From the NCBI GenBank assembly GCA_019637445.1, contig JAHBVS010000001.1, positions 1,709,586 to 1,773,585 on the forward strand: a stretch of DNA of 64,000 bases, given 5' to 3'. Of this stretch, positions 1-64,000 are shown in pieces. The number at the start of each line of letters is the position of its first letter. The stretch's first letter is position 1. The notes under the pieces are model-generated. The model saw only the letters and a program-made list of their open reading frames with translations, ran no database searches and was not told the origin of the DNA. A program made the position numbers and the translations under genes. The DNA is from Gemmatimonadaceae bacterium. Lineage in GTDB: Bacteria; Gemmatimonadota; Gemmatimonadetes; Gemmatimonadales; Gemmatimonadaceae.

Positions 1-888
1 ACATTCGTGCTGCGTCGCCCACCCGCGGGCGAGCGCTCCGGCACTGCCCACGACATGCCTCGCGAAGCCGGCATCCTCTCGGTCTGCGAACTGCGTGGCA
101 TCCCGGCGCCGAAGGCGCTCGGCGTGTCCACGGACGAGTCCGTGATTGGCGCGCCGTTCTATGTAATGGAGTTCGTCGACGGCGTGGTGCTGCGCGGCCC
201 CAAGCTGCCCGCCGGATACGACGCCGACACTTTCGCCAAGCTCAGCGAGCGATTTCTCGACACGATGGTCGCGATCCACGGTGCCACGCCAAGCGATCCA
301 GTGGTCGGCGGGCTCGGGAAGCCGATGGGCTACGTACAGCGACAGGTCGAAGGCTGGACGGCGCGCTGGGAGAAGTCGAAGTCGAGCGAGGTGCCGTCGG
401 TGGACTCACTCGCCAAGTGGCTGGACGCGAACCAGCCGAGCGAGAGCGGGGCCTGCTTGATTCACAACGACTTCAAGTACGACAACCTGGTCCTGGACCC
501 GAAGCAACCCGGCAAGATCGTCGCGGTGCTGGACTGGGAGATGGCGACACTCGGCGATCCGTTGCTCGACGTGGGCACGTCACTCGGCTACTGGATCGAA
601 GCCGGCGACCACCCCGCGTTCAAGGCACTGGGCCTTGGAATGACGGCGCTCCCCGGCAATCACAGCCGGGCCCAACTCTGGGAGCGCTACCTCAAGAAGA
701 GCGGCCGCGCGTCACGCTCGGCGACTTGGTACCACGCGTATGGTGTCTTCAAGATCGCGGTGATTGCCCAACAGATCTATGCACGCCATCTCGCCGGCCA
801 CGCGCCTGATCCCCGATTCGCCTCGCTGGGGGATGCGGTGCGGTTGCTAGGAGAGTTTGGCGGCGGTGTAGCCGGCGCTGGCACCTAG
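1..888 (+). CDS. Aminoglycoside-phosphotransferase-fold kinase (ACAD10/11-like), 5' end missing
   Basis: The reading frame is open from base 1, so the gene begins before the window; the first in-frame start (GTG at 7) already lies inside the conserved fold. The protein has the APH/choline-kinase-like core: an N-lobe with 'YVMEFVDG', the catalytic loop HNDFKYDNL (nt 463-489) with its Asp and Asn, and the metal-binding segment LDWEMATLGDP just after it. Members of this group are predicted small-molecule kinases, often linked to acyl-CoA dehydrogenases; the fadN/fadA operon a few kb downstream agrees with a fatty-acid context but does not prove it. It ends with TAG just before an inverted-repeat element that separates it from the convergent neighbour. 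Family assignment is firm; substrate is unknown. Confidence 0.85.
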   Translation, partial: TFVLRRPPAGERSGTAHDMPREAGILSVCELRGIPAPKALGVSTDESVIGAPFYVMEFVDGVVLRGPKLPAGYDADTFAKLSERFLDTMVAIHGATPSDPVVGGLGKPMGYVQRQVEGWTARWEKSKSSEVPSVDSLAKWLDANQPSESGACLIHNDFKYDNLVLDPKQPGKIVAVLDWEMATLGDPLLDVGTSLGYWIEAGDHPAFKALGLGMTALPGNHSRAQLWERYLKKSGRASRSATWYHAYGVFKIAVIAQQIYARHLAGHAPDPRFASLGDAVRLLGEFGGGVAGAGT

Positions 889-900
889 GAAGGAACGACT

Positions 901-975
901 TTGCCACAGAGGCACAGAGACACAGAGGGTTCGCTCGCCGCGGATGCCCTCTGTGTCTCTGTGCCTCTGTGGCAA
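901..975. repeat. Palindromic octamer element A1 (29-bp perfect inverted repeat)
   Basis: Bases 901-929 and 947-975 are exact reverse complements (29 bp) around a 17-nt loop. Each arm is built from near-identical 8-mers of the type CACAGAGR preceded by TTGC. It fills the gap between two convergent genes. The flanks AGGAAC (left) and GTTCCT (right) extend the symmetry imperfectly. It could act as a bidirectional terminator, but its sequence family recurs elsewhere in the window, so it is better read as a dispersed repeat. Confidence 0.9.
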
Positions 976-982
976 TCAGTTC

Positions 983-1681
983 CTAGCCTTGTTGAGAACT
1001 ATCAGAACCGGACGTGAGCGCGAGCAGTGAGTCGCCGAGCCGCTGCATCTGGGAGGAACGGAGGCGCCGCCAGCCGGGGATGCGGGAGAGGTTGAAGCCC
1101 GTGTAGGCAGCGCCGGCGATGACCATTGGGGTGAGCACGCTGGCCAGGCGCACGGCCTTCTCGGGGTTCACGAAGGAGACGCCGAAGGCCATCAAGCCGA
1201 AGAAGCCGGCCATGCTCGCGCCGATGGCGACGAAGGCCTTGGTGTCGCGCTTGTCCGTCTTGAAGCGCACACGCTGGCCGTTGCCGCTGGGCTCGACGAG
1301 CACCTGTAGGTGGCCGTTCTGCCACTGCCGAAACGAACCGTGGCTCGAGACCTTGCCCTGGGCGTCGAAGGTCTCGCGCAGCTGGACCACGAAGAGTTCC
1401 CACTCGCGGTCCGTGAGGGCCCGCGGCAGTTCGACCGTGTGCGCAGCGCCGATGGGCAGCCCAAGCAGCGTCGGCACCGGCGGCGCCGAGGGTTGGTCGA
1501 TCTCGCGGGCGGCCCGGGCAATGAGCTCCGCGGAGATCCCTGCTTCCACGCCGATGGCCTGCAGCTCGCCGAGGCTCATCCCTTCGCTGCGGACCAGCGC
1601 CTTGGGTTGGTGGTCGCGCACCTCGGTGGCCCGCGCGAAGATCGCGGCCACTTCGTCATCGGAGAATCGACGCTCGCTCAT
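983..1681 (-). CDS. Hypothetical membrane protein, paralogue of the gene at 54244-55017
   Basis: I chose ATG at 1681 (MSERRFSDDEVAAIF); a longer frame exists to 1777 but would overlap the divergent VOC gene. The first ~60 residues are a helical domain ('DDEVAAIFARATEV...LGELQAIGVEAGIS...IARAAREI'), followed by a soluble domain of about 90 residues and two hydrophobic segments near the C-terminus. The same architecture (N-terminal helical domain with 'LxxLGAEVGLSATAIRQA', soluble middle, two membrane segments) occurs in the gene at 54.2-55.0 kb, so the two are probable paralogues. No function is known to me. It is convergent with the upstream kinase and divergent from the VOC gene with 48 bp between starts. 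Confidence 0.75.
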   Translation of the reverse strand: MSERRFSDDEVAAIFARATEVRDHQPKALVRSEGMSLGELQAIGVEAGISAELIARAAREIDQPSAPPVPTLLGLPIGAAHTVELPRALTDREWELFVVQLRETFDAQGKVSSHGSFRQWQNGHLQVLVEPSGNGQRVRFKTDKRDTKAFVAIGASMAGFFGLMAFGVSFVNPEKAVRLASVLTPMVIAGAAYTGFNLSRIPGWRRLRSSQMQRLGDSLLALTSGSDSSQQG

Positions 1682-1729
1682 ACAGGGAATCTCGCCCACA
1701 TTACAGCCATCTCGCAAACGGAGTGAGGG

Positions 1730-2107
1730 ATGGACGTTCGACTGGGGAGAATCCAGCAGATCGCGCTGGTTCAACACGATGTGGACCGCGCGGTCCCCTT
1801 CTATAGAGATGGGCTGGGGCTGACGCTGCAGTTCGCGATGGCGGGGATGGCGTTTTTCGACGCGGGCGGCGTTCGGCTGATGCTCACCAAGCCGTCATCG
1901 CCGGAGGTGGACCACAAGAACTCGATCCTCTACTTCGACGTGGCGTCGATTGACGATGCCTATGCCTCGCTCTCATCTCGAGGCGTGACGTTCGAGGACA
2001 AGCCTCACGTGGTCGGGCGGACCGAGGCTTTCGAGATATGGGTTTCCTTCTGCAAGGACCCTGAAGGCAACTTGATTGCGATTTCGGAGTCGCGGAAGCT
2101 TGGCTAA
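1730..2107 (+). CDS. VOC (glyoxalase/bleomycin-resistance) family protein
   Basis: A 125-residue protein with the single-unit VOC pattern: 'IALVQHDVDRAVPFYRDGLGL' at the start, a central 'NSILYFDVASIDDAYASLSSRGV', and a C-terminal 'FCKDPEGNLIAISE', where the final Glu is a usual metal ligand. Length is typical of a one-domain lyase or dioxygenase-like VOC protein. ATG at 1730 follows a GGAGTGAGG-type ribosome-binding site. The stop codon TAA (2105-2107) shares its last two bases with the AACTGC edge of repeat A2. Reaction and substrate cannot be told from sequence. Confidence 0.85.
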   Translation: MDVRLGRIQQIALVQHDVDRAVPFYRDGLGLTLQFAMAGMAFFDAGGVRLMLTKPSSPEVDHKNSILYFDVASIDDAYASLSSRGVTFEDKPHVVGRTEAFEIWVSFCKDPEGNLIAISESRKLG

Positions 2108-2197
2108 CTGCAATTTACCACGGAGACACGGAGACACGGAGAACTACAAAGCAGTTGTTGTTCTCCGTGTCTCTGTGTCTCCGTGGTAATAGCAGTT
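2106..2197. repeat. Palindromic octamer element A2 (ends of the GxxExxY element without the gene)
   Basis: The left arm (2114-2144) and right arm (2160-2190) are three CACGGAGA-type octamers each, preceded by TTTAC; the edges are AACTGC (2106) and GCAGTT (ending 2197). The left arm is identical over 31 nt to the left arm of the GxxExxY-carrying element at 61604-61634. The right arm shares with that element the same odd unit (CACAGAGA in second position). Only 15 nt separate the arms. It sits between convergent genes and overlaps the upstream stop codon. Confidence 0.9.
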
Positions 2198-2205
2198 GCC
2201 GTTCG

Positions 2206-2550
2206 TCAGCCCTCGAGAAGATCTCGAGTGAGCAGCAACTGGATGTGCTCAGTGCTCTCTGACTCGATGGCCTGCACGGAAAGCGGCAGCGTGCCATCGG
2301 GCCGCAGCATTCCCTTGATCTCGTCGTAAAGCGCGGCGACAAAGTCCAGGACGTCATCGCGCGCGCCGGCAATGCGTGTGCGGCTTTGCGGCGAGGAACC
2401 CATCGGGACCGCGGTCAGCGAGACGTGCATGCGCGCACCAGGGCGTGGCGTGCGCGCGCGGATCTCGAGTTCGAGTCGGTCCAGCTTCTCGGCGCGGGCC
2501 ATGGCCGTGGCGCGGCCGGCGTCGCTGTCGGGGTGCATTTGTGAGCTCAT
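2206..2550 (-). CDS. Hypothetical protein
   Basis: I chose ATG at 2550 (MSSQMHPDSDAGRATAM); the longer frame to 2670 would run into the 3' end of the upstream thiolase. The 114-residue product is soluble, with a charged helix 'ARAEKLDRLELEIRAR', a short strand-rich middle and a helical C-terminus 'VLDFVAALYDEIKGML... ESTEHIQLLLTRDLLEG'. I do not recognise a family. It follows fadA in the same direction with an 85-bp gap and may be co-transcribed with the beta-oxidation genes. Confidence 0.6.
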   Translation of the reverse strand: MSSQMHPDSDAGRATAMARAEKLDRLELEIRARTPRPGARMHVSLTAVPMGSSPQSRTRIAGARDDVLDFVAALYDEIKGMLRPDGTLPLSVQAIESESTEHIQLLLTRDLLEG

Positions 2551-2635
2551 AGTGGCCACCAACGCGTGAGTGTGGGTGGAGAGTTCCGGTGCGGGCGCAG
2601 TGTGCGCACGGTCACTGATGAAGGAGGTGCAAGAT

Positions 2636-3808
2636 TCAGGCCGGGTACACCTCGAACAGGCCTGCCGCACCCATCCCGCCGCCGATGCACATCGTCACCA
2701 TTCCGAGGCCGCCGCCGCGACGTGCCCCCTCGTGCAGCAGTTGCACCGTGAGCTTTGCGCCCGTTGCGCCGAGTGGGTGGCCGAGTGCGATCGCGCCGCC
2801 GTTCACGTTCGTGATCGACGTGTCCATCTCCAGGTCCTTGATCACGGCCAAGGCCTGCGCGGCGAAGGCCTCATTGAACTCGATCAGCTTCACGTCCTTG
2901 AGGGACACTCCAGCGCGGGCCAACGCCTTCGGCACCGCCTTCACCGGGCCAATGCCCATCACGTCGGGCTCCACGCCAGCTGTTGCGAAAGTCACGAAGC
3001 GCGCCATGGGCCTGAGGCCCAGCGCCTTGGCCTTCGCGGCGGTCATCATCAGCACGCCAGCCGCGCCGTCGCTCAGCGGCGACGCGTTGCCCGCCGTCAC
3101 CGTGCCACCGGGTTTGAACGCCGGTGGCAGTTTCGCCAACGTCTCCATTGTCGTCTTGGGGCGCACCAATTCGTCGGTGGTGAACATCACCGTCTCGGAT
3201 TCCTTCTTGGCGCCGTTCCACTTCACCCGCTCCACCGGCATCGGCACGATCTCGTGCACGAAGTCGCCGCGCTGCCAGGCGGCGCCCGCCTTCTGCTGGC
3301 TCTGCATCGCGAACTCGTCCTGCTGCTCGCGCGTGATGCCCCAGCGCTTCGCCACCCGCTCGGCAGTAAAGCCCATCCCGATGTTCTCCTCGGTGAGCTC
3401 CGGGTGCAGCCGCGTGTGGAATCCGCTCATCGGCACGGCGCTCATCATCTCCACGCCGCCGGCGAGGATGATGTCGTTCATGCCGCTCAGGATCGCCTGC
3501 GCACCAAGCGCGATGGTCTGCAGGCCGCTGGAGCAGAATCGGTTCACGGTCATCGCGCTGACGTCCACGGGGAATCCCGCGCGCAGCACGGCGAGGCGCG
3601 CGACGTTGAGACCCTGGCCGGCCTCGGGCATCGCGCAGCCCCAGATCACGTCATCGATCAACTTGGGGTCGAGCTTGGCACGCTCGGCGACGGCCTTCAT
3701 CACAGTCGCCGAAAGGTCCACGGGATGCACGCTCGCGAGCGCGCCATCCTTCTTGCCACGCGCCACCGCGCTGCGGGCGGCGCTCACGATCACGACTTCC
3801 TGCGTCAT
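2636..3808 (-). CDS. fadA: Acetyl-CoA acyltransferase (thiolase)
   Basis: A 390-residue thiolase. The acyl-accepting Cys is C92 in 'NRFCSSGLQ'; the second active-site pair is H344 in '[10 protein letters not shown]' and C374 in 'CIGGGMG', close to the C-terminus as usual; 'EFNEAFAAQ' is also present. It cleaves 3-ketoacyl-CoA with CoA to acetyl-CoA and a shortened acyl-CoA, the last step of beta-oxidation. It lies 24 bp downstream of the dehydrogenase/hydratase gene in the same direction, the order seen for fadN-fadA in Bacillus. Full length and intact. Confidence 0.93.
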
Positions 3809-3832
3809 TGGTCTCTCCGTGATGTGAGCCGC

Positions 3833-6148
3833 TCAGTTCCGCAGCGGCTTGCCGGTGGTCAGTGTGTGCGCGATGCGCTCCTGCGTCTCCTTGGTGCCGA
3901 GGAGGCGGAGGAAGGCGTCGCGCTCGAGGTCGAGCAGGTCCTGTTCGCTGACTTCGCGCGCGGGGCCGTCGCCGCCGGCGAGGATGACGGCGACTTCGTG
4001 GCCAATACGCAGGTCGTGGTCGCTGGCCTGGCCGGCTTCCTTGAAGGCCCAGAGCGCGTAGTCGAGGTTGGCCACGGCGGCGCGGCCGAGTGCGGTCATC
4101 CGCTTCGGGAGCGGCGCCACGTAGTCGGGCGCGAGGTCGATCACCCGAGCCTTGGCGTCGGCGATGAGCACATCGCGGTTCATCGTGATGCGGTCTGCCT
4201 GCGGGCGCAGGAAGCCCATCGCGCGGGCCTCGTGTGCGCTGGTGCTGGTCTGCGCGAGGGCGATGAGCTTGAAGGCGCGCTTGAGTGCCTCGAAGGCGTC
4301 GGCTTCCTCAAAGGCCTCCAGCGCCTTCGAGAAACGGAACGCGAGCTCCTTGGTGCCGCCACCGCCGGGGATCAATCCCACACCAACTTCGACGAGTCCC
4401 ATATACAACTCGGCGTGCGCCTGGATGCGATCGCAGTGCAGCGAGATCTCCGCGCCACCGCCGAGCGTGAGGCCGAAGGGTGCGGCCACGACAGGAAACG
4501 GCGCGAAGCGGAACGACATCACCGTGTCTTGGAAGCGCCTGGTGATGACCTCAAGCGTCTTCCAATCACCGGCCTGCACGAGCTGGCCCACACCTGCGAG
4601 GTTCGCGCCCGCAGTGAATGTGCGCGGGTCGTCGTTCCCGATCACCAGCCCCGCATTGCCGTGCTTGGCCACCAGCTCCAGCGACTCGGCGGTCAGGTCC
4701 ATCACGCCGGGGCCTAAGGTGTTCATCTTGCCGCAGAACTCAAGGCACATCACCCCATCGCCCAGATCCACGAGCCGCGCCTCGGCGTTCTCGCGCACGA
4801 CCTTGCCGGCGCGTCGGCGCGCGGCGAGTGAGATCTGTCCCGGCACAGGCGGCGTCTCGATGCGCGCAGCGCTATCGATGGCGAGAATGGTGTCGTCGTC
4901 GCCGTAGAAGCCGTCGCCGGCGCGGTCGAGCAACGCGGGCACGCTGTGGCCGCGGGCACCCATCTCCTTGCGCAGCCAGTCGAGTCCCACGGCATCCATC
5001 GCCTTGAAGGGGCCGATCTCCCAGCCGTAGCCCCACTCCATCGCGCGGTCCACGGCGGCAATCGAGTACGACAGCGACGGCGCGAGCGAGCAGGCGTAGA
5101 GGAACTGCTCCACCAGCAGCTCGCGCAGGAAGTCGCCGTACTTGCCGGGAAGATCGCGTGCGGCGGCGAGTCGCTTGTCGAGCGGCAGCTTGGTGGCCTT
5201 GTCGATCTCGGGCGTGGAGAAGCGGCCCATGTCCCGGTACTCGAGCGTCTTCCAGTCGAGCGCGAGGATGCTCTTGCCGTCCTTCTTATAGAAGCCCTGC
5301 TTGGTCTTGTCGCCGAGCCGGCCCTGCTTCACGAGCTCGTGGACGAAGGGCACCAGCGCGAGGTCCTCGCCCGTGGTCTGCGAGAGACCGGCGGTGACGT
5401 GCACGAGCACGTCGAGGCCGGAGAGGTCACCGGTGCGGAACGTGGCGGTCTTCGCGCGGCCAATCAGCGCGCCCGTGAGAGTGTCGACCTCGGGAATCGT
5501 GAGATCGTGCTTCATCATCAATCGACCGGCGACGACCATCCCATGCACGCCGAGTCGGTTGGCCACGAAGCCGGGCACGTCCTTGGCGAGCACGATGCCC
5601 TTGCCGAGGATGCGTTCCTGGAAGTGACGCACGCCGTCGAGCACTGCCGGCGCCGTCTCCGGCGTCGGGATGAGCTCGAGCAGGTGCATGTAGCGCGGCG
5701 GATTGAAATAGTGCGTGCCGAGGAACTGCTGTCGGAACTTCGCGCTGCGTCCCTCGAGCAGGATGTTCATCGGGATGCCCGAGGTGTTGCTGGTGACCAC
5801 CGCGTTGGGCGCGATGCGCTCGAGCTTGGCAAAGAGCTCCTGCTTGGGCGCGGGTTTCTCGATGATGGCCTCGCAGACCCAGCTGCAGTCGGCGAGGAGT
5901 TCGAGGTGGTCGGCCGTGTTGCCCGTGATGATGCGGGCGGCAGCCTTCGCGTCCATGAACGCGGCGGGCTTGGCCTTGCGGGCGCGTTCGAGTCCGTCGC
6001 GTGCGGGTCTGGAACGGTCCGGGTGCTGGGGGTCGTCGTGCCCGGGGATGTCGAGCAGGACGACAGGGAGTCCTGCGGAGGCGGCGAGGGCGGCGATACC
6101 CGCTCCCATCGCGCCGGCTCCGACGACGCCCACTTTGGTGATCCGCAT
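3833..6148 (-). CDS. fadN: 3-hydroxyacyl-CoA dehydrogenase / enoyl-CoA hydratase fusion (FadN type)
   Basis: ATG at 6148 was chosen over an earlier start because a GGAG sits 6-7 nt upstream and the NAD-binding motif GAGAMG then falls at residues 10-15. The 771-residue protein carries the NAD-binding and C-terminal 3-hydroxyacyl-CoA dehydrogenase domains first, then a crotonase domain in its last ~300 residues ('FTAGANLAGV', 'LGGGAEISLHCDR', 'GVGLIPGGGGTKEL' with the oxyanion-hole glycines). That order, dehydrogenase before hydratase, is the FadN/YusL arrangement and the reverse of Escherichia coli FadB. Together with the thiolase it would carry out the last three steps of fatty-acid beta-oxidation. 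No acyl-CoA dehydrogenase is adjacent. Confidence 0.9.
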   Translation of the reverse strand: MRITKVGVVGAGAMGAGIAALAASAGLPVVLLDIPGHDDPQHPDRSRPARDGLERARKAKPAAFMDAKAAARIITGNTADHLELLADCSWVCEAIIEKPAPKQELFAKLERIAPNAVVTSNTSGIPMNILLEGRSAKFRQQFLGTHYFNPPRYMHLLELIPTPETAPAVLDGVRHFQERILGKGIVLAKDVPGFVANRLGVHGMVVAGRLMMKHDLTIPEVDTLTGALIGRAKTATFRTGDLSGLDVLVHVTAGLSQTTGEDLALVPFVHELVKQGRLGDKTKQGFYKKDGKSILALDWKTLEYRDMGRFSTPEIDKATKLPLDKRLAAARDLPGKYGDFLRELLVEQFLYACSLAPSLSYSIAAVDRAMEWGYGWEIGPFKAMDAVGLDWLRKEMGARGHSVPALLDRAGDGFYGDDDTILAIDSAARIETPPVPGQISLAARRRAGKVVRENAEARLVDLGDGVMCLEFCGKMNTLGPGVMDLTAESLELVAKHGNAGLVIGNDDPRTFTAGANLAGVGQLVQAGDWKTLEVITRRFQDTVMSFRFAPFPVVAAPFGLTLGGGAEISLHCDRIQAHAELYMGLVEVGVGLIPGGGGTKELAFRFSKALEAFEEADAFEALKRAFKLIALAQTSTSAHEARAMGFLRPQADRITMNRDVLIADAKARVIDLAPDYVAPLPKRMTALGRAAVANLDYALWAFKEAGQASDHDLRIGHEVAVILAGGDGPAREVSEQDLLDLERDAFLRLLGTKETQERIAHTLTTGKPLRN

Positions 6149-6268
6149 GCGTGCTCCGAGAAGCAAAAAGGGGTGATGCGGGGTGCGCGGGTGAGCGCGC
6201 AGGCCGTCGCAGGGCTCGGGCCACTGGAGAATCTACTGGCTGTGCTGGCTGGCGGCGGTCCGCCACCC

Positions 6269-6274
6269 TAGCTT
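6269..6274 (+). promoter_or_regulatory. -10 box TAGCTT, predicted leaderless start
   Basis: TAGCTT lies 6 nt before the GTG start of the adenine methylase gene. There is no Shine-Dalgarno sequence and no -35 hexamer at the expected distance, so transcription should begin at or next to the start codon. Confidence 0.55.
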
Positions 6275-6280
6275 GGCTGC

Positions 6281-7348
6281 GTGATCAAGTACATCGGGTC
6301 CAAGCGCCGGCTGGTGCCGCAGATCCTGCGGCTGGTGCAGGCCATTCCCCGCGCGCACACGGTGCTCGACCTCTTCACGGGGACGACGCGCGTGGCGCAG
6401 GGCCTCAAGCGCGCCGGGTACTTCGTCACGGCCAATGACCTGGCCAGCTACTCCGAGCTGCTGGCGACCACCTACATCGCCACCGACGCGGCGGCGGTGG
6501 ACGAATTGGCGCTCGCGGGAATGATCGCCGAACTGAATGCACTGCCGGGCCAGCGCGGCTACTTCACGCGCACCTTCTGCGAGGAGGCGCGCTACCTGCA
6601 GCCGCAGAACGGGATGCGCGTCGATGCCATCCGCGCGCGCATCGAGGCGATGCAGGTGAACGCCGGCACGCGCGCCATCCTGCTCACGGCGTTGCTTGAA
6701 GCGGCGGACCGCGTGGATTCGACCACCGGCATCCAGATGGCTTACCTCAAGCAGTGGTCGGCGCGCAGCCACAGCCCGCTCACGCTGCGTGTGCCGCAAT
6801 TGATCGAGGGGCCCGGTCGCGCGATGCGTGCCGACGCTCGGGAGGCGATTCGAGGTGTCGACACTTACGATGTGGCCTACCTCGATCCGCCGTACAACCA
6901 GCACAGTTACTACCGGAACTACCACGTCTGGGAGACCCTGGTCCGCGGTGACGAGCCGTCGACCTATGGCATCGCCCGGAAGCGCGCCGACGCGCGGACC
7001 ACGCGCTCGGCGTTCAACCTGCGCGGCGAGGCTTGGCAGGCGCTGCGCGAGGTCGTGCTTGGCCTGCGCGCGCGACACGTCGTGCTGTCGTTCTCCGATG
7101 AGGGCTTCTTCACGGTCGAGGCGATTCGCGACCTGCTGGCCGAGCGCTGCGGCGAGGTCGCGGCGCTCGCGGTGCCATCGGCGCGCTACGTCGGGGCCAA
7201 GATCGGTATCCACGACCTCAAGGGTGTGCTGGTTGGTGAGGTCGGACACCTGACCAATACCGAGTGGCTGTTCGTCGGCGGGCCGGACGCGGCGGGCATT
7301 GTGCGCCGTGCGACGGAGAACGGGCGTGCCGACTCGGAGGTCGCGTGA
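6281..7348 (+). CDS. D12-class DNA adenine N6-methyltransferase (orphan)
   Basis: A 355-residue SAM-dependent methylase of the Dam/M.EcoRV group: 'KYIGSKRRLVPQIL' at the N-terminus (the K.xGSK motif of this class), SAM-binding 'VLDLFTGTTRVAQGLKRAG', and the catalytic 'YLDPPYNQHSYYRN' (DPPY). It should methylate adenine N6 in a short target. The GTG start at 6281 directly precedes the family's first motif. There is no restriction endonuclease next to it, so it is either a solitary regulatory methylase or a remnant. Its stop overlaps the GTG start of the following histidine-kinase-like gene. The target site cannot be read from sequence. Confidence 0.9.
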   Translation: MIKYIGSKRRLVPQILRLVQAIPRAHTVLDLFTGTTRVAQGLKRAGYFVTANDLASYSELLATTYIATDAAAVDELALAGMIAELNALPGQRGYFTRTFCEEARYLQPQNGMRVDAIRARIEAMQVNAGTRAILLTALLEAADRVDSTTGIQMAYLKQWSARSHSPLTLRVPQLIEGPGRAMRADAREAIRGVDTYDVAYLDPPYNQHSYYRNYHVWETLVRGDEPSTYGIARKRADARTTRSAFNLRGEAWQALREVVLGLRARHVVLSFSDEGFFTVEAIRDLLAERCGEVAALAVPSARYVGAKIGIHDLKGVLVGEVGHLTNTEWLFVGGPDAAGIVRRATENGRADSEVA

Positions 7349-7992
7349 GCATCTCCGAGTTTCCGCTGCAGTCGGCCGTGCGCGCCGAGGACTGGGCCAA
7401 CGTGCACGACGAACTGCTACACGGCCTGGTCCACACGGCAAACAACCGGATCGCGGCGCTGGGTGGCATCGTGCAGTTGCAGGAGAACGACCTGATGGAA
7501 GCCGACGAGGCGCTGACGCAGCTGCGCGATGAGGTCGCGCGGCTCCGCGCGCTGATGCTCAAGTTCCGCGCGATGACCGTGCGGCGTGCCCCTTCACGCG
7601 AGCCGGTGCGGTTGGGCGACGTGCTGCAAGGAACGGTGGACGTGCTGGCCCATCACGCGGTCGCGCGGAACTGGACGATCACGCTGACGGAAGAGGCCGG
7701 CGATGTCCCGCCGGTGAATCTCTGGGCGGCGGATCACCTGCGCTTCGGCGTGTTGTTGCTGTTGGCGGCGGGCGCGGGCACGGCCAAGGGCGAATATTTC
7801 GTCACCTTCGCGGCGCCGGCTGCCAGTGCCGAGGTGACGGTGACGGCGCAGAACTCGGCGGAGGTGATTTCAGCTTCCGCGGAGTTCGAGGCACTGTCGC
7901 GCGCGGCGACCAGCGAAGGCGGGGCCCTGCGCTGCGAGCGCGTCTCCGACACGCACGCGGATTTGGTGCTCTCGCTACCTGGCCTCGCGTAG
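7345..7992 (+). CDS. Histidine-kinase-like protein with degenerate ATPase domain
   Basis: GTG at 7345 overlaps the methylase stop (GTGA) and has GGAGG upstream at 7336-7340, so it is translationally coupled. The 215-residue product has a phosphoacceptor-like helix 'VHDELLHGLVHTANNRIAALGGIVQLQE' with the candidate His at residue 30, a coiled dimerisation helix, and a C-terminal half that resembles a GHKL ATPase in secondary structure ('WAADHLRFGVLLLLAAGAG') but shows no clear G1/G2 glycine motifs. It may be a phosphotransfer protein of the ChpT kind rather than an active kinase. No membrane segment or sensor is present. Its 3' end overlaps the convergent secreted protein by 18 bp. Confidence 0.65.
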   Translation: MSISEFPLQSAVRAEDWANVHDELLHGLVHTANNRIAALGGIVQLQENDLMEADEALTQLRDEVARLRALMLKFRAMTVRRAPSREPVRLGDVLQGTVDVLAHHAVARNWTITLTEEAGDVPPVNLWAADHLRFGVLLLLAAGAGTAKGEYFVTFAAPAASAEVTVTAQNSAEVISASAEFEALSRAATSEGGALRCERVSDTHADLVLSLPGLA

Positions 7993-8442
7993 CGACAATC
8001 GCAGCTGCATCTCCCAGCTGTCGGGCGCGCCGTAGGCGACCCGCACGCGCACCAGCCGCTCGCTCCAGTTGGTCGGCGCACCGCGCTCGGAGACGACACC
8101 AGCGCCGTCCCGGTAATAGCCGTCCTCTGCGAGCAGGGTCACGCCTTCGGGCAGGCTCTCGGCGAACAGTTCCCAGTGTGCGTTCGTGGCGACCTGCACA
8201 CGGATCTGATACTCGGTGTAGCTCGAGCCTTCCCAACTGGCGACCGCCGCCGTGACGGGCTTCATCAGTAGCAGCGTCGGAATCTCGACGCGGGCGTTCA
8301 CGCGCACCGTGTGCTGCGCGTTGCCTTGGGCGTGTGCCGAGGCGGGCGCGAGTACGAGGCCACTGATGGCCGCGATGGCGAGGAGCGGGAGTCGAGTGCG
8401 GATACGGGGCTCGGATACTGTCTCGAGTCTCCATATCGGCAT
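7975..8442 (-). CDS. Secreted hypothetical protein
   Basis: A 155-residue protein with a signal peptide (basic 'RIRTR', hydrophobic 'LPLLAIAAISGLVLAPASAHAQG', cleavage likely after AHA). The mature part is beta-rich ('HTVRVNARVEIPTLLLMKPVTAAV...YTEYQIRVQVATNAHWELFAE...RLVRVRVAYGAPDSWEMQLRLSL'), like a small periplasmic or extracellular beta-sandwich. I do not recognise the family. Its last 18 bp overlap the convergent histidine-kinase-like gene. It lies downstream of the FliA-type sigma gene, separated by a strong terminator, so it is probably transcribed from its own promoter. Confidence 0.7.
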   Translation of the reverse strand: MPIWRLETVSEPRIRTRLPLLAIAAISGLVLAPASAHAQGNAQHTVRVNARVEIPTLLLMKPVTAAVASWEGSSYTEYQIRVQVATNAHWELFAESLPEGVTLLAEDGYYRDGAGVVSERGAPTNWSERLVRVRVAYGAPDSWEMQLRLSLREAR

Positions 8443-8493
8443 TCAGCGGTCCCGCTTTAGTTCTCGCTAAGACATTATGCTGTAAGCACTTGC

Positions 8494-8529
8494 AAAACAG
8501 CGCCGCCCGGCAATTGTTGCCGGGCGGCG
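8494..8529 (-). terminator. Rho-independent terminator of the sigma-factor gene
   Basis: A perfect 13-bp GC-rich stem (8501-8513 with 8517-8529) closes a 3-nt loop; on the minus strand it is followed by CTGTTTTGC. It lies 34 bp after the stop of the minus-strand sigma gene. Confidence 0.8.
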
Positions 8530-8562
8530 AATACTGCCGAGCTGGAGCTGCCGGTCGACGCG

Positions 8563-9309
8563 TTATGCGGCCAGGCGGGCGCCAAGCGCTTCGCGGAGGC
8601 GGCGCAGCGCGCGTGTGCGCATCCGGCTGGCACCGGACTCCGTGATGCCGAGCAGGGGCGCGATCTCCTGCAGCGTGAGTTCCTCGAAGTACGAAAGCGC
8701 CAGCACGCGCTGCTCGTCGACGCTCAGCGACTCCAGCGCATCGCGCACGCGCTCGCGTTCGATTTCGCGGTCGAGTTCGACGTCGAGGTCGAAATCAGGA
8801 ACCGGGATGCGATCGCGCAGCGCCGAGCCGGCGCTGGATGCCTCACTGCCGTGGTCGTCGAGCGTGAGCATAGTGCCGCCGCGCACATCGTCTTCCCACC
8901 CGAAGTAGGTCTCCACGTCGACGCCGAGCGCTGCTGCCATCTCCTCGCTATCGGGTTGGCGGCCGAGTCGGTGGGCCAGCATGTTGTGCACCGCCTGCAT
9001 CTGCCGGGCACGCGCACGCACGCTGCGGGGGACGCGATCGAGGCGACGCAGTTCATCGAGCATCGCGCCGCGCACGCGCGGGGTGGCGTAGGTCGTGAAG
9101 GCGAGCCCACGGCTGCGGTCGAACGACTCCGCCGCGCGCATAAGGCCCACGAGACCGGCGCTGACGAGTTCATCGAGCTCCGCCTCGTCCGCGAGCGAAC
9201 TATGAAGTCGGCGGGCCAGGAAATGCACGAGGCCGACGTGGGCCTGGACGAGTTCGTTCCGCGCATCGATGGCGCGCGAGGCCCGAGAGGGTGCGGTAGC
9301 AGTCGGCAT
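8563..9309 (-). CDS. Sigma-70 family factor, FliA/WhiG type
   Basis: A 248-residue sigma factor with region 2 ('LVHFLARRLHSS...ELDELVSAGLVGLMRAAESFDRSRGLAFTTYATPRVRGAMLDELRRLD'), region 3 ('ARQMQAVHNMLAHRLGRQPDSEEMAAALGV') and region 4 with a helix-turn-helix ('ALSYFEELTLQEIAPLLGITESGASRMRTRALRRLR'). The phrase 'RGAMLDELR' and the overall length match sigma-28 (FliA) factors that normally drive late flagellar genes. No flagellar gene is present in the window, so its regulon here is unknown. The next gene on the same strand upstream is an NtrC-type regulator, ~180 bp away. Confidence 0.85.
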   Translation of the reverse strand: MPTATAPSRASRAIDARNELVQAHVGLVHFLARRLHSSLADEAELDELVSAGLVGLMRAAESFDRSRGLAFTTYATPRVRGAMLDELRRLDRVPRSVRARARQMQAVHNMLAHRLGRQPDSEEMAAALGVDVETYFGWEDDVRGGTMLTLDDHGSEASSAGSALRDRIPVPDFDLDVELDREIERERVRDALESLSVDEQRVLALSYFEELTLQEIAPLLGITESGASRMRTRALRRLREALGARLAA

Positions 9310-9486
9310 TGAGGCGTTCGGACGGGGTGAGGTTTCCGTCCTAGGCCTAGTCAGGAATCGTGCCGCCGCAGCGTCAGCTTTAACACGTTGACAGACAACA
9401 ACTTACAAATCCGTCTGTCTCGCGCTAGCTCGGTCAAGCTTGCCTATCGGCAAGAAATGCCGCGGCCGCAGCGGAATGAATTTCCG

Positions 9487-10851
<1,365 letters not shown>

Positions 10852-10865
10852 GGCGAGGACGAAGG

Positions 10866-10871
10866 TAACTT
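10866..10871 (+). promoter_or_regulatory. -10 box TAACTT, predicted leaderless start
   Basis: TAACTT lies exactly 6 nt before the ATG of the glycosylase gene, with neither -35 nor ribosome-binding site. The whole divergent gap is only 26 bp. Confidence 0.55.
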
Positions 10872-10877
10872 CGGGCA

Positions 10878-11498
10878 ATGCCGCCACGCCACGCGCGCGC
10901 CATCGCGCATCTCACGGACGTCGATCCCGTGCTCGGCGACTGGATTCGCCGCTCCGGTCCCTGCACGCTGAGCCGCAGCCGCACTGGGACACATTTTTCC
11001 CACGTCTCGCGTTCCATTGTGTACCAGCAACTCAGCGGCAAGGCCGCGGCGACGATCCACGGGCGCTATCTCGCGCTCTTTGGCGGCCGCGAGCCGTCGC
11101 CCGACGAGGTGTTGGCGACGAAACATCGTGCGTTGCGTGGTGTCGGGTTGTCGGACCGCAAGGCGGAGTATCTGCGCGGGCTCGCCTCCGACGTGCGCGA
11201 GGGCCGTGTGCCGCTGGCTGATATTGAGCGGCTCGACGATGCAGAAGCGATCGAAGTTTTGACGAAGGTGCGCGGGGTGGGCGAGTGGACCGCGCAGATG
11301 TTCTTGATGTTCCGGTTGGGACGGCCCGATGTATTGCCGACGCTGGACCTCGGCGTGCAGACGGCGGTGAAGCGGCTGTACGGGCTGCGCAAACATCCCA
11401 CACCGGAACGACTGGCCAAGATCGGTGCCCGTTGGGCGCCCTATCGCACGGTGGCGTCGTGGTATCTGTGGAAGGTGGTGGACACACAGGAGTGGTAG
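10878..11498 (+). CDS. AlkA-like DNA-3-methyladenine glycosylase (HhH-GPD)
   Basis: A 206-residue base-excision-repair glycosylase: 'RSIVYQQLSGKAAATIHGRY' helix, the helix-hairpin-helix 'VLTKVRGVGEWTAQMFLMF', and the catalytic Asp in 'VLPTLDLGVQTAVKRLYG'. It lacks the N-terminal extension of Escherichia coli AlkA, as many bacterial AlkA-like enzymes do. It should excise alkylated purines from DNA. The stop codon lies within the presumed start region of the TIGR01777 epimerase gene, implying coupling of the two. Confidence 0.88.
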   Translation: MPPRHARAIAHLTDVDPVLGDWIRRSGPCTLSRSRTGTHFSHVSRSIVYQQLSGKAAATIHGRYLALFGGREPSPDEVLATKHRALRGVGLSDRKAEYLRGLASDVREGRVPLADIERLDDAEAIEVLTKVRGVGEWTAQMFLMFRLGRPDVLPTLDLGVQTAVKRLYGLRKHPTPERLAKIGARWAPYRTVASWYLWKVVDTQEW

Positions 11499-12880
11499 TC
11501 GCGGCGTCGCCGGATGGCGGCACTGCAGTGCAGCTGCGTTCGGCGATGCCGGTGTCGGCGGCCGACTTGTTTGCCTGGCACGAGCGGCCGGGCGCCTTCG
11601 AGCGGCTCACGCCAGCGTTCATGCCGGCGACCGTGCGCTCGCGAACGGGCGGCATTGAGGACGGCTCGCGTGTGACGCTGTCAGTGCCGGTTGGTCCGCT
11701 GAGCACGACCTGGGAGGTCGAGCACGTCGGCTACGTCGCCGGGCGCGAGTTCAGCGATGTGCAGCGATCAGGCCCGTTCGCGCGCTGGCAGCATCGGCAT
11801 CTGATGGACGCGCAACCGGATGGCACGAGCGTGCTGGACGACCGGATTGAGTTTGCGCTGCCGGCGCCGCCCTTCGGAGAGATCGTGGCCGGTCACTTCA
11901 CGCGCGATCGGCTCGAGCGGTTGCTGCGTTGGCGGCACGCGCTCACGCGAATGGACCTTGAGCGCCACGCCGCGTTCGCGTCGCGCGGGCCGCTGCGAAT
12001 CGCGATCACCGGGGCCAGCGGGTTTCTCGGCGATGCGCTCGTGCCCTTCCTCACGACCGGCGGACACGAGGTGCGGCGCATCGGTCGCAGGGCGGATAGC
12101 GATTTCCTTTGGGATCCGGCGCGCGGCGAACTGGACCCGCGTGCGCTCGACGGTGTGGACGCCGTGATTCATCTGGCCGGGGCGAGTATCGCCGAGCGCT
12201 GGACACCGGAGCGGCGGCGTGCGATTCGCGAGAGTCGGGTGCAGGGCACGCGCTTGATCGCCGAGGCTATGGCCAAGGCCTCACCGCGGCCATCGGTGCT
12301 GCTCAGCGCATCCGCGGTTGGTGTGTACGGTGACCGCGGGGACGAAGTGCTGGACGAGTCGAGCGCGTTCGGCGACGACTTCCTCGCGGGCGTTGGGCGG
12401 GAGTGGGAGGCCGCGGCGGCACGGGCGCGGGACGCGGGCATCCGCACCGTGTTCCTGCGCACTGGCGTGGTGCTGAACCCCGGCGGTGGCGCGCTGGGCA
12501 AGATGTTGCTGCCGTTCCAGGCCGGCGTAGGCGGCAAGCTCGGCAGCGGCAAGCAGTGGATGAGTTGGATCAGCCGCGAGGACTGGGTGGGCGCGGTGCA
12601 GTTTGCGTTGATGCACGACTCACTGTCGGGACCGGTGAACCTTGTGGCGCCAGAAGCGGCCACGAATGCGACTTTCACCTCGACACTGGCGCGGGTGCTG
12701 GGCCGGCCGGCGTTGATCCCGGTGCCGGAGTTCGCGCTTGGAGCCGTCTTCGGCGAGATGGCCCGTGGGACGATCCTGGCGAGTCAGCGAGCGCAGCCGA
12801 CCGTGCTCACGCGGGCAGGGTTCGCATTTGAGCATCCGACGCTGTCGAGCGCCTTGCGGTTCGAGCTCGGTCTGCTCTGA
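11492..12880 (+). CDS. TIGR01777 family epimerase with N-terminal SRPBCC domain
   Basis: The start is uncertain: GTG at 11492 overlaps the AlkA stop, and GTG at 11528 is also possible; both precede the first conserved phrase 'VSAADLFAWHERPGAFERLTP'. The first ~150 residues are an SRPBCC/polyketide-cyclase-like domain; the rest is the SDR-type domain 'RIAITGASGFLGDALVPFL' (NAD(P)-binding), 'SASAVGVYGDRGDEVLDE' with the active-site Tyr, and 'FQAGVGGKLGSGKQWMSWISREDWV', the family signature. The fusion is common. The reaction is unknown; the family is loosely linked to cell-division or sugar-epimerase-like functions. Confidence 0.87.
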   Translation: MVVAASPDGGTAVQLRSAMPVSAADLFAWHERPGAFERLTPAFMPATVRSRTGGIEDGSRVTLSVPVGPLSTTWEVEHVGYVAGREFSDVQRSGPFARWQHRHLMDAQPDGTSVLDDRIEFALPAPPFGEIVAGHFTRDRLERLLRWRHALTRMDLERHAAFASRGPLRIAITGASGFLGDALVPFLTTGGHEVRRIGRRADSDFLWDPARGELDPRALDGVDAVIHLAGASIAERWTPERRRAIRESRVQGTRLIAEAMAKASPRPSVLLSASAVGVYGDRGDEVLDESSAFGDDFLAGVGREWEAAAARARDAGIRTVFLRTGVVLNPGGGALGKMLLPFQAGVGGKLGSGKQWMSWISREDWVGAVQFALMHDSLSGPVNLVAPEAATNATFTSTLARVLGRPALIPVPEFALGAVFGEMARGTILASQRAQPTVLTRAGFAFEHPTLSSALRFELGLL

Positions 12881-12913
12881 CCGCGCCCGGCGCGCGCCGG
12901 CGCTGCGCGCGTC

Positions 12914-12919
12914 CATATT
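12914..12919 (+). promoter_or_regulatory. -10 box CATATT, predicted leaderless start
   Basis: CATATT lies 6 nt before the ATG of the antiporter gene in a 45-bp gap. No Shine-Dalgarno sequence is present. Confidence 0.5.
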
Positions 12920-12925
12920 GCAGCG

Positions 12926-14407
12926 ATGCTGCCGGAACCCAACGCGACGGCCCTCGTGCTTGCCCTGCTGGGGCTGCTGCTTGGCGCCAGCGTGGTCTCC
13001 AGTCGCGCGAGCGAGTACACCGGCATTCCGGCCGCCTTGGTCTTCCTGCTGGTCGGCATGCTGGCTGGTTCCGAGGGCGTGCTCGGCATCGCGTTCGACG
13101 ACTACGCGCTGGCCTTCCGGGCGGGCACGATTGCGCTGGTACTCATCCTCTTTGACGGCGGGCTCAACACGCCACTGCGGGCCGTCCGGCAGTACTGGGG
13201 CCCGGCAGTCGTCCTCGCCACGCTAGGCATCGTCGTCACCGCTGGAGTGGTGGGACTCGCAGCGCACCTGATGGGCATGCCGCTGCTGGCAGCGTTGCTC
13301 GTCGGCGCCATCGTCTCGTCCACGGACGCCGCCGCCGTGTTCAGCGTCCTGCGCGGCAGCGGACTCGCCCTCAAACGCCGTCTCGGGGCAACACTCGAGC
13401 TGGAGTCCGGCCTCAACGATCCGCTGGCCGTACTGCTGACGCTTTCGCTGACGACCGCCATCACGGCGCCGTCGCAGGCACCAGCGTGGGGCGCGCTCGT
13501 TGGCCAAGTCGTGCTGCAGCTCCTGGTCGGCGCCGTGGGCGGATGGATTGGTGGCCAGCTCGGCGTGCTTGTCCTCTCGCGCGTGCACCTGCGCGCGAGT
13601 GGACTGTATCCCGCGCTCACGGTGGCCACGGCATTTCTGGCCTTTGGCATCACAACCTTGCTGGGCGGCAGTGGATTCCTTGCGGCGTATGTCGCGGCCC
13701 TGGTGGTGGGGAACGCCGATCTTCCCTACCGAGCCAGCGTTAGTCGCGTACACGACGCGCTGGCTTGGCTCAGCCAGATTGGGATGTTCCTGCTGCTCGG
13801 GCTGCTCGTGTTTCCCTCCCGGCTGGTGGACGTCGCGCCGATCGGCCTCGCGCTCGCCTTGGTGTTGATGTTCGTCGCGCGACCCGTGGCCGTCGGCGTC
13901 TCCCTGCTGCCGTTCAGGTTTCCGTGGAACGAGCAGTTGTTCATCGGCTGGGGCGGCTTGCGCGGCGCGGTGCCGATCATCCTTGCCACCTATCCCGTGC
14001 TGAACGGGATGCCCGAAGGCGAGCGGTTGTTCGACATCGTGTTCTTCGTCGTGGTGGTGAGTGTGCTCATCACGGGCGGAACGGTCCCGATAGCCCTGCG
14101 CCGCCTGCGGCTTGAGGGCGACGACCCGCCCGCACCGCCAGCGGTCCTCGAGATTTCCTCGACGCAGAGGCTGAACGGCCAGCTGGTGAGCTTCTTCGTC
14201 GATGATGCCTTGGACGTGACTGGAGTGCCTCTGAGCGAGATCCCGTTTCCAGCCAACAGCGCGGTAACCCTGGTCTTGCGCGGCGAGAACATCATCGTGC
14301 CCAAGGGCCACACCTCGCTCGCGGCTGGCGACCACGTGTACGTGGTGACGACGGCTGAGGACCGCCCCTTCGTGCAGCTATTGTTCGGCCGCCCCGAGGA
14401 TGCCTGA
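12926..14407 (+). CDS. K+/H+ antiporter, NhaP2/CvrA type
   Basis: A 493-residue CPA1 antiporter with about twelve to thirteen membrane helices in the first ~395 residues. The transport core motifs 'SSTDAAAVFSVLRG' (with the proton-binding Asp) and 'LELESGLNDPLAV' are present, as is 'GWGGLRGAVPI'. A cytoplasmic TrkA-C-like domain follows ('GVPLSEIPFPANSAVTLVLRGENIIVPKGHTSLAAGDHVYVV'). This combination marks potassium/proton antiporters of the NhaP2 group rather than Na+-specific ones. Likely role: removing K+ or controlling cytoplasmic pH. Confidence 0.88.
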   Translation: MLPEPNATALVLALLGLLLGASVVSSRASEYTGIPAALVFLLVGMLAGSEGVLGIAFDDYALAFRAGTIALVLILFDGGLNTPLRAVRQYWGPAVVLATLGIVVTAGVVGLAAHLMGMPLLAALLVGAIVSSTDAAAVFSVLRGSGLALKRRLGATLELESGLNDPLAVLLTLSLTTAITAPSQAPAWGALVGQVVLQLLVGAVGGWIGGQLGVLVLSRVHLRASGLYPALTVATAFLAFGITTLLGGSGFLAAYVAALVVGNADLPYRASVSRVHDALAWLSQIGMFLLLGLLVFPSRLVDVAPIGLALALVLMFVARPVAVGVSLLPFRFPWNEQLFIGWGGLRGAVPIILATYPVLNGMPEGERLFDIVFFVVVVSVLITGGTVPIALRRLRLEGDDPPAPPAVLEISSTQRLNGQLVSFFVDDALDVTGVPLSEIPFPANSAVTLVLRGENIIVPKGHTSLAAGDHVYVVTTAEDRPFVQLLFGRPEDA

Positions 14408-14431
14408 ACCGGGCAGGCCCGCACGCGGCGA

Positions 14432-14437
14432 TAGATT
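14432..14437 (+). promoter_or_regulatory. -10 box TAGATT, predicted leaderless start
   Basis: TAGATT lies 6 nt before ATG 14444 (spacer GCAGCC). The antiporter start upstream has a near-identical layout (spacer GCAGCG). Confidence 0.55.
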
Positions 14438-14443
14438 GCAGCC

Positions 14444-14935
14444 ATGCCCCTGACCGAATTCTCCTCCCTCCCCGACGACGCCCGCTGCTGGGTCTTCGGC
14501 GCCCGCGCGCCGCTCGATGACGTGGACGGCCCGCGCCTGCTCAGCGCCGTGGACCGCTACCTCAAGCAGTGGAAGGCGCACGGGAATCCCTTGGTCTGCG
14601 CCCGTGAGTTCCGCGACGAACACTTTCTCGTGATCGGTGTGGACGAACGCGCTTCCGACGCGTCGGGCTGTTCGATCGACGGGTTGTTCCGGGTGCTGCA
14701 GGACGTGGAGAAGGGGATTGGCACCACGATGGTTGGTGGCGGGCTCGTGCACTTCCGCGACGCCGGTGGAATGGTCCACTGCGTGGCGCGAGCCGACTTC
14801 GCTGTGATGGCGCAGGACGGCGACGTCGGCGCGGAGACGTCGGTGTTCGACCTCACCGTCACAAACGTGGGCGACTACCGCGCACGCTTCGAGGCGCGCG
14901 CGGCTGACACCTGGCACAAGAGCCTGTTGGGTTGA
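14444..14935 (+). CDS. Conserved hypothetical protein
   Basis: A 163-residue soluble protein: 'ARCWVFGARAPLDDVDGPRLLSAVDRYLKQWKAHGNPLVCAREFRDEHFLVIGVDERASDASGCSIDGLFRVLQDVEKGIGTTMV'. The pattern 'WKAHGxPL...FL.I.VDE...ASGCSID' resembles a small conserved family found in Bacteroidota and relatives that databases have sometimes mislabelled as ABC transporter ATPase; there is no Walker motif here. Function unknown. It ends 13 bp before the convergent DUF6526-like gene. Confidence 0.75.
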   Translation: MPLTEFSSLPDDARCWVFGARAPLDDVDGPRLLSAVDRYLKQWKAHGNPLVCAREFRDEHFLVIGVDERASDASGCSIDGLFRVLQDVEKGIGTTMVGGGLVHFRDAGGMVHCVARADFAVMAQDGDVGAETSVFDLTVTNVGDYRARFEARAADTWHKSLLG

Positions 14936-14948
14936 GCGTGGATGCGCG

Positions 14949-15386
14949 TCAGACGCGCAGGTAGTCCGGCTGCCAGTCCGTGATGGCGCGCTTGATGTCG
15001 CGGTGCGTGGCGAACTCGCCCTTCAGCGTGCGCTCGACCAGTCCCGGCAGCTCGGCATCCGACGCGAAGCGGAGCGCGATCAGCTGCTTCACGCGAAGCT
15101 CGGGGATGCGTGCGTGCATCGCAGCGGGCAGGACTTCCTTCAGGCGCAGTCGCATCTCGAGGCGGACCAGTCGGTTTTGCACCGTGACCGCCATGATCCG
15201 CGACGACAGCACGCCGGCGAAGAGCGCGCAGGCAAACAGCGACTCGGCGAGATGCCACCAGCTGAAGTGCTGCGTGAGGTAGAGCAGCGAGTGCAGCGCG
15301 TACAGGCCCGTGACGGGGCTGGCGAAGAAGTGGTACATCGGGAACCAGCGGGCGTGGGTCCTGTAGCTCTGCGGCTGGGCAGCCAT
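14949..15386 (-). CDS. DUF6526-like membrane protein
   Basis: ATG at 15386 ([14 protein letters not shown]) was chosen; the longer frame to 15428 would reach into the divergent msrP promoter area. The 145-residue protein starts with a conserved '[20 protein letters not shown]' segment, then two hydrophobic segments ('[11 protein letters not shown]', '[22 protein letters not shown]') and a soluble C-terminal half ('[43 protein letters not shown]'). That pattern matches the DUF6526 group as I remember it. Function unknown. Confidence 0.7.
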
Positions 15387-15455
15387 GGGGAGCCTGTGTG
15401 GAGGTGGGGGTCCTGCGAGGCAAGCCACTCGGGAACCTCACTTCGGCTCCCTGCC

Positions 15456-15461
15456 TACATT
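15456..15461 (+). promoter_or_regulatory. -10 box TACATT, predicted leaderless start
   Basis: TACATT lies 5 nt before ATG 15467 of msrP. It supports that ATG over a longer in-frame start at 15398. Confidence 0.55.
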
Positions 15462-15466
15462 CTAGT

Positions 15467-16453
15467 ATGGCCGATCCCAAGATTACTTCCAGCGAGATGA
15501 CGCCGGAATCGGCGTACTTGAATCGTCGCAAGTTTCTCGTGGCCGCCGGCGTCGTCGGGGTCGGGCTTGCGGGTGCCAAGGTGCTCAGCGCGGATGGCGA
15601 ACCCATGCCGCCGGCGGCCGGCACAGGCGGTCTCGACGCCCGCCAGGCGGGCCAGCAGGGCCAGGGCTCGTTGGGCACGCCGTACGGACTGCAACCCAAC
15701 GACGAGCCCACGCCCTTCGCGGACGTTACGGGCTACAACAACTTCTACGAGTTCGGGACTGGCAAGGAAGATCCGGCGGCCAACGCGCAGGCCTTCCGCG
15801 CCCGCCCCTGGACCGTGAAGGTGGACGGACTCTGCGAGAAGCCTGGCGACTACGCGCTCGAGGACTTCCTCAAGCCGTCCAAGATGGAGGACCGCATCTA
15901 TCGGATGCGCTGCGTCGAGGCCTGGTCGATGGTGATCCCGTGGCGCGGGATTCCACTCAAGGACGTGATCGATCGCGCGCAGCCGCGGGCGTCCGCGAAG
16001 TTCGTGGAGTTCACGACACTGATGGATCCGGCGCAGATGCCGGGTCAGCGCTATCCAATCCTCGACTGGCCGTACAAGGAAGGCCTGCGCCTCGATGAAG
16101 CGCGGCACCCGCTCACGCTGCTTGCCACGGGCGTGTACGGACGCAACCTGCCGAACCAGAATGGCGCACCGCTGCGTCTCGTCGTGCCGTGGAAGTATGG
16201 CTTCAAGGGCATCAAGAGCATCGTGCGGATGCGCTTCGTGGAAGAGATGCCGCGCTCGGCCTGGATGAAGGCGATCGCCAGCGAGTACGGCTTCTACGCC
16301 AACGTGAATCCCGAGGTCGACCATCCGCGCTGGAGCCAGGCCACAGAGCGCCGCATCGGCGAGTTCCGCCGCCGGCCCACGCTGATGTTCAACGGCTACG
16401 CCGATCAGGTGGCGTCGCTGTACGCGGGGATGGATCTCCGCCGCAACTACTAG
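15467..16453 (+). CDS. msrP: Methionine sulfoxide reductase, molybdopterin catalytic subunit
   Basis: The 328-residue protein begins with a twin-arginine signal '[25 protein letters not shown]', so it is exported folded to the periplasm. The Mo-cofactor Cys is C149 in '[14 protein letters not shown]'; '[11 protein letters not shown]'-type and '[42 protein letters not shown]' segments are typical of MsrP/YedY. It repairs oxidised methionine in periplasmic proteins using electrons from the membrane partner MsrQ, whose gene follows 6 bp downstream. Full length for the family. Confidence 0.95.
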
Positions 16454-16459
16454 CCAGCG

Positions 16460-17128
16460 ATGGCCGCACTCGGCGGGATTGAGCGCCAACCGCGTGGCTT
16501 TGGCGCGCTGCTGATTGTCGCGGCCGCCGTTCCCGCGCTGTGGTTCGCCTGGGCGATCTACTCCGACTTCGCGCGCGGCACGCGCTTCCTGGGCTCGGAT
16601 CCGATCAAGGCCGCCGAGCACGCATATGGGGAGTGGACGCTGCGCTTCCTCTTGCTCACGCTGGCCATCACGCCGCTGCGGCGGGTGACGCACTGGAACT
16701 GGCTCGCCAAGCATCGCCGCACACTTGGACTCTACGCCTTCACGTACGGCGTGCTGCATCTCTCGGTCTGGGCCATCATCGACGTGCAGTTGATCATCGA
16801 TGACCTCGTGGGCTGGGACACGGTGGTGGAGGACCTGCTGAAGCGGCCGTTCATCACGATTGGCATGACGGCGTTGTTGCTGATGCTCCCGCTGGCACTG
16901 ACCAGCACCAAGAAGATGATTGCGCGGCTCGGCAAGTCGTGGCGCAAGCTGCATCGCCTGGTGTATGTGGTGGCCGCACTCGGACTGGTGCACTTCTGGA
17001 TGGCGGTGAAGCTCGATATCCGTGAGCCGGCGATCTACATCCTTATCTATCTCGTGCTGATGGGCTGGCGCTGGCGCGATAGTCGGAGGCGCGCGGCAGC
17101 GGCCGGTGGCGAGGTCGCGGCGGCATAG
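16460..17128 (+). CDS. msrQ: Haem-binding membrane subunit of MsrPQ
   Basis: A 222-residue integral membrane protein with about six hydrophobic segments and the ferric-reductase-like haem-b framework ('RFLLLTLAITPLRRVTHWNWLAKHRRTLGLYAFTYGVLHLSVW', 'LGKSWRKLHRLVYVVAALGLVHFWMAVKLD'), with several His residues suited to haem ligation. It passes electrons from the quinone pool or flavin to MsrP. It forms an operon with msrP. Its TAG stop is part of the predicted -10 box of the next gene. Confidence 0.93.
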   Translation: MAALGGIERQPRGFGALLIVAAAVPALWFAWAIYSDFARGTRFLGSDPIKAAEHAYGEWTLRFLLLTLAITPLRRVTHWNWLAKHRRTLGLYAFTYGVLHLSVWAIIDVQLIIDDLVGWDTVVEDLLKRPFITIGMTALLLMLPLALTSTKKMIARLGKSWRKLHRLVYVVAALGLVHFWMAVKLDIREPAIYILIYLVLMGWRWRDSRRRAAAAGGEVAAA

Positions 17129-17131
17129 ATT
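17126..17131 (+). promoter_or_regulatory. -10 box TAGATT, predicted leaderless start
   Basis: TAGATT starts with the TAG stop of msrQ and lies 6 nt before GTG 17138. The same hexamer and spacing occur before 14444. Confidence 0.5.
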
Positions 17132-17137
17132 TGCGGG

Positions 17138-18361
17138 GTGCCGAGACCCGCTGCTTCCAAGACGCTGACCTACGAGGCCTGGGCGATTGTCGCTCCGGGC
17201 CTCGAGTCGTTGCTGGCCGCCGAACTACAGGCGCTTGGATTCGTCGACGCCGAGGCCAATCCGGGTGGTGTGGCCTTTCGCTGCGATCTGGGCGGCCTCG
17301 CACGCGCGAATCTCAACACGCGGCTGGCCTCGCGCATCGTGGTGCGCTTGGCCGCATTCAAGGCGACGGCCTTTCACGAGCTCGAGCGCGCGGCGCGCAA
17401 GGTGGAGTGGGCACGGATGCTGCCTGAGGGCGCGGCATTTGACCTCCGCGTGACGGCGCGCAAGTCGCGGCTCTACCACACGGACGCGATCGCCGAGCGT
17501 GTTGCCGACGCCATCACGCGAGGGGTGAAGGGCGCGCGTGCATCCGAAGGCGTGGACGATGACGGCGATGCGGAGTCGGTGCTTCCGGTCGAGATGGATG
17601 CGCCGCCTGCCGAGGCCGCGGCGCAGACAGTGTCGCAGCGATTCCTTGTGCGCTTCGAGCACGACCGCTGCACGATCAGCGCGGATAGTTCAGGGCCGCT
17701 ACTGCATCGGCGCGGCTACCGACAGGCGGTGGCGCGTGCGCCGCTTCGCGAGACACTGGCCGCTGCAATGCTCGCGGGGGCGCGCTACGACGCGTCGCAG
17801 GCCTTGGTCGATCCATTCTGTGGATCGGGCACGCTGCCAATCGAGGCGGCGATGCTGGCGCGGCGAATCGCGCCCGGCCTTGGGCGTCCGTTCGCGGCCG
17901 AGGCGTGGCCCGAAGGCGATGCGTCCGTGTGGCTGAGCGAACGCGCCGAGGCCGAGTCGCGGATCCTGCCGCGCGCGCCGGCGCCAATTGAGGGTAGCGA
18001 CCGCGACGAAGGCGCGATCACCGCCGCCGAGTCAAACGCTGTCCGCGCGGGCGTGGCTGACGATGTGCGTTTCACGCGCCGCGCGCTCTCTGACCTTGAG
18101 CTGCCGACCGAGCGGGGCCTGCTCGTCTCGAATCCGCCATACGGGCTGCGTGTGGGCGAAAAGGCTCCGCTGCGCGATCTCTACTCGCGACTCGGCCAAG
18201 TCGTCCGCGCGCGCGGCGCCGGCTGGCGCGTGGCCCTGCTCTCGGCGGACCGGGCGCTCGAGGGTCACACGGGGCTGCGGTTCACCGAGGCGTTGAAGAC
18301 CAGCAACGGGGGGATTCCAGTGCGGCTTGTCATTGCTTCGGCCCGAGGCTCAGTTCGATAA
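17138..18361 (+). CDS. THUMP-domain rRNA guanine-N2 methyltransferase (RlmL/YpsC type)
   Basis: The 407-residue protein has a THUMP RNA-binding domain in its first ~170 residues ('APGLESLLAAELQALGF...GGVAFRCDL..LARANLNTRLASRIVVRLAAFKA') and a class I methylase domain after it: 'LVDPFCGSGTLPIEAAMLARRIAPG' for SAM binding and 'LVSNPPYGLRVG' (NPPY near residue 332) for catalysis on a guanine N2. It corresponds to the N-terminal half of E. coli RlmL, as in Bacillus YpsC. An acidic insert (about residues 135-165, 'EGVDDDGDAESV') interrupts the THUMP/methylase junction. The stop TAA supplies the first bases of repeat A3's AACTGC edge. Confidence 0.88.
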   Translation: MPRPAASKTLTYEAWAIVAPGLESLLAAELQALGFVDAEANPGGVAFRCDLGGLARANLNTRLASRIVVRLAAFKATAFHELERAARKVEWARMLPEGAAFDLRVTARKSRLYHTDAIAERVADAITRGVKGARASEGVDDDGDAESVLPVEMDAPPAEAAAQTVSQRFLVRFEHDRCTISADSSGPLLHRRGYRQAVARAPLRETLAAAMLAGARYDASQALVDPFCGSGTLPIEAAMLARRIAPGLGRPFAAEAWPEGDASVWLSERAEAESRILPRAPAPIEGSDRDEGAITAAESNAVRAGVADDVRFTRRALSDLELPTERGLLVSNPPYGLRVGEKAPLRDLYSRLGQVVRARGAGWRVALLSADRALEGHTGLRFTEALKTSNGGIPVRLVIASARGSVR

Positions 18362-18568
18362 CTGCCGTTTACCACGGAGACACGGAGACACGGAGGTTGT
18401 CGGGACGCGGTTCCAGTCTCGGGGTATGCTCCTCACTGCAACTTCAAAGGGGGCTCGGCGGACAGATCTGTCCGCCGAGCCCCCTTTGAAATCGGCTGGA
18501 AGAAGACTCGGAACACATCGCGTGCGCTGTAGTTCTCCGTGTCTCCGTGGTGAATTGCCGTTGCAGTT
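18360..18568. repeat. Palindromic octamer element A3 with nested 48-bp perfect palindrome
   Basis: The left end AACTGC overlaps the stop codon of the methylase gene and is followed by CACGGAGA octamers (18371-18395). The right end has two such octamers inverted (18535-18551) and ends with GCAGTT at 18568. Seventeen bases of the arms are perfectly inverted. The interior holds a separate 48-bp perfect palindrome. It fills the gap between convergent genes. Total length, about 209 bp, nearly equals that of A4. Confidence 0.85.
18443..18490. repeat. 48-bp perfect palindrome centred on AGATCT
   Basis: Bases 18443-18466 are the exact reverse complement of 18467-18490 with no loop. The arms begin TTCAAAGGGGGCTCGGCGG. 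It would form a cruciform or a very strong RNA hairpin in both transcripts; the outer TTCAAA/TTTGAA could serve as a terminator tail of low quality. It is nested inside repeat A3. Confidence 0.95.
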
Positions 18569-18573
18569 AAGTC

Positions 18574-19863
18574 CTAGAACTCAAACCCAAACGCAAGATT
18601 GATATGCGTGTTGCCGTAGTTACTCGCATCATATGAAGTCTTGACGCTGCGGTACTCAAGGCCGAAGAGCAGCGGGCCCGCCGGACGCCAATGGACGTGC
18701 GCCTCCTGCGTCACGTTCTTGAACTTCACGTTCACCGCCGGCAGGTCATCGTCGTTCGGGTCGTCGAAGCCGTAGCCGATGCCCCAGAGCAGGCGCTGCG
18801 AGAGGCGGTGGTTGATCTGCACCCAGCCGCCCACGCTGCGCACCGGCGTGATCGAGTCCACGCCGAAGTTCTGCCCGATGCCACCGCCGCCGAGTCCGTG
18901 CAGCATCTGGCCACCGAAGGCCTCGCCGCGGATCTCGAGGTTCAGGGGCAGCGGGACCAGGAAGTCCACCGTGATGGCGTTGCTCGGGTGGTTCGTCTGC
19001 GCGCTGTCCTGCATCGAACCCATGTGGTAGCCGACACCGAACTCACCGCCGGCGTCCTGCTCGCCCCAACCCATTGACAGACGTGACTGCACGAAGGGCA
19101 TTCCCGTCCGTTCGGCGGCATCGAAGCCCGTCTCGTACGGGGTCTGCGGCTCGCCGGATGTCGGGGCGAGCACCGCGGCCTGCGCGCCGAATCGCAGGGC
19201 ACCGTTCGTGTGCCAGCCATAGCGAATCTGCGGCAGCCACAGCCACAGGTTGCCGGAGTAGCTGAAGTTCGGCGCGCCGATGGCGGCGATGCTGATCGGA
19301 TTCAGGTTCGATACCAGCGGCTGCTCCTGGCCGATCAACAGCTGCGAGTTCTCCCACTCGAGGATCGCGCGCGCCGTACGGATGCGCATCAAGGGGAACG
19401 TGCGGCCGCCTGGGCTCGGCACCTGTCCGCCGAAGAAGTCCACGTCGATGTCGCCGAGGAAGGTGCCGCCGAACACATCGTGCACCGTGACGGCGCCGAC
19501 GAACTGCGACTGCCGCACCGTCATGCCCATGCCGCCCTTGGGCGTGCCGTCCGGCACCTGCTTGCGGTACATCGGCACGTCCGCGTTGTTCGTCTCCTTG
19601 GAGTTCTGGAAGACGTGCATCAGCACGCGGCCGGAGAACTCGAGGCCGATGCGCGAGCGCGTGCGCACGCCGGCGTCGGCTTCGGTGGCCAGCTGCTGCC
19701 GCAACATATTGATGTAGGCCTCGGCGTCCTCGAGGCGGATCGTCAGCGAGTCGAGGCGCCGCTGCTCCGGCGTCTGCGCTTCGGCCGTCGGCGCGCCAAG
19801 CCCGAGCAGCAGGGCGCCGCACAGCGCAATTGTGACGTAGTTGCTTGACCGGAGCTTCCGCAT
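18574..19863 (-). CDS. Outer-membrane beta-barrel (porin-like) protein
   Basis: ATG at 19863 (MRKLRSSNYVTIALCG) follows the best signal-peptide logic; a longer frame adds 8 residues. The 429-residue product has a signal peptide ending at 'APTAEAQ', a short coiled coil ('QRRLDSLTIRLEDAEAYINMLRQQLATEA'), then alternating beta-strand sequence to a C-terminal Phe ('INLAFGFEF'), the usual outer-membrane insertion signal. The coiled coil followed by a barrel resembles OprO/OprP-like porins or trimeric porins with a stalk. Substrate unknown. It is divergent from the cupredoxin gene, with 18 bp between starts. Confidence 0.8.
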   Translation of the reverse strand: MRKLRSSNYVTIALCGALLLGLGAPTAEAQTPEQRRLDSLTIRLEDAEAYINMLRQQLATEADAGVRTRSRIGLEFSGRVLMHVFQNSKETNNADVPMYRKQVPDGTPKGGMGMTVRQSQFVGAVTVHDVFGGTFLGDIDVDFFGGQVPSPGGRTFPLMRIRTARAILEWENSQLLIGQEQPLVSNLNPISIAAIGAPNFSYSGNLWLWLPQIRYGWHTNGALRFGAQAAVLAPTSGEPQTPYETGFDAAERTGMPFVQSRLSMGWGEQDAGGEFGVGYHMGSMQDSAQTNHPSNAITVDFLVPLPLNLEIRGEAFGGQMLHGLGGGGIGQNFGVDSITPVRSVGGWVQINHRLSQRLLWGIGYGFDDPNDDDLPAVNVKFKNVTQEAHVHWRPAGPLLFGLEYRSVKTSYDASNYGNTHINLAFGFEF

Positions 19864-19868
19864 AGGGG

Positions 19869-19874
19869 TACCCT
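19869..19874 (+). promoter_or_regulatory. -10 box TACCCT, predicted leaderless start
   Basis: TACCCT lies 7 nt before ATG 19882 in an 18-bp divergent gap, which leaves no room for a -35 outside the neighbouring gene or for a ribosome-binding site. Confidence 0.4.
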
Positions 19875-19881
19875 TGGCGTG

Positions 19882-20595
19882 ATGCACGCACGGTATCGGG
19901 ACTCAAAGCGCACACGTCCGCTGGGACGCATCGCCGTGATGGCGGCGTTGCTGGCCGGGATGGGCGCGTCCGCGTCCGCCCAAGGAGCGGTGAGCGGGCG
20001 AATCACGATCACGGAGCGTCCCGGCGAGGAAACGACCGACATCGCCAATACGGTGATTTACCTCGTGCCGCAGGATCCCGCGAGTGCGCGGACCTCGCCG
20101 CAGCGCGTTGACATCGCGATGAAGGAACGCAGCTTCATGCCACGGGTGCGCATCGTGACGCCGGGCAGCCGCGTGGACTTCCCGAATCAGGACCCGTTCC
20201 GCCACAACATCTTCTCGACGACGCCGGGCGCAGTCTTTGACCTCGGCTTGTATCCGGCGGGGCAGTCCAAGGATGCGCACTTCCGCCGCGCGGGCGCGTT
20301 CCCCGTGTACTGCAACATCCATCCGCGGATGACGGCGTTCGTGGTGGTCGTGCCGTCGCCGTGGTTTGCGATGGCGCAGGAGAACGGTTCGTTCCGCATC
20401 GCCAACGTGCCGGCGGGGAGCTACACGCTGCACGTCTGGCACGAGCGAGCCGCCGAGTTCGAGCGTGAGGTCACGGTCGCCGCCGGCGGACTGGGTGGAA
20501 ACGACCTCACGATCGATGCGCGCGGGTTCCGCTTCGCGCAGCACAAGAACAAGTTTGGGCGAGAGTACGACAAGACCGGCCGCGACCGGTACTAG
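19882..20595 (+). CDS. Secreted cupredoxin (plastocyanin-like) protein
   Basis: The 237-residue protein (ATG 19882; a GTG directly before is also possible) has a signal peptide ending near 'GASASAQG'. A cupredoxin domain follows, with likely copper ligands His in 'FPNQDPFRHNIFS' and Cys-His-Met in 'YCNIHPRMTAF', and a C-terminal carboxypeptidase-regulatory-like strand domain ('GSFRIANVPAGSYTLHVWHERA'). This layout is common in proteins annotated as methylamine-utilisation or plastocyanin-like. It probably carries copper or electrons in the periplasm. It precedes the sensor kinase gene by 25 bp and may share its transcript. Confidence 0.85.
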   Translation: MHARYRDSKRTRPLGRIAVMAALLAGMGASASAQGAVSGRITITERPGEETTDIANTVIYLVPQDPASARTSPQRVDIAMKERSFMPRVRIVTPGSRVDFPNQDPFRHNIFSTTPGAVFDLGLYPAGQSKDAHFRRAGAFPVYCNIHPRMTAFVVVVPSPWFAMAQENGSFRIANVPAGSYTLHVWHERAAEFEREVTVAAGGLGGNDLTIDARGFRFAQHKNKFGREYDKTGRDRY

Positions 20596-20620
20596 CTTCA
20601 GCTAGCCTCAGCCCCCCTCC

Positions 20621-22621
20621 GTGGCCTCACGCGGACTCAGCCTCACCCTGAAGATCTTCCTCGGCACCAGCGCGGTCCTCGCGCTGGTGTTGGCGACGAC
20701 GCTCGCGTTCACGTCCCGCTCGGCGAGCTCGGCGGCGGATGCGTCGGTGCAGCGCGTGGTGAGTTCGGCGCGCACGGGGTTGCTGGCGCAGTTGGATGGG
20801 CGCAGCGAGGGCCTCGTGCGGTCGGCGGAGAGCGTGGCCAGCAATGCCGGGTTGCGCGCCATCGTCGCGGACCGCGATACGGCTACGGCCATAGACCAGG
20901 CGATGGTCGCGGTGGACGTCACCCAGTCCGACTGGGCCCAGCTCGTGGACCGCGATGGGACGCGGCTCGCCAAGAGCGACGAGCCCGACGCCCCGCTTGT
21001 CTCGCTCGCCAATTCGCCGGCCATCGGCGGCGCGCTCGAGGGCGACCCGGTCACCGCATTCGGCATCGACGACGACACCCTGCTGATGCAGCTGGCCGTC
21101 GTGCCGATCCTCGACCAGCGGGTCTACGGCGCGCTGATGGTCGTGCGCTACCTCGACGACGCCTTCGCGACGCAGGTGCGCCAAGCCGCATTCGACCAGC
21201 TCGAGGTCGTCTTCTACGCGTTGGACATGGAAGACAACCCCATCGCAAACGGCGCGACGCTGGAGCGACGCGCACTCAGCCGCGCCGCGCTCTCCGACCT
21301 GCGCGCGGTCGCCGAGGCGGAAGAGTCGCAGTCCACAACCACCGTGACGATCGGTGCCAACGAGTACGTGGCCCTCGGCGGCGTGCTCCGGTCCGCCGGC
21401 GGCACGCCGCTCGGCGGATTCGCGCTACTCCGCGATCGCGACGCTGAGTTCGCTGTCTTCCGCGCGCTGCAGCGCACAATCCTCTACTCGGGGCTGATTG
21501 CCCTCGCCTTTGCCGGCCTGTTCTCCTGGCTGGTGGCCGGCTGGGTCACGCGGCCGGTGGCCAAGCTCGCCGACGCCACCCGCCGCGCCAGCGACGGCGA
21601 CTACAACGCCGAGATCACCGCCAACTCGCCCGACGAGATTGGCGCCCTGGCCGCCGCCTTCCGCCGGCTGCTCGCCGACCTGCGCGAGAAGCAGCAGCTG
21701 GTGGAGTTCCTGAGCTCGGCGTCCAACGAGGCCAAGACGGTGCAGATGCCGTCTATGAGCGGCACCGTCGGGCGGCAGATCGCCGAGCAGGGCATCAAGC
21801 CGGGCGGCCTGTTCGCCAATCGCTACGAAGTGAAGGAGATGCTCGGCCAGGGCGGGATGGGCACGGTGTTCAAGGCCGTGGACCGCGAGCTGGGCGAGGT
21901 CATCGCCATCAAGACGCTCAAGGAGGACTTCCTCAAGCAGGAACCGGCGGCGCTGGAGCGCTTCAAGTCCGAGATCCGGCTCGCCCGGCGTATCTCGCAC
22001 CGCAACGTGGTGCGCACGCACGATCTCGGTGAGACCAACGGCCAGTACTTCATCACGATGGAGTACGTCGACGGCAAGTCACTGCGCGAGCTGATCAAGA
22101 CGCGCGGCAAGCTTCCCGTGGCGGTGACGTTGTCGGTGGGCAAGCAGTTGGCGCGCGCGCTGGAGGTGGCCCACGAGCAGGGCATCATCCATCGCGACAT
22201 CAAGCCGGCGAACATGGTCGTCGAGCCGGACGGCGTGCTCAAGGTGATGGACTTTGGCATCGCGCGGATGGCGTCGCAGCCGCAGGAGAGCGGCGTGACG
22301 ATGCAGGGGGCGATTGTCGGCACGCCGGAGTACATGGCGCCGGAGCAGGTGCTGGGCGAGGGCGTGGACCATCGCGCCGACCTGTACGCTGCCGGCTGCG
22401 TGCTCTTCGAGTGCCTCACCGGGCGTGCGCCGTTCAAGGCCGAGACGCCCTACCAGCTTGTCGCCCAGCTGCTGGAGGACATCCCGCCGCACGTGCGCTC
22501 GCTCAATCCCGAGGTGCCGGGGGCCTTGGACCAGCTGGTCGCCGACCTGCTCGCCAAGCAGCCCGCCCAGCGGCCGGCCAACGCGGCGGCGATGCACGAC
22601 CGGCTGGCGGCGCTGGACTAG
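20621..22621 (+). CDS. Transmembrane Ser/Thr protein kinase with extracytoplasmic sensor and HAMP domain
   Basis: The 666-residue protein starts with GTG at 20621. An N-terminal membrane helix (~9-30), a periplasmic sensor of about 250 residues resembling a double-CACHE domain, a second membrane helix (~287-308), a HAMP linker ('WLVAGWVTRPVAKLADATRRASDGDYNAEI...DEIGALAAAFRRL') and a eukaryotic-type kinase domain from ~400 ('YEVKEMLGQGGMGTVFKAVDRELGEVIAIKTLKE', 'HRDIKPANMVV', 'VMDFGIARM', 'GTPEYMAPEQV') are visible. A chemoreceptor-like sensor and HAMP joined to a Ser/Thr kinase instead of a histidine kinase is notable. All catalytic residues are present. Confidence 0.92.
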   Translation: MASRGLSLTLKIFLGTSAVLALVLATTLAFTSRSASSAADASVQRVVSSARTGLLAQLDGRSEGLVRSAESVASNAGLRAIVADRDTATAIDQAMVAVDVTQSDWAQLVDRDGTRLAKSDEPDAPLVSLANSPAIGGALEGDPVTAFGIDDDTLLMQLAVVPILDQRVYGALMVVRYLDDAFATQVRQAAFDQLEVVFYALDMEDNPIANGATLERRALSRAALSDLRAVAEAEESQSTTTVTIGANEYVALGGVLRSAGGTPLGGFALLRDRDAEFAVFRALQRTILYSGLIALAFAGLFSWLVAGWVTRPVAKLADATRRASDGDYNAEITANSPDEIGALAAAFRRLLADLREKQQLVEFLSSASNEAKTVQMPSMSGTVGRQIAEQGIKPGGLFANRYEVKEMLGQGGMGTVFKAVDRELGEVIAIKTLKEDFLKQEPAALERFKSEIRLARRISHRNVVRTHDLGETNGQYFITMEYVDGKSLRELIKTRGKLPVAVTLSVGKQLARALEVAHEQGIIHRDIKPANMVVEPDGVLKVMDFGIARMASQPQESGVTMQGAIVGTPEYMAPEQVLGEGVDHRADLYAAGCVLFECLTGRAPFKAETPYQLVAQLLEDIPPHVRSLNPEVPGALDQLVADLLAKQPAQRPANAAAMHDRLAALD

Positions 22622-22720
22622 CCGAGGCGGGGCGGCGCGGGCAAGGCGCCACCTGCCGACACGCACGGCGGCCCACTGGGCGGCGTCCCCCTCCGGACGT
22701 CGCCCATTAGATTTCCCCCT
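22622..22720 (+). other. Intergenic leader of sucA
   Basis: The 99-bp gap is GC-rich and has no clear terminator for the kinase gene. Its only recognisable signal is the TAGATT box next to the sucA start. Confidence 0.4.
22708..22713 (+). promoter_or_regulatory. -10 box TAGATT, predicted leaderless start
   Basis: TAGATT lies 7 nt before ATG 22721 of sucA; the spacer TCCCCCT is pyrimidine-only, so there is no Shine-Dalgarno sequence. Confidence 0.55.
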
Positions 22721-25468
22721 ATGGCACAGGAGCCGATTGCGAGCGTCTTCAACGACGCCTACGCCGCAGAAATGTTTGAGGCCTATCGCCAGGACCCGTC
22801 CTCCGTGGATGAGTCCTGGCGCCAGTTTTTCCGTTTCGCTGAAGAGGCGATGGGTCGTGGGCCCAGCGCGCAGGGTGACGAGGAGTTCGCCCGCATCGCT
22901 GCCGCCGCCGCGCGCCACATCAACGGAATTCGCCACTACGGGCATCTTGCCGTGCAGCTGGATCCGCTCGGCACGCCACCGCCAGGCGCGCAGGAGCTGA
23001 CGCCGGAGTTCTACGGCATTACTGAGGAACAGCTGGGGCAGGTCAGCGGCGCGGCCCTGGGCTTCCCGCACCTTGAGACGGCCAAGGACGTGGCCGACCG
23101 CCTGCGCCTGCGCTACACGCGCAACCTCGCCGTCGAGGTGCAGCACGTGGGCAGCGAGGAGGAACGCCAGTGGTTCCGCGAGCTGTTCACGGCCGAGAAG
23201 CTCACGCGCCCGCTCACGCCCGACGAGAAGAAGGCCGCGCTGCGCCACCTCACCGAGGTGGACGGCTTCGAGCGCTTCCTCGGCCGCACCTTCGTGGGCT
23301 ACAAGCGCTTCTCCATCGAAGGCACGGATGCGTTGGTGCCGATGCTGCACACGGCTGTCGAGGAACTCGCGCGCGCCGGCGCCAAGCAGGTCGCCATCTC
23401 TATGGCGCACCGCGGCCGGCTCAGCGTGCTGGCCCACGTGCTCGAGAAGCCGCTGACGCAGATCTTCGGCGAGTTCCAGGGCCAGCACGGCCACCTCACC
23501 GGCGCCTCCACTGGCGACGTGAAGTACCACCTCGGCTTCGAGGGCACGCATCAGATCGACGGCGGCGAGGTCCGCGTGTCGCTGATGCCGAACCCCAGCC
23601 ACCTGGAGATTGTGAACCCCGTGCTCGCGGGCACGGTACGCGCGCTGCAGCGCGACAACAACGATCCGATGACGCGTGACGAGTCGCGCGTGGTGCCAAT
23701 CTGCATCCACGGCGACGCGGCGTTCCCCGGCGAGGGCATCGTCGCCGAGACGTTCAACCTCTCGCGGCTGCGCGCGTACCGCGTGGGTGGCACGCTGCAC
23801 ATCATCGTCAACAACCAGATCGGTTTCACGACGGATCCCATCGACTCGCGCTCGACGCGCTACGCGTCGGACATGGCGAAGGGCTTCGAGATCCCGATCA
23901 TCCACGTGAACGCGGACGACGCCGAGGCCTGCATCATCGCGATGCGCATCGCCACGGCCTACCGCACGCGCTTCAAGAAGGACTTCCTGATCGACCTCGT
24001 GGGCTACCGCCGTTGGGGCCACAACGAGGGCGACGAACCCACGTACACGCAGCCGTCACTGTACGAGAAGGTAAAGGCGCATCCGACGGCGCGACTCGTG
24101 TGGGCGGCGCGCCTGGAGCAGGAAGGCGTGGTCAGCAAGGACGAGGTCGAGGCGCTCGACAAGCAGATCGCCGAGGAGTACAAGGCGGCGTACGAGGAGT
24201 CCAAGACCGCCCCCGAGCCGAAGACGGGCGCGGAGCCGGACTCCGGCACGCTGCAGGTGCCGACGGCAGTGCCCGCCGAGACGCTGCGTCAGTACAACGA
24301 GGCGCTGCTGACATATCCGGGCGACTTCAAGCCGCATCCGCGCCTGGCCAAGCAGCTTGAGCGTCGGCGCGACGCGCTCTCGGGTGAGGCCTCGATCGAC
24401 TGGGGCCACGCCGAGCAGATGGCCTTCGCCAGCATCCTCGTCGATGGCCTGCACATCCGGATGTCGGGGCAGGACGTGGAGCGTGGGACCTTCTCGCATC
24501 GCCACGCCGTACTCAGCGACGTCGAGACGGGCCGCAAGTATTCGCCGCTGGCCCATCTCCCCGGCGCCAAGGGACGTTTCGAGCTCTACAACTCGGCGCT
24601 CAGCGAGACCGCGGTGCTTGGTTTCGAGTACGGCTACAGCGTCGTGGCCAAGCGGACGCTGGCGCTGTGGGAGGCGCAGTTCGGCGATTTCGCCAACGTC
24701 GCGCAGCCGATCATCGACCAGTTCATTGCGTCGGACCGCGCCAAGTGGGCGCAGGACTCGGGACTCGTGCTGCTGCTGCCGCACGGCTACGAGGGTCAGG
24801 GCCCGGAGCATTCGAGCGCACGTCTTGAGCGATTCCTGCAGCTCTGCGCCGAGGGCAACATGCGCGTGGCGTATCCCAGCACGCCGGCGCAGTACTTCCA
24901 CATCCTGCGGCGGCAGACGAAGGTGCCGCGCCGTCCGCTGGTGCTGATGCAGCCCAAGTCGCTGCTGCGCCTGGCACAGGCGGCGAGCAAGGTGACGGAC
25001 CTGAGCGAGGCGGGCTTCCGCGCGGTGATCGACGATCCCGCCGGCGCCGAGAAGCGGCAGCACGTGAAGCGCCTCGTGTTCTGCACGGGCAAGGTCTACT
25101 ACGACCTGCTCGCCGCGGGCATTCCGGAGAGTGTCGCGGTGGCGCGCGTCGAGGAGCTGTATCCCTGGCCGCACGAGGACGTGGCGTCGCTGGTGGACCG
25201 CTACCCGGCGATCGACGAGGTGGCCTGGGTGCAGGAAGAGCCGAAGAACATGGGTGCATGGAGCTTCGTCGCGCCGCGCCTGCGCGTGTCCACGGGCAAC
25301 GCGCTGGTGATTCGCTACTACGGACGCGCTGAGCAAGCGAGTCCGGCGGAAGGCTACGCGGACACGCACGCGGCCGAGCAGCAGCGCATCGTGAACGAGG
25401 CGCTGTCGGCGCCGGTGCGGATGACGGGAGCGCGGCGCCCCTCGGGTGCCGCGAAGATCGGATGGTGA
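22721..25468 (+). CDS. sucA: 2-oxoglutarate dehydrogenase E1 component
   Basis: A 915-residue thiamine-diphosphate enzyme of full family length. The E2-binding N-terminus 'IASVFNDAYAAEMFEAYRQDPSSVDESWRQFF', the 'GRTFVGYKRFSIEGTDALVPML' and 'AHRGRLSVLAHVLEKP' segments, the TPP-binding core 'GDAAFPGEGIVAETFNLS...VGGTLHIIVNNQIGFTT', 'GHNEGDEPTYTQPSLY', and the transketolase-like C-terminus 'PHGYEGQGPEHSSARLERFL' are all present. It decarboxylates 2-oxoglutarate in the citric-acid cycle. Unusually, no E2 (sucB) gene follows; the next gene is a PIG-L deacetylase. An E3 (lpd) gene is 37 kb away in the same window. Confidence 0.95.
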   Translation: MAQEPIASVFNDAYAAEMFEAYRQDPSSVDESWRQFFRFAEEAMGRGPSAQGDEEFARIAAAAARHINGIRHYGHLAVQLDPLGTPPPGAQELTPEFYGITEEQLGQVSGAALGFPHLETAKDVADRLRLRYTRNLAVEVQHVGSEEERQWFRELFTAEKLTRPLTPDEKKAALRHLTEVDGFERFLGRTFVGYKRFSIEGTDALVPMLHTAVEELARAGAKQVAISMAHRGRLSVLAHVLEKPLTQIFGEFQGQHGHLTGASTGDVKYHLGFEGTHQIDGGEVRVSLMPNPSHLEIVNPVLAGTVRALQRDNNDPMTRDESRVVPICIHGDAAFPGEGIVAETFNLSRLRAYRVGGTLHIIVNNQIGFTTDPIDSRSTRYASDMAKGFEIPIIHVNADDAEACIIAMRIATAYRTRFKKDFLIDLVGYRRWGHNEGDEPTYTQPSLYEKVKAHPTARLVWAARLEQEGVVSKDEVEALDKQIAEEYKAAYEESKTAPEPKTGAEPDSGTLQVPTAVPAETLRQYNEALLTYPGDFKPHPRLAKQLERRRDALSGEASIDWGHAEQMAFASILVDGLHIRMSGQDVERGTFSHRHAVLSDVETGRKYSPLAHLPGAKGRFELYNSALSETAVLGFEYGYSVVAKRTLALWEAQFGDFANVAQPIIDQFIASDRAKWAQDSGLVLLLPHGYEGQGPEHSSARLERFLQLCAEGNMRVAYPSTPAQYFHILRRQTKVPRRPLVLMQPKSLLRLAQAASKVTDLSEAGFRAVIDDPAGAEKRQHVKRLVFCTGKVYYDLLAAGIPESVAVARVEELYPWPHEDVASLVDRYPAIDEVAWVQEEPKNMGAWSFVAPRLRVSTGNALVIRYYGRAEQASPAEGYADTHAAEQQRIVNEALSAPVRMTGARRPSGAAKIGW

Positions 25469-28125
25469 GCCGGCGCGCGCTGTGGGGCGCGCTGCTCGTG
25501 GTGGCAGTCCTGGCGCCGCGCCTTGCCTTCGGGCAGGAGCGCGGCGCTGCTGCGTTGGACCAACTGCTGCGCGGCATCACCGTGACGGGACGCGTGCTGC
25601 ACATCGGGGCGCATCCCGACGACGAGGACACGAACCTGCTGGCGATGCTGGCGCGCGGGCACCAGGTGCACACCGCCTACCTCTCGCTTACGCGCGGTGA
25701 TGGTGGGCAGAACCTGATCGGCAACGAGTTGGGCGACGCGTTGGGCGCGATCCGCACGGAGGAGTTGCTGTCCGCGCGGCGCGTGGATGGTGCGCAGCAG
25801 TTCTTCTCGCGGGCCTATGACTTTGGGTTCTCCAAGTCGGCGGAAGAAACGTTTACGCAGTGGGACCGCGAGGCACTGACCGGTGACGTGGTGCGGGTGA
25901 TCCGCGCGTTCCGGCCGCAGGTGGTGGTGGCGGTGTGGACTGGCACGCGGGCGGATGGGCACGGGCACCACGAGGCCTCGGGCATCCTCGCGCGCGATGG
26001 CTTCGACGCGGCCGCGGATACGCTGCGCTTCCCGGTGGCCACGCACGGCCGGCCGTGGACGCCGCAGAAGTTCTATCGCAGTGCGCGAGGGTCGCGCGGC
26101 GCGACGGCGACGTTGACGATGGACGCGGGCCGCTACGATCCGGTGCTGGGACGCAGTGCGGCGGAAATCGCCGGCGAAAGCCGGTCGCAGCATCGCTCGC
26201 AGGGCTTTGGCGCGTTGGAGCGCTTGGGCACGGTGCCCGTTCGGCTCACGCGAGAACTCACGCGCGTGAACGCCGATGTCGCGGCCGCAGACGAGCACAC
26301 GCTGTTCGATGGTGTGGATACCACAGCCGCCGGACTTGCGACGCTTGCAGCGACCCGCGGCGTGCCCTTGGTGACGATCGCCGCGCTTGCAGATTCGTTG
26401 CGGCGCCAGGCGGACTACCGTGATCCCGGTGCGATTGTGCCGGGACTCGCGCGTCTGGTTGGGCGTTTGGTGTTCGCGCGCGAGACCGTCAAGCGCTGCG
26501 GCATCGTGCCGATCACGCAGTACGAGCGCATCAACGGCGTGCCGGCGGTGTGCGACGAGACCGACCTCGCGCTGGAGCGCAGCGTCAACCTGATGCTGGA
26601 GCGCGCGCAGGCAGCGTTGCTCGAGGCGGCGGGCGTGGTGGTGGAGGTGACGACCACGCAGGAGCTGCTCGCCTTCGGTGACGGCACACGGGCGCGCCTC
26701 AACATCTACAACCGCGGACGGTGGCCGATCTTGGTTGGCGGCGCACGGATCTCTGGTGCGCGCCCGATCGGCTTCGCTGCGCCGCTGGAGATCGCTGCGG
26801 GGACGGACACGGTGATCGACGTGCCGATCGTGGCCATCGCCGATCATCGCCCGTATTGGATCGGCCCCAAGGAAGGCGCGATGTTCCCCGACGGCCAGTC
26901 GCCGGCGGACGGCGTCGCGCGCGTCTCGAGCGGTGTGACGGTGGAGATGGTGCCGCGCGTGTCCGTTGCCGACGACGCGCGGCGGCTTACCGATGTCCGC
27001 GTGGAGATGGCGATCGCCGGCACCCGCGTGACCGCTGATGGCGGCAGCATCGTGTACCGCTTCGCCGACCCGGTGCTTGGGGAACAACGGCGTCCGGTCG
27101 GCGGCGTCCCGCCGATCACCATCCGGCTCGATCGCACGCTCGAGTACATGCGGGCGAACGAGCAGGTGGAGCGGCGCATCACGGTGACGCTGCGTTCGCA
27201 CACGGAGCAGCCGCGCACGCTGCGCTTCCGCACGCTGATTCCCGAGGGACTTCGCGGCTCCGGCCTGCCGGACTCGCTCGTGCTAGCGCCCGGCGCGACC
27301 CAGGAACTCGCGCTTACGCTTACGGGGCGCTTGGCGCCGGGCCGCTACGACTTTGGCGTCGGGGCCGAGTCCGATGGCACGGTGTTCGTGGAGGGCTTCG
27401 CGACGATCGAGTATCCGCACATACGGCCCGTGCGCCTGTACCGGCAGTCGTCGGCGTATCTGCTGGCCGTGCCGGTGAGCGTGCCGCGCGCGCTGCGCGT
27501 GGCTTATGTGGTCGGCGTGTCCGACGGTATCGCGCCGGTTCTCTCGCAGCTGCAGATCCCGACCACGGCGATCTCAGCGGACCAACTGGCGCTGATTGAC
27601 CTTGAGCAGTACACGACCGTCGTGATTGGGCCCAGGGCGTACGACGCCAACCCGGAACTCGCGGCGTCCAATCCCCGATTGTTTGAGTGGGTGCGCAAGG
27701 GAGGAACCCTGGTCGTCCAGTACGGGCAGTACGAGATGCAGCGGCCGGGCATGACGCCGGCGCCGATCGGCTTCTCGCGGCCGGCGGCGCGCGTGACGCG
27801 CGAGGACGCGCCCGTGCGCGTGCTCGATGCACAGTCCCGCCTGCTGCGCTGGCCGAACCGCATCACCGACGCAGACTGGGCGGACTGGGTGCAGGAGCGC
27901 GCGCTGTATATGCCCACCGACATCGACTCGACGTATCGCACGCCGCTGGCGATGAACGACCCCGACGAGGACGAGCGCCGCGGTGCCTTGCTCGAGCTGC
28001 GGTACGGGCAGGGGCGTTACGTGTACACCTCGCTCTCGCTCTTCCGTCAGATCCCCGGTGGCGTGCCAGGTGGCGCGCGCTTGCTGGTCAACCTTCTCTC
28101 GGCAGGGTTGCCAGCGGATCGATAG
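25462..28125 (+). CDS. Secreted PIG-L/LmbE family deacetylase, large form
   Basis: ATG at 25462 overlaps the sucA stop by 7 bp (GTG 25465 is the next choice). The 887-residue protein has a signal peptide ending near 'APRLAFGQ'. The PIG-L domain occupies roughly residues 40-260, with the zinc motif 'GAHPDDEDTN' and 'ADGHGHHEASG'. The remaining ~600 residues hold beta-rich NEW3-like segments and, near residues 700-800, a glutamine-amidotransferase-like fold ('TVVIGPRAYDANPELAASNPRLFEWVRKGGTLVVQYGQ'). PIG-L enzymes remove acetyl groups from N-acetylglucosamine-type sugars; this large exported form may act on glycans outside the cell. Confidence 0.88.
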   Translation: MVSRRALWGALLVVAVLAPRLAFGQERGAAALDQLLRGITVTGRVLHIGAHPDDEDTNLLAMLARGHQVHTAYLSLTRGDGGQNLIGNELGDALGAIRTEELLSARRVDGAQQFFSRAYDFGFSKSAEETFTQWDREALTGDVVRVIRAFRPQVVVAVWTGTRADGHGHHEASGILARDGFDAAADTLRFPVATHGRPWTPQKFYRSARGSRGATATLTMDAGRYDPVLGRSAAEIAGESRSQHRSQGFGALERLGTVPVRLTRELTRVNADVAAADEHTLFDGVDTTAAGLATLAATRGVPLVTIAALADSLRRQADYRDPGAIVPGLARLVGRLVFARETVKRCGIVPITQYERINGVPAVCDETDLALERSVNLMLERAQAALLEAAGVVVEVTTTQELLAFGDGTRARLNIYNRGRWPILVGGARISGARPIGFAAPLEIAAGTDTVIDVPIVAIADHRPYWIGPKEGAMFPDGQSPADGVARVSSGVTVEMVPRVSVADDARRLTDVRVEMAIAGTRVTADGGSIVYRFADPVLGEQRRPVGGVPPITIRLDRTLEYMRANEQVERRITVTLRSHTEQPRTLRFRTLIPEGLRGSGLPDSLVLAPGATQELALTLTGRLAPGRYDFGVGAESDGTVFVEGFATIEYPHIRPVRLYRQSSAYLLAVPVSVPRALRVAYVVGVSDGIAPVLSQLQIPTTAISADQLALIDLEQYTTVVIGPRAYDANPELAASNPRLFEWVRKGGTLVVQYGQYEMQRPGMTPAPIGFSRPAARVTREDAPVRVLDAQSRLLRWPNRITDADWADWVQERALYMPTDIDSTYRTPLAMNDPDEDERRGALLELRYGQGRYVYTSLSLFRQIPGGVPGGARLLVNLLSAGLPADR

Positions 28126-28128
28126 CGT

Positions 28129-29484
28129 ATGGCACAGGCGAAGCGAACGGCCCGCGTCGTCATCATCGGCGGCGGCTTTGGTGGGCTCAGCGCTGCCCAA
28201 GCCGTGGCGCGCGCCTCGGGTGTGGAGGTGCTTTTGATCGACCGCACCAACCACCATCTCTTCCAGCCGCTGCTGTACCAGGTGGCGACGACGGCGCTGG
28301 CGCCGAGCGACATCACCGCCCCGATTCGTTGGATCCTGCGTCGCCAGCGGAACGTGACGACGCTGCTCGGCAGCGTCGAATCGGTGGACCGCGGCGCCCG
28401 CGTCATCCGGGTGAAGGGCGAACCCGAGCCGATCCACTACGACTACTTGATCGTGGCGCCCGGTGCCCGGCACAGCTATTTCGGCAACGACGCCTGGGAG
28501 CGCTGGGCACCGGGCCTCAAGAGCGTCGAGGACGCGCGACGCATCCGCAAGCGCTTCCTGCTGGCCTTCGAGCGCGCGGAGTGGGAGGAGGACGAGGCGG
28601 CGCGTCGCGCGCTGCTCACCTTCGTGCTCGTCGGCGGCGGGCCGACCGGTGTGGAGCTGGCCGGCGTGTTGCCGGAGATGTGTCGCCGGGCGTTTCGGCC
28701 CGACTTCCGTCGCATCGACACGGCGATGGTGCGCGTGATCCTGTTGGAAGGCGGTCCGCGACTGCTGCCGGCATTCCCGGAATCGCTGTCCGCCCGCGCG
28801 CAGCGCGACCTCGAGCGCCTTGGCGTCGAGGTGCGCGTGAACACGATGGTCACGGACATCACGGAGTTCGGCGTGCAGGTGGGCGAGGAGTTCATCCCCT
28901 CGCAGTCGGTCTTTTGGGCTGCCGGGAACGCGGCCTCACCATTGGCGAAGACGCTGGACGTGCCACTGGACCGCAGTGGCCGCGTGCTGGTGGAGCAGGA
29001 CCTCAGCCTGCCCGGCGACCCTCGCGTCTTCGTGGTGGGCGACTGCGCCGCGGTGAAGCAGACGGACGGCAAGTGGGTGCCCGGCGTCGCACCGGCGGCG
29101 AACCAGATGGGAGCGCTGGCCGGGCACAACGTGCGCCGCGCGCTCAAGGGCGAGCCGACGAAGCCCTTCCGCTACATCAACAAGGGCGACCTCGCCACCA
29201 TTGGTCGCCACAAGGCGGTCGCAAGCTTCTTCGACGGCAAGTTCCGCTTCGCGGGCTACCTGGCCTGGTTCCTCTGGCTGTTCATCCACATCGCGTACCT
29301 TGTCGGCTTCCGCAACCGACTCAGCGTGCTGCTGCAGTGGTTCTACAACTACATCTTCTTCGAGCGCGGTGTGCGCCTGATTACCGAGACCGAGGACGCG
29401 TCGATGTCTCGGCACCCGGCGACGCAGGGGCGGACCGGGGAGTTCCACGTACGGTCTTCGCAGCAGGCTTCGGTGGATTCGTAG
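28129..29484 (+). CDS. ndh: Type II NADH:quinone oxidoreductase
   Basis: A 451-residue two-dinucleotide-fold flavoprotein: FAD site 'VVIIGGGFGGLSAAQAVA', 'NHHLFQPLLYQVATTALAPSDITAPIR' (the quinone-side signature of NDH-2), NADH site 'FVLVGGGPTGVELAGVL', and 'VFVVGDCAA'. The C-terminus contains a membrane-associating hydrophobic stretch ('GYLAWFLWLFIHIAYLVGF'). It feeds electrons from NADH into the quinone pool without pumping protons. It starts 3 bp after the PIG-L stop, so the two are co-transcribed. Confidence 0.93.
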   Translation: MAQAKRTARVVIIGGGFGGLSAAQAVARASGVEVLLIDRTNHHLFQPLLYQVATTALAPSDITAPIRWILRRQRNVTTLLGSVESVDRGARVIRVKGEPEPIHYDYLIVAPGARHSYFGNDAWERWAPGLKSVEDARRIRKRFLLAFERAEWEEDEAARRALLTFVLVGGGPTGVELAGVLPEMCRRAFRPDFRRIDTAMVRVILLEGGPRLLPAFPESLSARAQRDLERLGVEVRVNTMVTDITEFGVQVGEEFIPSQSVFWAAGNAASPLAKTLDVPLDRSGRVLVEQDLSLPGDPRVFVVGDCAAVKQTDGKWVPGVAPAANQMGALAGHNVRRALKGEPTKPFRYINKGDLATIGRHKAVASFFDGKFRFAGYLAWFLWLFIHIAYLVGFRNRLSVLLQWFYNYIFFERGVRLITETEDASMSRHPATQGRTGEFHVRSSQQASVDS

Positions 29485-29497
29485 GCTCTGGAACTGC

Positions 29498-29707
29498 AAC
29501 TGCTTTGCCACAGAGGCACAGAGACACAGAGAGCTTGAGCGCACCGCGACGGCTGCCTGCACTCTCAGTGTCTTCGTTTTTCCTATGAACTACGCGAGCG
29601 GGTCGGCGCGCTCGCCGTTCCAAAGAAAGAAGACACAGAGGCCGCACGGTCGCTTCAGCACCGTCGCGAAACCCTCTGTGTCTCTGTGCCTCTGTGGCAA
29701 AGCAGTT
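29498..29707. repeat. Palindromic octamer element A4 with nested inverted repeat
   Basis: The 34-bp outer arms (29498-29531 and 29674-29707) are exact inverted copies: AACTGCTTTGC followed by three CACAGAGR octamers. A second, inner inverted repeat (CTCAGTGTCTTC at 29564 against GAAGACACAGAG ending at 29640, one mismatch) reuses the octamer. The element is about 210 bp and fills the gap between convergent ndh and the MFS gene. Confidence 0.9.
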
Positions 29708-29715
29708 AGCAGTCT

Positions 29716-30936
29716 CTACGCCGCCGCAGAAACAGGCTTGCGTGCAGGGATGTGTGCCTCAATCCCCATCCCAATCACGATCGTGAACGCGGCCAGCGCC
29801 GCGCCCGTGAAGAAGGGGACGCCCTTGCCGAGGTAGTCGTAGGCAAAGCCCGCCCAGATCGGCCCCACGACTCGCGCCAAGCCGCCGAAGGTCTGCTGCA
29901 CGCCCATGTACAGGCCGCGCTCGTGGTTCGGGATCACCTGAGAGAGCATCCCCGTCACGCACGGGAACGTGAACGCCGTACCAAGCGGGATCAGCAACAC
30001 CGCCAGCGCCAGCGATGTGTAGTTCGTCGTGAACGGCAGCGCCAGCAAGCCCGCCGTCAGGAATGCGCCGCCGTAGCGCGAGAGCCGCGGCTCGCGGTAG
30101 CGATCCACCGCCGGGCCAAGCAGCACCGCGCGCGTGAACACCGACAGCGCGCCGATGTAGACGAACACCCAGCCGATGTTCGTCTCGTTGATGCCAAAAC
30201 GGTCATAGAGGAACAGCGCGAGGATCGCCGTCATCCCCTGGAAGGCGCCCATGCCGATGGCGTAGATCCAGATCAGTCGGCTCGCGGGCAGCGTCGGGTG
30301 CGTCGTCACGCGCAACAGGGTCTCGCGCGAACCCGAGACCTTCGGGCGGTCCGCCGTGCGCACGCCGGCCTGCTCGTTGGATTCCGTGAGGTACTTCCAC
30401 GCGAATCCCATGTTCACCACCGTGATCACAGCCGCCAGCAAGCCCGGCCACTCGGGCCCCATCCGGGCGGAGAAGGAACCGATCGCGGGTCCAAGCGCCA
30501 CACCGGCGTTCGTCGCCGCGGAGAGCCAGCCGAGCGCCTTGGCACGGTCCTGCGGCTCCGTGGCGTCTGCGACATAGGCCTGGATCACGCCGACCGTGCC
30601 GCCGCCCGCGCCCTGCACGATGCGCGACAGGAACAGGAGTTCGAGGTTTCCGGCGAACGCAAAGACGATATACGCGACGAAACTCGCGCCGAGTCCGATC
30701 ATCAGCGCCGGACGCCGACCATAACGGTCCGAGACCCGTCCCCAGGCGGGTGCGCTCAGCAGCTGCGCCACGGCAAACGACGACACGAGCAGCGCGATCA
30801 CCGTGCCTTCGCCGCCCATCCCGACGGCGTCCAGCGCCTGCCACAGCGGTCCGCGGCCCACGAAGCGCGTCGCGTAGAACGGCAACAGCGGGAGCACCAT
30901 CAGGAGCCCCACCATATCCACGAACGCGGTGACCAT
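29716..30936 (-). CDS. MFS transporter (TetA/multidrug type); N-terminus uncertain
   Basis: From ATG 30936 the protein has 406 residues and about twelve membrane helices, with the DHA1 motif A 'WGRVSDRYGRRPALMIGLG' and motif C-like 'LGWLSAATNAGVALGPAIG'. It resembles tetracycline/multidrug drug:H+ antiporters. The conserved first helix seems to begin upstream of this ATG: the frame reads PLGKLVVLMVTAFVDMVG with no ATG, GTG or TTG before a stop. A well-placed -10 box and ATG exist at 31006 but in another frame, so either a rare start codon or a frameshift is involved. Confidence 0.85.
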   Translation of the reverse strand: MVTAFVDMVGLLMVLPLLPFYATRFVGRGPLWQALDAVGMGGEGTVIALLVSSFAVAQLLSAPAWGRVSDRYGRRPALMIGLGASFVAYIVFAFAGNLELLFLSRIVQGAGGGTVGVIQAYVADATEPQDRAKALGWLSAATNAGVALGPAIGSFSARMGPEWPGLLAAVITVVNMGFAWKYLTESNEQAGVRTADRPKVSGSRETLLRVTTHPTLPASRLIWIYAIGMGAFQGMTAILALFLYDRFGINETNIGWVFVYIGALSVFTRAVLLGPAVDRYREPRLSRYGGAFLTAGLLALPFTTNYTSLALAVLLIPLGTAFTFPCVTGMLSQVIPNHERGLYMGVQQTFGGLARVVGPIWAGFAYDYLGKGVPFFTGAALAAFTIVIGMGIEAHIPARKPVSAAA

Positions 30937-31013
30937 CAGGACTACGAGCTTGCCCAGCGGAGAACCCTCGAGGCTGCGGGCGGCTGCCGGCCGGATGGGC
31001 AGGCATTCCCTGA

Positions 31014-31019
31014 AAGATA
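31014..31019 (-). promoter_or_regulatory. -10 box TATCTT upstream of the MFS gene
   Basis: On the minus strand TATCTT is followed after 7 nt by an ATG (31006), the leaderless pattern seen elsewhere, but this ATG is one frame away from the transporter. It is either the promoter of a longer leader or a hint of a frameshift. Confidence 0.35.
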
Positions 31020-31058
31020 CACGGGTTAACTACTACTGGTCGGCGTCGGGCCGGGCGG

Positions 31059-31064
31059 TAACTT
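31059..31064 (+). promoter_or_regulatory. -10 box TAACTT, predicted leaderless start
   Basis: TAACTT lies 6 nt before GTG 31071 of mlaE; the same hexamer and spacing precede nadA and the alkA-like gene. Confidence 0.55.
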
Positions 31065-31070
31065 CGAAGG

Positions 31071-31847
31071 GTGATAGAGGCCATTGGGCGGTCCGTCCGG
31101 AAGTCCCTGGGCGCCATCGGAGCGGCGGGGCGGCTCACCGTCGAGTCGGGCCGTTCCCTGCAGGACGTCTCGACTTGGGGCCCGAACTTCTCGCAGCAGG
31201 CCCGGCAGCTGGGCGTGGACTCCCTGCCCATCGGCATCCTGATTGCGCTGTTCACCGGCGTGGTGCTCTCGCTGCTGGCCAGCTACAGCTTCACCGGTGC
31301 CGTGCCACGCTACTTGGTCGGCACGCTGGTGCAGAAGACCATCATGATGGAGCTCGCACCCGTGCTCACCGGTCTCGCGCTGGCCGGTCGCGTCGGCGCC
31401 AACATCGCCGCCGAAATCGGCACGATGCGCGTCACGGAACAAGTTGATGCGCTCGAGACCTTGTCCTTCGACCCCGTGGCGTACCTCGTCGTACCGCGCG
31501 TCCTCGCGGGCGTACTGATGTTTCCCGTGGTCGTGGGCGTCGCGATGATGGTGGGACTTGGCGCCGGCTGGGGCGCCTCGCTGGTGCTGCTGGACCTGAG
31601 CACGCCGGAGTTCCTCAAGGGCGTGCGGTTGTTTTTCGACAACTTCGACGTACGCTACGGCCTCGTGAAGGCGGCCAGCTTCGGCTTCGCGGTCACCATC
31701 CTCGCGTCGGCCAACGGCCTCCGCACCCGCGGCGGCGCGCAGGGCGTCGGAGGTGCGGCCACGCAGGCCGTGGTGCAATCTGCAGTGTTCATCCTCGTCC
31801 TCGACGCGTTCTGGGCGATGGTCTGGCTCCTCGGGAGGGCCACATGA
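31071..31847 (+). CDS. mlaE: MlaE-family lipid ABC transporter permease
   Basis: A 258-residue permease with about five membrane helices and the family signature 'ELAPVLTGLALAGRVGANIAAEIGTMRVTEQVDALETLSFDPVAYLVVPRVLAG'. It moves phospholipid between inner and outer membranes with MlaD, MlaF and other partners. The MCE gene follows with a 4-bp ATGA overlap. The ATPase gene (mlaF) is not adjacent, so it must be elsewhere in the genome. Confidence 0.92.
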   Translation: MIEAIGRSVRKSLGAIGAAGRLTVESGRSLQDVSTWGPNFSQQARQLGVDSLPIGILIALFTGVVLSLLASYSFTGAVPRYLVGTLVQKTIMMELAPVLTGLALAGRVGANIAAEIGTMRVTEQVDALETLSFDPVAYLVVPRVLAGVLMFPVVVGVAMMVGLGAGWGASLVLLDLSTPEFLKGVRLFFDNFDVRYGLVKAASFGFAVTILASANGLRTRGGAQGVGGAATQAVVQSAVFILVLDAFWAMVWLLGRAT

Positions 31848-32854
31848 AGCGGCGGTCGAACGATTGGATCGTGGGCGCCACCGTGCTCGGTGGAATGGCA
31901 CTGGTGGTCGTTGTCACGATGTGGCTGCAACAGGCCGACATCGGCCAGCAGCGCGTGGAAGTCACGGCGCGCTTCCGCGAGGTCGGCAACATGGCGGTGG
32001 GCAACGCCGTCGTGATCCGCGGCGTGCGCGCGGGGCGCGTGGATGACATCCACCTGGCCGACAGCGGCTGGGTGACCACGACACTGCTGCTGGATCCCGG
32101 CATTCAGTTGCCGCCCAATCCCGTGGTGCTCACGCAGGCATCCACGCTGTTCGGAGAATGGCAGGCCGTGATTACCCAGCGCGATGCCGTGCCGGCCATT
32201 CGCGAAGTGGTCCTGCAGCTGCAGGACTCCGCCGGAGCGCCGGCCAACACGCTCGCGGGCGCCGTGCTGCCAGACATCGCGCAGCTGACCTCGGTGGCGG
32301 GCGGCATCGCCGGCAACGTGGCCTCGGTGGCCGAGCGCGTGCGCACGGCCTTCGACGACTCCGCGGCGCGCGAACTGCGCACCACCATCCGCAACCTCAG
32401 CGTGATGTCCACCGAGCTCACGCGCACGGTGCGCCTGCAGTCGCAGAATCTGGATATGATTGCCGCGCAGGTGCGCGCCGGGGTGGGCGACCTGTCGTCC
32501 GGTGCGGCCGCGCTGCAGCGCTCCGTCGGCCGGCTCGACTCCGCGACCTCGGCGGGTGAGATCGCACGCATTGTCGCCGACGCCCAGGCCGCTGCCGCCG
32601 ACCTCCGGCAGATGAGCGGGCGCCTGAACGAGATGTCGGAGTCGTTGATGCGCGCCGAGAACAGCCTGTCGCGTGCCATTACGAAAGCGGACACGCTGCT
32701 CGGCAGGGTCGAGCGAGGTGAAGGTTCGCTGGGCCTGCTGTTCAACGACCCAAGTCTGTATCGAAACACGGACTCGCTGCTGGTGGACCTGCGCGTGCTG
32801 CTGTCGGAGTTTCGCGCGAATCCCAAGCGCTTCGTCAACCTGAGCATCTTCTGA
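31844..32854 (+). CDS. mlaD: MCE/MlaD-family lipid-binding protein
   Basis: The 336-residue protein has one N-terminal membrane anchor ('DWIVGATVLGGMALVVVVTMWL'), an MCE domain ('VEVTARFREVGNMAVGNAVVIRGVRAGRVDDIHLADSGWVTTTLLLDPGIQLPPNPVVLTQASTLFGEWQAVI'), and a long helical C-terminal region with coiled-coil character ending in 'SLGLLFNDPSLYRNTDSLLVDLRVLLSEFRANPKRFVNLSIF', as in many Mce/Ttg2C proteins. It should form the periplasmic ring that carries lipid from MlaE. Its stop overlaps the presumed start of nadB. Confidence 0.9.
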   Translation: MKRRSNDWIVGATVLGGMALVVVVTMWLQQADIGQQRVEVTARFREVGNMAVGNAVVIRGVRAGRVDDIHLADSGWVTTTLLLDPGIQLPPNPVVLTQASTLFGEWQAVITQRDAVPAIREVVLQLQDSAGAPANTLAGAVLPDIAQLTSVAGGIAGNVASVAERVRTAFDDSAARELRTTIRNLSVMSTELTRTVRLQSQNLDMIAAQVRAGVGDLSSGAAALQRSVGRLDSATSAGEIARIVADAQAAAADLRQMSGRLNEMSESLMRAENSLSRAITKADTLLGRVERGEGSLGLLFNDPSLYRNTDSLLVDLRVLLSEFRANPKRFVNLSIF

Positions 32855-34362
32855 CCCAGCGCATCCGCACGCGATTCCTCGTCATCGGGTCGGGAATCGC
32901 AGGGCTCCACACGGCGGGTCGTTGCTCCGACCACGGCGACGTGGTCGTGCTGACCAAGCGCACGTTGCGCGACTCCTCCACCGCCTGGGCGCAGGGCGGC
33001 ATCGCGGCGGCGCTCGGCGCGGGCGACTCGCCCGAACTGCACCGCCTGGACACGCTGGCCGCCGGCGCGGCGTTGTGCGATGCGGCCGCCGTCGAGGTGC
33101 TGGTCGCCGAGGGGCCGGCGCGCGTGCGCGAGCTGGCCGACGCGGGCGCGCAGTTCGACCTCGACGAACACGGACGCTTCACGTTGGGCCGCGAGGCCGC
33201 GCACTCGCGCAAGCGCATCGTGCACGCCAAGGGTGACCAGACGGGCGCCGAGGTCTCGCGGGCGCTGATCCACCGCGTGCGTGAGCGCGAGAACATCGAG
33301 GTGCTGGAGACGGCGCGCGCGCTGGACCTCATCGTTTCCGGCGGGCGCTGCTGCGGCGTGCGCGCGGCGGTGGGTGGACGCGCGGTGGAGATCATTGCCG
33401 ATGCCACGGTGCTGGCGACCGGAGGCTGCGGGCAGTTGTATCGCAGCACGACGAATCCACTCGTCGCGACGGGCGACGGCTACGCCATTGCACACCGCGC
33501 AGGCGCGACGGTGGCGGACATGGAGTTCGTGCAGTTCCATCCCACGGCGCTCGACACACCGGAGAACCCGCTCTCGCTGATCTCCGAGGCCGTGCGCGGT
33601 GAGGGCGCGGTCTTGGTGAATGATCGCGGCACGCGCTTCATGCTGCGCCGGCACCGCGCCGCCGAACTCGCGCCACGCGACGTCGTGGCCCGCGAGATAT
33701 TCCGTGAGCAGCAACGCGGCAGCCGCGTCTGGCTGGACGCCACCAAGCTCTCGCGCACCTTCGCGCGCCGATTCCCCGGCATCCTGGCGCTCTGCCTCGC
33801 ACGCGGCATCGATCCGCGCCGCGACCTGATTCCCGTGACGCCGGCCGCACACTACATGATGGGCGGCATCGTCACGGACCTTGCCGGCCGCTCGTCGATG
33901 GAGCGCCTCTATGCTTGCGGCGAGGTCTCACGCACCGGCGTGCACGGGGCCAACCGCCTCGCGTCGAACTCGCTGCTCGAAGGCCTCGTGTTCGCCGAGC
34001 GCGTGGCGCGCGATGCCGTCGCGCAGCCGAAGCTTCCGCGCGTGCCGCAGGCCAAGGAGTGGCGCGTGCCGGTCCTCCGTGATCGCGGCGCCGCCCAGGT
34101 CGCCGCGGACGAGATCCGCCGTCTGATGTGGGACCACGCCGGCATCGACCGCGATGCCAAGGGATTGCGGGAGGCGCGGAAGGGACTGGCGGCGATCAAG
34201 ACGCGGCTTGCGGCCGGTGCCACCGAGGAGATCAACATGGTCGAGACGGCCCAGTTGATCGTCGAGAGCGCGCTGATGCGCCGCGAGTCACGCGGCGGGC
34301 ACTATCGCAGCGACTTCCCCAAGCCCAAGAACAAATGGAAGGGTCGCCACATCGAGTGGTGA
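32851..34362 (+). CDS. nadB: L-aspartate oxidase, non-canonical start
   Basis: The first ordinary start codon in frame (GTG 32941) would remove the FAD-binding motif; upstream the frame reads LTQRIRTRFLVIGSGIAGLHTAG, with the GSGIAG Rossmann motif. The most sensible start is CTG at 32851, overlapping the mlaD stop as CTGA, or possibly ATC at 32863. The enzyme (about 503 residues) has 'STAWAQGGIAAALGAGD', 'QFHPTAL', 'RGEGAVLVNDRGTRFM', 'AAHYMMGGIVTDLAGRSSMERLYACGEVSRTGVHGANRLASNSLLEGLVFAERV' and a C-terminal helical domain. It oxidises aspartate to iminoaspartate, the first step of NAD synthesis, and leads a nadB-nadA-nadC cluster. Confidence 0.9.
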   Translation: MTQRIRTRFLVIGSGIAGLHTAGRCSDHGDVVVLTKRTLRDSSTAWAQGGIAAALGAGDSPELHRLDTLAAGAALCDAAAVEVLVAEGPARVRELADAGAQFDLDEHGRFTLGREAAHSRKRIVHAKGDQTGAEVSRALIHRVRERENIEVLETARALDLIVSGGRCCGVRAAVGGRAVEIIADATVLATGGCGQLYRSTTNPLVATGDGYAIAHRAGATVADMEFVQFHPTALDTPENPLSLISEAVRGEGAVLVNDRGTRFMLRRHRAAELAPRDVVAREIFREQQRGSRVWLDATKLSRTFARRFPGILALCLARGIDPRRDLIPVTPAAHYMMGGIVTDLAGRSSMERLYACGEVSRTGVHGANRLASNSLLEGLVFAERVARDAVAQPKLPRVPQAKEWRVPVLRDRGAAQVAADEIRRLMWDHAGIDRDAKGLREARKGLAAIKTRLAAGATEEINMVETAQLIVESALMRRESRGGHYRSDFPKPKNKWKGRHIEW

Positions 34363-34385
34363 ACCGGGGCAGGGCCCAAGGGCGT

Positions 34386-34391
34386 TAACTT
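34386..34391 (+). promoter_or_regulatory. -10 box TAACTT, predicted leaderless start
   Basis: TAACTT lies 6 nt before ATG 34398 of nadA, in a 35-bp gap after nadB. It would allow nadA-nadC to be transcribed independently of mla-nadB. Confidence 0.5.
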
Positions 34392-34397
34392 TCTACC

Positions 34398-35408
34398 ATG
34401 GTTCCACGAGCCGACCAAGAGACCGAGGCGCTGCAGCGCCGCATTCGCGCGCTGGCCAAGGAGCGCAACGCCGTCATCCTGGCGCACAACTACGAGCGCC
34501 CCGAAGTCCAGGACGTCGCAGACTTCGTCGGCGACTCCTTGGGCCTGTCCCGCGAGGCAGCGCGCACCGACGCCGATGTCATCGTCTTCTGCGGCGTGCA
34601 CTTCATGGCCGAGACGGCCGCAATCCTGTCGCCACAAAAGACGGTGTTGCTGCCCGACCTCGCCGCCGGCTGCTCACTGGCCAGCACCATCGACGCCGAG
34701 CAGCTCCGGCACTGGAAGGCCGAGCATCCCGGCGCCGTCGTGGTGGCCTATGTGAACACAACGGCCGAGGTGAAGGCCGAGAGCGACTACTGCTGCACCT
34801 CGGGCAACGCGGTCGAGATCGTGAACGCGATCCCCGAGGACCAGGAGATCCTCTTCCTGCCCGACATGTTCCTCGGCGCGCACGTGCGTCGGGTCACGGG
34901 ACGGAAGAACATCCACGTCTGGATGGGCGAGTGTCACGTGCACGCGGGGATCGACCCCGAAAACATCCGCCTTCAACGCGCGATGCATCCGGAGGCGGAG
35001 TTCTTGATCCATCCCGAGTGCGGCTGCGCCACCAGTGTGGTGGAGGCGGTGAGCGCGGGCGATGTCGATCCCGACGGCGTGCACATCCTCTCGACCGAGG
35101 GGATGATCAAGCGGCCCGGCGAGTCAGACTCAGAAACGTTCATCGTCGCCACGGAGGTGGGAATCCTGCACCGCCTCCAGCGCGCCTATCCGGGCAAGAC
35201 TTTCCACGCCGCCAACGAGCGCGCGAGCTGCGCCTACATGAAGGTGACCACGCTGCCAAAGGTGCTCGGCGCGCTCGAGCGTCTGGAGCATCGCATCACG
35301 GTGGCGCCGGAGATCGCCGCACGCGCGACACTGGCCATCGAGCGGATGGTGAGCATTGGCGGTGGGCAGCCGACGCCGGCCGGACCCGGCGTGGATCCCG
35401 GCGAGTGA
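34398..35408 (+). CDS. nadA: Quinolinate synthase
   Basis: A 336-residue NadA. Candidate [4Fe-4S] ligands are C65 ('VFCGVHFMAET'), C208 or C210 ('ECGCATSV') and C278 ('RASCAYMK'), matching the three conserved cysteines of the family. The substrate segments 'AHNYERPEVQDVADFVGDSLGLS' and 'PDMFLGAHVRRVTGRKNIHVWMGECHVHAG' are intact. It condenses iminoaspartate with dihydroxyacetone phosphate. Its stop overlaps the nadC start (GTGA). Confidence 0.95.
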   Translation: MVPRADQETEALQRRIRALAKERNAVILAHNYERPEVQDVADFVGDSLGLSREAARTDADVIVFCGVHFMAETAAILSPQKTVLLPDLAAGCSLASTIDAEQLRHWKAEHPGAVVVAYVNTTAEVKAESDYCCTSGNAVEIVNAIPEDQEILFLPDMFLGAHVRRVTGRKNIHVWMGECHVHAGIDPENIRLQRAMHPEAEFLIHPECGCATSVVEAVSAGDVDPDGVHILSTEGMIKRPGESDSETFIVATEVGILHRLQRAYPGKTFHAANERASCAYMKVTTLPKVLGALERLEHRITVAPEIAARATLAIERMVSIGGGQPTPAGPGVDPGE

Positions 35409-36325
35409 GCGCCGATCGCGAGCGCCAGCCGCCACGGCGGATCACGCCGCTCGCGACGCCTGCCTATGCGCCGCCTGGCGGCGGATTTCCATTCTCTGAA
35501 TCGCAGATTGTCGAGCTCGTGCGCACGGCGCTCGAGGAAGACCGTGCGTTCGATGACCTGACCACCTTGGCGACCGTCGTGCCCGGCCACCACGCGCGCG
35601 GCTCACTCGTCGCGCGCGCCGACGGCGTCGTGGCCGGAGTCCCGCTGGCGCTGGCGGCGTTCCGGCTGCTCGACGCGCACGTCGAGATCCGGGTGGACGC
35701 GGAGGACGGCTCTCCGGTGCGGAAGGGCGATACGGTGCTCTATCTCTCCGGTGCCGCGCGCGGCCTGCTCTCGGCGGAGCGCGTCGCGCTCAACTTCCTG
35801 CAGCGGCTCTCCGGCGTGGCAACCATGACCGCTCGATACGTGGCAGTCGTCGCCGGGACGAGCGCGCGCATCCTCGACACAAGAAAGACAACGCCCGGCT
35901 GGCGACTCCTCGAGAAGTACGCCGTGCGCTGCGGCGGTGGCATCAACCATCGGTCCACGCTCGCCGAGGCCGTGCTGATCAAGGACAACCATCTTGCCGC
36001 CTGCAACGGCGATGTGGCCGTCGCGGTACAGCGCGCGCGCGCGTACGCGCCTGGCGGAACGTTGGTCCAGATCGAGTGCGACACGGTCGCGCAGGCGCGC
36101 GCCGCCGTGGCCGCAAGAGCCGATGCGTTGCTCCTCGACAACATGCCGATCCACGCGTTGCGCGAGTGCGTCGAGCTCGCGCGCGGCCACTGCTGGACGG
36201 AGGCCTCGGGTGGAGTGTCGCTGCAGACGTTGCGTGGCATCGCCGAGACCGGCGTGGATCGCATTTCGGTCGGCGCGCTCACGCACAGCGCCCCAAGCCT
36301 CGACTTGGCGCTGGACTTCGAGTAG
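35405..36325 (+). CDS. nadC: Nicotinate-nucleotide diphosphorylase (carboxylating)
   Basis: GTG at 35405 overlaps the nadA stop. The 306-residue enzyme has a ~30-residue non-conserved N-terminal tail, then the QPRTase fold: 'VRTALEEDRAFDDLTTLATV', 'SAERVALNFLQRLSGVATMTARYV', 'ILDTRKTTPGWRLLEKYAVRCGGGINHRSTLAEAVLIKDNHL', 'IECDTVAQARAAVAARADALLLDNMP', 'EASGGVSLQTLRGIAETGVDRISVGALTHSAPSLDLALD'. All phosphate and quinolinate-binding Arg/Lys/His positions appear present. It makes nicotinate mononucleotide and completes the nadBAC cluster. Confidence 0.95.
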   Translation: MSADRERQPPRRITPLATPAYAPPGGGFPFSESQIVELVRTALEEDRAFDDLTTLATVVPGHHARGSLVARADGVVAGVPLALAAFRLLDAHVEIRVDAEDGSPVRKGDTVLYLSGAARGLLSAERVALNFLQRLSGVATMTARYVAVVAGTSARILDTRKTTPGWRLLEKYAVRCGGGINHRSTLAEAVLIKDNHLAACNGDVAVAVQRARAYAPGGTLVQIECDTVAQARAAVAARADALLLDNMPIHALRECVELARGHCWTEASGGVSLQTLRGIAETGVDRISVGALTHSAPSLDLALDFE

Positions 36326-36364
36326 TCGAGCCTCCACTCGGAGAGCAAGGCCGCGATGCTGAGG

Positions 36365-36393
36365 CGTAAGCGATTGCCCCACAATCGTTTACG
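36365..36393. promoter_or_regulatory. 12-bp inverted repeat abutting the promoter at 36396
   Basis: CGTAAGCGATTG (36365-36376) pairs with CAATCGTTTACG (36382-36393), one G-U only, around a 5-nt loop. It ends 2 nt before the -35 of the next promoter. It could be an operator or, less likely because no T-tract follows, the terminator of nadC. Confidence 0.6.
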
Positions 36394-36395
36394 AC

Positions 36396-36424
36396 TTGAC
36401 ATCGGGACTCCGATTGACTACATT
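36396..36424 (+). promoter_or_regulatory. Strong sigma-70 promoter (TTGACA-17-TACATT)
   Basis: TTGACA at 36396-36401 and TACATT at 36419-36424 are separated by 17 bp: a near-consensus housekeeping promoter and the clearest one in the window. It predicts a 5' leader of about 185 nt before ATG 36616. Confidence 0.8.
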
Positions 36425-36430
36425 GATGGA

Positions 36431-36615
36431 GTACAACCGCGGCACCTGCCGCACCGATTTCTGGCGTAGGAGACTCGCGCTGAGTCCTGCGCCTCCTGGC
36501 CGCTCCCGCTACCGGTGTGAGAATCCCGGTCCCGTTGCAGCGGCCACTGGACGCATCCACCCCTCCGGGTGACGCTGCCTGCATTGCGCCGCCCGGCCAT
36601 CACGGAGGAGCGACA
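36431..36615 (+). other. Structured 5' leader of the DUF4332-like gene
   Basis: The leader contains several clear hairpins: GCGGCA/TGCCGC (6 bp, 2-nt loop), a longer stem from GGCGTAGGA pairing with a 3' TCCTGCGCC at about 36464-36492, and CACCC/GGGTG. It ends with the GGAGGAG ribosome-binding site. I see no intrinsic terminator in it. It may control translation; I cannot match it to a known riboswitch. Confidence 0.45.
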
Positions 36616-37194
36616 ATGGCTTACAAGCTTGAGCAGATTGAGGGCATCGGCCCCCACTTCGCCGGCATCCTGGCGAACGTGAACGTGAAGAACACTGACC
36701 AGTTGCTGCGGCACGCCAAGGATGAGGGCGGGCTGAAGAAGCTCGCTGAGCGCACGCAGATTTCCCTGGCGCATCTCGAGGCCTGGGCCCATCGCGCGGA
36801 CTTGATGCGCGTGAACGGCATCGGTCCGGAGTTCAGTGAGTTGCTCGACGCGTCGGGCGTGGAGTCCGTCGCCGAGCTGAGCATGAGGAATCCGCAGAAC
36901 CTGATGAACCTGCTCGCGCGGGTGAATGCGGAGAAGAGGCTCACCCGCACGGTGCCGGCATTGCGCACGCTGACCAAGTGGGTCACCCGCGCGCAGGACC
37001 TGGTGCTACGTGACAAGGGCATGGTGCGCACGCTTCCGTCATCGACGGCAGGAAAGACGGCGGTCTCCCCGATGGCGCAGCGCCAACCGACGGTGCCGCG
37101 GCAGCCGGTGGTCGGGTCAGGCGCCGGCGTGGGGCAGTCGTCGGGTGGCTATCAGGTGTCGGGCACGGGATCCGGCCCGTATCGGATGCCGTAA
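36616..37194 (+). CDS. DUF4332-like helix-hairpin-helix protein
   Basis: ATG at 36616 has GGAGGAG nicely spaced upstream. The 192-residue protein carries two helix-hairpin-helix-like repeats: 'YKLEQIEGIGPHFAGILANVNVKNTDQLLRHA' and 'DLMRVNGIGPEFSELLDASGVESVAELSMRNPQNLMNLL', the typical DUF4332 layout. The last ~55 residues are a low-complexity Ser/Thr/Gln/Gly tail. Such folds bind DNA non-specifically or act as structural modules. The strong promoter and long leader suggest high expression. Partner and function are unknown. Confidence 0.8.
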   Translation: MAYKLEQIEGIGPHFAGILANVNVKNTDQLLRHAKDEGGLKKLAERTQISLAHLEAWAHRADLMRVNGIGPEFSELLDASGVESVAELSMRNPQNLMNLLARVNAEKRLTRTVPALRTLTKWVTRAQDLVLRDKGMVRTLPSSTAGKTAVSPMAQRQPTVPRQPVVGSGAGVGQSSGGYQVSGTGSGPYRMP

Positions 37195-37252
37195 GACAGG
37201 GCAGCAGACGCAGGGCGCGGGACGGTGGGCAATCAGCCCTGCCGTCCCGTGT

Positions 37253-37258
37253 TAGTTT
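37253..37258 (+). promoter_or_regulatory. -10 box TAGTTT, predicted leaderless start
   Basis: TAGTTT lies 6 nt before GTG 37265 of the 50-residue zinc-ribbon gene. No ribosome-binding site is visible. Confidence 0.5.
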
Positions 37259-37264
37259 TTGCCC

Positions 37265-37417
37265 GTGGCCCAGCCCCAGATGACGCCTCCCACCGACGAG
37301 GTCCCGACCACGGACGAGACCTGCGACCACTGCGGCTCGCGCACGCTGGTCTGGCGGAAGTGCAAACTCATCTGCAGCGATTGCCGGCAGATCAACAAGT
37401 CCTGCGCGGACCTCTGA
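37265..37417 (+). CDS. Small zinc-ribbon protein (50 aa)
   Basis: GTG 37265 to TGA 37417 encodes 50 residues with two CxxC-type pairs: 'TCDHCGSRTLVWRKCKLICSDCRQ'. The spacing (C-x2-C ... C-x2-C, ~17 residues apart) fits a single zinc ribbon. The N-terminal 18 residues are acidic and Pro/Thr-rich, likely disordered. It ends 4 bp before the GT39 gene and is probably co-transcribed with it. It could bind RNA, DNA or a protein; nothing more can be said from sequence. Confidence 0.7.
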   Translation: MAQPQMTPPTDEVPTTDETCDHCGSRTLVWRKCKLICSDCRQINKSCADL

Positions 37418-37421
37418 CCTC

Positions 37422-39038
37422 GTGACCGGCACACCGACGCCCATTCCTGCGCGGCCGTCGGGCCCGCAGCTTACCCCGCGCTCCACGGCGGCGATCGTGG
37501 CCGGCCCGTCGGTGGCCTGGCGGCAGGCGCTCTGGCTGATTGCCGCGGCAACGCTCGCCCGATTGATGCTGGGCGCCATCGTCCCGCTCTTCCCCGACGA
37601 GGCCTACTACTGGGAATGGTCGCGACACCTGCAGCCTGGGTACTTCGACCATCCCGGCGTGTTGGCGTACGCGATTGCCCTGGGCACGGCCGTGTTCGGC
37701 GATACGAACATCGGTGTGCGCGTGCTGCCCATCCTGTTCGGTGCCGTGGCGAGCCTGGCGGTTGCCGCGACGGCACGGCGCCTGGCCGGCGACATCGCCG
37801 CGCGATTCGCCGCACTGGTGCTGGCAGTGATGCCGCTCTCCGCGGCGGGATTCGTGCTCGCGACGCCCGACGCGCCGCTGCTGGCCTTCGAGGCGCTCAC
37901 GCTTCTCGCGCTCACGCAGGCCCTCGCACCCGGTGCGAATGCCCGCGAGCAGCGACGCGCCTGGCTGGCCGCGGGTGTCGCCATCGGCCTGGCGATGGCC
38001 TCCAAGTACACGGCCGTGCTCATCCCGGCGACCGTCGCGTTCGGCATCGCGCTGCACCCGGAGCTGCGAAAACACTTCGGGAAGCCCGGACCCTACCTCG
38101 CGGTCGCCACCGCTTCGATGGTCCTGTTGCCCGTGCTCCTGTGGAATGCGCAGCACGACTGGATCTCGTTCCGCTTCCAGCTCGCGCACGGCCTGGGCAG
38201 TACCGCACGCGGGGCCTGGTGGCAACGTGAGCTCGACTTGCTTGGCGGACAGATTGGACTGGTGTCGCCGCTGCTCTTCGGGGCCTTCCTGCGCGCCAGT
38301 TGGCGCGCGGCGAACCCTCACGGCGAGCCGCGCCGCTTCGTGTTCGCCGTCGTGACGCTCAGCTGCCTCGGCTTCTTCATCTACAGCGCCACGCGACGTC
38401 CGGTGGAAGCGAACTGGCCGGCCATTGCCTGGGTCAGCGCGCTGCTGCTCGCCGCGGCCTCGCGTCCGATGCTGCGCACGCGATGGGAGCGCGCCGCCGT
38501 GTGGGTGGCAGGCGTGCTCACCCTGCTGGCGCTCTCGCACGTTGTGGCTGGTTGGTGGCCACTGCCGCCGACACGGGATCCGGTGGCTCGCGCGCACGGC
38601 TGGCGGCGCGCGTCGACGGAAGTCGCCGCCGTGATGGCCGCGGAGTCCGCGACCGCCGGCGCGCCCGTGCTCGTCGCGGCGAATCGATATCAGGACGCGG
38701 CGCTCCTCGCCTTCCACTTGCCAAGCAAGCCGCGCACGTTCAGCCTGAACCTTGCCGCGTCTCGCGGGAACCAGTACGACCTCTGGCCCGCACTCACGGC
38801 TGCGGCGTCGCCGGGAGCGACGCTGCTGTACGTGCTCGATGTGCGCGCCGAGCGCGTCGACCGGCTGCCCGACGCGATCGTCGCGCTGCAGGATCATTTC
38901 GCATCCGTGGAGCGCGGCCCGCGCATCGCACTCCAGCGTGGCAACGCCGAGGAACACGGCGCGCGCCGCGTGTGGATCTTCCGAGGCTGGCGTGGGAGCT
39001 GGCCGCTGAACCCGACTTCCGACCAGACATTGCCATGA
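37422..39038 (+). CDS. GT39/ArnT-like membrane glycosyltransferase
   Basis: GTG at 37422 gives 538 residues with about ten or more membrane helices. The first loop carries the catalytic acidic motif 'PLFPDEAYYWEWSRHLQPGYFDHPGVLAYAIALG', as in PMT/ArnT-type GT-C enzymes, followed by 'GVRVLPILFGAVASLAVAATARRLAG'. Such enzymes transfer a sugar from a lipid carrier to a protein or lipid A in the periplasm. The C-terminal ~170 residues are a soluble domain. Its stop overlaps the dipeptidase ATG (ATGA). Confidence 0.85.
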   Translation: MTGTPTPIPARPSGPQLTPRSTAAIVAGPSVAWRQALWLIAAATLARLMLGAIVPLFPDEAYYWEWSRHLQPGYFDHPGVLAYAIALGTAVFGDTNIGVRVLPILFGAVASLAVAATARRLAGDIAARFAALVLAVMPLSAAGFVLATPDAPLLAFEALTLLALTQALAPGANAREQRRAWLAAGVAIGLAMASKYTAVLIPATVAFGIALHPELRKHFGKPGPYLAVATASMVLLPVLLWNAQHDWISFRFQLAHGLGSTARGAWWQRELDLLGGQIGLVSPLLFGAFLRASWRAANPHGEPRRFVFAVVTLSCLGFFIYSATRRPVEANWPAIAWVSALLLAAASRPMLRTRWERAAVWVAGVLTLLALSHVVAGWWPLPPTRDPVARAHGWRRASTEVAAVMAAESATAGAPVLVAANRYQDAALLAFHLPSKPRTFSLNLAASRGNQYDLWPALTAAASPGATLLYVLDVRAERVDRLPDAIVALQDHFASVERGPRIALQRGNAEEHGARRVWIFRGWRGSWPLNPTSDQTLP

Positions 39039-40423
39039 GTGCTTCCTCTCGCACGGCCCTCGATCCCGCGCTCGCCGCGTGGTTCGATGCCAACGACCAG
39101 CGCCTGCACGACGACCTCTTCGCCTTTCTCCGGATTCCCAGCGTCAGCGCACGCAGCGAGCACAAAGGTGATATGCGCGCCGCCGCCAAGTGGCTGCACG
39201 ATCACTGCGCACGCATCGGGATGGCGGTGGAGACGCTGGACACGCCGGGCCATCCGATCGTGCTCGCCGAATGGCGCAAGGCGCCGAAGGGTGCGCCCAC
39301 GATACTGATCTACGGCCACTACGACGTGCAGCCGCCCGAGCCGCTGGACCTCTGGACCTCACCGGCCTTCGAGCCCACGCTGCGAGACGGCAAGATCTTC
39401 GCCCGCGGCAGCGTGGACGACAAAGGCCAGCTCTGGTTGCACATCGCTGCGTTGGAGGCCCACTTGGCGGCGCGCGGTTCGCTGCCCGTGAACGTCATCG
39501 TACTGGCGGAAGGCGAGGAGGAAGTCGGCAGCGATCATCTCGCGCCCTTCGTCGCCGAGCACGCGAAGCGCCTTGCCTGCGATGCGGTCGTCATCTCCGA
39601 CTCGACGATGTTCGCGCCAGGCGTACCAAGCATCCTGAGCTCGCTGCGCGGGCTCGCGTATCTGCAGGTCGACGTGACGGGACCAAACTCCGACCTCCAC
39701 AGCGGGATGTACGGCGGCGCGGTGGTGAACCCGGCGACTGCATTGGCGCGGATTGTCGCCAGCTTCCACGACGCCGACGGCCGGGTGGCCATCCCCGGCT
39801 TCTACGACAACGTACGGCCCTTCCCCGACCACGTGCGCGAGGGCATGCGCGCGCTGCCGTTCGATGAAGCCGAATTCAAGTCGCACCTCGCCGTGAAGGA
39901 TCTGGGCGGCGAGCCTGGCTACACGACGCTGGAGAAGCTCTGGACGCGGCCGACCTGCGAGGTGAACGGGCTCCTGAGCGGCTACACGGGCGAGGGCGCC
40001 AAGACCGTGCTGCCGGGCCACGCCATGCTCAAGGTGAGCTGCCGACTCGTGCCCGACCAAGACCCTGCGGAGATCGGCAAGCTCGTCGAGGCCCACGTGC
40101 GCAACGTGGCGCCGAAGGGCGTGACCGTGAAGGTGACGCACTTGCACGGCGGCTACGCCTGGCGCGCGGATCTCTCAGGGCCGATCTACGACGCCGCGGC
40201 GCGGGCGCTGGCCGGCGTCTTTGGCCGCGAGCCGGTGATCACGGGCGAGGGCGGCTCGATCCCGGTGGTGAACGACTTCGCGACGATCCTCAAGGCGCCG
40301 GTGTTGCTCGTGGGCTTCGGGCTCCCGGGCGAGAACGCGCACGCGCCGGATGAGTGGATATCCCAGGAGAACTTCAGGCTTGGGATGCGAGCGATGGCGC
40401 TTTTGTGGGATGAGATGCGGTAA
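39035..40423 (+). CDS. M20-family dipeptidase
   Basis: The 462-residue zinc peptidase starts at ATG 39035, overlapping the previous stop. Metal-binding and catalytic motifs are visible in order: 'LIYGHYDVQPPEPLDLWTSPAF' (first His/Asp), 'FARGSVDDKGQ' (bridging Asp), 'LAEGEEEVGSDHL' (general-base Glu), and the lid-domain 'PNSDLHSGMYGGAVVNP'. It belongs to the CNDP/dipeptidase branch of M20. It probably hydrolyses dipeptides in the cytoplasm. Repeat B1 begins immediately after its stop. Confidence 0.92.
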   Translation: MSASSRTALDPALAAWFDANDQRLHDDLFAFLRIPSVSARSEHKGDMRAAAKWLHDHCARIGMAVETLDTPGHPIVLAEWRKAPKGAPTILIYGHYDVQPPEPLDLWTSPAFEPTLRDGKIFARGSVDDKGQLWLHIAALEAHLAARGSLPVNVIVLAEGEEEVGSDHLAPFVAEHAKRLACDAVVISDSTMFAPGVPSILSSLRGLAYLQVDVTGPNSDLHSGMYGGAVVNPATALARIVASFHDADGRVAIPGFYDNVRPFPDHVREGMRALPFDEAEFKSHLAVKDLGGEPGYTTLEKLWTRPTCEVNGLLSGYTGEGAKTVLPGHAMLKVSCRLVPDQDPAEIGKLVEAHVRNVAPKGVTVKVTHLHGGYAWRADLSGPIYDAAARALAGVFGREPVITGEGGSIPVVNDFATILKAPVLLVGFGLPGENAHAPDEWISQENFRLGMRAMALLWDEMR

Positions 40424-40528
40424 CCGAACTGCAGTTATGAGTTGTAAGTCATGAGTCGTGAGAGAACAGCACCTGCGCTCGCCGTTTCACTCACGACTTA
40501 TAACTCACGACTCACCACTGCCGTTCGG
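40424..40528. repeat. Palindromic heptamer element B1 (GAGTYGT type)
   Basis: Arms 40424-40462 and 40490-40528 (39 nt each, about eight mismatches) are inverted copies built of 7-mers of the form GAGTTGT/GAGTCGT. The outer ends are CCGAACTGCAGT and ACTGCCGTTCGG, the same AACTGC-like edge as the octamer elements. It fills the gap between the convergent dipeptidase and rho genes. Confidence 0.85.
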
Positions 40529-40536
40529 CCGTTGGT

Positions 40537-42231
<1,695 letters not shown>

Positions 42232-42479
42232 GCGAGAGGGTGTGGGACCACTACGGGTCGTGTCGGGAGAAAAATCCCGCGGAGCAACGATGGAGCGTTG
42301 TAAAAGCGGAGCGTCCTGAGACGGAATCCAGCCGAGACCCGGCCATCAGTGCCGGGAGTGCGCCGCGCGAATGGGCACGGCGGGGGAGCGTCTGGGAGCG
42401 CAACCGTCCGGGTGGGCAACGGGCCTCACCGTGACGGGCGGTTGTATCAGTATGCCGGTTCCCGGGCGTGGGCGCAAGT
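42232..42479 (-). other. Intergenic upstream region of rho
   Basis: The 248-bp gap carries the rho 5' region. On the minus strand TTGCGC and CATACT at 17-bp spacing near 42477-42449 are a weak promoter candidate, giving a leader of about 210 nt. No strong hairpin or known riboswitch is evident. Rho genes are often autoregulated through long leaders. Confidence 0.35.
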
Positions 42480-42695
42480 CTAGGCGTCGTCGGGCACGTG
42501 CTCGCGGATGAGGCCGACCAGGCGGCGCACCTGGGCAATGGCGCGCTCGATACCTTCGCGCTGGGCCGGCGTCAGGTCCTCCATCTCCAGCAGCTGCAAC
42601 TCCGCGAGGATGGCCCCCAGCGGGTTGTTGAGCGTGTGCTTGAGGCTCTTGGCCGGTTGCTCTGACACGTCGGGTGGTCTCGGTGCCATCGCCAA
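42480..42695 (-). CDS. Stand-alone histidine phosphoacceptor (HisKA) domain protein, 71 aa
   Basis: The protein is little more than a HisKA-type hairpin: 'KSLKHTLNNPLGAILAELQLLEMEDLTPAQREGIERAIAQVRRLVGLIRE', with candidate phosphoacceptor H20 and the NN that follows it. There is no ATPase domain, sensor or membrane helix. It may act as a histidine phosphotransfer or dimerisation partner. It is divergent from a TPR gene with 23 bp between starts, and a single-domain receiver and a receiver-like regulator lie about 650-1,000 bp further on. Confidence 0.75.
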   Translation of the reverse strand: MAMAPRPPDVSEQPAKSLKHTLNNPLGAILAELQLLEMEDLTPAQREGIERAIAQVRRLVGLIREHVPDDA

Positions 42696-42706
42696 GTGGG
42701 GGCCGA

Positions 42707-42712
42707 TAGCTT
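42707..42712 (+). promoter_or_regulatory. -10 box TAGCTT, predicted leaderless start
   Basis: TAGCTT lies 6 nt before ATG 42719, in the 23-bp gap between divergent starts. Confidence 0.5.
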
Positions 42713-42718
42713 TCGCGG

Positions 42719-43315
42719 ATGGTCAAGTCCGTGCACGAGGCACGCGCCGCGGTGGCGGCTGCCGTGAAAGCATATCGGCACGACGCCGACATCGCCACGC
42801 TGTTGGCGAAACTCGACGCCGTCTGCCACGCCACGCCCGACACGCGCGAGCTCTTGGCGGCCGTCGAGCCGTATCGTGAACTGCACGAGGTCGCCGGCCC
42901 GGTCTATGAGCGCGTGGTGGAGCGCGAGCCGGAGAACGCGGACGCACTGGTGGCCCTGGCCAACGCATACTGGCTCACCGGTCGTGGGCCGGACGTCGTG
43001 GGCGAGATTGCGGGCCGCGCGCTCGCGGCGGATCCGTCGAATCGCGCCGCCTGGCACCTCTGGGCGCTGACCGAGTCCTCGCCGCGCGGGCGGATGTCGC
43101 GCTGGCAGCAGGTCACGCAGCGCTTCCCGGAGGACAAGCTCGCGCACGCCGCGTTGGCCGACAACGCGGCAAGTGTCGCCAGCGCCGAGAACGATCCGGT
43201 CGCGCTCAAGCTGGCGATCGGTACCTATGAGCTCTTGATGGCGACCGCGACCGAGGCGCGAGAGCGCGAGGCGCTGGCCGCGGCGCTCACCACGCTGCGG
43301 AACTGGAAGGCCTAG
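42719..43315 (+). CDS. TPR-like helical repeat protein
   Basis: The 198-residue all-helical protein contains tetratricopeptide-like pairs: 'YERVVEREPENADALVALANAYWLTGRGPDVVGEIAGRALAADPSNRAAWHLWALTES' is a clear TPR unit. The N-terminal ~50 residues are also helical ('ARAAVAAAVKAYRHDADIATLLAKLDAV'). No signal peptide. It probably mediates protein-protein contacts. It lies between the HisKA-only gene and the receiver gene, so a link to that phosphorelay is possible but not shown. Confidence 0.7.
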   Translation: MVKSVHEARAAVAAAVKAYRHDADIATLLAKLDAVCHATPDTRELLAAVEPYRELHEVAGPVYERVVEREPENADALVALANAYWLTGRGPDVVGEIAGRALAADPSNRAAWHLWALTESSPRGRMSRWQQVTQRFPEDKLAHAALADNAASVASAENDPVALKLAIGTYELLMATATEAREREALAAALTTLRNWKA

Positions 43316-43333
43316 CGCTGCCTCGACTGCGCG

Positions 43334-43741
43334 TCAGCCGACGCGCGGGACACGCTGGCTTGGCAGCGGCGCGAGCTTCTGGACCTGGATGCGCAGCAGG
43401 TCGAAGGAGAATGGCTTGAGCATCACCTCGCAGCCCGTCGCGCGTGCGACGCCTTCGGAGTCCTTGGTGCCGTCGCCGGTGACGAAGAGCGCGCGTCCGA
43501 GCAGCCAGGGCTGGCGCGCCGTCGCGAGATAGTAGAAGGCGTCGCCGCGCATCCCGGGGATGCGCACGTCGAGCACCATCGCGTCCACGCGCTCATCAAG
43601 CTGCAGCACCGCCTCGTCCGAGGACCCGGCGGTCAGGACCTCGTATCCCAACGGCTTGAGAAAGCGAACGACGAGCCGCGCAATGACGGGATCGTCGTCC
43701 ACCACCAGAATCCGCGGGGCTGAGGCCTCAGGGGGCTTCAT
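43334..43741 (-). CDS. Single-domain response regulator receiver
   Basis: The 135-residue receiver has 'RILVVDDDPVIARLVVRFLKPLGYEVLTAGSSDEAVLQLDERVDAMVLDVRIPGMRGDAFYYLA', with acidic pocket DDD and phosphoacceptor Asp in 'MVLDVRIPGM', and Thr/Lys positions near 'LFVTGDG' and 'VMLKPFSF'. No output domain is present (CheY-like). It overlaps the 3' end of the AraC-type regulator by 14 bp, so the two are one transcription unit. Confidence 0.88.
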   Translation of the reverse strand: MKPPEASAPRILVVDDDPVIARLVVRFLKPLGYEVLTAGSSDEAVLQLDERVDAMVLDVRIPGMRGDAFYYLATARQPWLLGRALFVTGDGTKDSEGVARATGCEVMLKPFSFDLLRIQVQKLAPLPSQRVPRVG

Positions 43742-44537
43742 CGGCTGGCGGGGATCCCGGCGCCGGCATCAGCCGCTCGGCGAGCATCTGCACGAAGTCG
43801 TCCGGCGCGATCCGGTCGCGGGCGCGGGCGGTGGTCATCCCGCAGGCCCAGCGCATCGTCTTCGTGAGATGGTGTGGGCTCGAGAAGCGCAGGTGCTCGG
43901 CCACGTCCTCGATCGCATAGTCCGACTCGCGCAGAAAGGCGTAGGCGCGCAGCACGCGGGCACCGGCAATGATCTCGCGCGGCGAGGAGAGGTCGGCGCG
44001 CTCGCACTCGCGGTAGATCGTGCGGCGTGAGACGTTCGCGGCCGCGGCCAGGTCGGGGACACCCTTGAACGCCGCGGGCGTGTGAATCACGCGCTCGATG
44101 GCGTTGGAGACTGCCGCCGGGAGCGCGCGCAGCCGCGGCTGCAGCATCTCGCTCAGGCGCGCCGCGAGCGCCACGCCCGGCTGGCGCTCGAGCACGCGAC
44201 GCAGCTGCCGCGGATCGTCATCAACGCCATAGATGATGAGCTGCTCCATTCCATCGCGCCCCAGCTCGATAAGCGGGCGGAGGGTGCTGGAGCCCAGTGC
44301 GGAGTAGACCACGAACGGGACCGAGCGAAACGCGCTCCGCAGCGTGCGGATTGGCTCGGTGCGCACCTCGCCAGCTGAGCCAAAGCTCGGATCCACGACG
44401 AGCACGTCCACGGGCTGTCGACGCACGATGCTGTCGGCATGATCCCAGTCGAGCGCGACGTGCAGGCGATGGGTCTCGCCAACGGCCCCACGAAGCTTCG
44501 CGAGCTTCTGGGCTTCGACACAGGCTGCAACAATCAC
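43728..44537 (-). CDS. AraC-type regulator with degenerate receiver-like domain
   Basis: ATG at 44537 has GGAGGTG upstream. The first ~125 residues resemble a response-regulator fold ('HVALDWDHADSIVRRQPVDVLVVDPSFG...VPFVVYSALGS') but lack the acidic cluster at the start. The C-terminal ~110 residues hold an AraC/XylS double helix-turn-helix ('LAAAANVSRRTIYRECERADLSSPREIIAGARVLRAYAFLRESDYAIEDVAEHLRFSSPHHLTKTMRWACGMT'). It may sense something other than phosphorylation. It is divergent from the tiny lipoprotein gene across an AT-rich 130-bp gap. Confidence 0.82.
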   Translation of the reverse strand: MIVAACVEAQKLAKLRGAVGETHRLHVALDWDHADSIVRRQPVDVLVVDPSFGSAGEVRTEPIRTLRSAFRSVPFVVYSALGSSTLRPLIELGRDGMEQLIIYGVDDDPRQLRRVLERQPGVALAARLSEMLQPRLRALPAAVSNAIERVIHTPAAFKGVPDLAAAANVSRRTIYRECERADLSSPREIIAGARVLRAYAFLRESDYAIEDVAEHLRFSSPHHLTKTMRWACGMTTARARDRIAPDDFVQMLAERLMPAPGSPPADEAP

Positions 44538-44669
44538 CGAGACACCTCCAGTGGCAGTCTTCCAAAAACTGGCACAAAAAACATATATGACGACACAAAT
44601 CAGCAGTTAAAGGAATCAAAATACTATCTAGCTTCGATACAGGAGTACCCACCCACTATCGGAGCCACA
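44538..44669. promoter_or_regulatory. AT-rich divergent control region
   Basis: This 132-bp gap is unusually AT-rich for the window, especially 44565-44640 with runs of A and TATATG, TACTAT. It probably contains promoters for the AraC-type regulator and the small lipoprotein. CAGTGGCAG and ACTGGCAC form a loose repeated motif 15-20 bp apart. I cannot fix a promoter with confidence. Confidence 0.45.
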
Positions 44670-44792
44670 ATGCGCAACACCCGCCTTCTCCTCACCGTCC
44701 TTTTCGCCGCGTTCGCCATCTCCAGCACCGCCTGCACCACCCCGCTCGGGCCAAAGCCGTCATCCGACGACGTCCACTCCACGGGATACTGA
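44670..44792 (+). CDS. Tiny predicted lipoprotein (40 aa)
   Basis: ATG 44670 has GGAG 5 nt upstream (44661-44664). The product is 40 residues: a basic start 'MRNTR', a hydrophobic stretch 'LLLTVLFAAFAISS', a lipobox-like 'STAC' and a short 17-residue tail rich in Pro and Ser. It would be a membrane-anchored mini-lipoprotein if processed. It sits next to an AraC-type regulator and ends 20 bp before a convergent TPR gene. Real-gene status rests on the good start site and signal sequence. Confidence 0.5.
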   Translation: MRNTRLLLTVLFAAFAISSTACTTPLGPKPSSDDVHSTGY

Positions 44793-44812
44793 GTCCGGCG
44801 ATCGCAGCTGGT

Positions 44813-46072
44813 CTACACAGCGACGCCGACCGACGCCAGGAGATTCTCAATCTCCGAAGCGATGTCTGGTGGAGCCTCGGATCGGGCCGGTCGACTTGCC
44901 TCAAGCGCCCGACGTGTGGCGCTGAGATCCGCCAGCATTCCCTCGAGCTCAAACTCGGTCTGATGTGCGCCGATGCGCGCGGCCAGCTCGAGGGCTGAGC
45001 GCAGCGGGGCTTCGGCTTCATCCAGGTGGCCGAACGCCACGAGGCCTTTGCCCACGTCCCGCATGAAGGTCAGGCGCGTCTTGGTGGGCAGCTTCGCCTT
45101 CTCGAGTGCGCGCCGATGCTGCACGAATCTGGGTTCGCTGCCCTCTCGAATCGCAAGGTCCATCAAGTTCTGCTCGGCGATCCACTTCGTTTCCTGCTGG
45201 TTGGCGGTGGCGACGAGCAGCGTGAGCGCCGCGCGGGCCGTGTCGAAGGCGCCCGTCAGTCCAAGAAAGTTGCCGAGGTCTCCGAGCACGCGTTCGCGCG
45301 CGTAGTCGGTGGTGGACTGCTGAAAGGCCTCGAACGCGAGCCGCACGGCCTGTTTGAGGTCCCCGCGGTTTCGGGCGATTCCTGCCCGGTCGTGCTTCGT
45401 GGCCACGACAACCTTCGCGGCCGGCGCACCGAGCGCGACGGCTTCGCTCGCGATCTTCAGCATCGAGGCGTCGGCCCCGGGGAGGTCGCCACGACCCCAC
45501 TGGACCTTGGCTTCGCCGATGCGTGATTCGAGCACGCGCACGCGGTCTCGCATGCGGCCGGCGTGCATGCCCGCGGTCGAGTATGCGCGTGATGCCTGCT
45601 CGAACTCACCCATATTGCGGAGACAGAACCCCTGGCGCATGAACGCGTCGAAGGCCAGGTCGAAGTGCGCGCGCACGTCGACGAACCGACAGACGCTGGT
45701 ATAGACGTCCGCCGCCTCGGCAAATCGCCCGCGTTGCTCAAGCAGCGCCCCGAGCGCATACACACGCGGCAGCACCGGCTGAGCGTCCGGCTCGTGCAGC
45801 ATCGTGATCGCCTCGGCAACACGCCCAAGCGCTAGGCGCGACTCCTCGTCCCCCGGAATGCGATCGATCGCCCGGGTGGCGGCGGCATGGGAAGGGAACT
45901 CCGGAGCGGCCACGAGACCTCCGCTCTGCATCCACTCGTCAAACAGCCGGAGCACGAGGAACGTAGCCTCGGCGGAAGCGCGCTCCGAGTCAGTCCGAGC
46001 GCTGTCCAAGGCTTCCAGAAAGGCGATGTGTCGCAGGGCAGGTTTTGGGCCGCGAGGGCGTCTGATGGGCAT
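44813..46072 (-). CDS. TPR-rich helical protein
   Basis: ATG 46072 (MPIRRPRGPKPALRHIAF) was preferred to the longer frame at 46126. The 419-residue protein is almost entirely helical with several TPR-like repeats ('LPRVYALGALLEQRGRFAEAADVYTSVCRFV', 'DAFMRQGFCLRNMGEFEQASRAYSTAGMHAG', 'VLGDLGNFLGLTGAFDTARAALTLLVA', 'DVGKGLVAFGHLDEAEAPLRSALELAARIG'). It resembles the C-terminal sensor half of some transcriptional regulators or diguanylate-cyclase-linked proteins, but no output domain is present. Function unknown. Confidence 0.75.
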   Translation of the reverse strand: MPIRRPRGPKPALRHIAFLEALDSARTDSERASAEATFLVLRLFDEWMQSGGLVAAPEFPSHAAATRAIDRIPGDEESRLALGRVAEAITMLHEPDAQPVLPRVYALGALLEQRGRFAEAADVYTSVCRFVDVRAHFDLAFDAFMRQGFCLRNMGEFEQASRAYSTAGMHAGRMRDRVRVLESRIGEAKVQWGRGDLPGADASMLKIASEAVALGAPAAKVVVATKHDRAGIARNRGDLKQAVRLAFEAFQQSTTDYARERVLGDLGNFLGLTGAFDTARAALTLLVATANQQETKWIAEQNLMDLAIREGSEPRFVQHRRALEKAKLPTKTRLTFMRDVGKGLVAFGHLDEAEAPLRSALELAARIGAHQTEFELEGMLADLSATRRALEASRPARSEAPPDIASEIENLLASVGVAV

Positions 46073-46614
46073 AGGGCCAGATGAAATGTGTGGCAGGAAC
46101 GTGGGGTTTCGGGCCGCTGGCGGCAAGATAGCGCGTCACCACGTGACGAGACAGCCTCTTGGCGAGGTTTACGTCCTGAACCTGTGAACTGTTGCATATC
46201 TTCACGCCCAGCCGCTGTAGAGCCCAAAACACGAGTCGGGCCGCAGCATAGAAGCTGAGGCCACAGCGGCGCCGTGAGCCAATGTCCGCCACGGCACCAT
46301 CCACCTCACGGACAATCGTGGCGGCCTGGCATCGGATGCGGTTCGCTCAGTCGGTGCACCGGAGCACCGAGTGGGTCCCGGCACGCCGGGTGAAGACTCC
46401 GCGGCGCCGCGACGACACTTCCAACGACGAGGCTGCGTAGACAAGCGTGAGCAACGGCGCGAACGATGTGACCGCATCCCGTGTTAGTTGGTCGGTGCAG
46501 CAGATGGCGTGTGAATTGCATCTCTGCACCAATGACGGCAGGCCGTGACACCGCGCGGTCCCGTCGGGTAGAACGCGAAACAGGCTTTCGCTGCGGAAAC
46601 GCGGGGTGCGAAGA
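46073..46614. other. Long non-coding gap with several hairpins
   Basis: I see no convincing gene in these ~540 bp; the open frames have no natural composition. Local structures: CCGCCACG/CGTGGCGG (8 bp, ~46287-46325), TCGGTGC/GCACCGA (~46342-46362) and a two-part stem GGTGCA..AGATG/CATCT.TGCACC (~46493-46532). It may contain an untranslated RNA or the promoters of the divergent neighbours. Confidence 0.35.
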
Positions 46615-47139
46615 ATGGACGTGATGGTGGAGTGGGATCAGACACAGGCCGAGCAGGGTTCCATTGCGCGCGTGAGCGCGGTGGCCTCGCCCGAGACGCT
46701 GGAGACACCCACCCGCGAAGTCGTCACGCTCTACGGAGTGCCGACGCCCGAGTCCCTGGCACTCGCGCTCGCTGCCGCCGTCGAGGCCCGCAAGGCCAGC
46801 GACCACGGGCCCATCGCCGCCGGTGATCTCCGACTGTCCGCGCAGGACGGGGCCGTCGGCGACGCGGCCTACACCGACCGGCGCACTGGTGAGATCATCC
46901 GTCAGGAGCTCGCCATCCCGCTGACGGTGCTGCGTGAGACCGCTGCCGAGCTGCTCGCCGAGGGTGGCAACTCCATCCGGCGCCTGCTGGCCGGCCTGCT
47001 GATGCCCGACTGGCCGGAGGGCACGCGCCGCGCGCTCTCGTTGCAGGTCGCCGTGGCATCGGCCGGGCGCAGCTCGGACGCGACGCGCCTCGACGACCTC
47101 CGCCTCGCCGACGCCGAGAACTTCGCCGACGACGAGTAG
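46615..47139 (+). CDS. Hypothetical acidic protein
   Basis: ATG 46615 was chosen (GTG 46606 is alternative). The 174-residue product is acidic and soluble: 'VVTLYGVPTPESLALALAAAVEARKASDHGPIAAGDLRLSAQDGAVGDAAYTDRRTGEIIRQELAIPLTVLRETAAELLAEGGNSIRRLLAGLLMPDWPEGTRRALSLQVAVASAGRSSDATRLDDLRLADAENFADDE'-type sequence with alternating helices and short strands. I do not recognise a family. A perfect 22-bp palindrome follows its stop. Confidence 0.6.
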   Translation: MDVMVEWDQTQAEQGSIARVSAVASPETLETPTREVVTLYGVPTPESLALALAAAVEARKASDHGPIAAGDLRLSAQDGAVGDAAYTDRRTGEIIRQELAIPLTVLRETAAELLAEGGNSIRRLLAGLLMPDWPEGTRRALSLQVAVASAGRSSDATRLDDLRLADAENFADDE

Positions 47140-47147
47140 GCGCTAGG

Positions 47148-47169
47148 CACCGGACAGGCCTGTCCGGTG
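47148..47169. terminator. 22-bp perfect palindrome after the hypothetical gene
   Basis: CACCGGACAGG is followed directly by its reverse complement (47148-47169). It starts 9 bp after the stop codon; only TTCCC follows, so it is a weak or atypical terminator or an operator. Confidence 0.55.
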
Positions 47170-47201
47170 GTTCCCTTGCACGTGCGTGGGGAATCTCCGT
47201 C

Positions 47202-47230
47202 TTGCATCGCCCGCGGCCAGGTGGCACAAT
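47202..47230 (+). promoter_or_regulatory. Sigma-70 promoter of the EF-G paralogue (TTGCAT-17-CACAAT)
   Basis: TTGCAT at 47202-47207 and CACAAT at 47225-47230 have ideal 17-bp spacing. The predicted leader is about 40 nt and carries a strong GGGAGGAGGG ribosome-binding site before ATG 47277. Confidence 0.7.
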
Positions 47231-47276
47231 GACATCCCCCTGATGCGCCCGCCAGGAGGCGGGAGGAGGGTGTCCC

Positions 47277-49364
47277 ATGCGGGAGTACCAAAGCGCGGAA
47301 ATCCGGAACATCGCGGTCGTTGGGCACGGAGCGAGCGGGAAGACCACACTGGTCGACGCGCTCGCTTTTGTTTCCGGCTCCTCCCGACGACACGGCTCGG
47401 TGAAGGACGGAACCACGCTCACCGACAGCTCCCCGGAGGAAGCCAAGCGCGGCTACTCCATCTCCCTCGGCTGCGCCCACGCCGAGTGGAAGGACACCAA
47501 ACTCAACCTGCTCGACACGCCGGGCTACAGCGACTTCGCCGGTGACGCGCTGGCCGGCCTCGTGGCCGCTGACGGCGCGCTCGTGTCGGTCGGTGCCACG
47601 GCAGGCGTCGAGGTCGGCACGGAGCGGATGTTCCGCGAGGCCGTGAAGCGCAAGGACCCCGTGCTGTTCGTGGTCTCGATGATGGACAAGGAAAACGCGG
47701 ACTTCGACGCGGCCTACGAGGACATCAAGGCGAAGCTCACCGCCAAGGTCGTGCCGGTGGAGATCCCCATCGGCGCCGGTGCCGATTTCCGCGGCATTAT
47801 CAATCTCTTCACGAAGAAGGCGCAGCTCTTCAAGGCCGGTACCAAGAACGGCGAGTTTGATGAGGGCCCGATCCCCGAGAGCGAGAAGGCGCGCTTCGAG
47901 AAGTACCACGCCGAGATGGTCGAGGCCGTCGCTGCCACGGACGACGCGCTGCTCGAGCGCTTCTTCGCCGGCGAGGAGCTGCCCGGCGACGACGAGATGA
48001 ACGCCATGAAGGAGGCGATGAAGGACGCCGAGCTCTTCCCGCTGCTCTGTTGCTCGGCGCAGCTCACCTATGGCATCCGCACGGTGCTCGACTTGCTCGT
48101 AAGCCTGATGCCGAACGCCTACGAGATGGAAGAACTGCACGCACTGAAGGGCGCCGAGGGCGACCACGCGGTGGAAGTGCACCCGAAGGAAGACGGACCG
48201 TTCACGGCGCTGGTGTTCAAGACGACCACCGAGCCGCACGTGGGTGAGGTCACCTACTTCCGCACCTTCAGTGGGACGCTGAAGAACGGCGATGAGGTCT
48301 TCAACGCCACGCGCTCGCAGCCGGAGAAGCTGTCGCATCTGGCCGTGCCGCAGGGCAAGGATCGCCTAGAGGTGCCGCGCCTGTATCCGGGCGACATCGG
48401 CTGCGTGGCCAAGCTGCGCAATACCCACACCAACGACACGCTGAGCACCGAAGCGCATCCGGTGCGCATGCCGCAGATCCCGTTCCCGGATCCGCTGGTG
48501 AGTTTTGCGATCGAAGCCACCGCGCGGGCCGACGAGGAGAAGCTGCAGCTGGGCCTGCATCGATTGCACGACGAGGATCCGACGATCCAGACGCACTTCG
48601 AGGCGGAGACGCACGAGACGATTGTCGAAGGACTGGGCGAGCGGCACCTCGAAGTCGCGCTGGCGCGACTCGAACGGCAGTTCGGCGTGCACGCGACGCT
48701 GCGTCCGCCGCGCGTGCCGTATCGCGAGACACTGCTCGGCAAGGCCGAGGGCCAGGGGCGCCACAAGAAACAGACGGGCGGCAAGGGCCAGTTCGGCGAT
48801 TGTTGGATCCGCATCAAGCCGACGCCGCGCGGCGAGGGCTACAAGTTCGTCGACAAGATCTCGGGCGGCGTGATCCCGCGGCAGTACGTGCCGGCGGTGG
48901 ACAAGGGCGTGCAGGAGGCCGCCGAGCGTGGGGTAATCGCGGGCTTCCCGGTGGTGGACTTCGAGGTCGAGGTCTTCGACGGCTCGTACCACTCGGTGGA
49001 TTCGAACGAGGCGAGCTTCAAGATGGCGGGCATCCTGGCGTTCAAGACGATCGCGCCGAAGGCGAAGCCGGTGCTGCTGGAGCCCCTGATGGACGTGGAA
49101 GTGTTCACGCCAGACAACTCGCTGGGCGACGTGATGGGCGATCTCTCGGGGCGCCGCGGACACATCGTGGGCACGGAGCCGTCAACCGACGGCGACGGCA
49201 CGGTGGTGAAGGCGGTGGTGCCGATGGCGGAGCTGCACCTCTATGCGTCGCGGCTGCAGTCGCTGACGCACGGGTATGGCACTGTTCGCTACCGCATGCA
49301 CGGGTTTGAGCAGGCGCCTGCTGATGTTGTGGCGAAGGTGACCAAGGAGCAGGCTTCGGAGTAG
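47277..49364 (+). CDS. Elongation factor G paralogue (FusA2-like) with altered GTPase motifs
   Basis: The 695-residue translational GTPase has all EF-G domains: G domain (G1 'GHGASGKT' 16-23, G3 'DTPGY' 80-84), domain II, III ('FEAETHETIVEGLGERHLEVALARLERQFGVHA'), IV ('GGKGQFGDCWIRIKP', 'SGGVIPRQYVPAVDKGVQEA') and V ('EPLMDVEVFTPDNSLGDVMGDLSGRRGHI'). It departs from canonical EF-G in key places: G3 His is Tyr (DTPGY), the switch region reads 'KRGYSISLG' rather than RGITI, and the G4 NKxD is SMMD (134-137). These mark the EF-G-2/FusA2 paralogue class; SMMD is unusual even there. Confidence 0.9.
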   Translation: MREYQSAEIRNIAVVGHGASGKTTLVDALAFVSGSSRRHGSVKDGTTLTDSSPEEAKRGYSISLGCAHAEWKDTKLNLLDTPGYSDFAGDALAGLVAADGALVSVGATAGVEVGTERMFREAVKRKDPVLFVVSMMDKENADFDAAYEDIKAKLTAKVVPVEIPIGAGADFRGIINLFTKKAQLFKAGTKNGEFDEGPIPESEKARFEKYHAEMVEAVAATDDALLERFFAGEELPGDDEMNAMKEAMKDAELFPLLCCSAQLTYGIRTVLDLLVSLMPNAYEMEELHALKGAEGDHAVEVHPKEDGPFTALVFKTTTEPHVGEVTYFRTFSGTLKNGDEVFNATRSQPEKLSHLAVPQGKDRLEVPRLYPGDIGCVAKLRNTHTNDTLSTEAHPVRMPQIPFPDPLVSFAIEATARADEEKLQLGLHRLHDEDPTIQTHFEAETHETIVEGLGERHLEVALARLERQFGVHATLRPPRVPYRETLLGKAEGQGRHKKQTGGKGQFGDCWIRIKPTPRGEGYKFVDKISGGVIPRQYVPAVDKGVQEAAERGVIAGFPVVDFEVEVFDGSYHSVDSNEASFKMAGILAFKTIAPKAKPVLLEPLMDVEVFTPDNSLGDVMGDLSGRRGHIVGTEPSTDGDGTVVKAVVPMAELHLYASRLQSLTHGYGTVRYRMHGFEQAPADVVAKVTKEQASE

Positions 49365-49683
49365 AACGGGATATAAACTGTCTCGAATACACGTTTTATG
49401 TTTTTATGATGTCTCTATGATGGCTCTATGTATCGCGGATGGGTCCGAGTCGTCTGTCTCCGGGCAAGACGAAGGTATGGAGAATGCATGGTTGTCCCTC
49501 GTGGAACTCCAGAACCTGCTCGAGGGATTTCCGTAGGGGTAGCAATGTGCCGATACTGATGCTGAGGTGCGCAGTGTGAGGTTGACGGCGAGCGTACGGT
49601 CATGTCGATTTCTCGCGCATCGGCGATTCGATACCTGGTGATTCTGCTTATCACAGGTCGCAACAATCTAGGAGCTTGTGCAG
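49365..49683 (+). other. AT-rich intergenic region with direct repeats
   Basis: The 319-bp gap is clearly richer in A/T than its surroundings. Two 11-bp tandem copies of ATGATGKCTCT (49406-49416, 49417-49427) follow a T-rich segment and may be a regulator site. I find no gene or RNA I can name; the region looks like part of an acquired segment. Confidence 0.4.
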
Positions 49684-49995
49684 ATGCCAAAGCGGACGTC
49701 CAGCTTCGTCTCTTTTATGGGAACACTTCCATCGGAACTGCCTGGCCGCGAAGTAGCCGTGGATGCAGAGACGTACCTGCGGCTTCTCAAGCGATATGCC
49801 GGTTCGTTTCGAACGCTTCGGATCGCACCACCCGTGGTCGGATCTGAAGACTTCGGCAAGATTCTGATTGTCGGGCTGCCCGAGTACGTTCTCGAACGCG
49901 AGTTAGCCGAGAGCTCGCTGCCGCGGGTAGACGACACTGACGAAACAGCTTCCCCCCGTCGGAAGCGGTGGTTCGCGTCCTCGGCGCAGCGATGA
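49684..49995 (+). CDS. Hypothetical protein, accessory
   Basis: ATG 49684 lies 9 nt after AGGAG (a GTG at 49678 is in frame). The 103-residue product has a beta-alpha start ('SSFVSFMGTLPSELPGREVAVDAETYLRLLKRYAGSFRTLRIAPPVVGSEDFGKILIVGLPEYVLERELAE') and a basic tail. Third-base GC is lower than in neighbouring genes, suggesting recent acquisition. I do not recognise a family. It is followed 46 bp later by a coiled-coil membrane protein. Confidence 0.5.
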   Translation: MPKRTSSFVSFMGTLPSELPGREVAVDAETYLRLLKRYAGSFRTLRIAPPVVGSEDFGKILIVGLPEYVLERELAESSLPRVDDTDETASPRRKRWFASSAQR

Positions 49996-50041
49996 AATTG
50001 CGAATGCTGATTCGCCGCTTCCGGAATCCGAGTAGCAGCAA

Positions 50042-50488
50042 ATGACGAGCGGAGCTGAGGGTGCATCCGGACTTCCCGCGCGGCAGAATCCGCCTGAGTC
50101 TCCCGCTCAGGTGAACGCGGAGCTGTTCGAGCAAATGCTCGAGCAGCAGGCAGAGACCCTCAGGGTCCGCAAGGAAGAGATTGAACTTCAGAAGCAGCAG
50201 GATGTTCACAACTACGAGTTCGCGAAAGCATCCCTGTCGACACAGGCCGAGGACCGTGAGCGTCAGCGAAGCGCAGCGCGTGCGGCCCGGCGCGATCGCA
50301 TGTACTTCTCAGGATTCGTGATTCTGGTGCTTTCGGGGTTCGTTGGCTACTCGCTGTTCTTGGGAAGGGAAGAGTTCGCGCGCGAGACGCTCAAGGCCTT
50401 GGTGTTTCTTGGAGCCGGAGGTCTGGGCGGATACTCGTTTGCTCGAACTCGCGGCAGGAATGGTGCCCAGTCGGCGTCGGGCGGTTAG
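50042..50488 (+). CDS. Hypothetical coiled-coil membrane protein, accessory
   Basis: The 148-residue product has a charged coiled coil ('NAELFEQMLEQQAETLRVRKEEIELQKQQDVHNYEFAKASLSTQAEDRERQRSAARAAR' in outline, residues ~25-82) followed by two membrane helices ('MYFSGFVILVLSGFVGYSLFL', 'ALVFLGAGGLGGYSFA') and a short basic tail. Similar small coiled-coil plus two-helix proteins occur in mobile or defence-related regions, but the fold alone is not diagnostic. Composition is less GC-rich than the surrounding genes. Confidence 0.6.
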   Translation: MTSGAEGASGLPARQNPPESPAQVNAELFEQMLEQQAETLRVRKEEIELQKQQDVHNYEFAKASLSTQAEDRERQRSAARAARRDRMYFSGFVILVLSGFVGYSLFLGREEFARETLKALVFLGAGGLGGYSFARTRGRNGAQSASGG

Positions 50489-50527
50489 AGACTCTCTCGA
50501 CTAAACCGCTGACGAAAATGCGAAGGA

Positions 50528-50569
50528 CGAAACGCCGACCGGCGCCGCAGGGCGACGGTCGGCGTTTCG
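50528..50569. terminator. Bidirectional terminator between convergent genes
   Basis: A perfect 13-bp stem (50528-50540 with 50557-50569, starting CGAAACGCC) with a 16-nt GC-rich loop lies between the accessory pair and thyX. It is the only wide convergent gap in the window with an ordinary hairpin instead of a repeat element. Confidence 0.75.
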
Positions 50570-50615
50570 GTTATTGCACGCGGAGCAGAGACGACGCCCC
50601 GGTCAGGAGCACCGG

Positions 50616-51371
50616 TCAAACCTTGTGATACGAGATGCGCGCCGACTCAGCCCGGTCCGCCGCCGTGTAGATCTCGAAGTCACTGAAGAAACTCGGCGCC
50701 TCCACCTGCAGCACGCGCAGGACCATCAGCGCCATGCGCCGGATCTCGAACTCGGCGCCCTCGCTAGAACGCAGCTCCAACATCGTGCGCCAGGCGCGCA
50801 CGTTGCCGGTGACGACGATCTTCGTCTCGGTGGAGTTCGGCAGCACGCCACGCGCGGCTTCGCGGGCCATCTTGCGGCGGTGGACCTTGTCGTCCACCCA
50901 CTTGTAGCGCTCCATCAGCTGGTCGACGAGCGCGATGTAAGTCTGCTGCGCGCCCTCGATCTGCTTCTTCCAGGCCTCGACCAGCGCCTCGTCGCCGAGC
51001 ATGGCGGGCGGGATCACGAAGGCGGCGTCGGACTCGTCCACGTAGCGCTGCGACAGCTGGCTGTAGGCGAAGCCCGCGCGGTGGCGGACCAGCTCGTGCG
51101 TCAGTGAGCGACTCACGCCTTCAAGCAGCAACGAATAGTTCGCGTGCTCGAGCACCGAGCCGTGGCCCTGCTTCTTGATGTTCTCGAGGTACTCGCGCGT
51201 GCTACGGCTCGCGGGGTTGCGCTGGCTCATGTAGCAGAGGCGGCCGGCGAACTCGGCGAGGCGCTCGCCGTCGGTGCTCTCGCCAAGCCAGTTCACCGGG
51301 AGATGCGCGGGCTCCGCGAAGACGGGGCGGGCGAGGACGGTGACCTTGGGCTCGGAGTAGAACTGGGGCAT
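50616..51371 (-). CDS. thyX: Flavin-dependent thymidylate synthase
   Basis: A 251-residue ThyX. The signature region reads 'HELVRHRAGFAYSQLSQRYV': the RHR triad is present, but the spacing to the active Ser is RHR-x8-S, one residue longer than the textbook RHR-x7-S. Other conserved parts ('HGSVLEHANYSLLLEGVSRSLTHEL', 'AREAARGVLPNSTETKIVVTGNVRAWRTMLELRSSEGAEFEIR') are intact. It makes dTMP from dUMP using methylene-tetrahydrofolate and FADH2. A half-copy of the B-type heptamer repeat occupies the region just upstream of its ATG, in place of a Shine-Dalgarno sequence. Confidence 0.95.
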   Translation of the reverse strand: MPQFYSEPKVTVLARPVFAEPAHLPVNWLGESTDGERLAEFAGRLCYMSQRNPASRSTREYLENIKKQGHGSVLEHANYSLLLEGVSRSLTHELVRHRAGFAYSQLSQRYVDESDAAFVIPPAMLGDEALVEAWKKQIEGAQQTYIALVDQLMERYKWVDDKVHRRKMAREAARGVLPNSTETKIVVTGNVRAWRTMLELRSSEGAEFEIRRMALMVLRVLQVEAPSFFSDFEIYTAADRAESARISYHKV

Positions 51372-51374
51372 GGG

Positions 51375-51418
51375 GAACGGCAGTGGTGAGTTGTGAGTCG
51401 TGAGTTGTGAGTGGCGAG
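51375..51418. repeat. Heptamer repeat half-element B2
   Basis: One arm only: GAACGGCAGT then GAGTTGT/GAGTCGT/GAGTTGT/GAGTGGC heptamers, matching the right arm of B1. It lies between two codirectional genes, directly upstream of the thyX start, and is the one element in the window not between convergent genes. Confidence 0.8.
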
Positions 51419-51435
51419 GCTCACGGCTCTGAAAG

Positions 51436-53175
51436 TTACTCGGATGTGGGCTCCAGCAGTGCCAAGCGGTCGGCGTTCCAGGCTTTGGTGCGCACGATGT
51501 GGTCGAGCGCCTGGCGGGCTAGCTGCGGGAGCGGGGGCAGCGCGGGGTCGTACTTCACGTCGGCGAGCGGCGTGGCGCCGGGCTCGGCCAGCTTCACGCC
51601 GGGGTTCAGGATGCCGTTCGGATCGAAGGCGTCCTTTACGGCGCGGAAGGCGGCGAGGGCCTCGGGTGACCAGACCTGCGGGAGCAGGGGGGCGCGCAGG
51701 CGGCCGTCGCCGTGTTCGCCGGCGAGGGTGCCGCCGAGGCGCTTCACCAGTCGCGTGACGTCCTCGATTAATAAGCGGCAGCGCTCGCGCCAGTCGGCTT
51801 CGGTCATGTCCACCAACGCGTTCACGTGCGCGTGGCCGTCGCCGGCGTGGCCGAAGATCACACCGCGGAAGCGCGCGGCATCGAGCGCCTCGCGCACGCC
51901 GCGCACGTACTCGGGCAGGCGCTCGCGTGGGACACAGCCGTCCTCGACCAGCTGCATGCTCTGCAGCTTGGGAGCGAGGCGATTGAGGATCGGGCTGGCC
52001 GCGTGGCGCAGCGCCCAGAGGCGGTGCGCGCTGTCGTCGTCGAGGGCCTTCTCGATGAACGTCGCGCCGCCGGCGTCGCACCAGGCGGCGAGGTCGTGCA
52101 CGCGGTGCTCGGCGATGCCTTCGCTGGGCTCCTCGACTTCCACCAGCAGAACCGCTTCCGTGTCGCGCGGCAGTTCGACCGGCAGTGTATTTCCCTCACT
52201 CGCGGCAATCTCGAGGAAGCTGCGGTCTAGCATCTCAGCGGCGCTGGCGCCGAGTGCCGCCACGCGGCTGGCGGCCGCCGCGGCACCCTCAAGGTCGGGG
52301 AAGGCGGCGAGCAGGCCGACGGTTGCCTTCGGCTGCGGGGCCAGTCGCAACTGCACACCGACGACGAGGGCCAGCGTGCCTTCCGAACCGACGAGCAGAT
52401 CGACGAGGCTTCCGGTGCGTTGCCACTCCGCTACCCCGTAGCCGGAGCTTTGCTTGCGCACGTAGGCGTGGCGCAGTGCCGCGGGCGGCGTTCGGCGAAG
52501 TCGCGTGGCGGCCTCGTCCCGAAACCGCTGTGCGGCTGCCACGCTGGGAAGCGAGTCACCGCGGCGCACCCAGGCACGGGAACCATCGGCGAAGACGCAG
52601 TCGAGGCCCTCGACCCACGCGCGCATCGCGCCGTACTTGACCGTGCGGGCGCCGGCCGCGTTGGTGGAGACGAGGCCACCGATGGTCGCAAAGGCGCTGC
52701 TCGAGGGATCCACCGGCAACACGAGACCGGTGTGGGAAATCGCGGCATTCAATTCGTGCCGCGTGACGCCGGGTCCGACGACAATGCGCTGCGTCGCGAG
52801 GTCTGGTTCGCCGAGTTCGCGCAGGCGCGAGAGGTCGACGATCACGCCGGGACCGATGGCGCCGTTGGCCATCGAGCTGCCGGAGCCGCGTGCGGTGAGC
52901 GACACGCCACTCGCCGCCGCCCATCGCACCAGCGTGACGACATCCTCGGCATCGCTGGGCACGGCGACGGCCGTCGGCAGGATGCGACCGACGCCGGCTG
53001 CCTCGCTGTAGACCGCGCGGGCCACGTCGTCGCTGCGGAAGGTGCCGCGAAATCCGGGCGGCGCGTTCAGCGAGTCGCTGGAACCTCCGGCGCCCGGGCG
53101 GGCAGCTTCAGCGGCAGCAGGATCGGCCCCGGAGCGGCCGCTCGAGGTCGCCGCGCCGCTAGCCACCGACCGCAA
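51436..53175 (-). CDS. FAD-linked oxidase (GlcD/D-lactate dehydrogenase type)
   Basis: The 579-residue protein (TTG 53175, or GTG 53166) has a PCMH FAD-binding domain ('VPSDAEDVVTLVRWAAASGVSLTARGSGSSMANGAIGPGVIVDLSRL', 'PVDPSSSAFATIGGLVSTNAAGARTVKYGAMRAWVEGL') and the C-terminal cap typical of glycolate/D-lactate dehydrogenases ('GVIFGHAGDGHAHVNALVD', 'LAGEHGDGRLRAPLLPQVWSPEALAAFRAVKDAFDPNGILNPGVKL'). It should oxidise a 2-hydroxy acid. No Fe-S domain is fused. The start overlaps the 3' end of the squalene/phytoene synthase gene. Confidence 0.88.
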   Translation of the reverse strand: MRSVASGAATSSGRSGADPAAAEAARPGAGGSSDSLNAPPGFRGTFRSDDVARAVYSEAAGVGRILPTAVAVPSDAEDVVTLVRWAAASGVSLTARGSGSSMANGAIGPGVIVDLSRLRELGEPDLATQRIVVGPGVTRHELNAAISHTGLVLPVDPSSSAFATIGGLVSTNAAGARTVKYGAMRAWVEGLDCVFADGSRAWVRRGDSLPSVAAAQRFRDEAATRLRRTPPAALRHAYVRKQSSGYGVAEWQRTGSLVDLLVGSEGTLALVVGVQLRLAPQPKATVGLLAAFPDLEGAAAAASRVAALGASAAEMLDRSFLEIAASEGNTLPVELPRDTEAVLLVEVEEPSEGIAEHRVHDLAAWCDAGGATFIEKALDDDSAHRLWALRHAASPILNRLAPKLQSMQLVEDGCVPRERLPEYVRGVREALDAARFRGVIFGHAGDGHAHVNALVDMTEADWRERCRLLIEDVTRLVKRLGGTLAGEHGDGRLRAPLLPQVWSPEALAAFRAVKDAFDPNGILNPGVKLAEPGATPLADVKYDPALPPLPQLARQALDHIVRTKAWNADRLALLEPTSE

Positions 53176-54247
53176 CGAGCGTAAACGGCCGAGCCTTCAC
53201 GCGGCGCACCAGGCGCCGCAGCATTGCATTGCTGAGCAGGGCGAGCAGGCCGACGACCATCAGCGCCTTCACCTCGCGACGGGAGATCTTGACGCTGCCG
53301 CCCACCGTGAGCATCGCGCGCGAGCCGGAGAGGTCGCGCAGCGTGGCGTAGGCAAAGAGCAGTGGCAGCACGCAGAAGGCACGGATGGCCACCGCGCGCC
53401 GCGGAATCAGCAGGATGTACTCGAGCGCGTCATCGAGATCCGTGCGCGCCAGTTCGATGAAATGCCGCACGGCCTTGTGGTTGTGCTCGAGATGCTGCGG
53501 CGACAGCAGCGTCTCGTGCGAGCTGCCCTCGGCGGCCAGGTCCTGCGCCGGGATGTAGATGGAGTTCTCGTGCTGCGCGTCCCAGGCGATGTCCTTGAGG
53601 ATGTTCACCGTCTGCAGGGCCTCGCCGAAGGCTTGGCATTTCACCCACAGCTTCTCGAACTCGCGCTTGCCCACGGGCTTGGCGTGCAGATGCCACAGCT
53701 CGGTGAGCATGCATCCCACGGTGCCGGCCACGTAGTAGCAGTACTCCTTGTACTCGGCCAGCGTCTGGATGCGGATGCCCTGCGGATACGTGCGCACGAA
53801 CTTGGCCATGCCGAGCCCCATCTCGCGCACCCAATGCGCCACGCGCTCCTGCGTGCGCGGCGGCAGCGTGCGGAAGAGCACGAGCACAAGGTCCGTGTTG
53901 GCCACGAGTCGCAAGTGCGCTTCATCGCCCTTGAGGCGTGCGGCCTTGGCCGGGAACGCCTCAGCGGCGTCACGATCGGTGAGCGTCTTGAGGAACTCAT
54001 CCAACAGCTGCGCGCGGACGTCAGGCGGCGTGGAGTTGTCGTCCTCGACCGTGTCGGCGATGCGGCAGAGCAGATAGGCCGTGAGCACGGCGCGTCCCAA
54101 ATCACCCGGCAGGAAGCGGATGGAGATCGCGAAGGTGCGCGAGACCTCAGGCAGGATGGCCTGCCCCCAACGTTCCGCCTCGGCAATACGCGCGGCGGGG
54201 TCAGCGGGTGGGACGAAGGCCGGGACTCCGGCCGGAACGGCGGTCAT
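53159..54247 (-). CDS. Squalene/phytoene synthase family protein
   Basis: A 362-residue prenyl-condensing enzyme. The two Asp-rich motifs are 'CRIADTVEDD' and 'VNILKDIAWD' (usually NxxxDxxED). 'EYCYYVAGTVGCMLTELW', 'CQAFGEALQTVNI' and 'YIPAQDLAAEG' also match. The last ~30 residues include a hydrophobic stretch that could anchor it to the membrane, as in squalene synthases. It should join two C15 or C20 prenyl diphosphates head to head. The product (squalene, hydroxysqualene or phytoene) cannot be decided here; no carotenoid or hopanoid gene is adjacent. Confidence 0.88.
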   Translation of the reverse strand: MTAVPAGVPAFVPPADPAARIAEAERWGQAILPEVSRTFAISIRFLPGDLGRAVLTAYLLCRIADTVEDDNSTPPDVRAQLLDEFLKTLTDRDAAEAFPAKAARLKGDEAHLRLVANTDLVLVLFRTLPPRTQERVAHWVREMGLGMAKFVRTYPQGIRIQTLAEYKEYCYYVAGTVGCMLTELWHLHAKPVGKREFEKLWVKCQAFGEALQTVNILKDIAWDAQHENSIYIPAQDLAAEGSSHETLLSPQHLEHNHKAVRHFIELARTDLDDALEYILLIPRRAVAIRAFCVLPLLFAYATLRDLSGSRAMLTVGGSVKISRREVKALMVVGLLALLSNAMLRRLVRRVKARPFTLVAVGG

Positions 54248-55017
54248 AGCCCTGAAAATAGCCGTCGCCGTTTCGGTTCGCCGAACTCCAGTCGGTCGAG
54301 GGTCTGTTCGATGGCCAGTTGGGCGTGCCGGGCGTCGCGCAGGTAGCTGCGGCGCGCCTGCCAGGCGGTGAAGCCGGCGAGGATGAAGCCCGAGGCCACG
54401 GCCAGCGGCGGGAGCACGTTGAGCACAATCCCCACGGTGGCAATCGCTCCGCCGCCGAGCACGCCGGCCCCGGTGGCCTGTGCCGCGCCGACTCGGCGGT
54501 CGAACAGCGTGGCCTCGAGGCGCACGTGCGTGCGCTCCTTGTCGGCGGCCACGACCGTCGCCGCGACTTCGTCGGCGCGCGAGAGTGGGAAGCCGCGGCC
54601 GTCGAGCCGCGTGAGCTGTCGAATGGCGCCGGCGAATCCGCCACGCGGGCCCCAGACCACGCGATCCGGGAAACGCCGCCGCTCGGCGAGATTCTCTTCG
54701 CCTTCGAGGTCCTCGCGCAGCCGTGCGAGCAGCGTGGTGGGCGTGCCCACCACCACGCGGGTAGCCACGAAAGTCGCGGGTCCCGCAATCGACGCGAGCA
54801 CACCGCTCTCCTCGGGGAGCACCACGCGCATGCGCTCCTCGATCAACGCCTGGCGGATGGCGGTGGCGCTCAATCCAACCTCGGCGCCGAGGGAGACGAG
54901 TTCTTCCTCGGTGAGCGTCTCGGGCACCTCCGTGCTTGCGGCGTGCAGTTCGGCGGCGCGCTGGAGCACGCGCTCCAGCGCAGCACGATGCAGGACGGGC
55001 GGTGTGGGGCCGGTCAT
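54244..55017 (-). CDS. Hypothetical membrane protein, paralogue of the gene at 983-1681
   Basis: The 257-residue protein begins with a helical domain ('LERVLQRAAELHAASTEVPETLTEEELVSLGAEVGLSATAIRQALIEERM') matching that of the 983-1681 gene, a soluble middle, and two hydrophobic segments ('GAGVLGGGAIATVGIVLNVLPPLAVASGFILAGFTAW'). Its stop overlaps the start of the synthase gene (ATGA), so it is in the same operon. Function unknown. Confidence 0.72.
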   Translation of the reverse strand: MTGPTPPVLHRAALERVLQRAAELHAASTEVPETLTEEELVSLGAEVGLSATAIRQALIEERMRVVLPEESGVLASIAGPATFVATRVVVGTPTTLLARLREDLEGEENLAERRRFPDRVVWGPRGGFAGAIRQLTRLDGRGFPLSRADEVAATVVAADKERTHVRLEATLFDRRVGAAQATGAGVLGGGAIATVGIVLNVLPPLAVASGFILAGFTAWQARRSYLRDARHAQLAIEQTLDRLEFGEPKRRRLFSGL

Positions 55018-55058
55018 GTCAGGCGTCGGGGCAGGACAGGCACCGCTGCGCGCACAGC

Positions 55059-56171
55059 TCAGATGCCCTGGAACGAGAGTTCGATCTGCCGCTTCATCTC
55101 CGCCACCATCTCGGGCAGCATCGGGAACGCCGCCTCGAGCGCCGCAGTGGCACTGCCCTCGTACGCCACGCCCATCTGCGCGAGGTAGTAGCGCGCGTAG
55201 CGCTCGCCCATCCCCGGGAACAATCGCTCGACGAGCAGCGCTCCCCCGCGGACGAGGCCAGCGGCACTGTACCGCTCGCCCTCACCCGCGCGCTGCTGCG
55301 CAGGCGTGAGATGATCATTCACCGCATTGCGCGCGATCGACCCCGAGACTTCGTGCGCGAACACGTACAGCACGATCTCCGCTGAGTCGGGCGTGGCCGG
55401 GAAGGGCACGGCGAACTCGTTCTGCGACTTCCCCGCGCCGAGTGCGCGTCCCTCACCGCCCAGCGGCAGCGAGAGGATCAGGTTGCCGTCGGGCTGCTGC
55501 ACGTAGCTGAGGAAGCGCTGCATCGCGGGGCGCCAGCTGCCCTGCCACAGCGAGTCCGTCTTGGCGAGCGCCGCACCGCGCGCGCGGAAGGTCTCCAGCC
55601 AGTACGCCTTGTAGAACTGCGCGTACTCGTCGTGCAGCGTCTCGACGAAGCGTTTGGCCCAGGCCCGGTCGTCGCTGCGCGGGAACTGCTGGGCGAGGAA
55701 CGCGATGATGCCGGCGACCTGCTGGTTCGACGCGCTGCGCGGGTTGCCCTCGGCCTTGAAGAAGTACTCGAAGGCCTGGCGCATCTCGTCCCAGCTGCCG
55801 AAGTAGAGCGGCAGGAACTGCGCGTTGAGCAGGAGGTTCCGTTCGGCGCCGATGCGCATCAGGTCGTTGCGTGCCTTGTCGAACTCCGTGTACAGACCGC
55901 GCGAGTTCTTGAGCACGGTGAGCCGCTCGGCGTAGCCGCGCTGGAAGAAGGGCACCTTGGCGGTGTCCTCCTGCAGCAACGCAAAGCCGTGGAGCCAGAG
56001 GTCCACGTGCTCGCGCGTCTTGAGTGGCCACTGCGGGCCAGGAGGCGGTGCGGGCTCGTTGCGGCGGCGCTGTGCCTCGGCGCTGGTGGCTGTGCTCGTC
56101 GAGAGCATCGCCACTGCGCCGAGCACGAGGCTCAGGCGGCCGAGCGTCCGCAGGTCACGCAAAACTTCCAT
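55059..56171 (-). CDS. Secreted hypothetical protein
   Basis: ATG 56171 was chosen. The 370-residue protein has a signal peptide ('LGRLSLVLGAVAMLSTSTATSAEAQ') and a mature, mostly helical domain with aromatic-rich parts ('HVDLWLHGFALLQEDTAKVPFFQRGYAERL', 'QFLPLYFGSWDEMRQAFEYFF', 'YVFAHEVSGSIARNAVNDHL'). A lone HExx-like 'AHEVSG' is not a zincin motif. I do not recognise the family. Its 5' end overlaps the upstream zinc-ribbon gene by 40 bp. Confidence 0.7.
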   Translation of the reverse strand: MEVLRDLRTLGRLSLVLGAVAMLSTSTATSAEAQRRRNEPAPPPGPQWPLKTREHVDLWLHGFALLQEDTAKVPFFQRGYAERLTVLKNSRGLYTEFDKARNDLMRIGAERNLLLNAQFLPLYFGSWDEMRQAFEYFFKAEGNPRSASNQQVAGIIAFLAQQFPRSDDRAWAKRFVETLHDEYAQFYKAYWLETFRARGAALAKTDSLWQGSWRPAMQRFLSYVQQPDGNLILSLPLGGEGRALGAGKSQNEFAVPFPATPDSAEIVLYVFAHEVSGSIARNAVNDHLTPAQQRAGEGERYSAAGLVRGGALLVERLFPGMGERYARYYLAQMGVAYEGSATAALEAAFPMLPEMVAEMKRQIELSFQGI

Positions 56172-56776
56172 TCGCTTTCGATCTCCGCGCTGCACCCGGG
56201 ACAGCGCCGGATGCGCAGGTTGATGCCGCAGGCGGGGCAGTACCGCACTTGGCGATCGGTGGGCAGCTCCTGCGCACAGTACGGGCAGGACGTGTCGGGA
56301 GTGTCCGCGACGACGGGCGTGGATACCCGCCGTGTGGAGGGCGGTTCGGCGCTCGGCGGCTCGGGGGCGCTCGCGGAGGCCATCTCGAACGTGACCTCGA
56401 CCTCGCCAGACGGCGTGGGCGGACGCAGGTCGATCTCGACGTCACCAGCGAGGACCTTGGCCGCCGGCTCCTTGGCGATGCGGATCTTGGCGTTCACGTA
56501 GGTGCGCAGCACCGCGACGTCCGGGTTCGGCGACTTGAGCTCGTTGCGCAGGTCGTCCTGCATCAGGTCGTCGGCAAACACGAGGTCGCGCTCGCCGGCG
56601 ACGAGCCGCATCACCGCGTGCAGGTAGTCGTCGTTGGTGTCGAGCCCGTCGCGGCGCGCGAGCTTGTAGGGCACGAGCTTGTCGAGCACGTCGCCGAGGT
56701 CGATGGCGCGCTCGAGCGCATCGGCGGCCTGGGCGGCGACGACGAGGCGACGGAAGACGAGGTCGAGTGCGTCCAT
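56132..56776 (-). CDS. Hypothetical protein with double C-terminal zinc ribbon
   Basis: ATG 56776 follows GGAG. The 214-residue protein has a helical N-terminal domain of ~125 residues ('LDLVFRRLVVAAQAADALERAIDLGDVLDKLVPYKLARRDGLDTNDDYLHAVMRLVAGE'), a Pro/Ser linker and a C-terminal pair of zinc ribbons ('SCPYCAQELPTDRQVRYCPACG' and 'RCPGCSAEIESEWKFCVTCG', eight Cys in CxxC pairs). Such double ribbons bind nucleic acid or act as structural ends. Function unknown. Confidence 0.75.
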   Translation of the reverse strand: MDALDLVFRRLVVAAQAADALERAIDLGDVLDKLVPYKLARRDGLDTNDDYLHAVMRLVAGERDLVFADDLMQDDLRNELKSPNPDVAVLRTYVNAKIRIAKEPAAKVLAGDVEIDLRPPTPSGEVEVTFEMASASAPEPPSAEPPSTRRVSTPVVADTPDTSCPYCAQELPTDRQVRYCPACGINLRIRRCPGCSAEIESEWKFCVTCGRSAA

Positions 56777-56789
56777 TCGGGTCTGCTCC

Positions 56790-57407
56790 TCAATCCACGC
56801 GTGGCAGCGCGGGTGCTGCCTTGAAGCTATCGGAATCGGGGAAGGGCGCGACGTCCGTCGTGCGCCCGCCCTTGGCGCGATACGCCGCGAGCCAGCGCTC
56901 GAACTCCGAGTCCACGGCGCCGGCGGAATGCGACTGGTCGGCGGCGGCGCGTGTGGCGAGATGATTGGCGTACTCGTTCTGCGGGTGCCCGTTGTGGCCG
57001 CGCACCCAGTGCCAGGAGAAGCGATGCCCGACGCTGGCGCGGCAGGCGTCCTTCCAGAGCTCGAGGTTCTCGATCGGCCCCGTCTTGCGCTTCCAGCCGG
57101 CGCGCGACCAGCTGAAGAGCCAGGAACTGAGGCCGTCGATCAAGTAGCGCGAGTCGCTGGTGAAATGCACGCGGAAGTGTTGGCCCTTGGCGCCGAGCGC
57201 ACGGAAGGTCTCGATCACCGAGCGCAGCGCCATCCGGTTGTTCGTGGTTCCGGGCTCGCTGATCCACACGTCGCGGCGCGTAATGCGGCCGTCCGCGTGG
57301 CGGAACTCGATGAGCACGCCGGCACCGCCGGGGTTGGCGCCTTCGCGGCCGTTGCCGAGGCAGGACTCGTCGGCATAGACGGCGACGAGCGGAAGCGGCT
57401 CACTCAC
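56790..57407 (-). CDS. RNase HI homologue lacking two catalytic carboxylates
   Basis: The 205-residue protein aligns well with E. coli RNase HI, including the basic protrusion ('SSWLFSWSRAGWKRKTGPIENLELWKDA'). Catalytic D10 and D70 correspond to D13 ('YADESCLGNG') and D85 ('TSDSRYL'), and H124 to H138. However, the position of E48 is A60 ('TTNNRMALRSV') and that of D134 is N148 ('HPQNEYANHLA'). Both are usually essential for two-metal catalysis. It has a C-terminal extension of ~45 residues. It may be an inactive RNA:DNA-hybrid binder or use other residues. The gene overlaps the small hypothetical gene upstream. Confidence 0.85.
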   Translation of the reverse strand: MSEPLPLVAVYADESCLGNGREGANPGGAGVLIEFRHADGRITRRDVWISEPGTTNNRMALRSVIETFRALGAKGQHFRVHFTSDSRYLIDGLSSWLFSWSRAGWKRKTGPIENLELWKDACRASVGHRFSWHWVRGHNGHPQNEYANHLATRAAADQSHSAGAVDSEFERWLAAYRAKGGRTTDVAPFPDSDSFKAAPALPRVD

Positions 57408-57622
57408 TTCACCACCTCGAGCGAATCCGCCTCGTCGAGATACAGCGTGAGCGCCGCGCCCGTCGACGGATGCCGCGCCGTGATGGCCTCGCGGCCCTTG
57501 ATCAGCGCCAGGCGCTCGGGAATCACCGTGTATTCCGTGCCGCGGCGCATCACCGTGATGCGCCGCTGGTCGACGATGGCGCGCTCGAGCGCGTCGTACT
57601 GCTTGACGGTCAGCTGCCCCAC
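57404..57622 (-). CDS. Small hypothetical protein (72 aa)
   Basis: The 72-residue protein begins 'QLTVKQYDALERAIVDQRRITVMRRGTEYTVIPERLALIKGREAITARHP' and looks like a helix followed by a small beta-barrel or SH3-like fold. Its ends overlap both neighbours (4 bp with the RNase HI gene and 13 bp with the M20 gene), which supports it as a real gene in the operon. Function unknown. Confidence 0.65.
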   Translation of the reverse strand: MGQLTVKQYDALERAIVDQRRITVMRRGTEYTVIPERLALIKGREAITARHPSTGAALTLYLDEADSLEVVK

Positions 57623-58803
57623 GCCGTCCCCTTGGGTCCGCTCCAGGCGGTGATGAAGCGCGTCAGCACGTCGGTGGCCGTTTGGATCTCGGCGATGGGC
57701 ACGTATTCCTCAGCGGCGTGGGCGAGTGCGATGTCGCCCGGGCCGTAGCAGATGGCGGGGATGCCGGCGGCCGTGAAGAGCGCGGCGTCGGTCCAGCAGG
57801 AGAGGCCCTCGACAACGGCTGGCTTACCGGCGGCTTCGCTTGCTTCGACCAGCCACGTGACCAGCGGCTGGTCGGGCGCGACATCGTTCGGCTGCTGGAT
57901 GAGTCCGGGCGTGACGTCAGCGCTGAAGTTCGGGACGCGTGCGGCCACCCGCGCGACGGCCGCGCGGATCTCATCGGCGAAGTCCTCGCCGCGTTCTCCC
58001 GGCAAGGTGCGGCGCTCGAACGAAAGCGCGCAGGACTCGGGATAGATGCTCACACCGCCGCCACCGGTGATGGTGCCGGCGTGCAGCGACGCGTGACCCA
58101 GCAGCGGGTGCTGGCGTGTGGCCAGCACGTCGCGATTGTACGTGTCGAGCTCGCTGAGCAGATGACCCGCGTGCGTGATGGCGTCCACGCCGATGTCATA
58201 GCGCGAGCCGTGGGCGGCGCGACCGTGCACGGTGACATCGGCCCAGGAGAATCCGCGATGCGCCGGGCAGACGGCGAGTCGCGTGGGCTCAGTGACGATC
58301 GCCGCGTGCGCGGTCACGCCCATCTCGAGCAGCGCCTTGGTGCCGACGCTGGCGAACTCCTCGTCGGCCACGGCTGCGATGATGACTTCTCCACCGAGCC
58401 CGGCCTTGGCGGCCTGCAGCGCGGCGGCACACATCGCGGCGACGCCGGCCTTCATGTCGCAGCTTCCGCGCCCGTAGAGTCGGCCGTCGCGTTCCGTGGC
58501 GGCAAAGGGGTCGTGCGTCATCCCCACGACACCGACGGTGTCGAGATGGCCGTTGAGGATCAGCGAGCGGCCACCGTGCCCGCCGCCGATGCGGGCGAGC
58601 ACGTTGGGGCGACCGGGTGCGGCCTCCAGCAGGTCCACCGTGAAACCCCAGGCGCCCAGCGTGTCCGCCAGGAGCGCCGCGGCCGCGCCTTCGCCGGGTG
58701 CATCGTCGGCGAAGGCGGGATTGCGCGAGTCACACGCGACGAGTGCGCGCGTGAGGGCGAGTGCGTCGCCGGGTGCGACGTGCGGGTCAGTCCGCACGGG
58801 CAC
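57610..58803 (-). CDS. M20 family deacetylase/peptidase (ArgE/DapE-like)
   Basis: A 397-residue co-catalytic zinc enzyme: 'LILNGHLDTVGV' (first His/Asp), 'GRGSCDMKAGVAAM' (bridging Asp), 'AVADEEFASVGTKALLE' (general-base Glu/Glu), 'HRGFSWADVTVHGRAAHGSR' in the lid domain and a final His in the last third. The closest relatives are acetylornithine deacetylases and succinyl-diaminopimelate desuccinylases. No arginine or lysine gene is adjacent, so the substrate is open. Confidence 0.88.
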   Translation of the reverse strand: MPVRTDPHVAPGDALALTRALVACDSRNPAFADDAPGEGAAAALLADTLGAWGFTVDLLEAAPGRPNVLARIGGGHGGRSLILNGHLDTVGVVGMTHDPFAATERDGRLYGRGSCDMKAGVAAMCAAALQAAKAGLGGEVIIAAVADEEFASVGTKALLEMGVTAHAAIVTEPTRLAVCPAHRGFSWADVTVHGRAAHGSRYDIGVDAITHAGHLLSELDTYNRDVLATRQHPLLGHASLHAGTITGGGGVSIYPESCALSFERRTLPGERGEDFADEIRAAVARVAARVPNFSADVTPGLIQQPNDVAPDQPLVTWLVEASEAAGKPAVVEGLSCWTDAALFTAAGIPAICYGPGDIALAHAAEEYVPIAEIQTATDVLTRFITAWSGPKGTAWGS

Positions 58804-58812
58804 GCCCCGGGA

Positions 58813-59289
58813 TCACTTCTTGGCGGCGGGCTTCTTGGCGGCGGGCTTCTTCGCAGCCGCCTTTTTCGCCGCAGGGGCCTTCTTGGCCGCAGCCTTCGCC
58901 GCCGGCTTGGCGGCCTTGGCAGCAGGCTTCGCGGCAGTCGCCGAGGACTTGGCCGGCGGCAGCTTGCCCTTGTGCTTCTTGGCGTAGGCGGCTTCCGCCT
59001 CGACGAGGAGCTTGTCGGCCTCTTCCTGGGTCATCTGGCCGCGGCGGACCATGAACTGGACGAGATCGCGGGCGCTTTCGATGGCGAACGCGGAGAGTCC
59101 GGCGGCGGCGCCGATGACATCCTTCATCGCGGCGGCCATCTTGGAGCCGGCTTCGAGGGAGATTTCCTGGGCCTTGGCGACCATCTCCGCGACCGTGTCG
59201 CGGACGTCGGCGCCGCGGTGGCCAGGGCTACGCTTGGGGGGAGTGGTCTTGTCAGCGGCGGCGTCAGCCGGCTTCGCGGAATCGGGCAT
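58813..59289 (-). CDS. Phasin-like protein with Lys/Ala-rich (histone H1-like) tail
   Basis: The 158-residue protein has an amphipathic helical N-terminal part ('VRDTVAEMVAKAQEISLEAGSKMAAAMKDVIGAAAGLSAFAIESARDLVQFMVRRGQMTQEEADKLLVEAEAAY' in outline, residues ~28-103), like phasins that coat polyhydroxyalkanoate granules. The last ~50 residues are a repetitive Ala/Lys/Pro tail with PAAKK repeats, as in histone H1-like or PhaF proteins, which bind DNA. It may tether storage granules or membranes to the nucleoid. It has its own promoter at 59338-59365. Confidence 0.75.
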   Translation of the reverse strand: MPDSAKPADAAADKTTPPKRSPGHRGADVRDTVAEMVAKAQEISLEAGSKMAAAMKDVIGAAAGLSAFAIESARDLVQFMVRRGQMTQEEADKLLVEAEAAYAKKHKGKLPPAKSSATAAKPAAKAAKPAAKAAAKKAPAAKKAAAKKPAAKKPAAKK

Positions 59290-59337
59290 TTTGGTGGGTC
59301 CTGTGTTGCGAGGTGCTGCGCGAGATGAACGGCGGCA

Positions 59338-59365
59338 AGTATATGATTTTTGGGGGCCTACGCAA
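59338..59365 (-). promoter_or_regulatory. Promoter of the phasin-like gene (TTGCGT-16-TATACT)
   Basis: On the minus strand TTGCGT (59365-59360) and TATACT (59343-59338) are 16 bp apart, in the most AT-rich part of this region. The leader is about 40 nt, with an AGGACC ribosome-binding-like segment. Confidence 0.65.
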
Positions 59366-59423
59366 GTGACTGCGGGGTGGTATTTTAGGCCAATTTTCAG
59401 AGAGAAATAGCAGGAAATTGCCG

Positions 59424-60548
59424 ATGAAATATCGGCTCTATAACGCCATCATAATGACACTACCGCTACACAAGATAAGAATTCTCGACCTTTCCCGCGT
59501 TCTTGCCGGACCGCTGGCATCAATGATTCTGGCGGATTTAGGTGCCGATGTGCTCAAAATCGAGCGTCCCGGCGGCGGTGACGAGACACGCGGCTGGGGG
59601 CCCCCGTTCGACGACCGGGGTGAAAGCGCTTACTACCTGTCCGTGAATCGCAACAAGCTGAGCGTCGCGGCTGACCTTTCGGTGAGCGCCGATCGCGAGC
59701 TCCTGGCACGCCTGATGCCCGAAGCGGACGTGGTCCTGGAGAACTTCAGGCCGGGGACGCTGGAGCGGCACGGCCTCGGCGCCGACACGATGCTCGCCGC
59801 GCACCCGCGACTGGTCTGGTGCACCATCACGGGATTCGGGCTCGACTCCCCTCGCCCGGGCTACGACTTCGTGGTGCAGGCCGAGAGCGGGTGGATGGCC
59901 ATCACCGGTGAACCGGACGGCGCGCCGATGAAAGTGGGTGTGGCACTGGCCGACGTGCTCGCGGGAAAGGACGCCGCGATTCAGATCCTTGCCGCGCTCG
60001 CCGGCGGCCGCCGCGAGCCGCGTCGCATCGAGGTCTCGCTCCTGCACTCCGCCACCTCCGCTCTCGTGAACGTCGCTCAGAACGCGTTGGTCACGGGCGC
60101 CGAGGCGAAGCGTTGGGGCAACGCGCACCCGAACCTGGTGCCGTACCAACTCTTCGAGGCGGCGGACCGTCCATTCGTGATCGCGGTTGGCAGCGACCCA
60201 CAGTGGGCGGCCTGCGCGCGGGCACTTGGGCTCGACGCGCTGTCCCGCGATGCGTCGTTGGCCACGAACGCCGGGCGCATCGCGGCCCGCGAGCGCGTCG
60301 TGGCGGCAATCGCCGACCGTGTGCGAGGCGAGTCAGCAGCTGCGTGGATTGCGCGGCTCGAGTCGGCGGGCGTTCCCTGCGGTGTGGTGAAGCCGGTACT
60401 CGAGGCGTTGTGCGGGGTGGAGGCGTCGCCACTCACGGGTGTGGCACCGCGCGGCGCGACGGCCGTGCGGCGGGCGCCGCCACGCCTCAACGAGCACGGC
60501 GATGCCGTGCGCGCCGAGGGCTGGGCGGCGTTCCTTCGGGCGCCGTGA
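59424..60548 (+). CDS. CaiB/BaiF family (class III) CoA-transferase
   Basis: ATG 59424 has AGGAA at good spacing; the family's conserved N-terminus begins at ATG 59454 (MTLPLHKIRILDLSRVLAGP), so either may be used. Class III features: 'LAGPLASMILADLGADVLKIERPGGGDETRGWGPPF', 'YYLSVNRNKLSVAADL', catalytic Asp in 'RPGYDFVVQAESGWMAITG', 'LADVLAGKDAAIQILAAL'. It moves CoA between carboxylic acids; substrate unknown. The first ~100 bp use AT-rich codons, unlike the rest of the gene. Confidence 0.88.
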   Translation: MKYRLYNAIIMTLPLHKIRILDLSRVLAGPLASMILADLGADVLKIERPGGGDETRGWGPPFDDRGESAYYLSVNRNKLSVAADLSVSADRELLARLMPEADVVLENFRPGTLERHGLGADTMLAAHPRLVWCTITGFGLDSPRPGYDFVVQAESGWMAITGEPDGAPMKVGVALADVLAGKDAAIQILAALAGGRREPRRIEVSLLHSATSALVNVAQNALVTGAEAKRWGNAHPNLVPYQLFEAADRPFVIAVGSDPQWAACARALGLDALSRDASLATNAGRIAARERVVAAIADRVRGESAAAWIARLESAGVPCGVVKPVLEALCGVEASPLTGVAPRGATAVRRAPPRLNEHGDAVRAEGWAAFLRAP

Positions 60549-60669
60549 TGTTTCCTCGTGATGGCGTTGTGACGAGGCGCCCGCGAGCCTCGTCCCTCAC
60601 TTGCGATGGACCCGTGTCGAGCGGGTCGGTCGGTGGTATGCGGGCCTGTCCTAGGCGCGACCGTTGGGT

Positions 60670-60675
60670 TACACT
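60670..60675 (+). promoter_or_regulatory. -10 box TACACT, predicted leaderless start
   Basis: TACACT lies 6 nt before GTG 60682 of the ECF sigma gene and argues for that start rather than the longer frame from 60664. Confidence 0.55.
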
Positions 60676-60681
60676 AGCGGC

Positions 60682-61254
60682 GTGACCGTGAAACAGACTG
60701 AGCCCGTCCCGCCGGACGATCTCCTCGACGCCGACCAGGCGGTCATTGACCGCGTGCTCGCCGGGGACCGCAACGCCTTTGGCATCCTGATCGAGCGCTA
60801 CAGCGACCCGCTGTATCGCCACGCCTACGGGATGACGGGCAGCGCGGACGTCGCCGAGGACATCCTGCAGGTCTCGTTCATCAAGGCGTTTCAGCATCTC
60901 GCCGAGGTCCGGGGCCGGTTCGATGCCTGGGTCTTTCGGATCGTGGCCAACGGGTGCAAGGACTGGCTCAAGAACATCCGGCGCACGCATCTGAGCTACG
61001 AGGAGGACGATCAGCCGTCGTCGTTCGAGACGCCGGACGAGGAGCTGGACCGTGGGGAGTTGCGCAACGACCTGGATGTTGCCTTGGGGTCGCTTCCGCC
61101 GTCTTTACGGGAAGCCTTTGTGATGAAGCACGTCGAGGGCAGGAGCTACGAAGAGATGGCGGTGCTCCTGGACGCGACGGTCGGTGCCCTGAAGATGCGT
61201 GTCCATCGCGCCCGTGAGGCGCTGCAGAAGCTGCTGGAGGAGCGATACTCGTGA
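60682..61254 (+). CDS. RNA polymerase sigma factor, ECF type
   Basis: The 190-residue ECF sigma factor has region 2 ('AFGILIERYSDPLYRHAYGMTGSADVAEDILQVSFIKAFQHLAEVRGRFDAWVFRIVANGCKDWLKN') and region 4 ('LGSLPPSLREAFVMKHVEGRSYEEMAVLLDATVGALKMRVHRAREALQKLLEER'). It ends in an overlap with the following small gene, whose product probably controls it. The signal that releases it is unknown. Confidence 0.9.
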   Translation: MTVKQTEPVPPDDLLDADQAVIDRVLAGDRNAFGILIERYSDPLYRHAYGMTGSADVAEDILQVSFIKAFQHLAEVRGRFDAWVFRIVANGCKDWLKNIRRTHLSYEEDDQPSSFETPDEELDRGELRNDLDVALGSLPPSLREAFVMKHVEGRSYEEMAVLLDATVGALKMRVHRAREALQKLLEERYS

Positions 61255-61544
61255 TGCACGATTCCCTAGATCCCCGCGACGCGGCCCAGCCGACGTCGGA
61301 GCCGCGTCAGGCGACGCCGGCGGACGCTGCCACGGACCGCGAGGTCCCGGTGGACGGCCGCGAGTTGCCGCCTGCGGTGCACGCCTTCCTCGACGGCGAC
61401 GCGGTCGCGGATGCCTCGCTGGCCGGCGCGGAGCGGGAGCTGGCGCTGTGGAAGAAGATCGCGGCCGAGACTGGGCGCCGCCGTCGGATGGCGACGCCGT
61501 CGCATGTGCCGGCGCAGATTTTGGCGAAGTTGTCGGACGACTAA
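61251..61544 (+). CDS. Probable anti-sigma partner, small soluble protein
   Basis: It starts with GTG 61251 or ATG 61254, overlapping the sigma stop. The 97-residue product has a Pro/Ala-rich disordered N-terminus and a helical C-terminal half ('ELPPAVHAFLDGDAVADASLAGAERELALWKKIAAETGRRRRM'), the 'hAFLDGDxxxD..L..HvxxCxxC'-type placement of zinc-less anti-sigma domains, then 'VPAQILAKLSD'. It lacks a membrane helix and a HxxxCxxC motif. Anti-sigma role is inferred from position and length. Confidence 0.55.
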   Translation: MMHDSLDPRDAAQPTSEPRQATPADAATDREVPVDGRELPPAVHAFLDGDAVADASLAGAERELALWKKIAAETGRRRRMATPSHVPAQILAKLSDD

Positions 61545-61568
61545 GCTCGCTTCCGGGTTCGTGGTATG

Positions 61569-61606
61569 GGGGCTGGCCTCTTTGTGAGGCTGGCCCCTCT
61601 TGTTTT
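61569..61606 (+). terminator. Rho-independent terminator of the sigma operon
   Basis: A 12-bp stem with two G-U pairs (61569-61580 with 61586-61597), a TTTGT loop and a TCTTGTTTT tail. The T-tail merges with the left arm of the GxxExxY element. Confidence 0.8.
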
Positions 61607-62041
61607 ACCACGGAGACACGGAGACACGGAGAACTTCAGCGCACCATTCGTTTGATGCCGTCCTTCAAGACAGGCTTATGGAAGTTCAGTAGATAGCCGA
61701 CTTGGTGGCCTGTGAGTCTTAGGTATGTCAGGAGCTGGGCTTCGAAGACGGGCTCGTGTCTGATGACGCTCTTCACTTCGACCACGATTCGATTGTTTAC
61801 GATGAGGTCTATGCGGAGCAGGCCGTCGAGGGTGATGCCGCGGTACTTCAGGGGGATGGGCACTTCGCGATGGACCCGGAACCCTCGCCACTCCAGCTCG
61901 ATTCCGAGACACCTCGAGTAGATCGACTCCAACAATCCCGGCCCGAGCGTGCGGTGCACGGAAATGGCAGCGCCGATGAGTCCCTCACAGTCCCGCTCCA
62001 GCATCCGGCAGTTCTCCGTGTCTCTGTGTCTCCGTGGTAAA
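61604..62041. mobile_element. IR-flanked GxxExxY element (candidate mobile element)
   Basis: Thirty-one-bp inverted repeats (61604-61634 and 62011-62041; 30 of 31 match) bracket a single minus-strand gene whose stop lies 1 bp inside the left repeat. Each repeat is three CACGGAGA-type octamers after TTTAC. The same two ends, with the same left/right difference, occur at 2114-2190 without the gene. No transposase is present, and no target duplication is obvious at the outer edges. Confidence 0.65.
61636..62004 (-). CDS. GxxExxY family protein (PD-(D/E)XK nuclease-like)
   Basis: The core begins at ATG 62004 (MLERDCEGLIGAAIS); the frame stays open to 62058 through the right inverted repeat, encoding 'LPRRHRDTE', so a longer product is possible. 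The family motif GxxExxY is 'GLLESIY' and the nuclease-like Asp...Glu-x-Lys is 'RIDLIVNNRIVVEVKSV'. The ~122-residue core has 'AISVHRTLGPGLLESIYSRCLGIEL', 'VHREVPIPLKYRGITL' and 'FEAQLLTYLRLTGHQVGYLLNFHKPVLKDGIKRMV', all typical. The cellular role of this family is not known to me. Confidence 0.88.
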   Translation of the reverse strand: MLERDCEGLIGAAISVHRTLGPGLLESIYSRCLGIELEWRGFRVHREVPIPLKYRGITLDGLLRIDLIVNNRIVVEVKSVIRHEPVFEAQLLTYLRLTGHQVGYLLNFHKPVLKDGIKRMVR

Positions 62042-62145
62042 CCATTCGAACCGACCAAGCGTACACTGGATGAGTACGACCACGAGAAGCATCAGCCCGC
62101 AGAGAGTGGTACTTTCTCGCGCACACACGAGTACCGGGAACACCT

Positions 62146-62670
62146 ATGAGCGCACACCGCCGGATACGGCCGCAGGCAGACGAGTACAACAAGTTCTATG
62201 CGGGCTACATCGCGCAGGTCCCAGATGGGGACATCGTCGAGGCGCTGATTGGCGGTGCCGAGATCGCCGCAGCGCTGCTCGGCGACCTGCCGGACTCCGT
62301 GGCCAATCGGGCCTACGCGCCAGGGAAGTGGACCGTCAAGGAAGTCCTGCTGCACGCCACTGATGCCGAGCGGATCTTCACGTATCGGGCGCTGCGCATC
62401 GCGCGCGGTGATACAACGCCGCTGCCGGGCTTTGACGAGAACGCCTACACCCCCCTGAGCGGGGCCGCGTCACGCACCATGGAGTCCATCCTCGACGAGT
62501 TCGAGTCCGTGCGCGAGGCGTCGGTCACGCTGTTCACCGGGCTGCCCGCCGAGGCCTGGACGAGGAAGGGGACGGCGTCCGACAGCCCCGTCACCGCACG
62601 GGCGATTGCGTGGATCACGGCAGGGCATCTGCTCCATCATCTCGGGGTGATTCAGGATCGATACCTCTAG
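62146..62670 (+). CDS. DinB/YfiT-like metal-binding protein
   Basis: The 174-residue four-helix-bundle protein has the three His positions of the DinB fold: one in 'TVKEVLLHATDAERIFTYRALRIARGD' and two in 'WITAGHLLHHLGVIQDRY'. Members of this superfamily include thiol-dependent transferases (bacillithiol or mycothiol S-transferases) and others of unknown role. Full length. The element C1 begins right after its stop. Confidence 0.85.
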   Translation: MSAHRRIRPQADEYNKFYAGYIAQVPDGDIVEALIGGAEIAAALLGDLPDSVANRAYAPGKWTVKEVLLHATDAERIFTYRALRIARGDTTPLPGFDENAYTPLSGAASRTMESILDEFESVREASVTLFTGLPAEAWTRKGTASDSPVTARAIAWITAGHLLHHLGVIQDRYL

Positions 62671-62799
62671 GATGAAGGATGGAGGATGAAGGATGGAAGT
62701 GAACGGCAACTACAACGGCAACTGCGCGACGTGATAAAGGGCGGCAACCGATGGTCGGTGCCGCCCTCTTTCATCTTCCATCCTTCATCCTTCATCTCC
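62671..62799. repeat. Palindromic heptamer element C1 (GGATGRA type) with nested terminator hairpin
   Basis: Arms 62678-62699 and 62775-62796 (22 nt, one mismatch) are inverted copies of GGATGAA/GGATGGA heptamers. Inside are AACGGCAACT motifs and a bidirectional hairpin (9-bp AGGGCGGCA/TGCCGCCCT stem, 62738-62767, plus an inner 4-bp stem) flanked by CTCTTT on the right and TTT on the left-strand side. It fills the gap between the convergent DinB and lpd genes. Confidence 0.85.
62738..62767. terminator. Bidirectional terminator hairpin inside C1
   Basis: Stem AGGGCGGCA/TGCCGCCCT with inner CCGA/TCGG; CTCTTTC follows on the plus strand and TTTATC on the minus strand. Confidence 0.65.
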
Positions 62800-64000
62800 C
62801 TACATGTGAATCGTCCGCCCCAGCGCCCCCAACGCCGCTTCCTTCACCACCTCGCTGAGCGTCGGGTGTGAGTGCACCGTCTCGCCCACGTCGTCGGCGG
62901 TGCCGCGGTACTCCATCGCGAGCACGATCTCGCTGAGTAGGTCGCTCACGTTCGGGCCGATCATATGGCAGCCGAGGATCTCGTCCGTGCGCGCGTCGGT
63001 CACGAACTTCACGAAACCTTCCGTGCTGCCCATCGTGCGGGCGCGACCATTCGCGCTGAACGGGAACTTGCCGACCTTGTACTGACGGCCGCTGGCCTTC
63101 ACTTCGGCCTCGGTCATCCCCGCGCTGGCAACTTCGGGCCAGGTGTACACGACGCCCGGCATGTTGTGGTAGTGCATCTTCGCCTTCTTGCCCGCAATCA
63201 CCTCGGCGGCGATCACACCCTCTTCCTCGGCCTTGTGCGCGAGCAGCTTGCCGCCCGTGGCGTCGCCAATTGCGTAGACGTTCGGGAGGTTGGTCCGCAT
63301 CTGCGCATCCACGGCGATCTCGCCGCGCTTGCCGAGCTTGAGGCCCAGCGCCTCGGCGTCGATGCCCGTGAGCGCCGGCTTGCGGCCGATCGAGATCAGT
63401 ACGTAGTCGGCGCCGAAGGTGCGCGCGTCGCCGTTGGTGCCCGTGCCGACCACCACGCGCTGGCCCTCGCGGTGCCCGCCGGTCACCTGCGTCTTCGTGT
63501 GAATCTCCAGGCCCTGCTTGCTGAAGATCTTCGTCGCTTCCTTGATGACGTCGTCGTCCATGCCCGGCAGGATGGTCGGCGCGTACTCGATCACCGTGAC
63601 CATCGCGCCGAGGCGGCGCCACACGGAGCCGAGCTCAAGGCCGATCACGCCGCCGCCGATCACGATGAGGTGCTTGGGCACCTCGGGGATGCGCAGCGCG
63701 CCCACGTTGGAGAGCACGCGCTCTTCATCGAAGGGCAGGAAGGGCAAGCCCATCGGCACGGAGCCGGTGGCGACGATGACGTTCTTCGGGCGGTAGGCCG
63801 TGACATTGCCGTCGATGCCCTTCACCTCGACCACGTTGTCCTTGCGCAGCGTGGCCACGCCCTTGGCCCAGGTGACCTTGTTCTTCTTGAACAGGTACTC
63901 GACGCCCTTGGTGTTCTGCGAAACCACATCGTCCTTGCGCTTCATCATCTGCGCGAGGTCCAGCTGCACGCCGCTCAGGCGAATGCCGTGCTCCTGCGCG
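62800..64000 (-). CDS. lpdA: Dihydrolipoamide dehydrogenase, N-terminus outside the window
   Basis: The gene runs off the right edge: the frame is still open at 64000 (AQEHGIRLSGVQLDL...), so the FAD-binding motif and redox disulfide lie beyond it. The visible ~400 residues carry the NAD-binding motif 'HLIVIGGGVIGLELGSVWRRLGAMVTVIE', 'TNLPNVYAIGDATGGKLLAHKAEEEG', and the dimer-interface active-site 'ETVHSHPTLSEVVKEAALGALGR' with the His-Glu-type pair. It reoxidises lipoamide for 2-oxoglutarate/pyruvate dehydrogenase; sucA is in the same window, 37 kb away. Confidence 0.93.
   Translation of the reverse strand, partial: AQEHGIRLSGVQLDLAQMMKRKDDVVSQNTKGVEYLFKKNKVTWAKGVATLRKDNVVEVKGIDGNVTAYRPKNVIVATGSVPMGLPFLPFDEERVLSNVGALRIPEVPKHLIVIGGGVIGLELGSVWRRLGAMVTVIEYAPTILPGMDDDVIKEATKIFSKQGLEIHTKTQVTGGHREGQRVVVGTGTNGDARTFGADYVLISIGRKPALTGIDAEALGLKLGKRGEIAVDAQMRTNLPNVYAIGDATGGKLLAHKAEEEGVIAAEVIAGKKAKMHYHNMPGVVYTWPEVASAGMTEAEVKASGRQYKVGKFPFSANGRARTMGSTEGFVKFVTDARTDEILGCHMIGPNVSDLLSEIVLAMEYRGTADDVGETVHSHPTLSEVVKEAALGALGRTIHM

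Follow-up and report, generated by a model that had tools for sequence, protein, structure and literature searches.

Within the window, as we call the whole 64,000-nt stretch of DNA that was analysed, a gene of the GxxExxY family stands exactly between two inverted arms, and arms of the same make enclose gene-less palindromes dispersed through the genome. That the gene-bearing and gene-less elements are related and have common ends is strongly supported. We think it fairly probable that the GxxExxY protein is the single-copy, trans-acting enzyme of this dispersed population of palindromic elements, its own gene being carried by one of them. To our knowledge, GxxExxY is a widespread family with no known role, and no known class of mobile elements has this enzyme. 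The window holds five elements, the gene-bearing one at 61604-62041 and four without a gene; they and their neighbours are listed here in the order of their coordinates.

About 894-982, no strand: gene-less element with CCACAGAGGCACAGAG arms and an outer TTTG/CAA extension
2114-2190, no strand: gene-less element of the 69-77 bp class, with the same arms as the gene-bearing element, folding as a single long hairpin (z -15)
About 18354-18562, no strand: gene-less element of the about 185-bp class, with an inner palindrome
29498-29707, no strand: gene-less element of the about 190-bp class, with outer AACTGC/GCAGTT
60664-61254, plus strand: sigma-70-family factor, the conserved left neighbour that marks the orthologous site
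61568-61606, plus strand: intrinsic-terminator-like hairpin and T-run, at the end of which the gene-bearing element starts, as it does in the relatives G002, G008 and G012
61604-61635, plus strand: left arm, three tandem units of CACGGAGA type
61636-62004, minus strand: GxxExxY protein gene (PD-(D/E)XK nuclease family), assigned by family profiles and an AlphaFold model
62010-62041, minus strand: right arm, an inverted copy with the middle unit CACAGAGA
62146-62670, plus strand: DinB-superfamily gene, the conserved right neighbour

The octamers of the left arm follow one another as CCACGGAGA-CACGGAGA-CACGGAGAACT, and the two ends of the element form an inverted repeat in which positions 61601-61635 and 62010-62044 are 94% complementary. 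As a preliminary description of this DNA had stated, the gene fits exactly between the repeats, and its stop codon (61636-61638) lies directly on the inner side of the left arm, which ends at 61635. The same description had the N-terminal frame reading into the right arm. The frame indeed remains open across that arm, as far upstream as a TTG at 62058, though the gene probably starts between the arms, with the ATG at 62002-62004. The right arm forms the 5' leader of the gene and supplies a GGAG 9 nt before this ATG. Membership of the GxxExxY family is given by curated profiles, TIGR04256 scoring 130.6 bits against a cut-off of 35 (E = 3.4e-38) and PF13366 scoring 128.2 bits against a cut-off of 22 (E = 2.5e-37); the latter is the sole Pfam family above cut-off for the window protein.

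The AlphaFold model (pLDDT 96) consists of a minimal PD-(D/E)XK core of about 120 aa. A Foldseek search with this model returned Cas4 (PDB code 4ic1) and lambda-type exonucleases as the best solved relatives, with E values against the PDB of about 0.001 or worse, and a weak match to the homing nuclease I-Bth0305I. The catalytic residues of the fold, D58, E68 and K70, are invariant in all 79 of 79 sequences. The window protein, which had earlier been described as PD-(D/E)XK-like from its letters, is accordingly a predicted PD-(D/E)XK nuclease that resembles Cas4 and lambda exonuclease. A search of the PDB by sequence gave no match, a search of defence and phage families gave weak matches only, mostly Cas4-like, and no conserved set of iron-sulphur cluster cysteines of the kind expected of Cas4 appeared in two alignments. 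Between a betaproteobacterial locus (L200) and its counterpart in G101, dN is 0.06 and dS is 1.15, a sign of purifying selection, and the protein is therefore kept.

The element at 2114-2190 has the same two arms as the gene-bearing one: the left arms at 2114 and 61604 are identical, and 62011-62040 returns as a direct repeat at 2160-2189, with all 30 nt unchanged. These were the two elements of the preliminary description, and both are real, but they are two of five. With one mismatch allowed, the window has 19 occurrences of the octamer pair CCACRGAGRCACRGAG, where 0.05 would be expected, and 0 of 100 shuffles attained that count. Sound controls for the octamer searches are these window shuffles and the comparison of the genome of the window (G000) with that of its relative G012; a reversed-pattern control is unsound because the tandem unit resembles its own reversal.

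Pattern searches, together with retrieval of matching stretches, located 58 paired inverted-repeat elements and 13 unpaired arms in G000 (3.35 Mb in 7 contigs). The genome has a single GxxExxY gene, so that 1 of the 58 elements carries it. By size, the elements group at about 52-70, 115-130, 180-190 and 220-250 bp, and a conserved inner palindrome of its own is found in several of these classes. Simple deletion from the gene-bearing element therefore does not account for most of the dispersed ones, and on this point the initial view of the gene-less copies as its derivatives does not hold. The arms are the best-conserved part of the elements, and both arms of an element change together, in compensatory pairs. 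In the two genomes examined closely, the nearest copies are only about 75-90% alike, and thus no burst was caught in the act. An Rfam search gave no match.

Of the 58 elements, all but one adjoin at least one open frame at its 3' end. Two convergent frames enclose 39 of the 58, as compared with 74 of 1000 random positions, the frames in both counts being ORFs that may not all be genes. An outer motif of AACTGC type is about 30-fold enriched beside the arms and often overlaps a stop codon. In the left flanks of the G012 copies (L256-L275), the stop codon of the neighbouring gene is very often found at a distance of exactly 10-12 nt from the arm, where it overlaps an outer AACNGC.

Other repeat families are also present in the window. 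An inverted pair of GGATGAA/GGATGGA heptamer tandem units lies at 62668-62797, between the DinB and lpd genes; paired copies of this type are numerous in G015, a genome without GxxExxY, and form a parallel repeat family. Inverted tandem GTGAGTY heptamer units at 40435-40520 and 51375-51427 belong to a separate dispersed family.

The bracket is not peculiar to this genome. Our sample of 80 GxxExxY loci drew on many phyla of bacteria and on a single archaeal contig; these were the best matches to the window's own subfamily, and the proportion with a bracket is therefore not that of the whole family. An inverted repeat spanning the gene (score of at least 30) was found at 55 of the 78 testable loci, whereas only 1 of 1055 control placements with equal spacing in the same DNA gave one. 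At least three chained units of the form C[AG]CN[ACG]AG stand beside the gene at 70 of 80 loci, against 26 of 1115 control windows. The units point mainly inward, with ratios of 35:6 for the plus orientation on the left and 38:9 for the minus orientation on the right. Their sequence varies by locus (CACAGAG, CACGGAG, CGCAGAG, CACGAAG, CACAAAG, CGCAAAG and others) with a period of 8-10, and the last unit before the gene is often at the position of a ribosome-binding site (20 of 39 first starts are at most 9 nt away). Among 29 loci of relatives, the second subfamily included, about half have the bracket. Thus most GxxExxY genes elsewhere possess the flanks that the preliminary description had proposed to look for, and a minority, for example that of G003, has no detectable bracket; a complete element adjoins several of these genes. 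On L198, a contig of a Methanothrix MAG, a complete paired element lies downstream of the GxxExxY gene, and this archaeal carriage may be either genuine or a binning error.

The dispersed copies follow the gene. Among 61 relatives, a count of 10 or more dispersed arms, for one or the other of the tested units, was reached in 8 of the 21 genomes with the gene and in 0 of the 40 without it (Fisher p = 7e-5). Within the genus, the genomes rich in 8-mer arms (G000, G002, G008 and G012) and those rich in 9-mer arms (G005 and G016) all carry the gene, and ten genomes without the gene hold no dispersed elements of the tested units. Four species (G000, G002, G008 and G012) have the gene at one orthologous site between a sigma-factor operon and the DinB gene, directly following the same terminator T-run; in G003, G005 and G016 it is found across the lpd gene, about 2-3 kb away from this site. 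The arms of the gene in G012 are of CACGAAG type, and dispersed CACGAAGRCACGAAG copies number 96 (52 + 44) in that genome versus 0 in G000. Between G012 and G000, the gene is orthologous while its ends and its scattered set have changed jointly. Within the genus, the dispersed set matches the arms of the resident gene, in agreement with the earlier expectation that the ends would co-vary within genomes.

Dispersed 9-mers are confined to genomes whose gene has 9-mer arms, plus the multi-gene genome G032. In distant genomes, the count of CACGGAG units tracks the arm class of the gene (p = 6e-5), and that of CGCAAAG units does so less strongly (p = 0.01). Some distant genomes hold units unlike the arms of the GxxExxY gene examined there; such units probably come from multiple GxxExxY genes per genome. 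Relatives from other genera have up to 9 GxxExxY matches each. With respect to the protein tree, unit position 2 (CAC/CGC) is independent, with 15 changes as compared with 15.7 in shuffles, whereas position 5 (GAG/AAG) follows the tree, with 10 changes as compared with 15.9 (1 of 300 shuffles), a signal to which host composition could contribute. In G032, G025 and G036, some of the 5-9 GxxExxY matches present in each genome are split or frameshifted.

As is the case for MITEs and insertion sequences, elements are present at some orthologous sites and absent from others. The gene-bearing site lacks the gene in seven relatives that have no GxxExxY, and the element at 18367-18556 is missing from the orthologous intergenic junction of G012, G002 and G005, whereas G008 retains a remnant of half an arm there. 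At the betaproteobacterial locus L200, a gene-bearing element lies between trpE and trpG (names assigned from sequence); G101 has the whole element at this junction, G102 has a decayed gene-less element, and in G111, G139 and G131 only about 8-11 bp separate the two genes. Three more junctions are filled at the L200 locus and empty in relatives, and at one of these G105, G131 and G100 carry elements with units of other types. Empty sites, which the preliminary description had proposed to look for in sister strains, were thus found at trpE-trpG, at three further junctions and at sites of the window, and occupancy is not identical in all relatives, orthologous sites being filled or empty according to species. 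In 78 elements, neither a target-site duplication above shuffled pairing, as MITEs and insertion sequences would have, nor a recognisable excision footprint was seen.

Carriage by phages or plasmids was considered and rejected: GxxExxY occurs in 0 of 50,697 phage records and in 8 of 72,556 plasmid records, unlike ordinary insertion sequences. We also rejected the idea that distant arms in G012 enclose cargo genes. Two of the three such pairs (L276, 297-1664, and L277, 259-1413), with arms 1.1-1.4 kb apart, enclose ordinary transposase genes of IS type, as though insertion sequences had inserted into palindromes, and the third encloses 5.6 kb of unrelated genes.

The relation first proposed, that of an autonomous element to a MITE-like derivative, therefore stands in part. 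It agrees with the shared ends, the general occurrence of the flanks, the genome-wise co-variation and the empty sites, but not with a single-copy gene that keeps a fixed site in four species, hardly ever occurs in plasmid or phage records and has no duplicated target beside it. In these respects the gene differs from an ordinary autonomous transposon and is closer to a RAYT that serves a REPIN population.

From these observations we infer a mobility of the elements that is catalysed by the nuclease, which would bind and cut the units, act on a hairpin or single-stranded substrate and drive the spread by its cutting. In the mechanism that we propose, GxxExxY would recognise a tandem 7-mer, C-R-C-N-R-A-G, with a spacer of 1-3 nt, repeated about three times and standing as inverted arms at both ends of the element. 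It would most likely cut in or next to these ends while they form extruded hairpins or are single-stranded, for example during replication, and host repair or copying could then put copies of the element into new intergenic sites, mostly at the 3' ends of genes. Arms and enzyme would co-evolve, and each genome would therefore have its own unit sequence. For the broader proposition, of a class of genome-resident mobile elements in many bacterial phyla whose sole enzyme is a minimal PD-(D/E)XK nuclease like Cas4 or lambda exonuclease, which detects the arms of tandem octamers in their hairpin form and needs no DDE, HUH, serine or tyrosine recombinase to spread the palindromes, we see the chances as evenly balanced.

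The nuclease might instead serve maintenance and not mobility, processing or repairing cruciforms at the palindromes, while host errors, template switching for example, spread the elements. Such a role would suit a PD-(D/E)XK fold from the branch that includes Cas4, AddAB and lambda exonuclease, and a gene that is vertically inherited and rarely found on plasmids, and the paired changes of the arms are also expected from hairpin-templated correction. However, a genome-specific unit that is common to unrelated loci needs copying between loci and not only local repair, and a general palindrome repair enzyme need not bear the unit at its own ends; we therefore regard this explanation as unlikely. 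That something else moves the elements, be it a conventional transposase or a host process, with GxxExxY as a captured passenger or accessory, appears rather improbable to us. Capture would not recur with the same bracket in many phyla, nor would it make the dispersed set follow the arms of this very gene, and gene-less genomes of the genus have no elements of the tested units; on the other side, no target-site duplication was found that would tie the nuclease to movement, and IS-type transposase genes do occur in relatives, in G012 even between element arms.

A regulatory reading, in which a global regulator binds the paired tandem units and GxxExxY is this DNA-binding protein, has a precedent in Aklujkar et al. 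2009 (PMC2700814), where such paired sites were predicted to bind a global regulator. It is very improbable here, given that the nuclease residues are invariant, that the elements stand at gene 3' ends, mostly between convergent frames and not upstream of promoters, and that their occupancy varies between relatives. Least probable of all is homing, in which the nuclease would cut empty sites and the element would be copied in by recombination between homologous chromosomes, as the clean empty sites at conserved gene junctions and the presence of homing nucleases such as I-Bth0305I (the weak match above) in this fold class might suggest, since homing would confine an element to a single site, whereas the 58 copies occupy unrelated ones, and there is no sign of the joined flanks being recognised by the nuclease.

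The reading that we favour, a trans-acting nuclease with its dispersed palindromes, can be set beside several known systems. The window protein is a clear member of GxxExxY (NCBIfam TIGR04256; Pfam PF13366, PDDEXK_3), family names that carry no role. In the literature covered, most subscription journals being outside its scope, we found nothing that links GxxExxY, TIGR04256 or PF13366 to repeats; the name GxxExxY had only irrelevant mentions, and the unit strings appeared nowhere. With the nuclease domains of Cas4, lambda exonuclease and AddAB, the protein shares the core fold and the D..ExK..QxxxY motifs; it differs in its length of about 120 aa, in having no iron-sulphur cysteine set and in being tied to genomic palindromes, not to CRISPR or recombination complexes. 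Like a MITE and its parent insertion sequence, gene-less and gene-bearing copies have terminal inverted repeats in common, but here there is no DDE transposase, no target-site duplication was found, and the gene is single-copy at a conserved site, with almost no plasmid and no phage copies.

The repeats themselves have been seen before. The class 2 sites of Geobacter metallireducens consist of three tandem TCTCCGTS[Y] units, paired on opposite strands at variable distance, and are read as predicted global regulator binding sites in passages of Aklujkar et al. 2009 (PMC2700814). The unit TCTCCGTS[Y] is the reverse complement of the CACGGAGA unit, and the layout is the same; a nuclease gene or a link to mobility was not found in those passages. 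Measured against them, the connection with an enzyme, the co-variation and the empty sites appear to be new. The repeat class noticed in Geobacter in 2009 would thereby get an explanation and the GxxExxY family a natural candidate substrate, and the many natural pairs of enzyme and cognate unit may serve for reading out a specificity code.

The closest parallel is the REPIN-RAYT system, in which doublets of REP sequences accompany a REP-associated Y1 tyrosine transposase, the RAYT, that is believed to open further intergenic sites to copies of REPINs (Bertels and Rainey 2011, PMC3116915). Both systems have a mostly vertically inherited, single-copy enzyme gene flanked by repeats that are dispersed as inverted pairs in intergenic locations; in both, enzyme and repeats co-vary between genomes, and the repeats are mostly inverted pairs able to form hairpins (here 58 pairs as opposed to 13 unpaired arms, with the z of -15 given above). 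The differences are that the enzyme here, a PD-(D/E)XK protein of about 120 aa, is unrelated to the HUH/Y1 transposase, that each arm consists of three tandem units of 8-10 bp whereas a REP is one imperfect palindrome, and that the gene lies exactly between both arms. If the nuclease does spread the palindromes, its mobility chemistry would stand outside the known recombinase classes and would have evolved in parallel with REPIN-RAYT.
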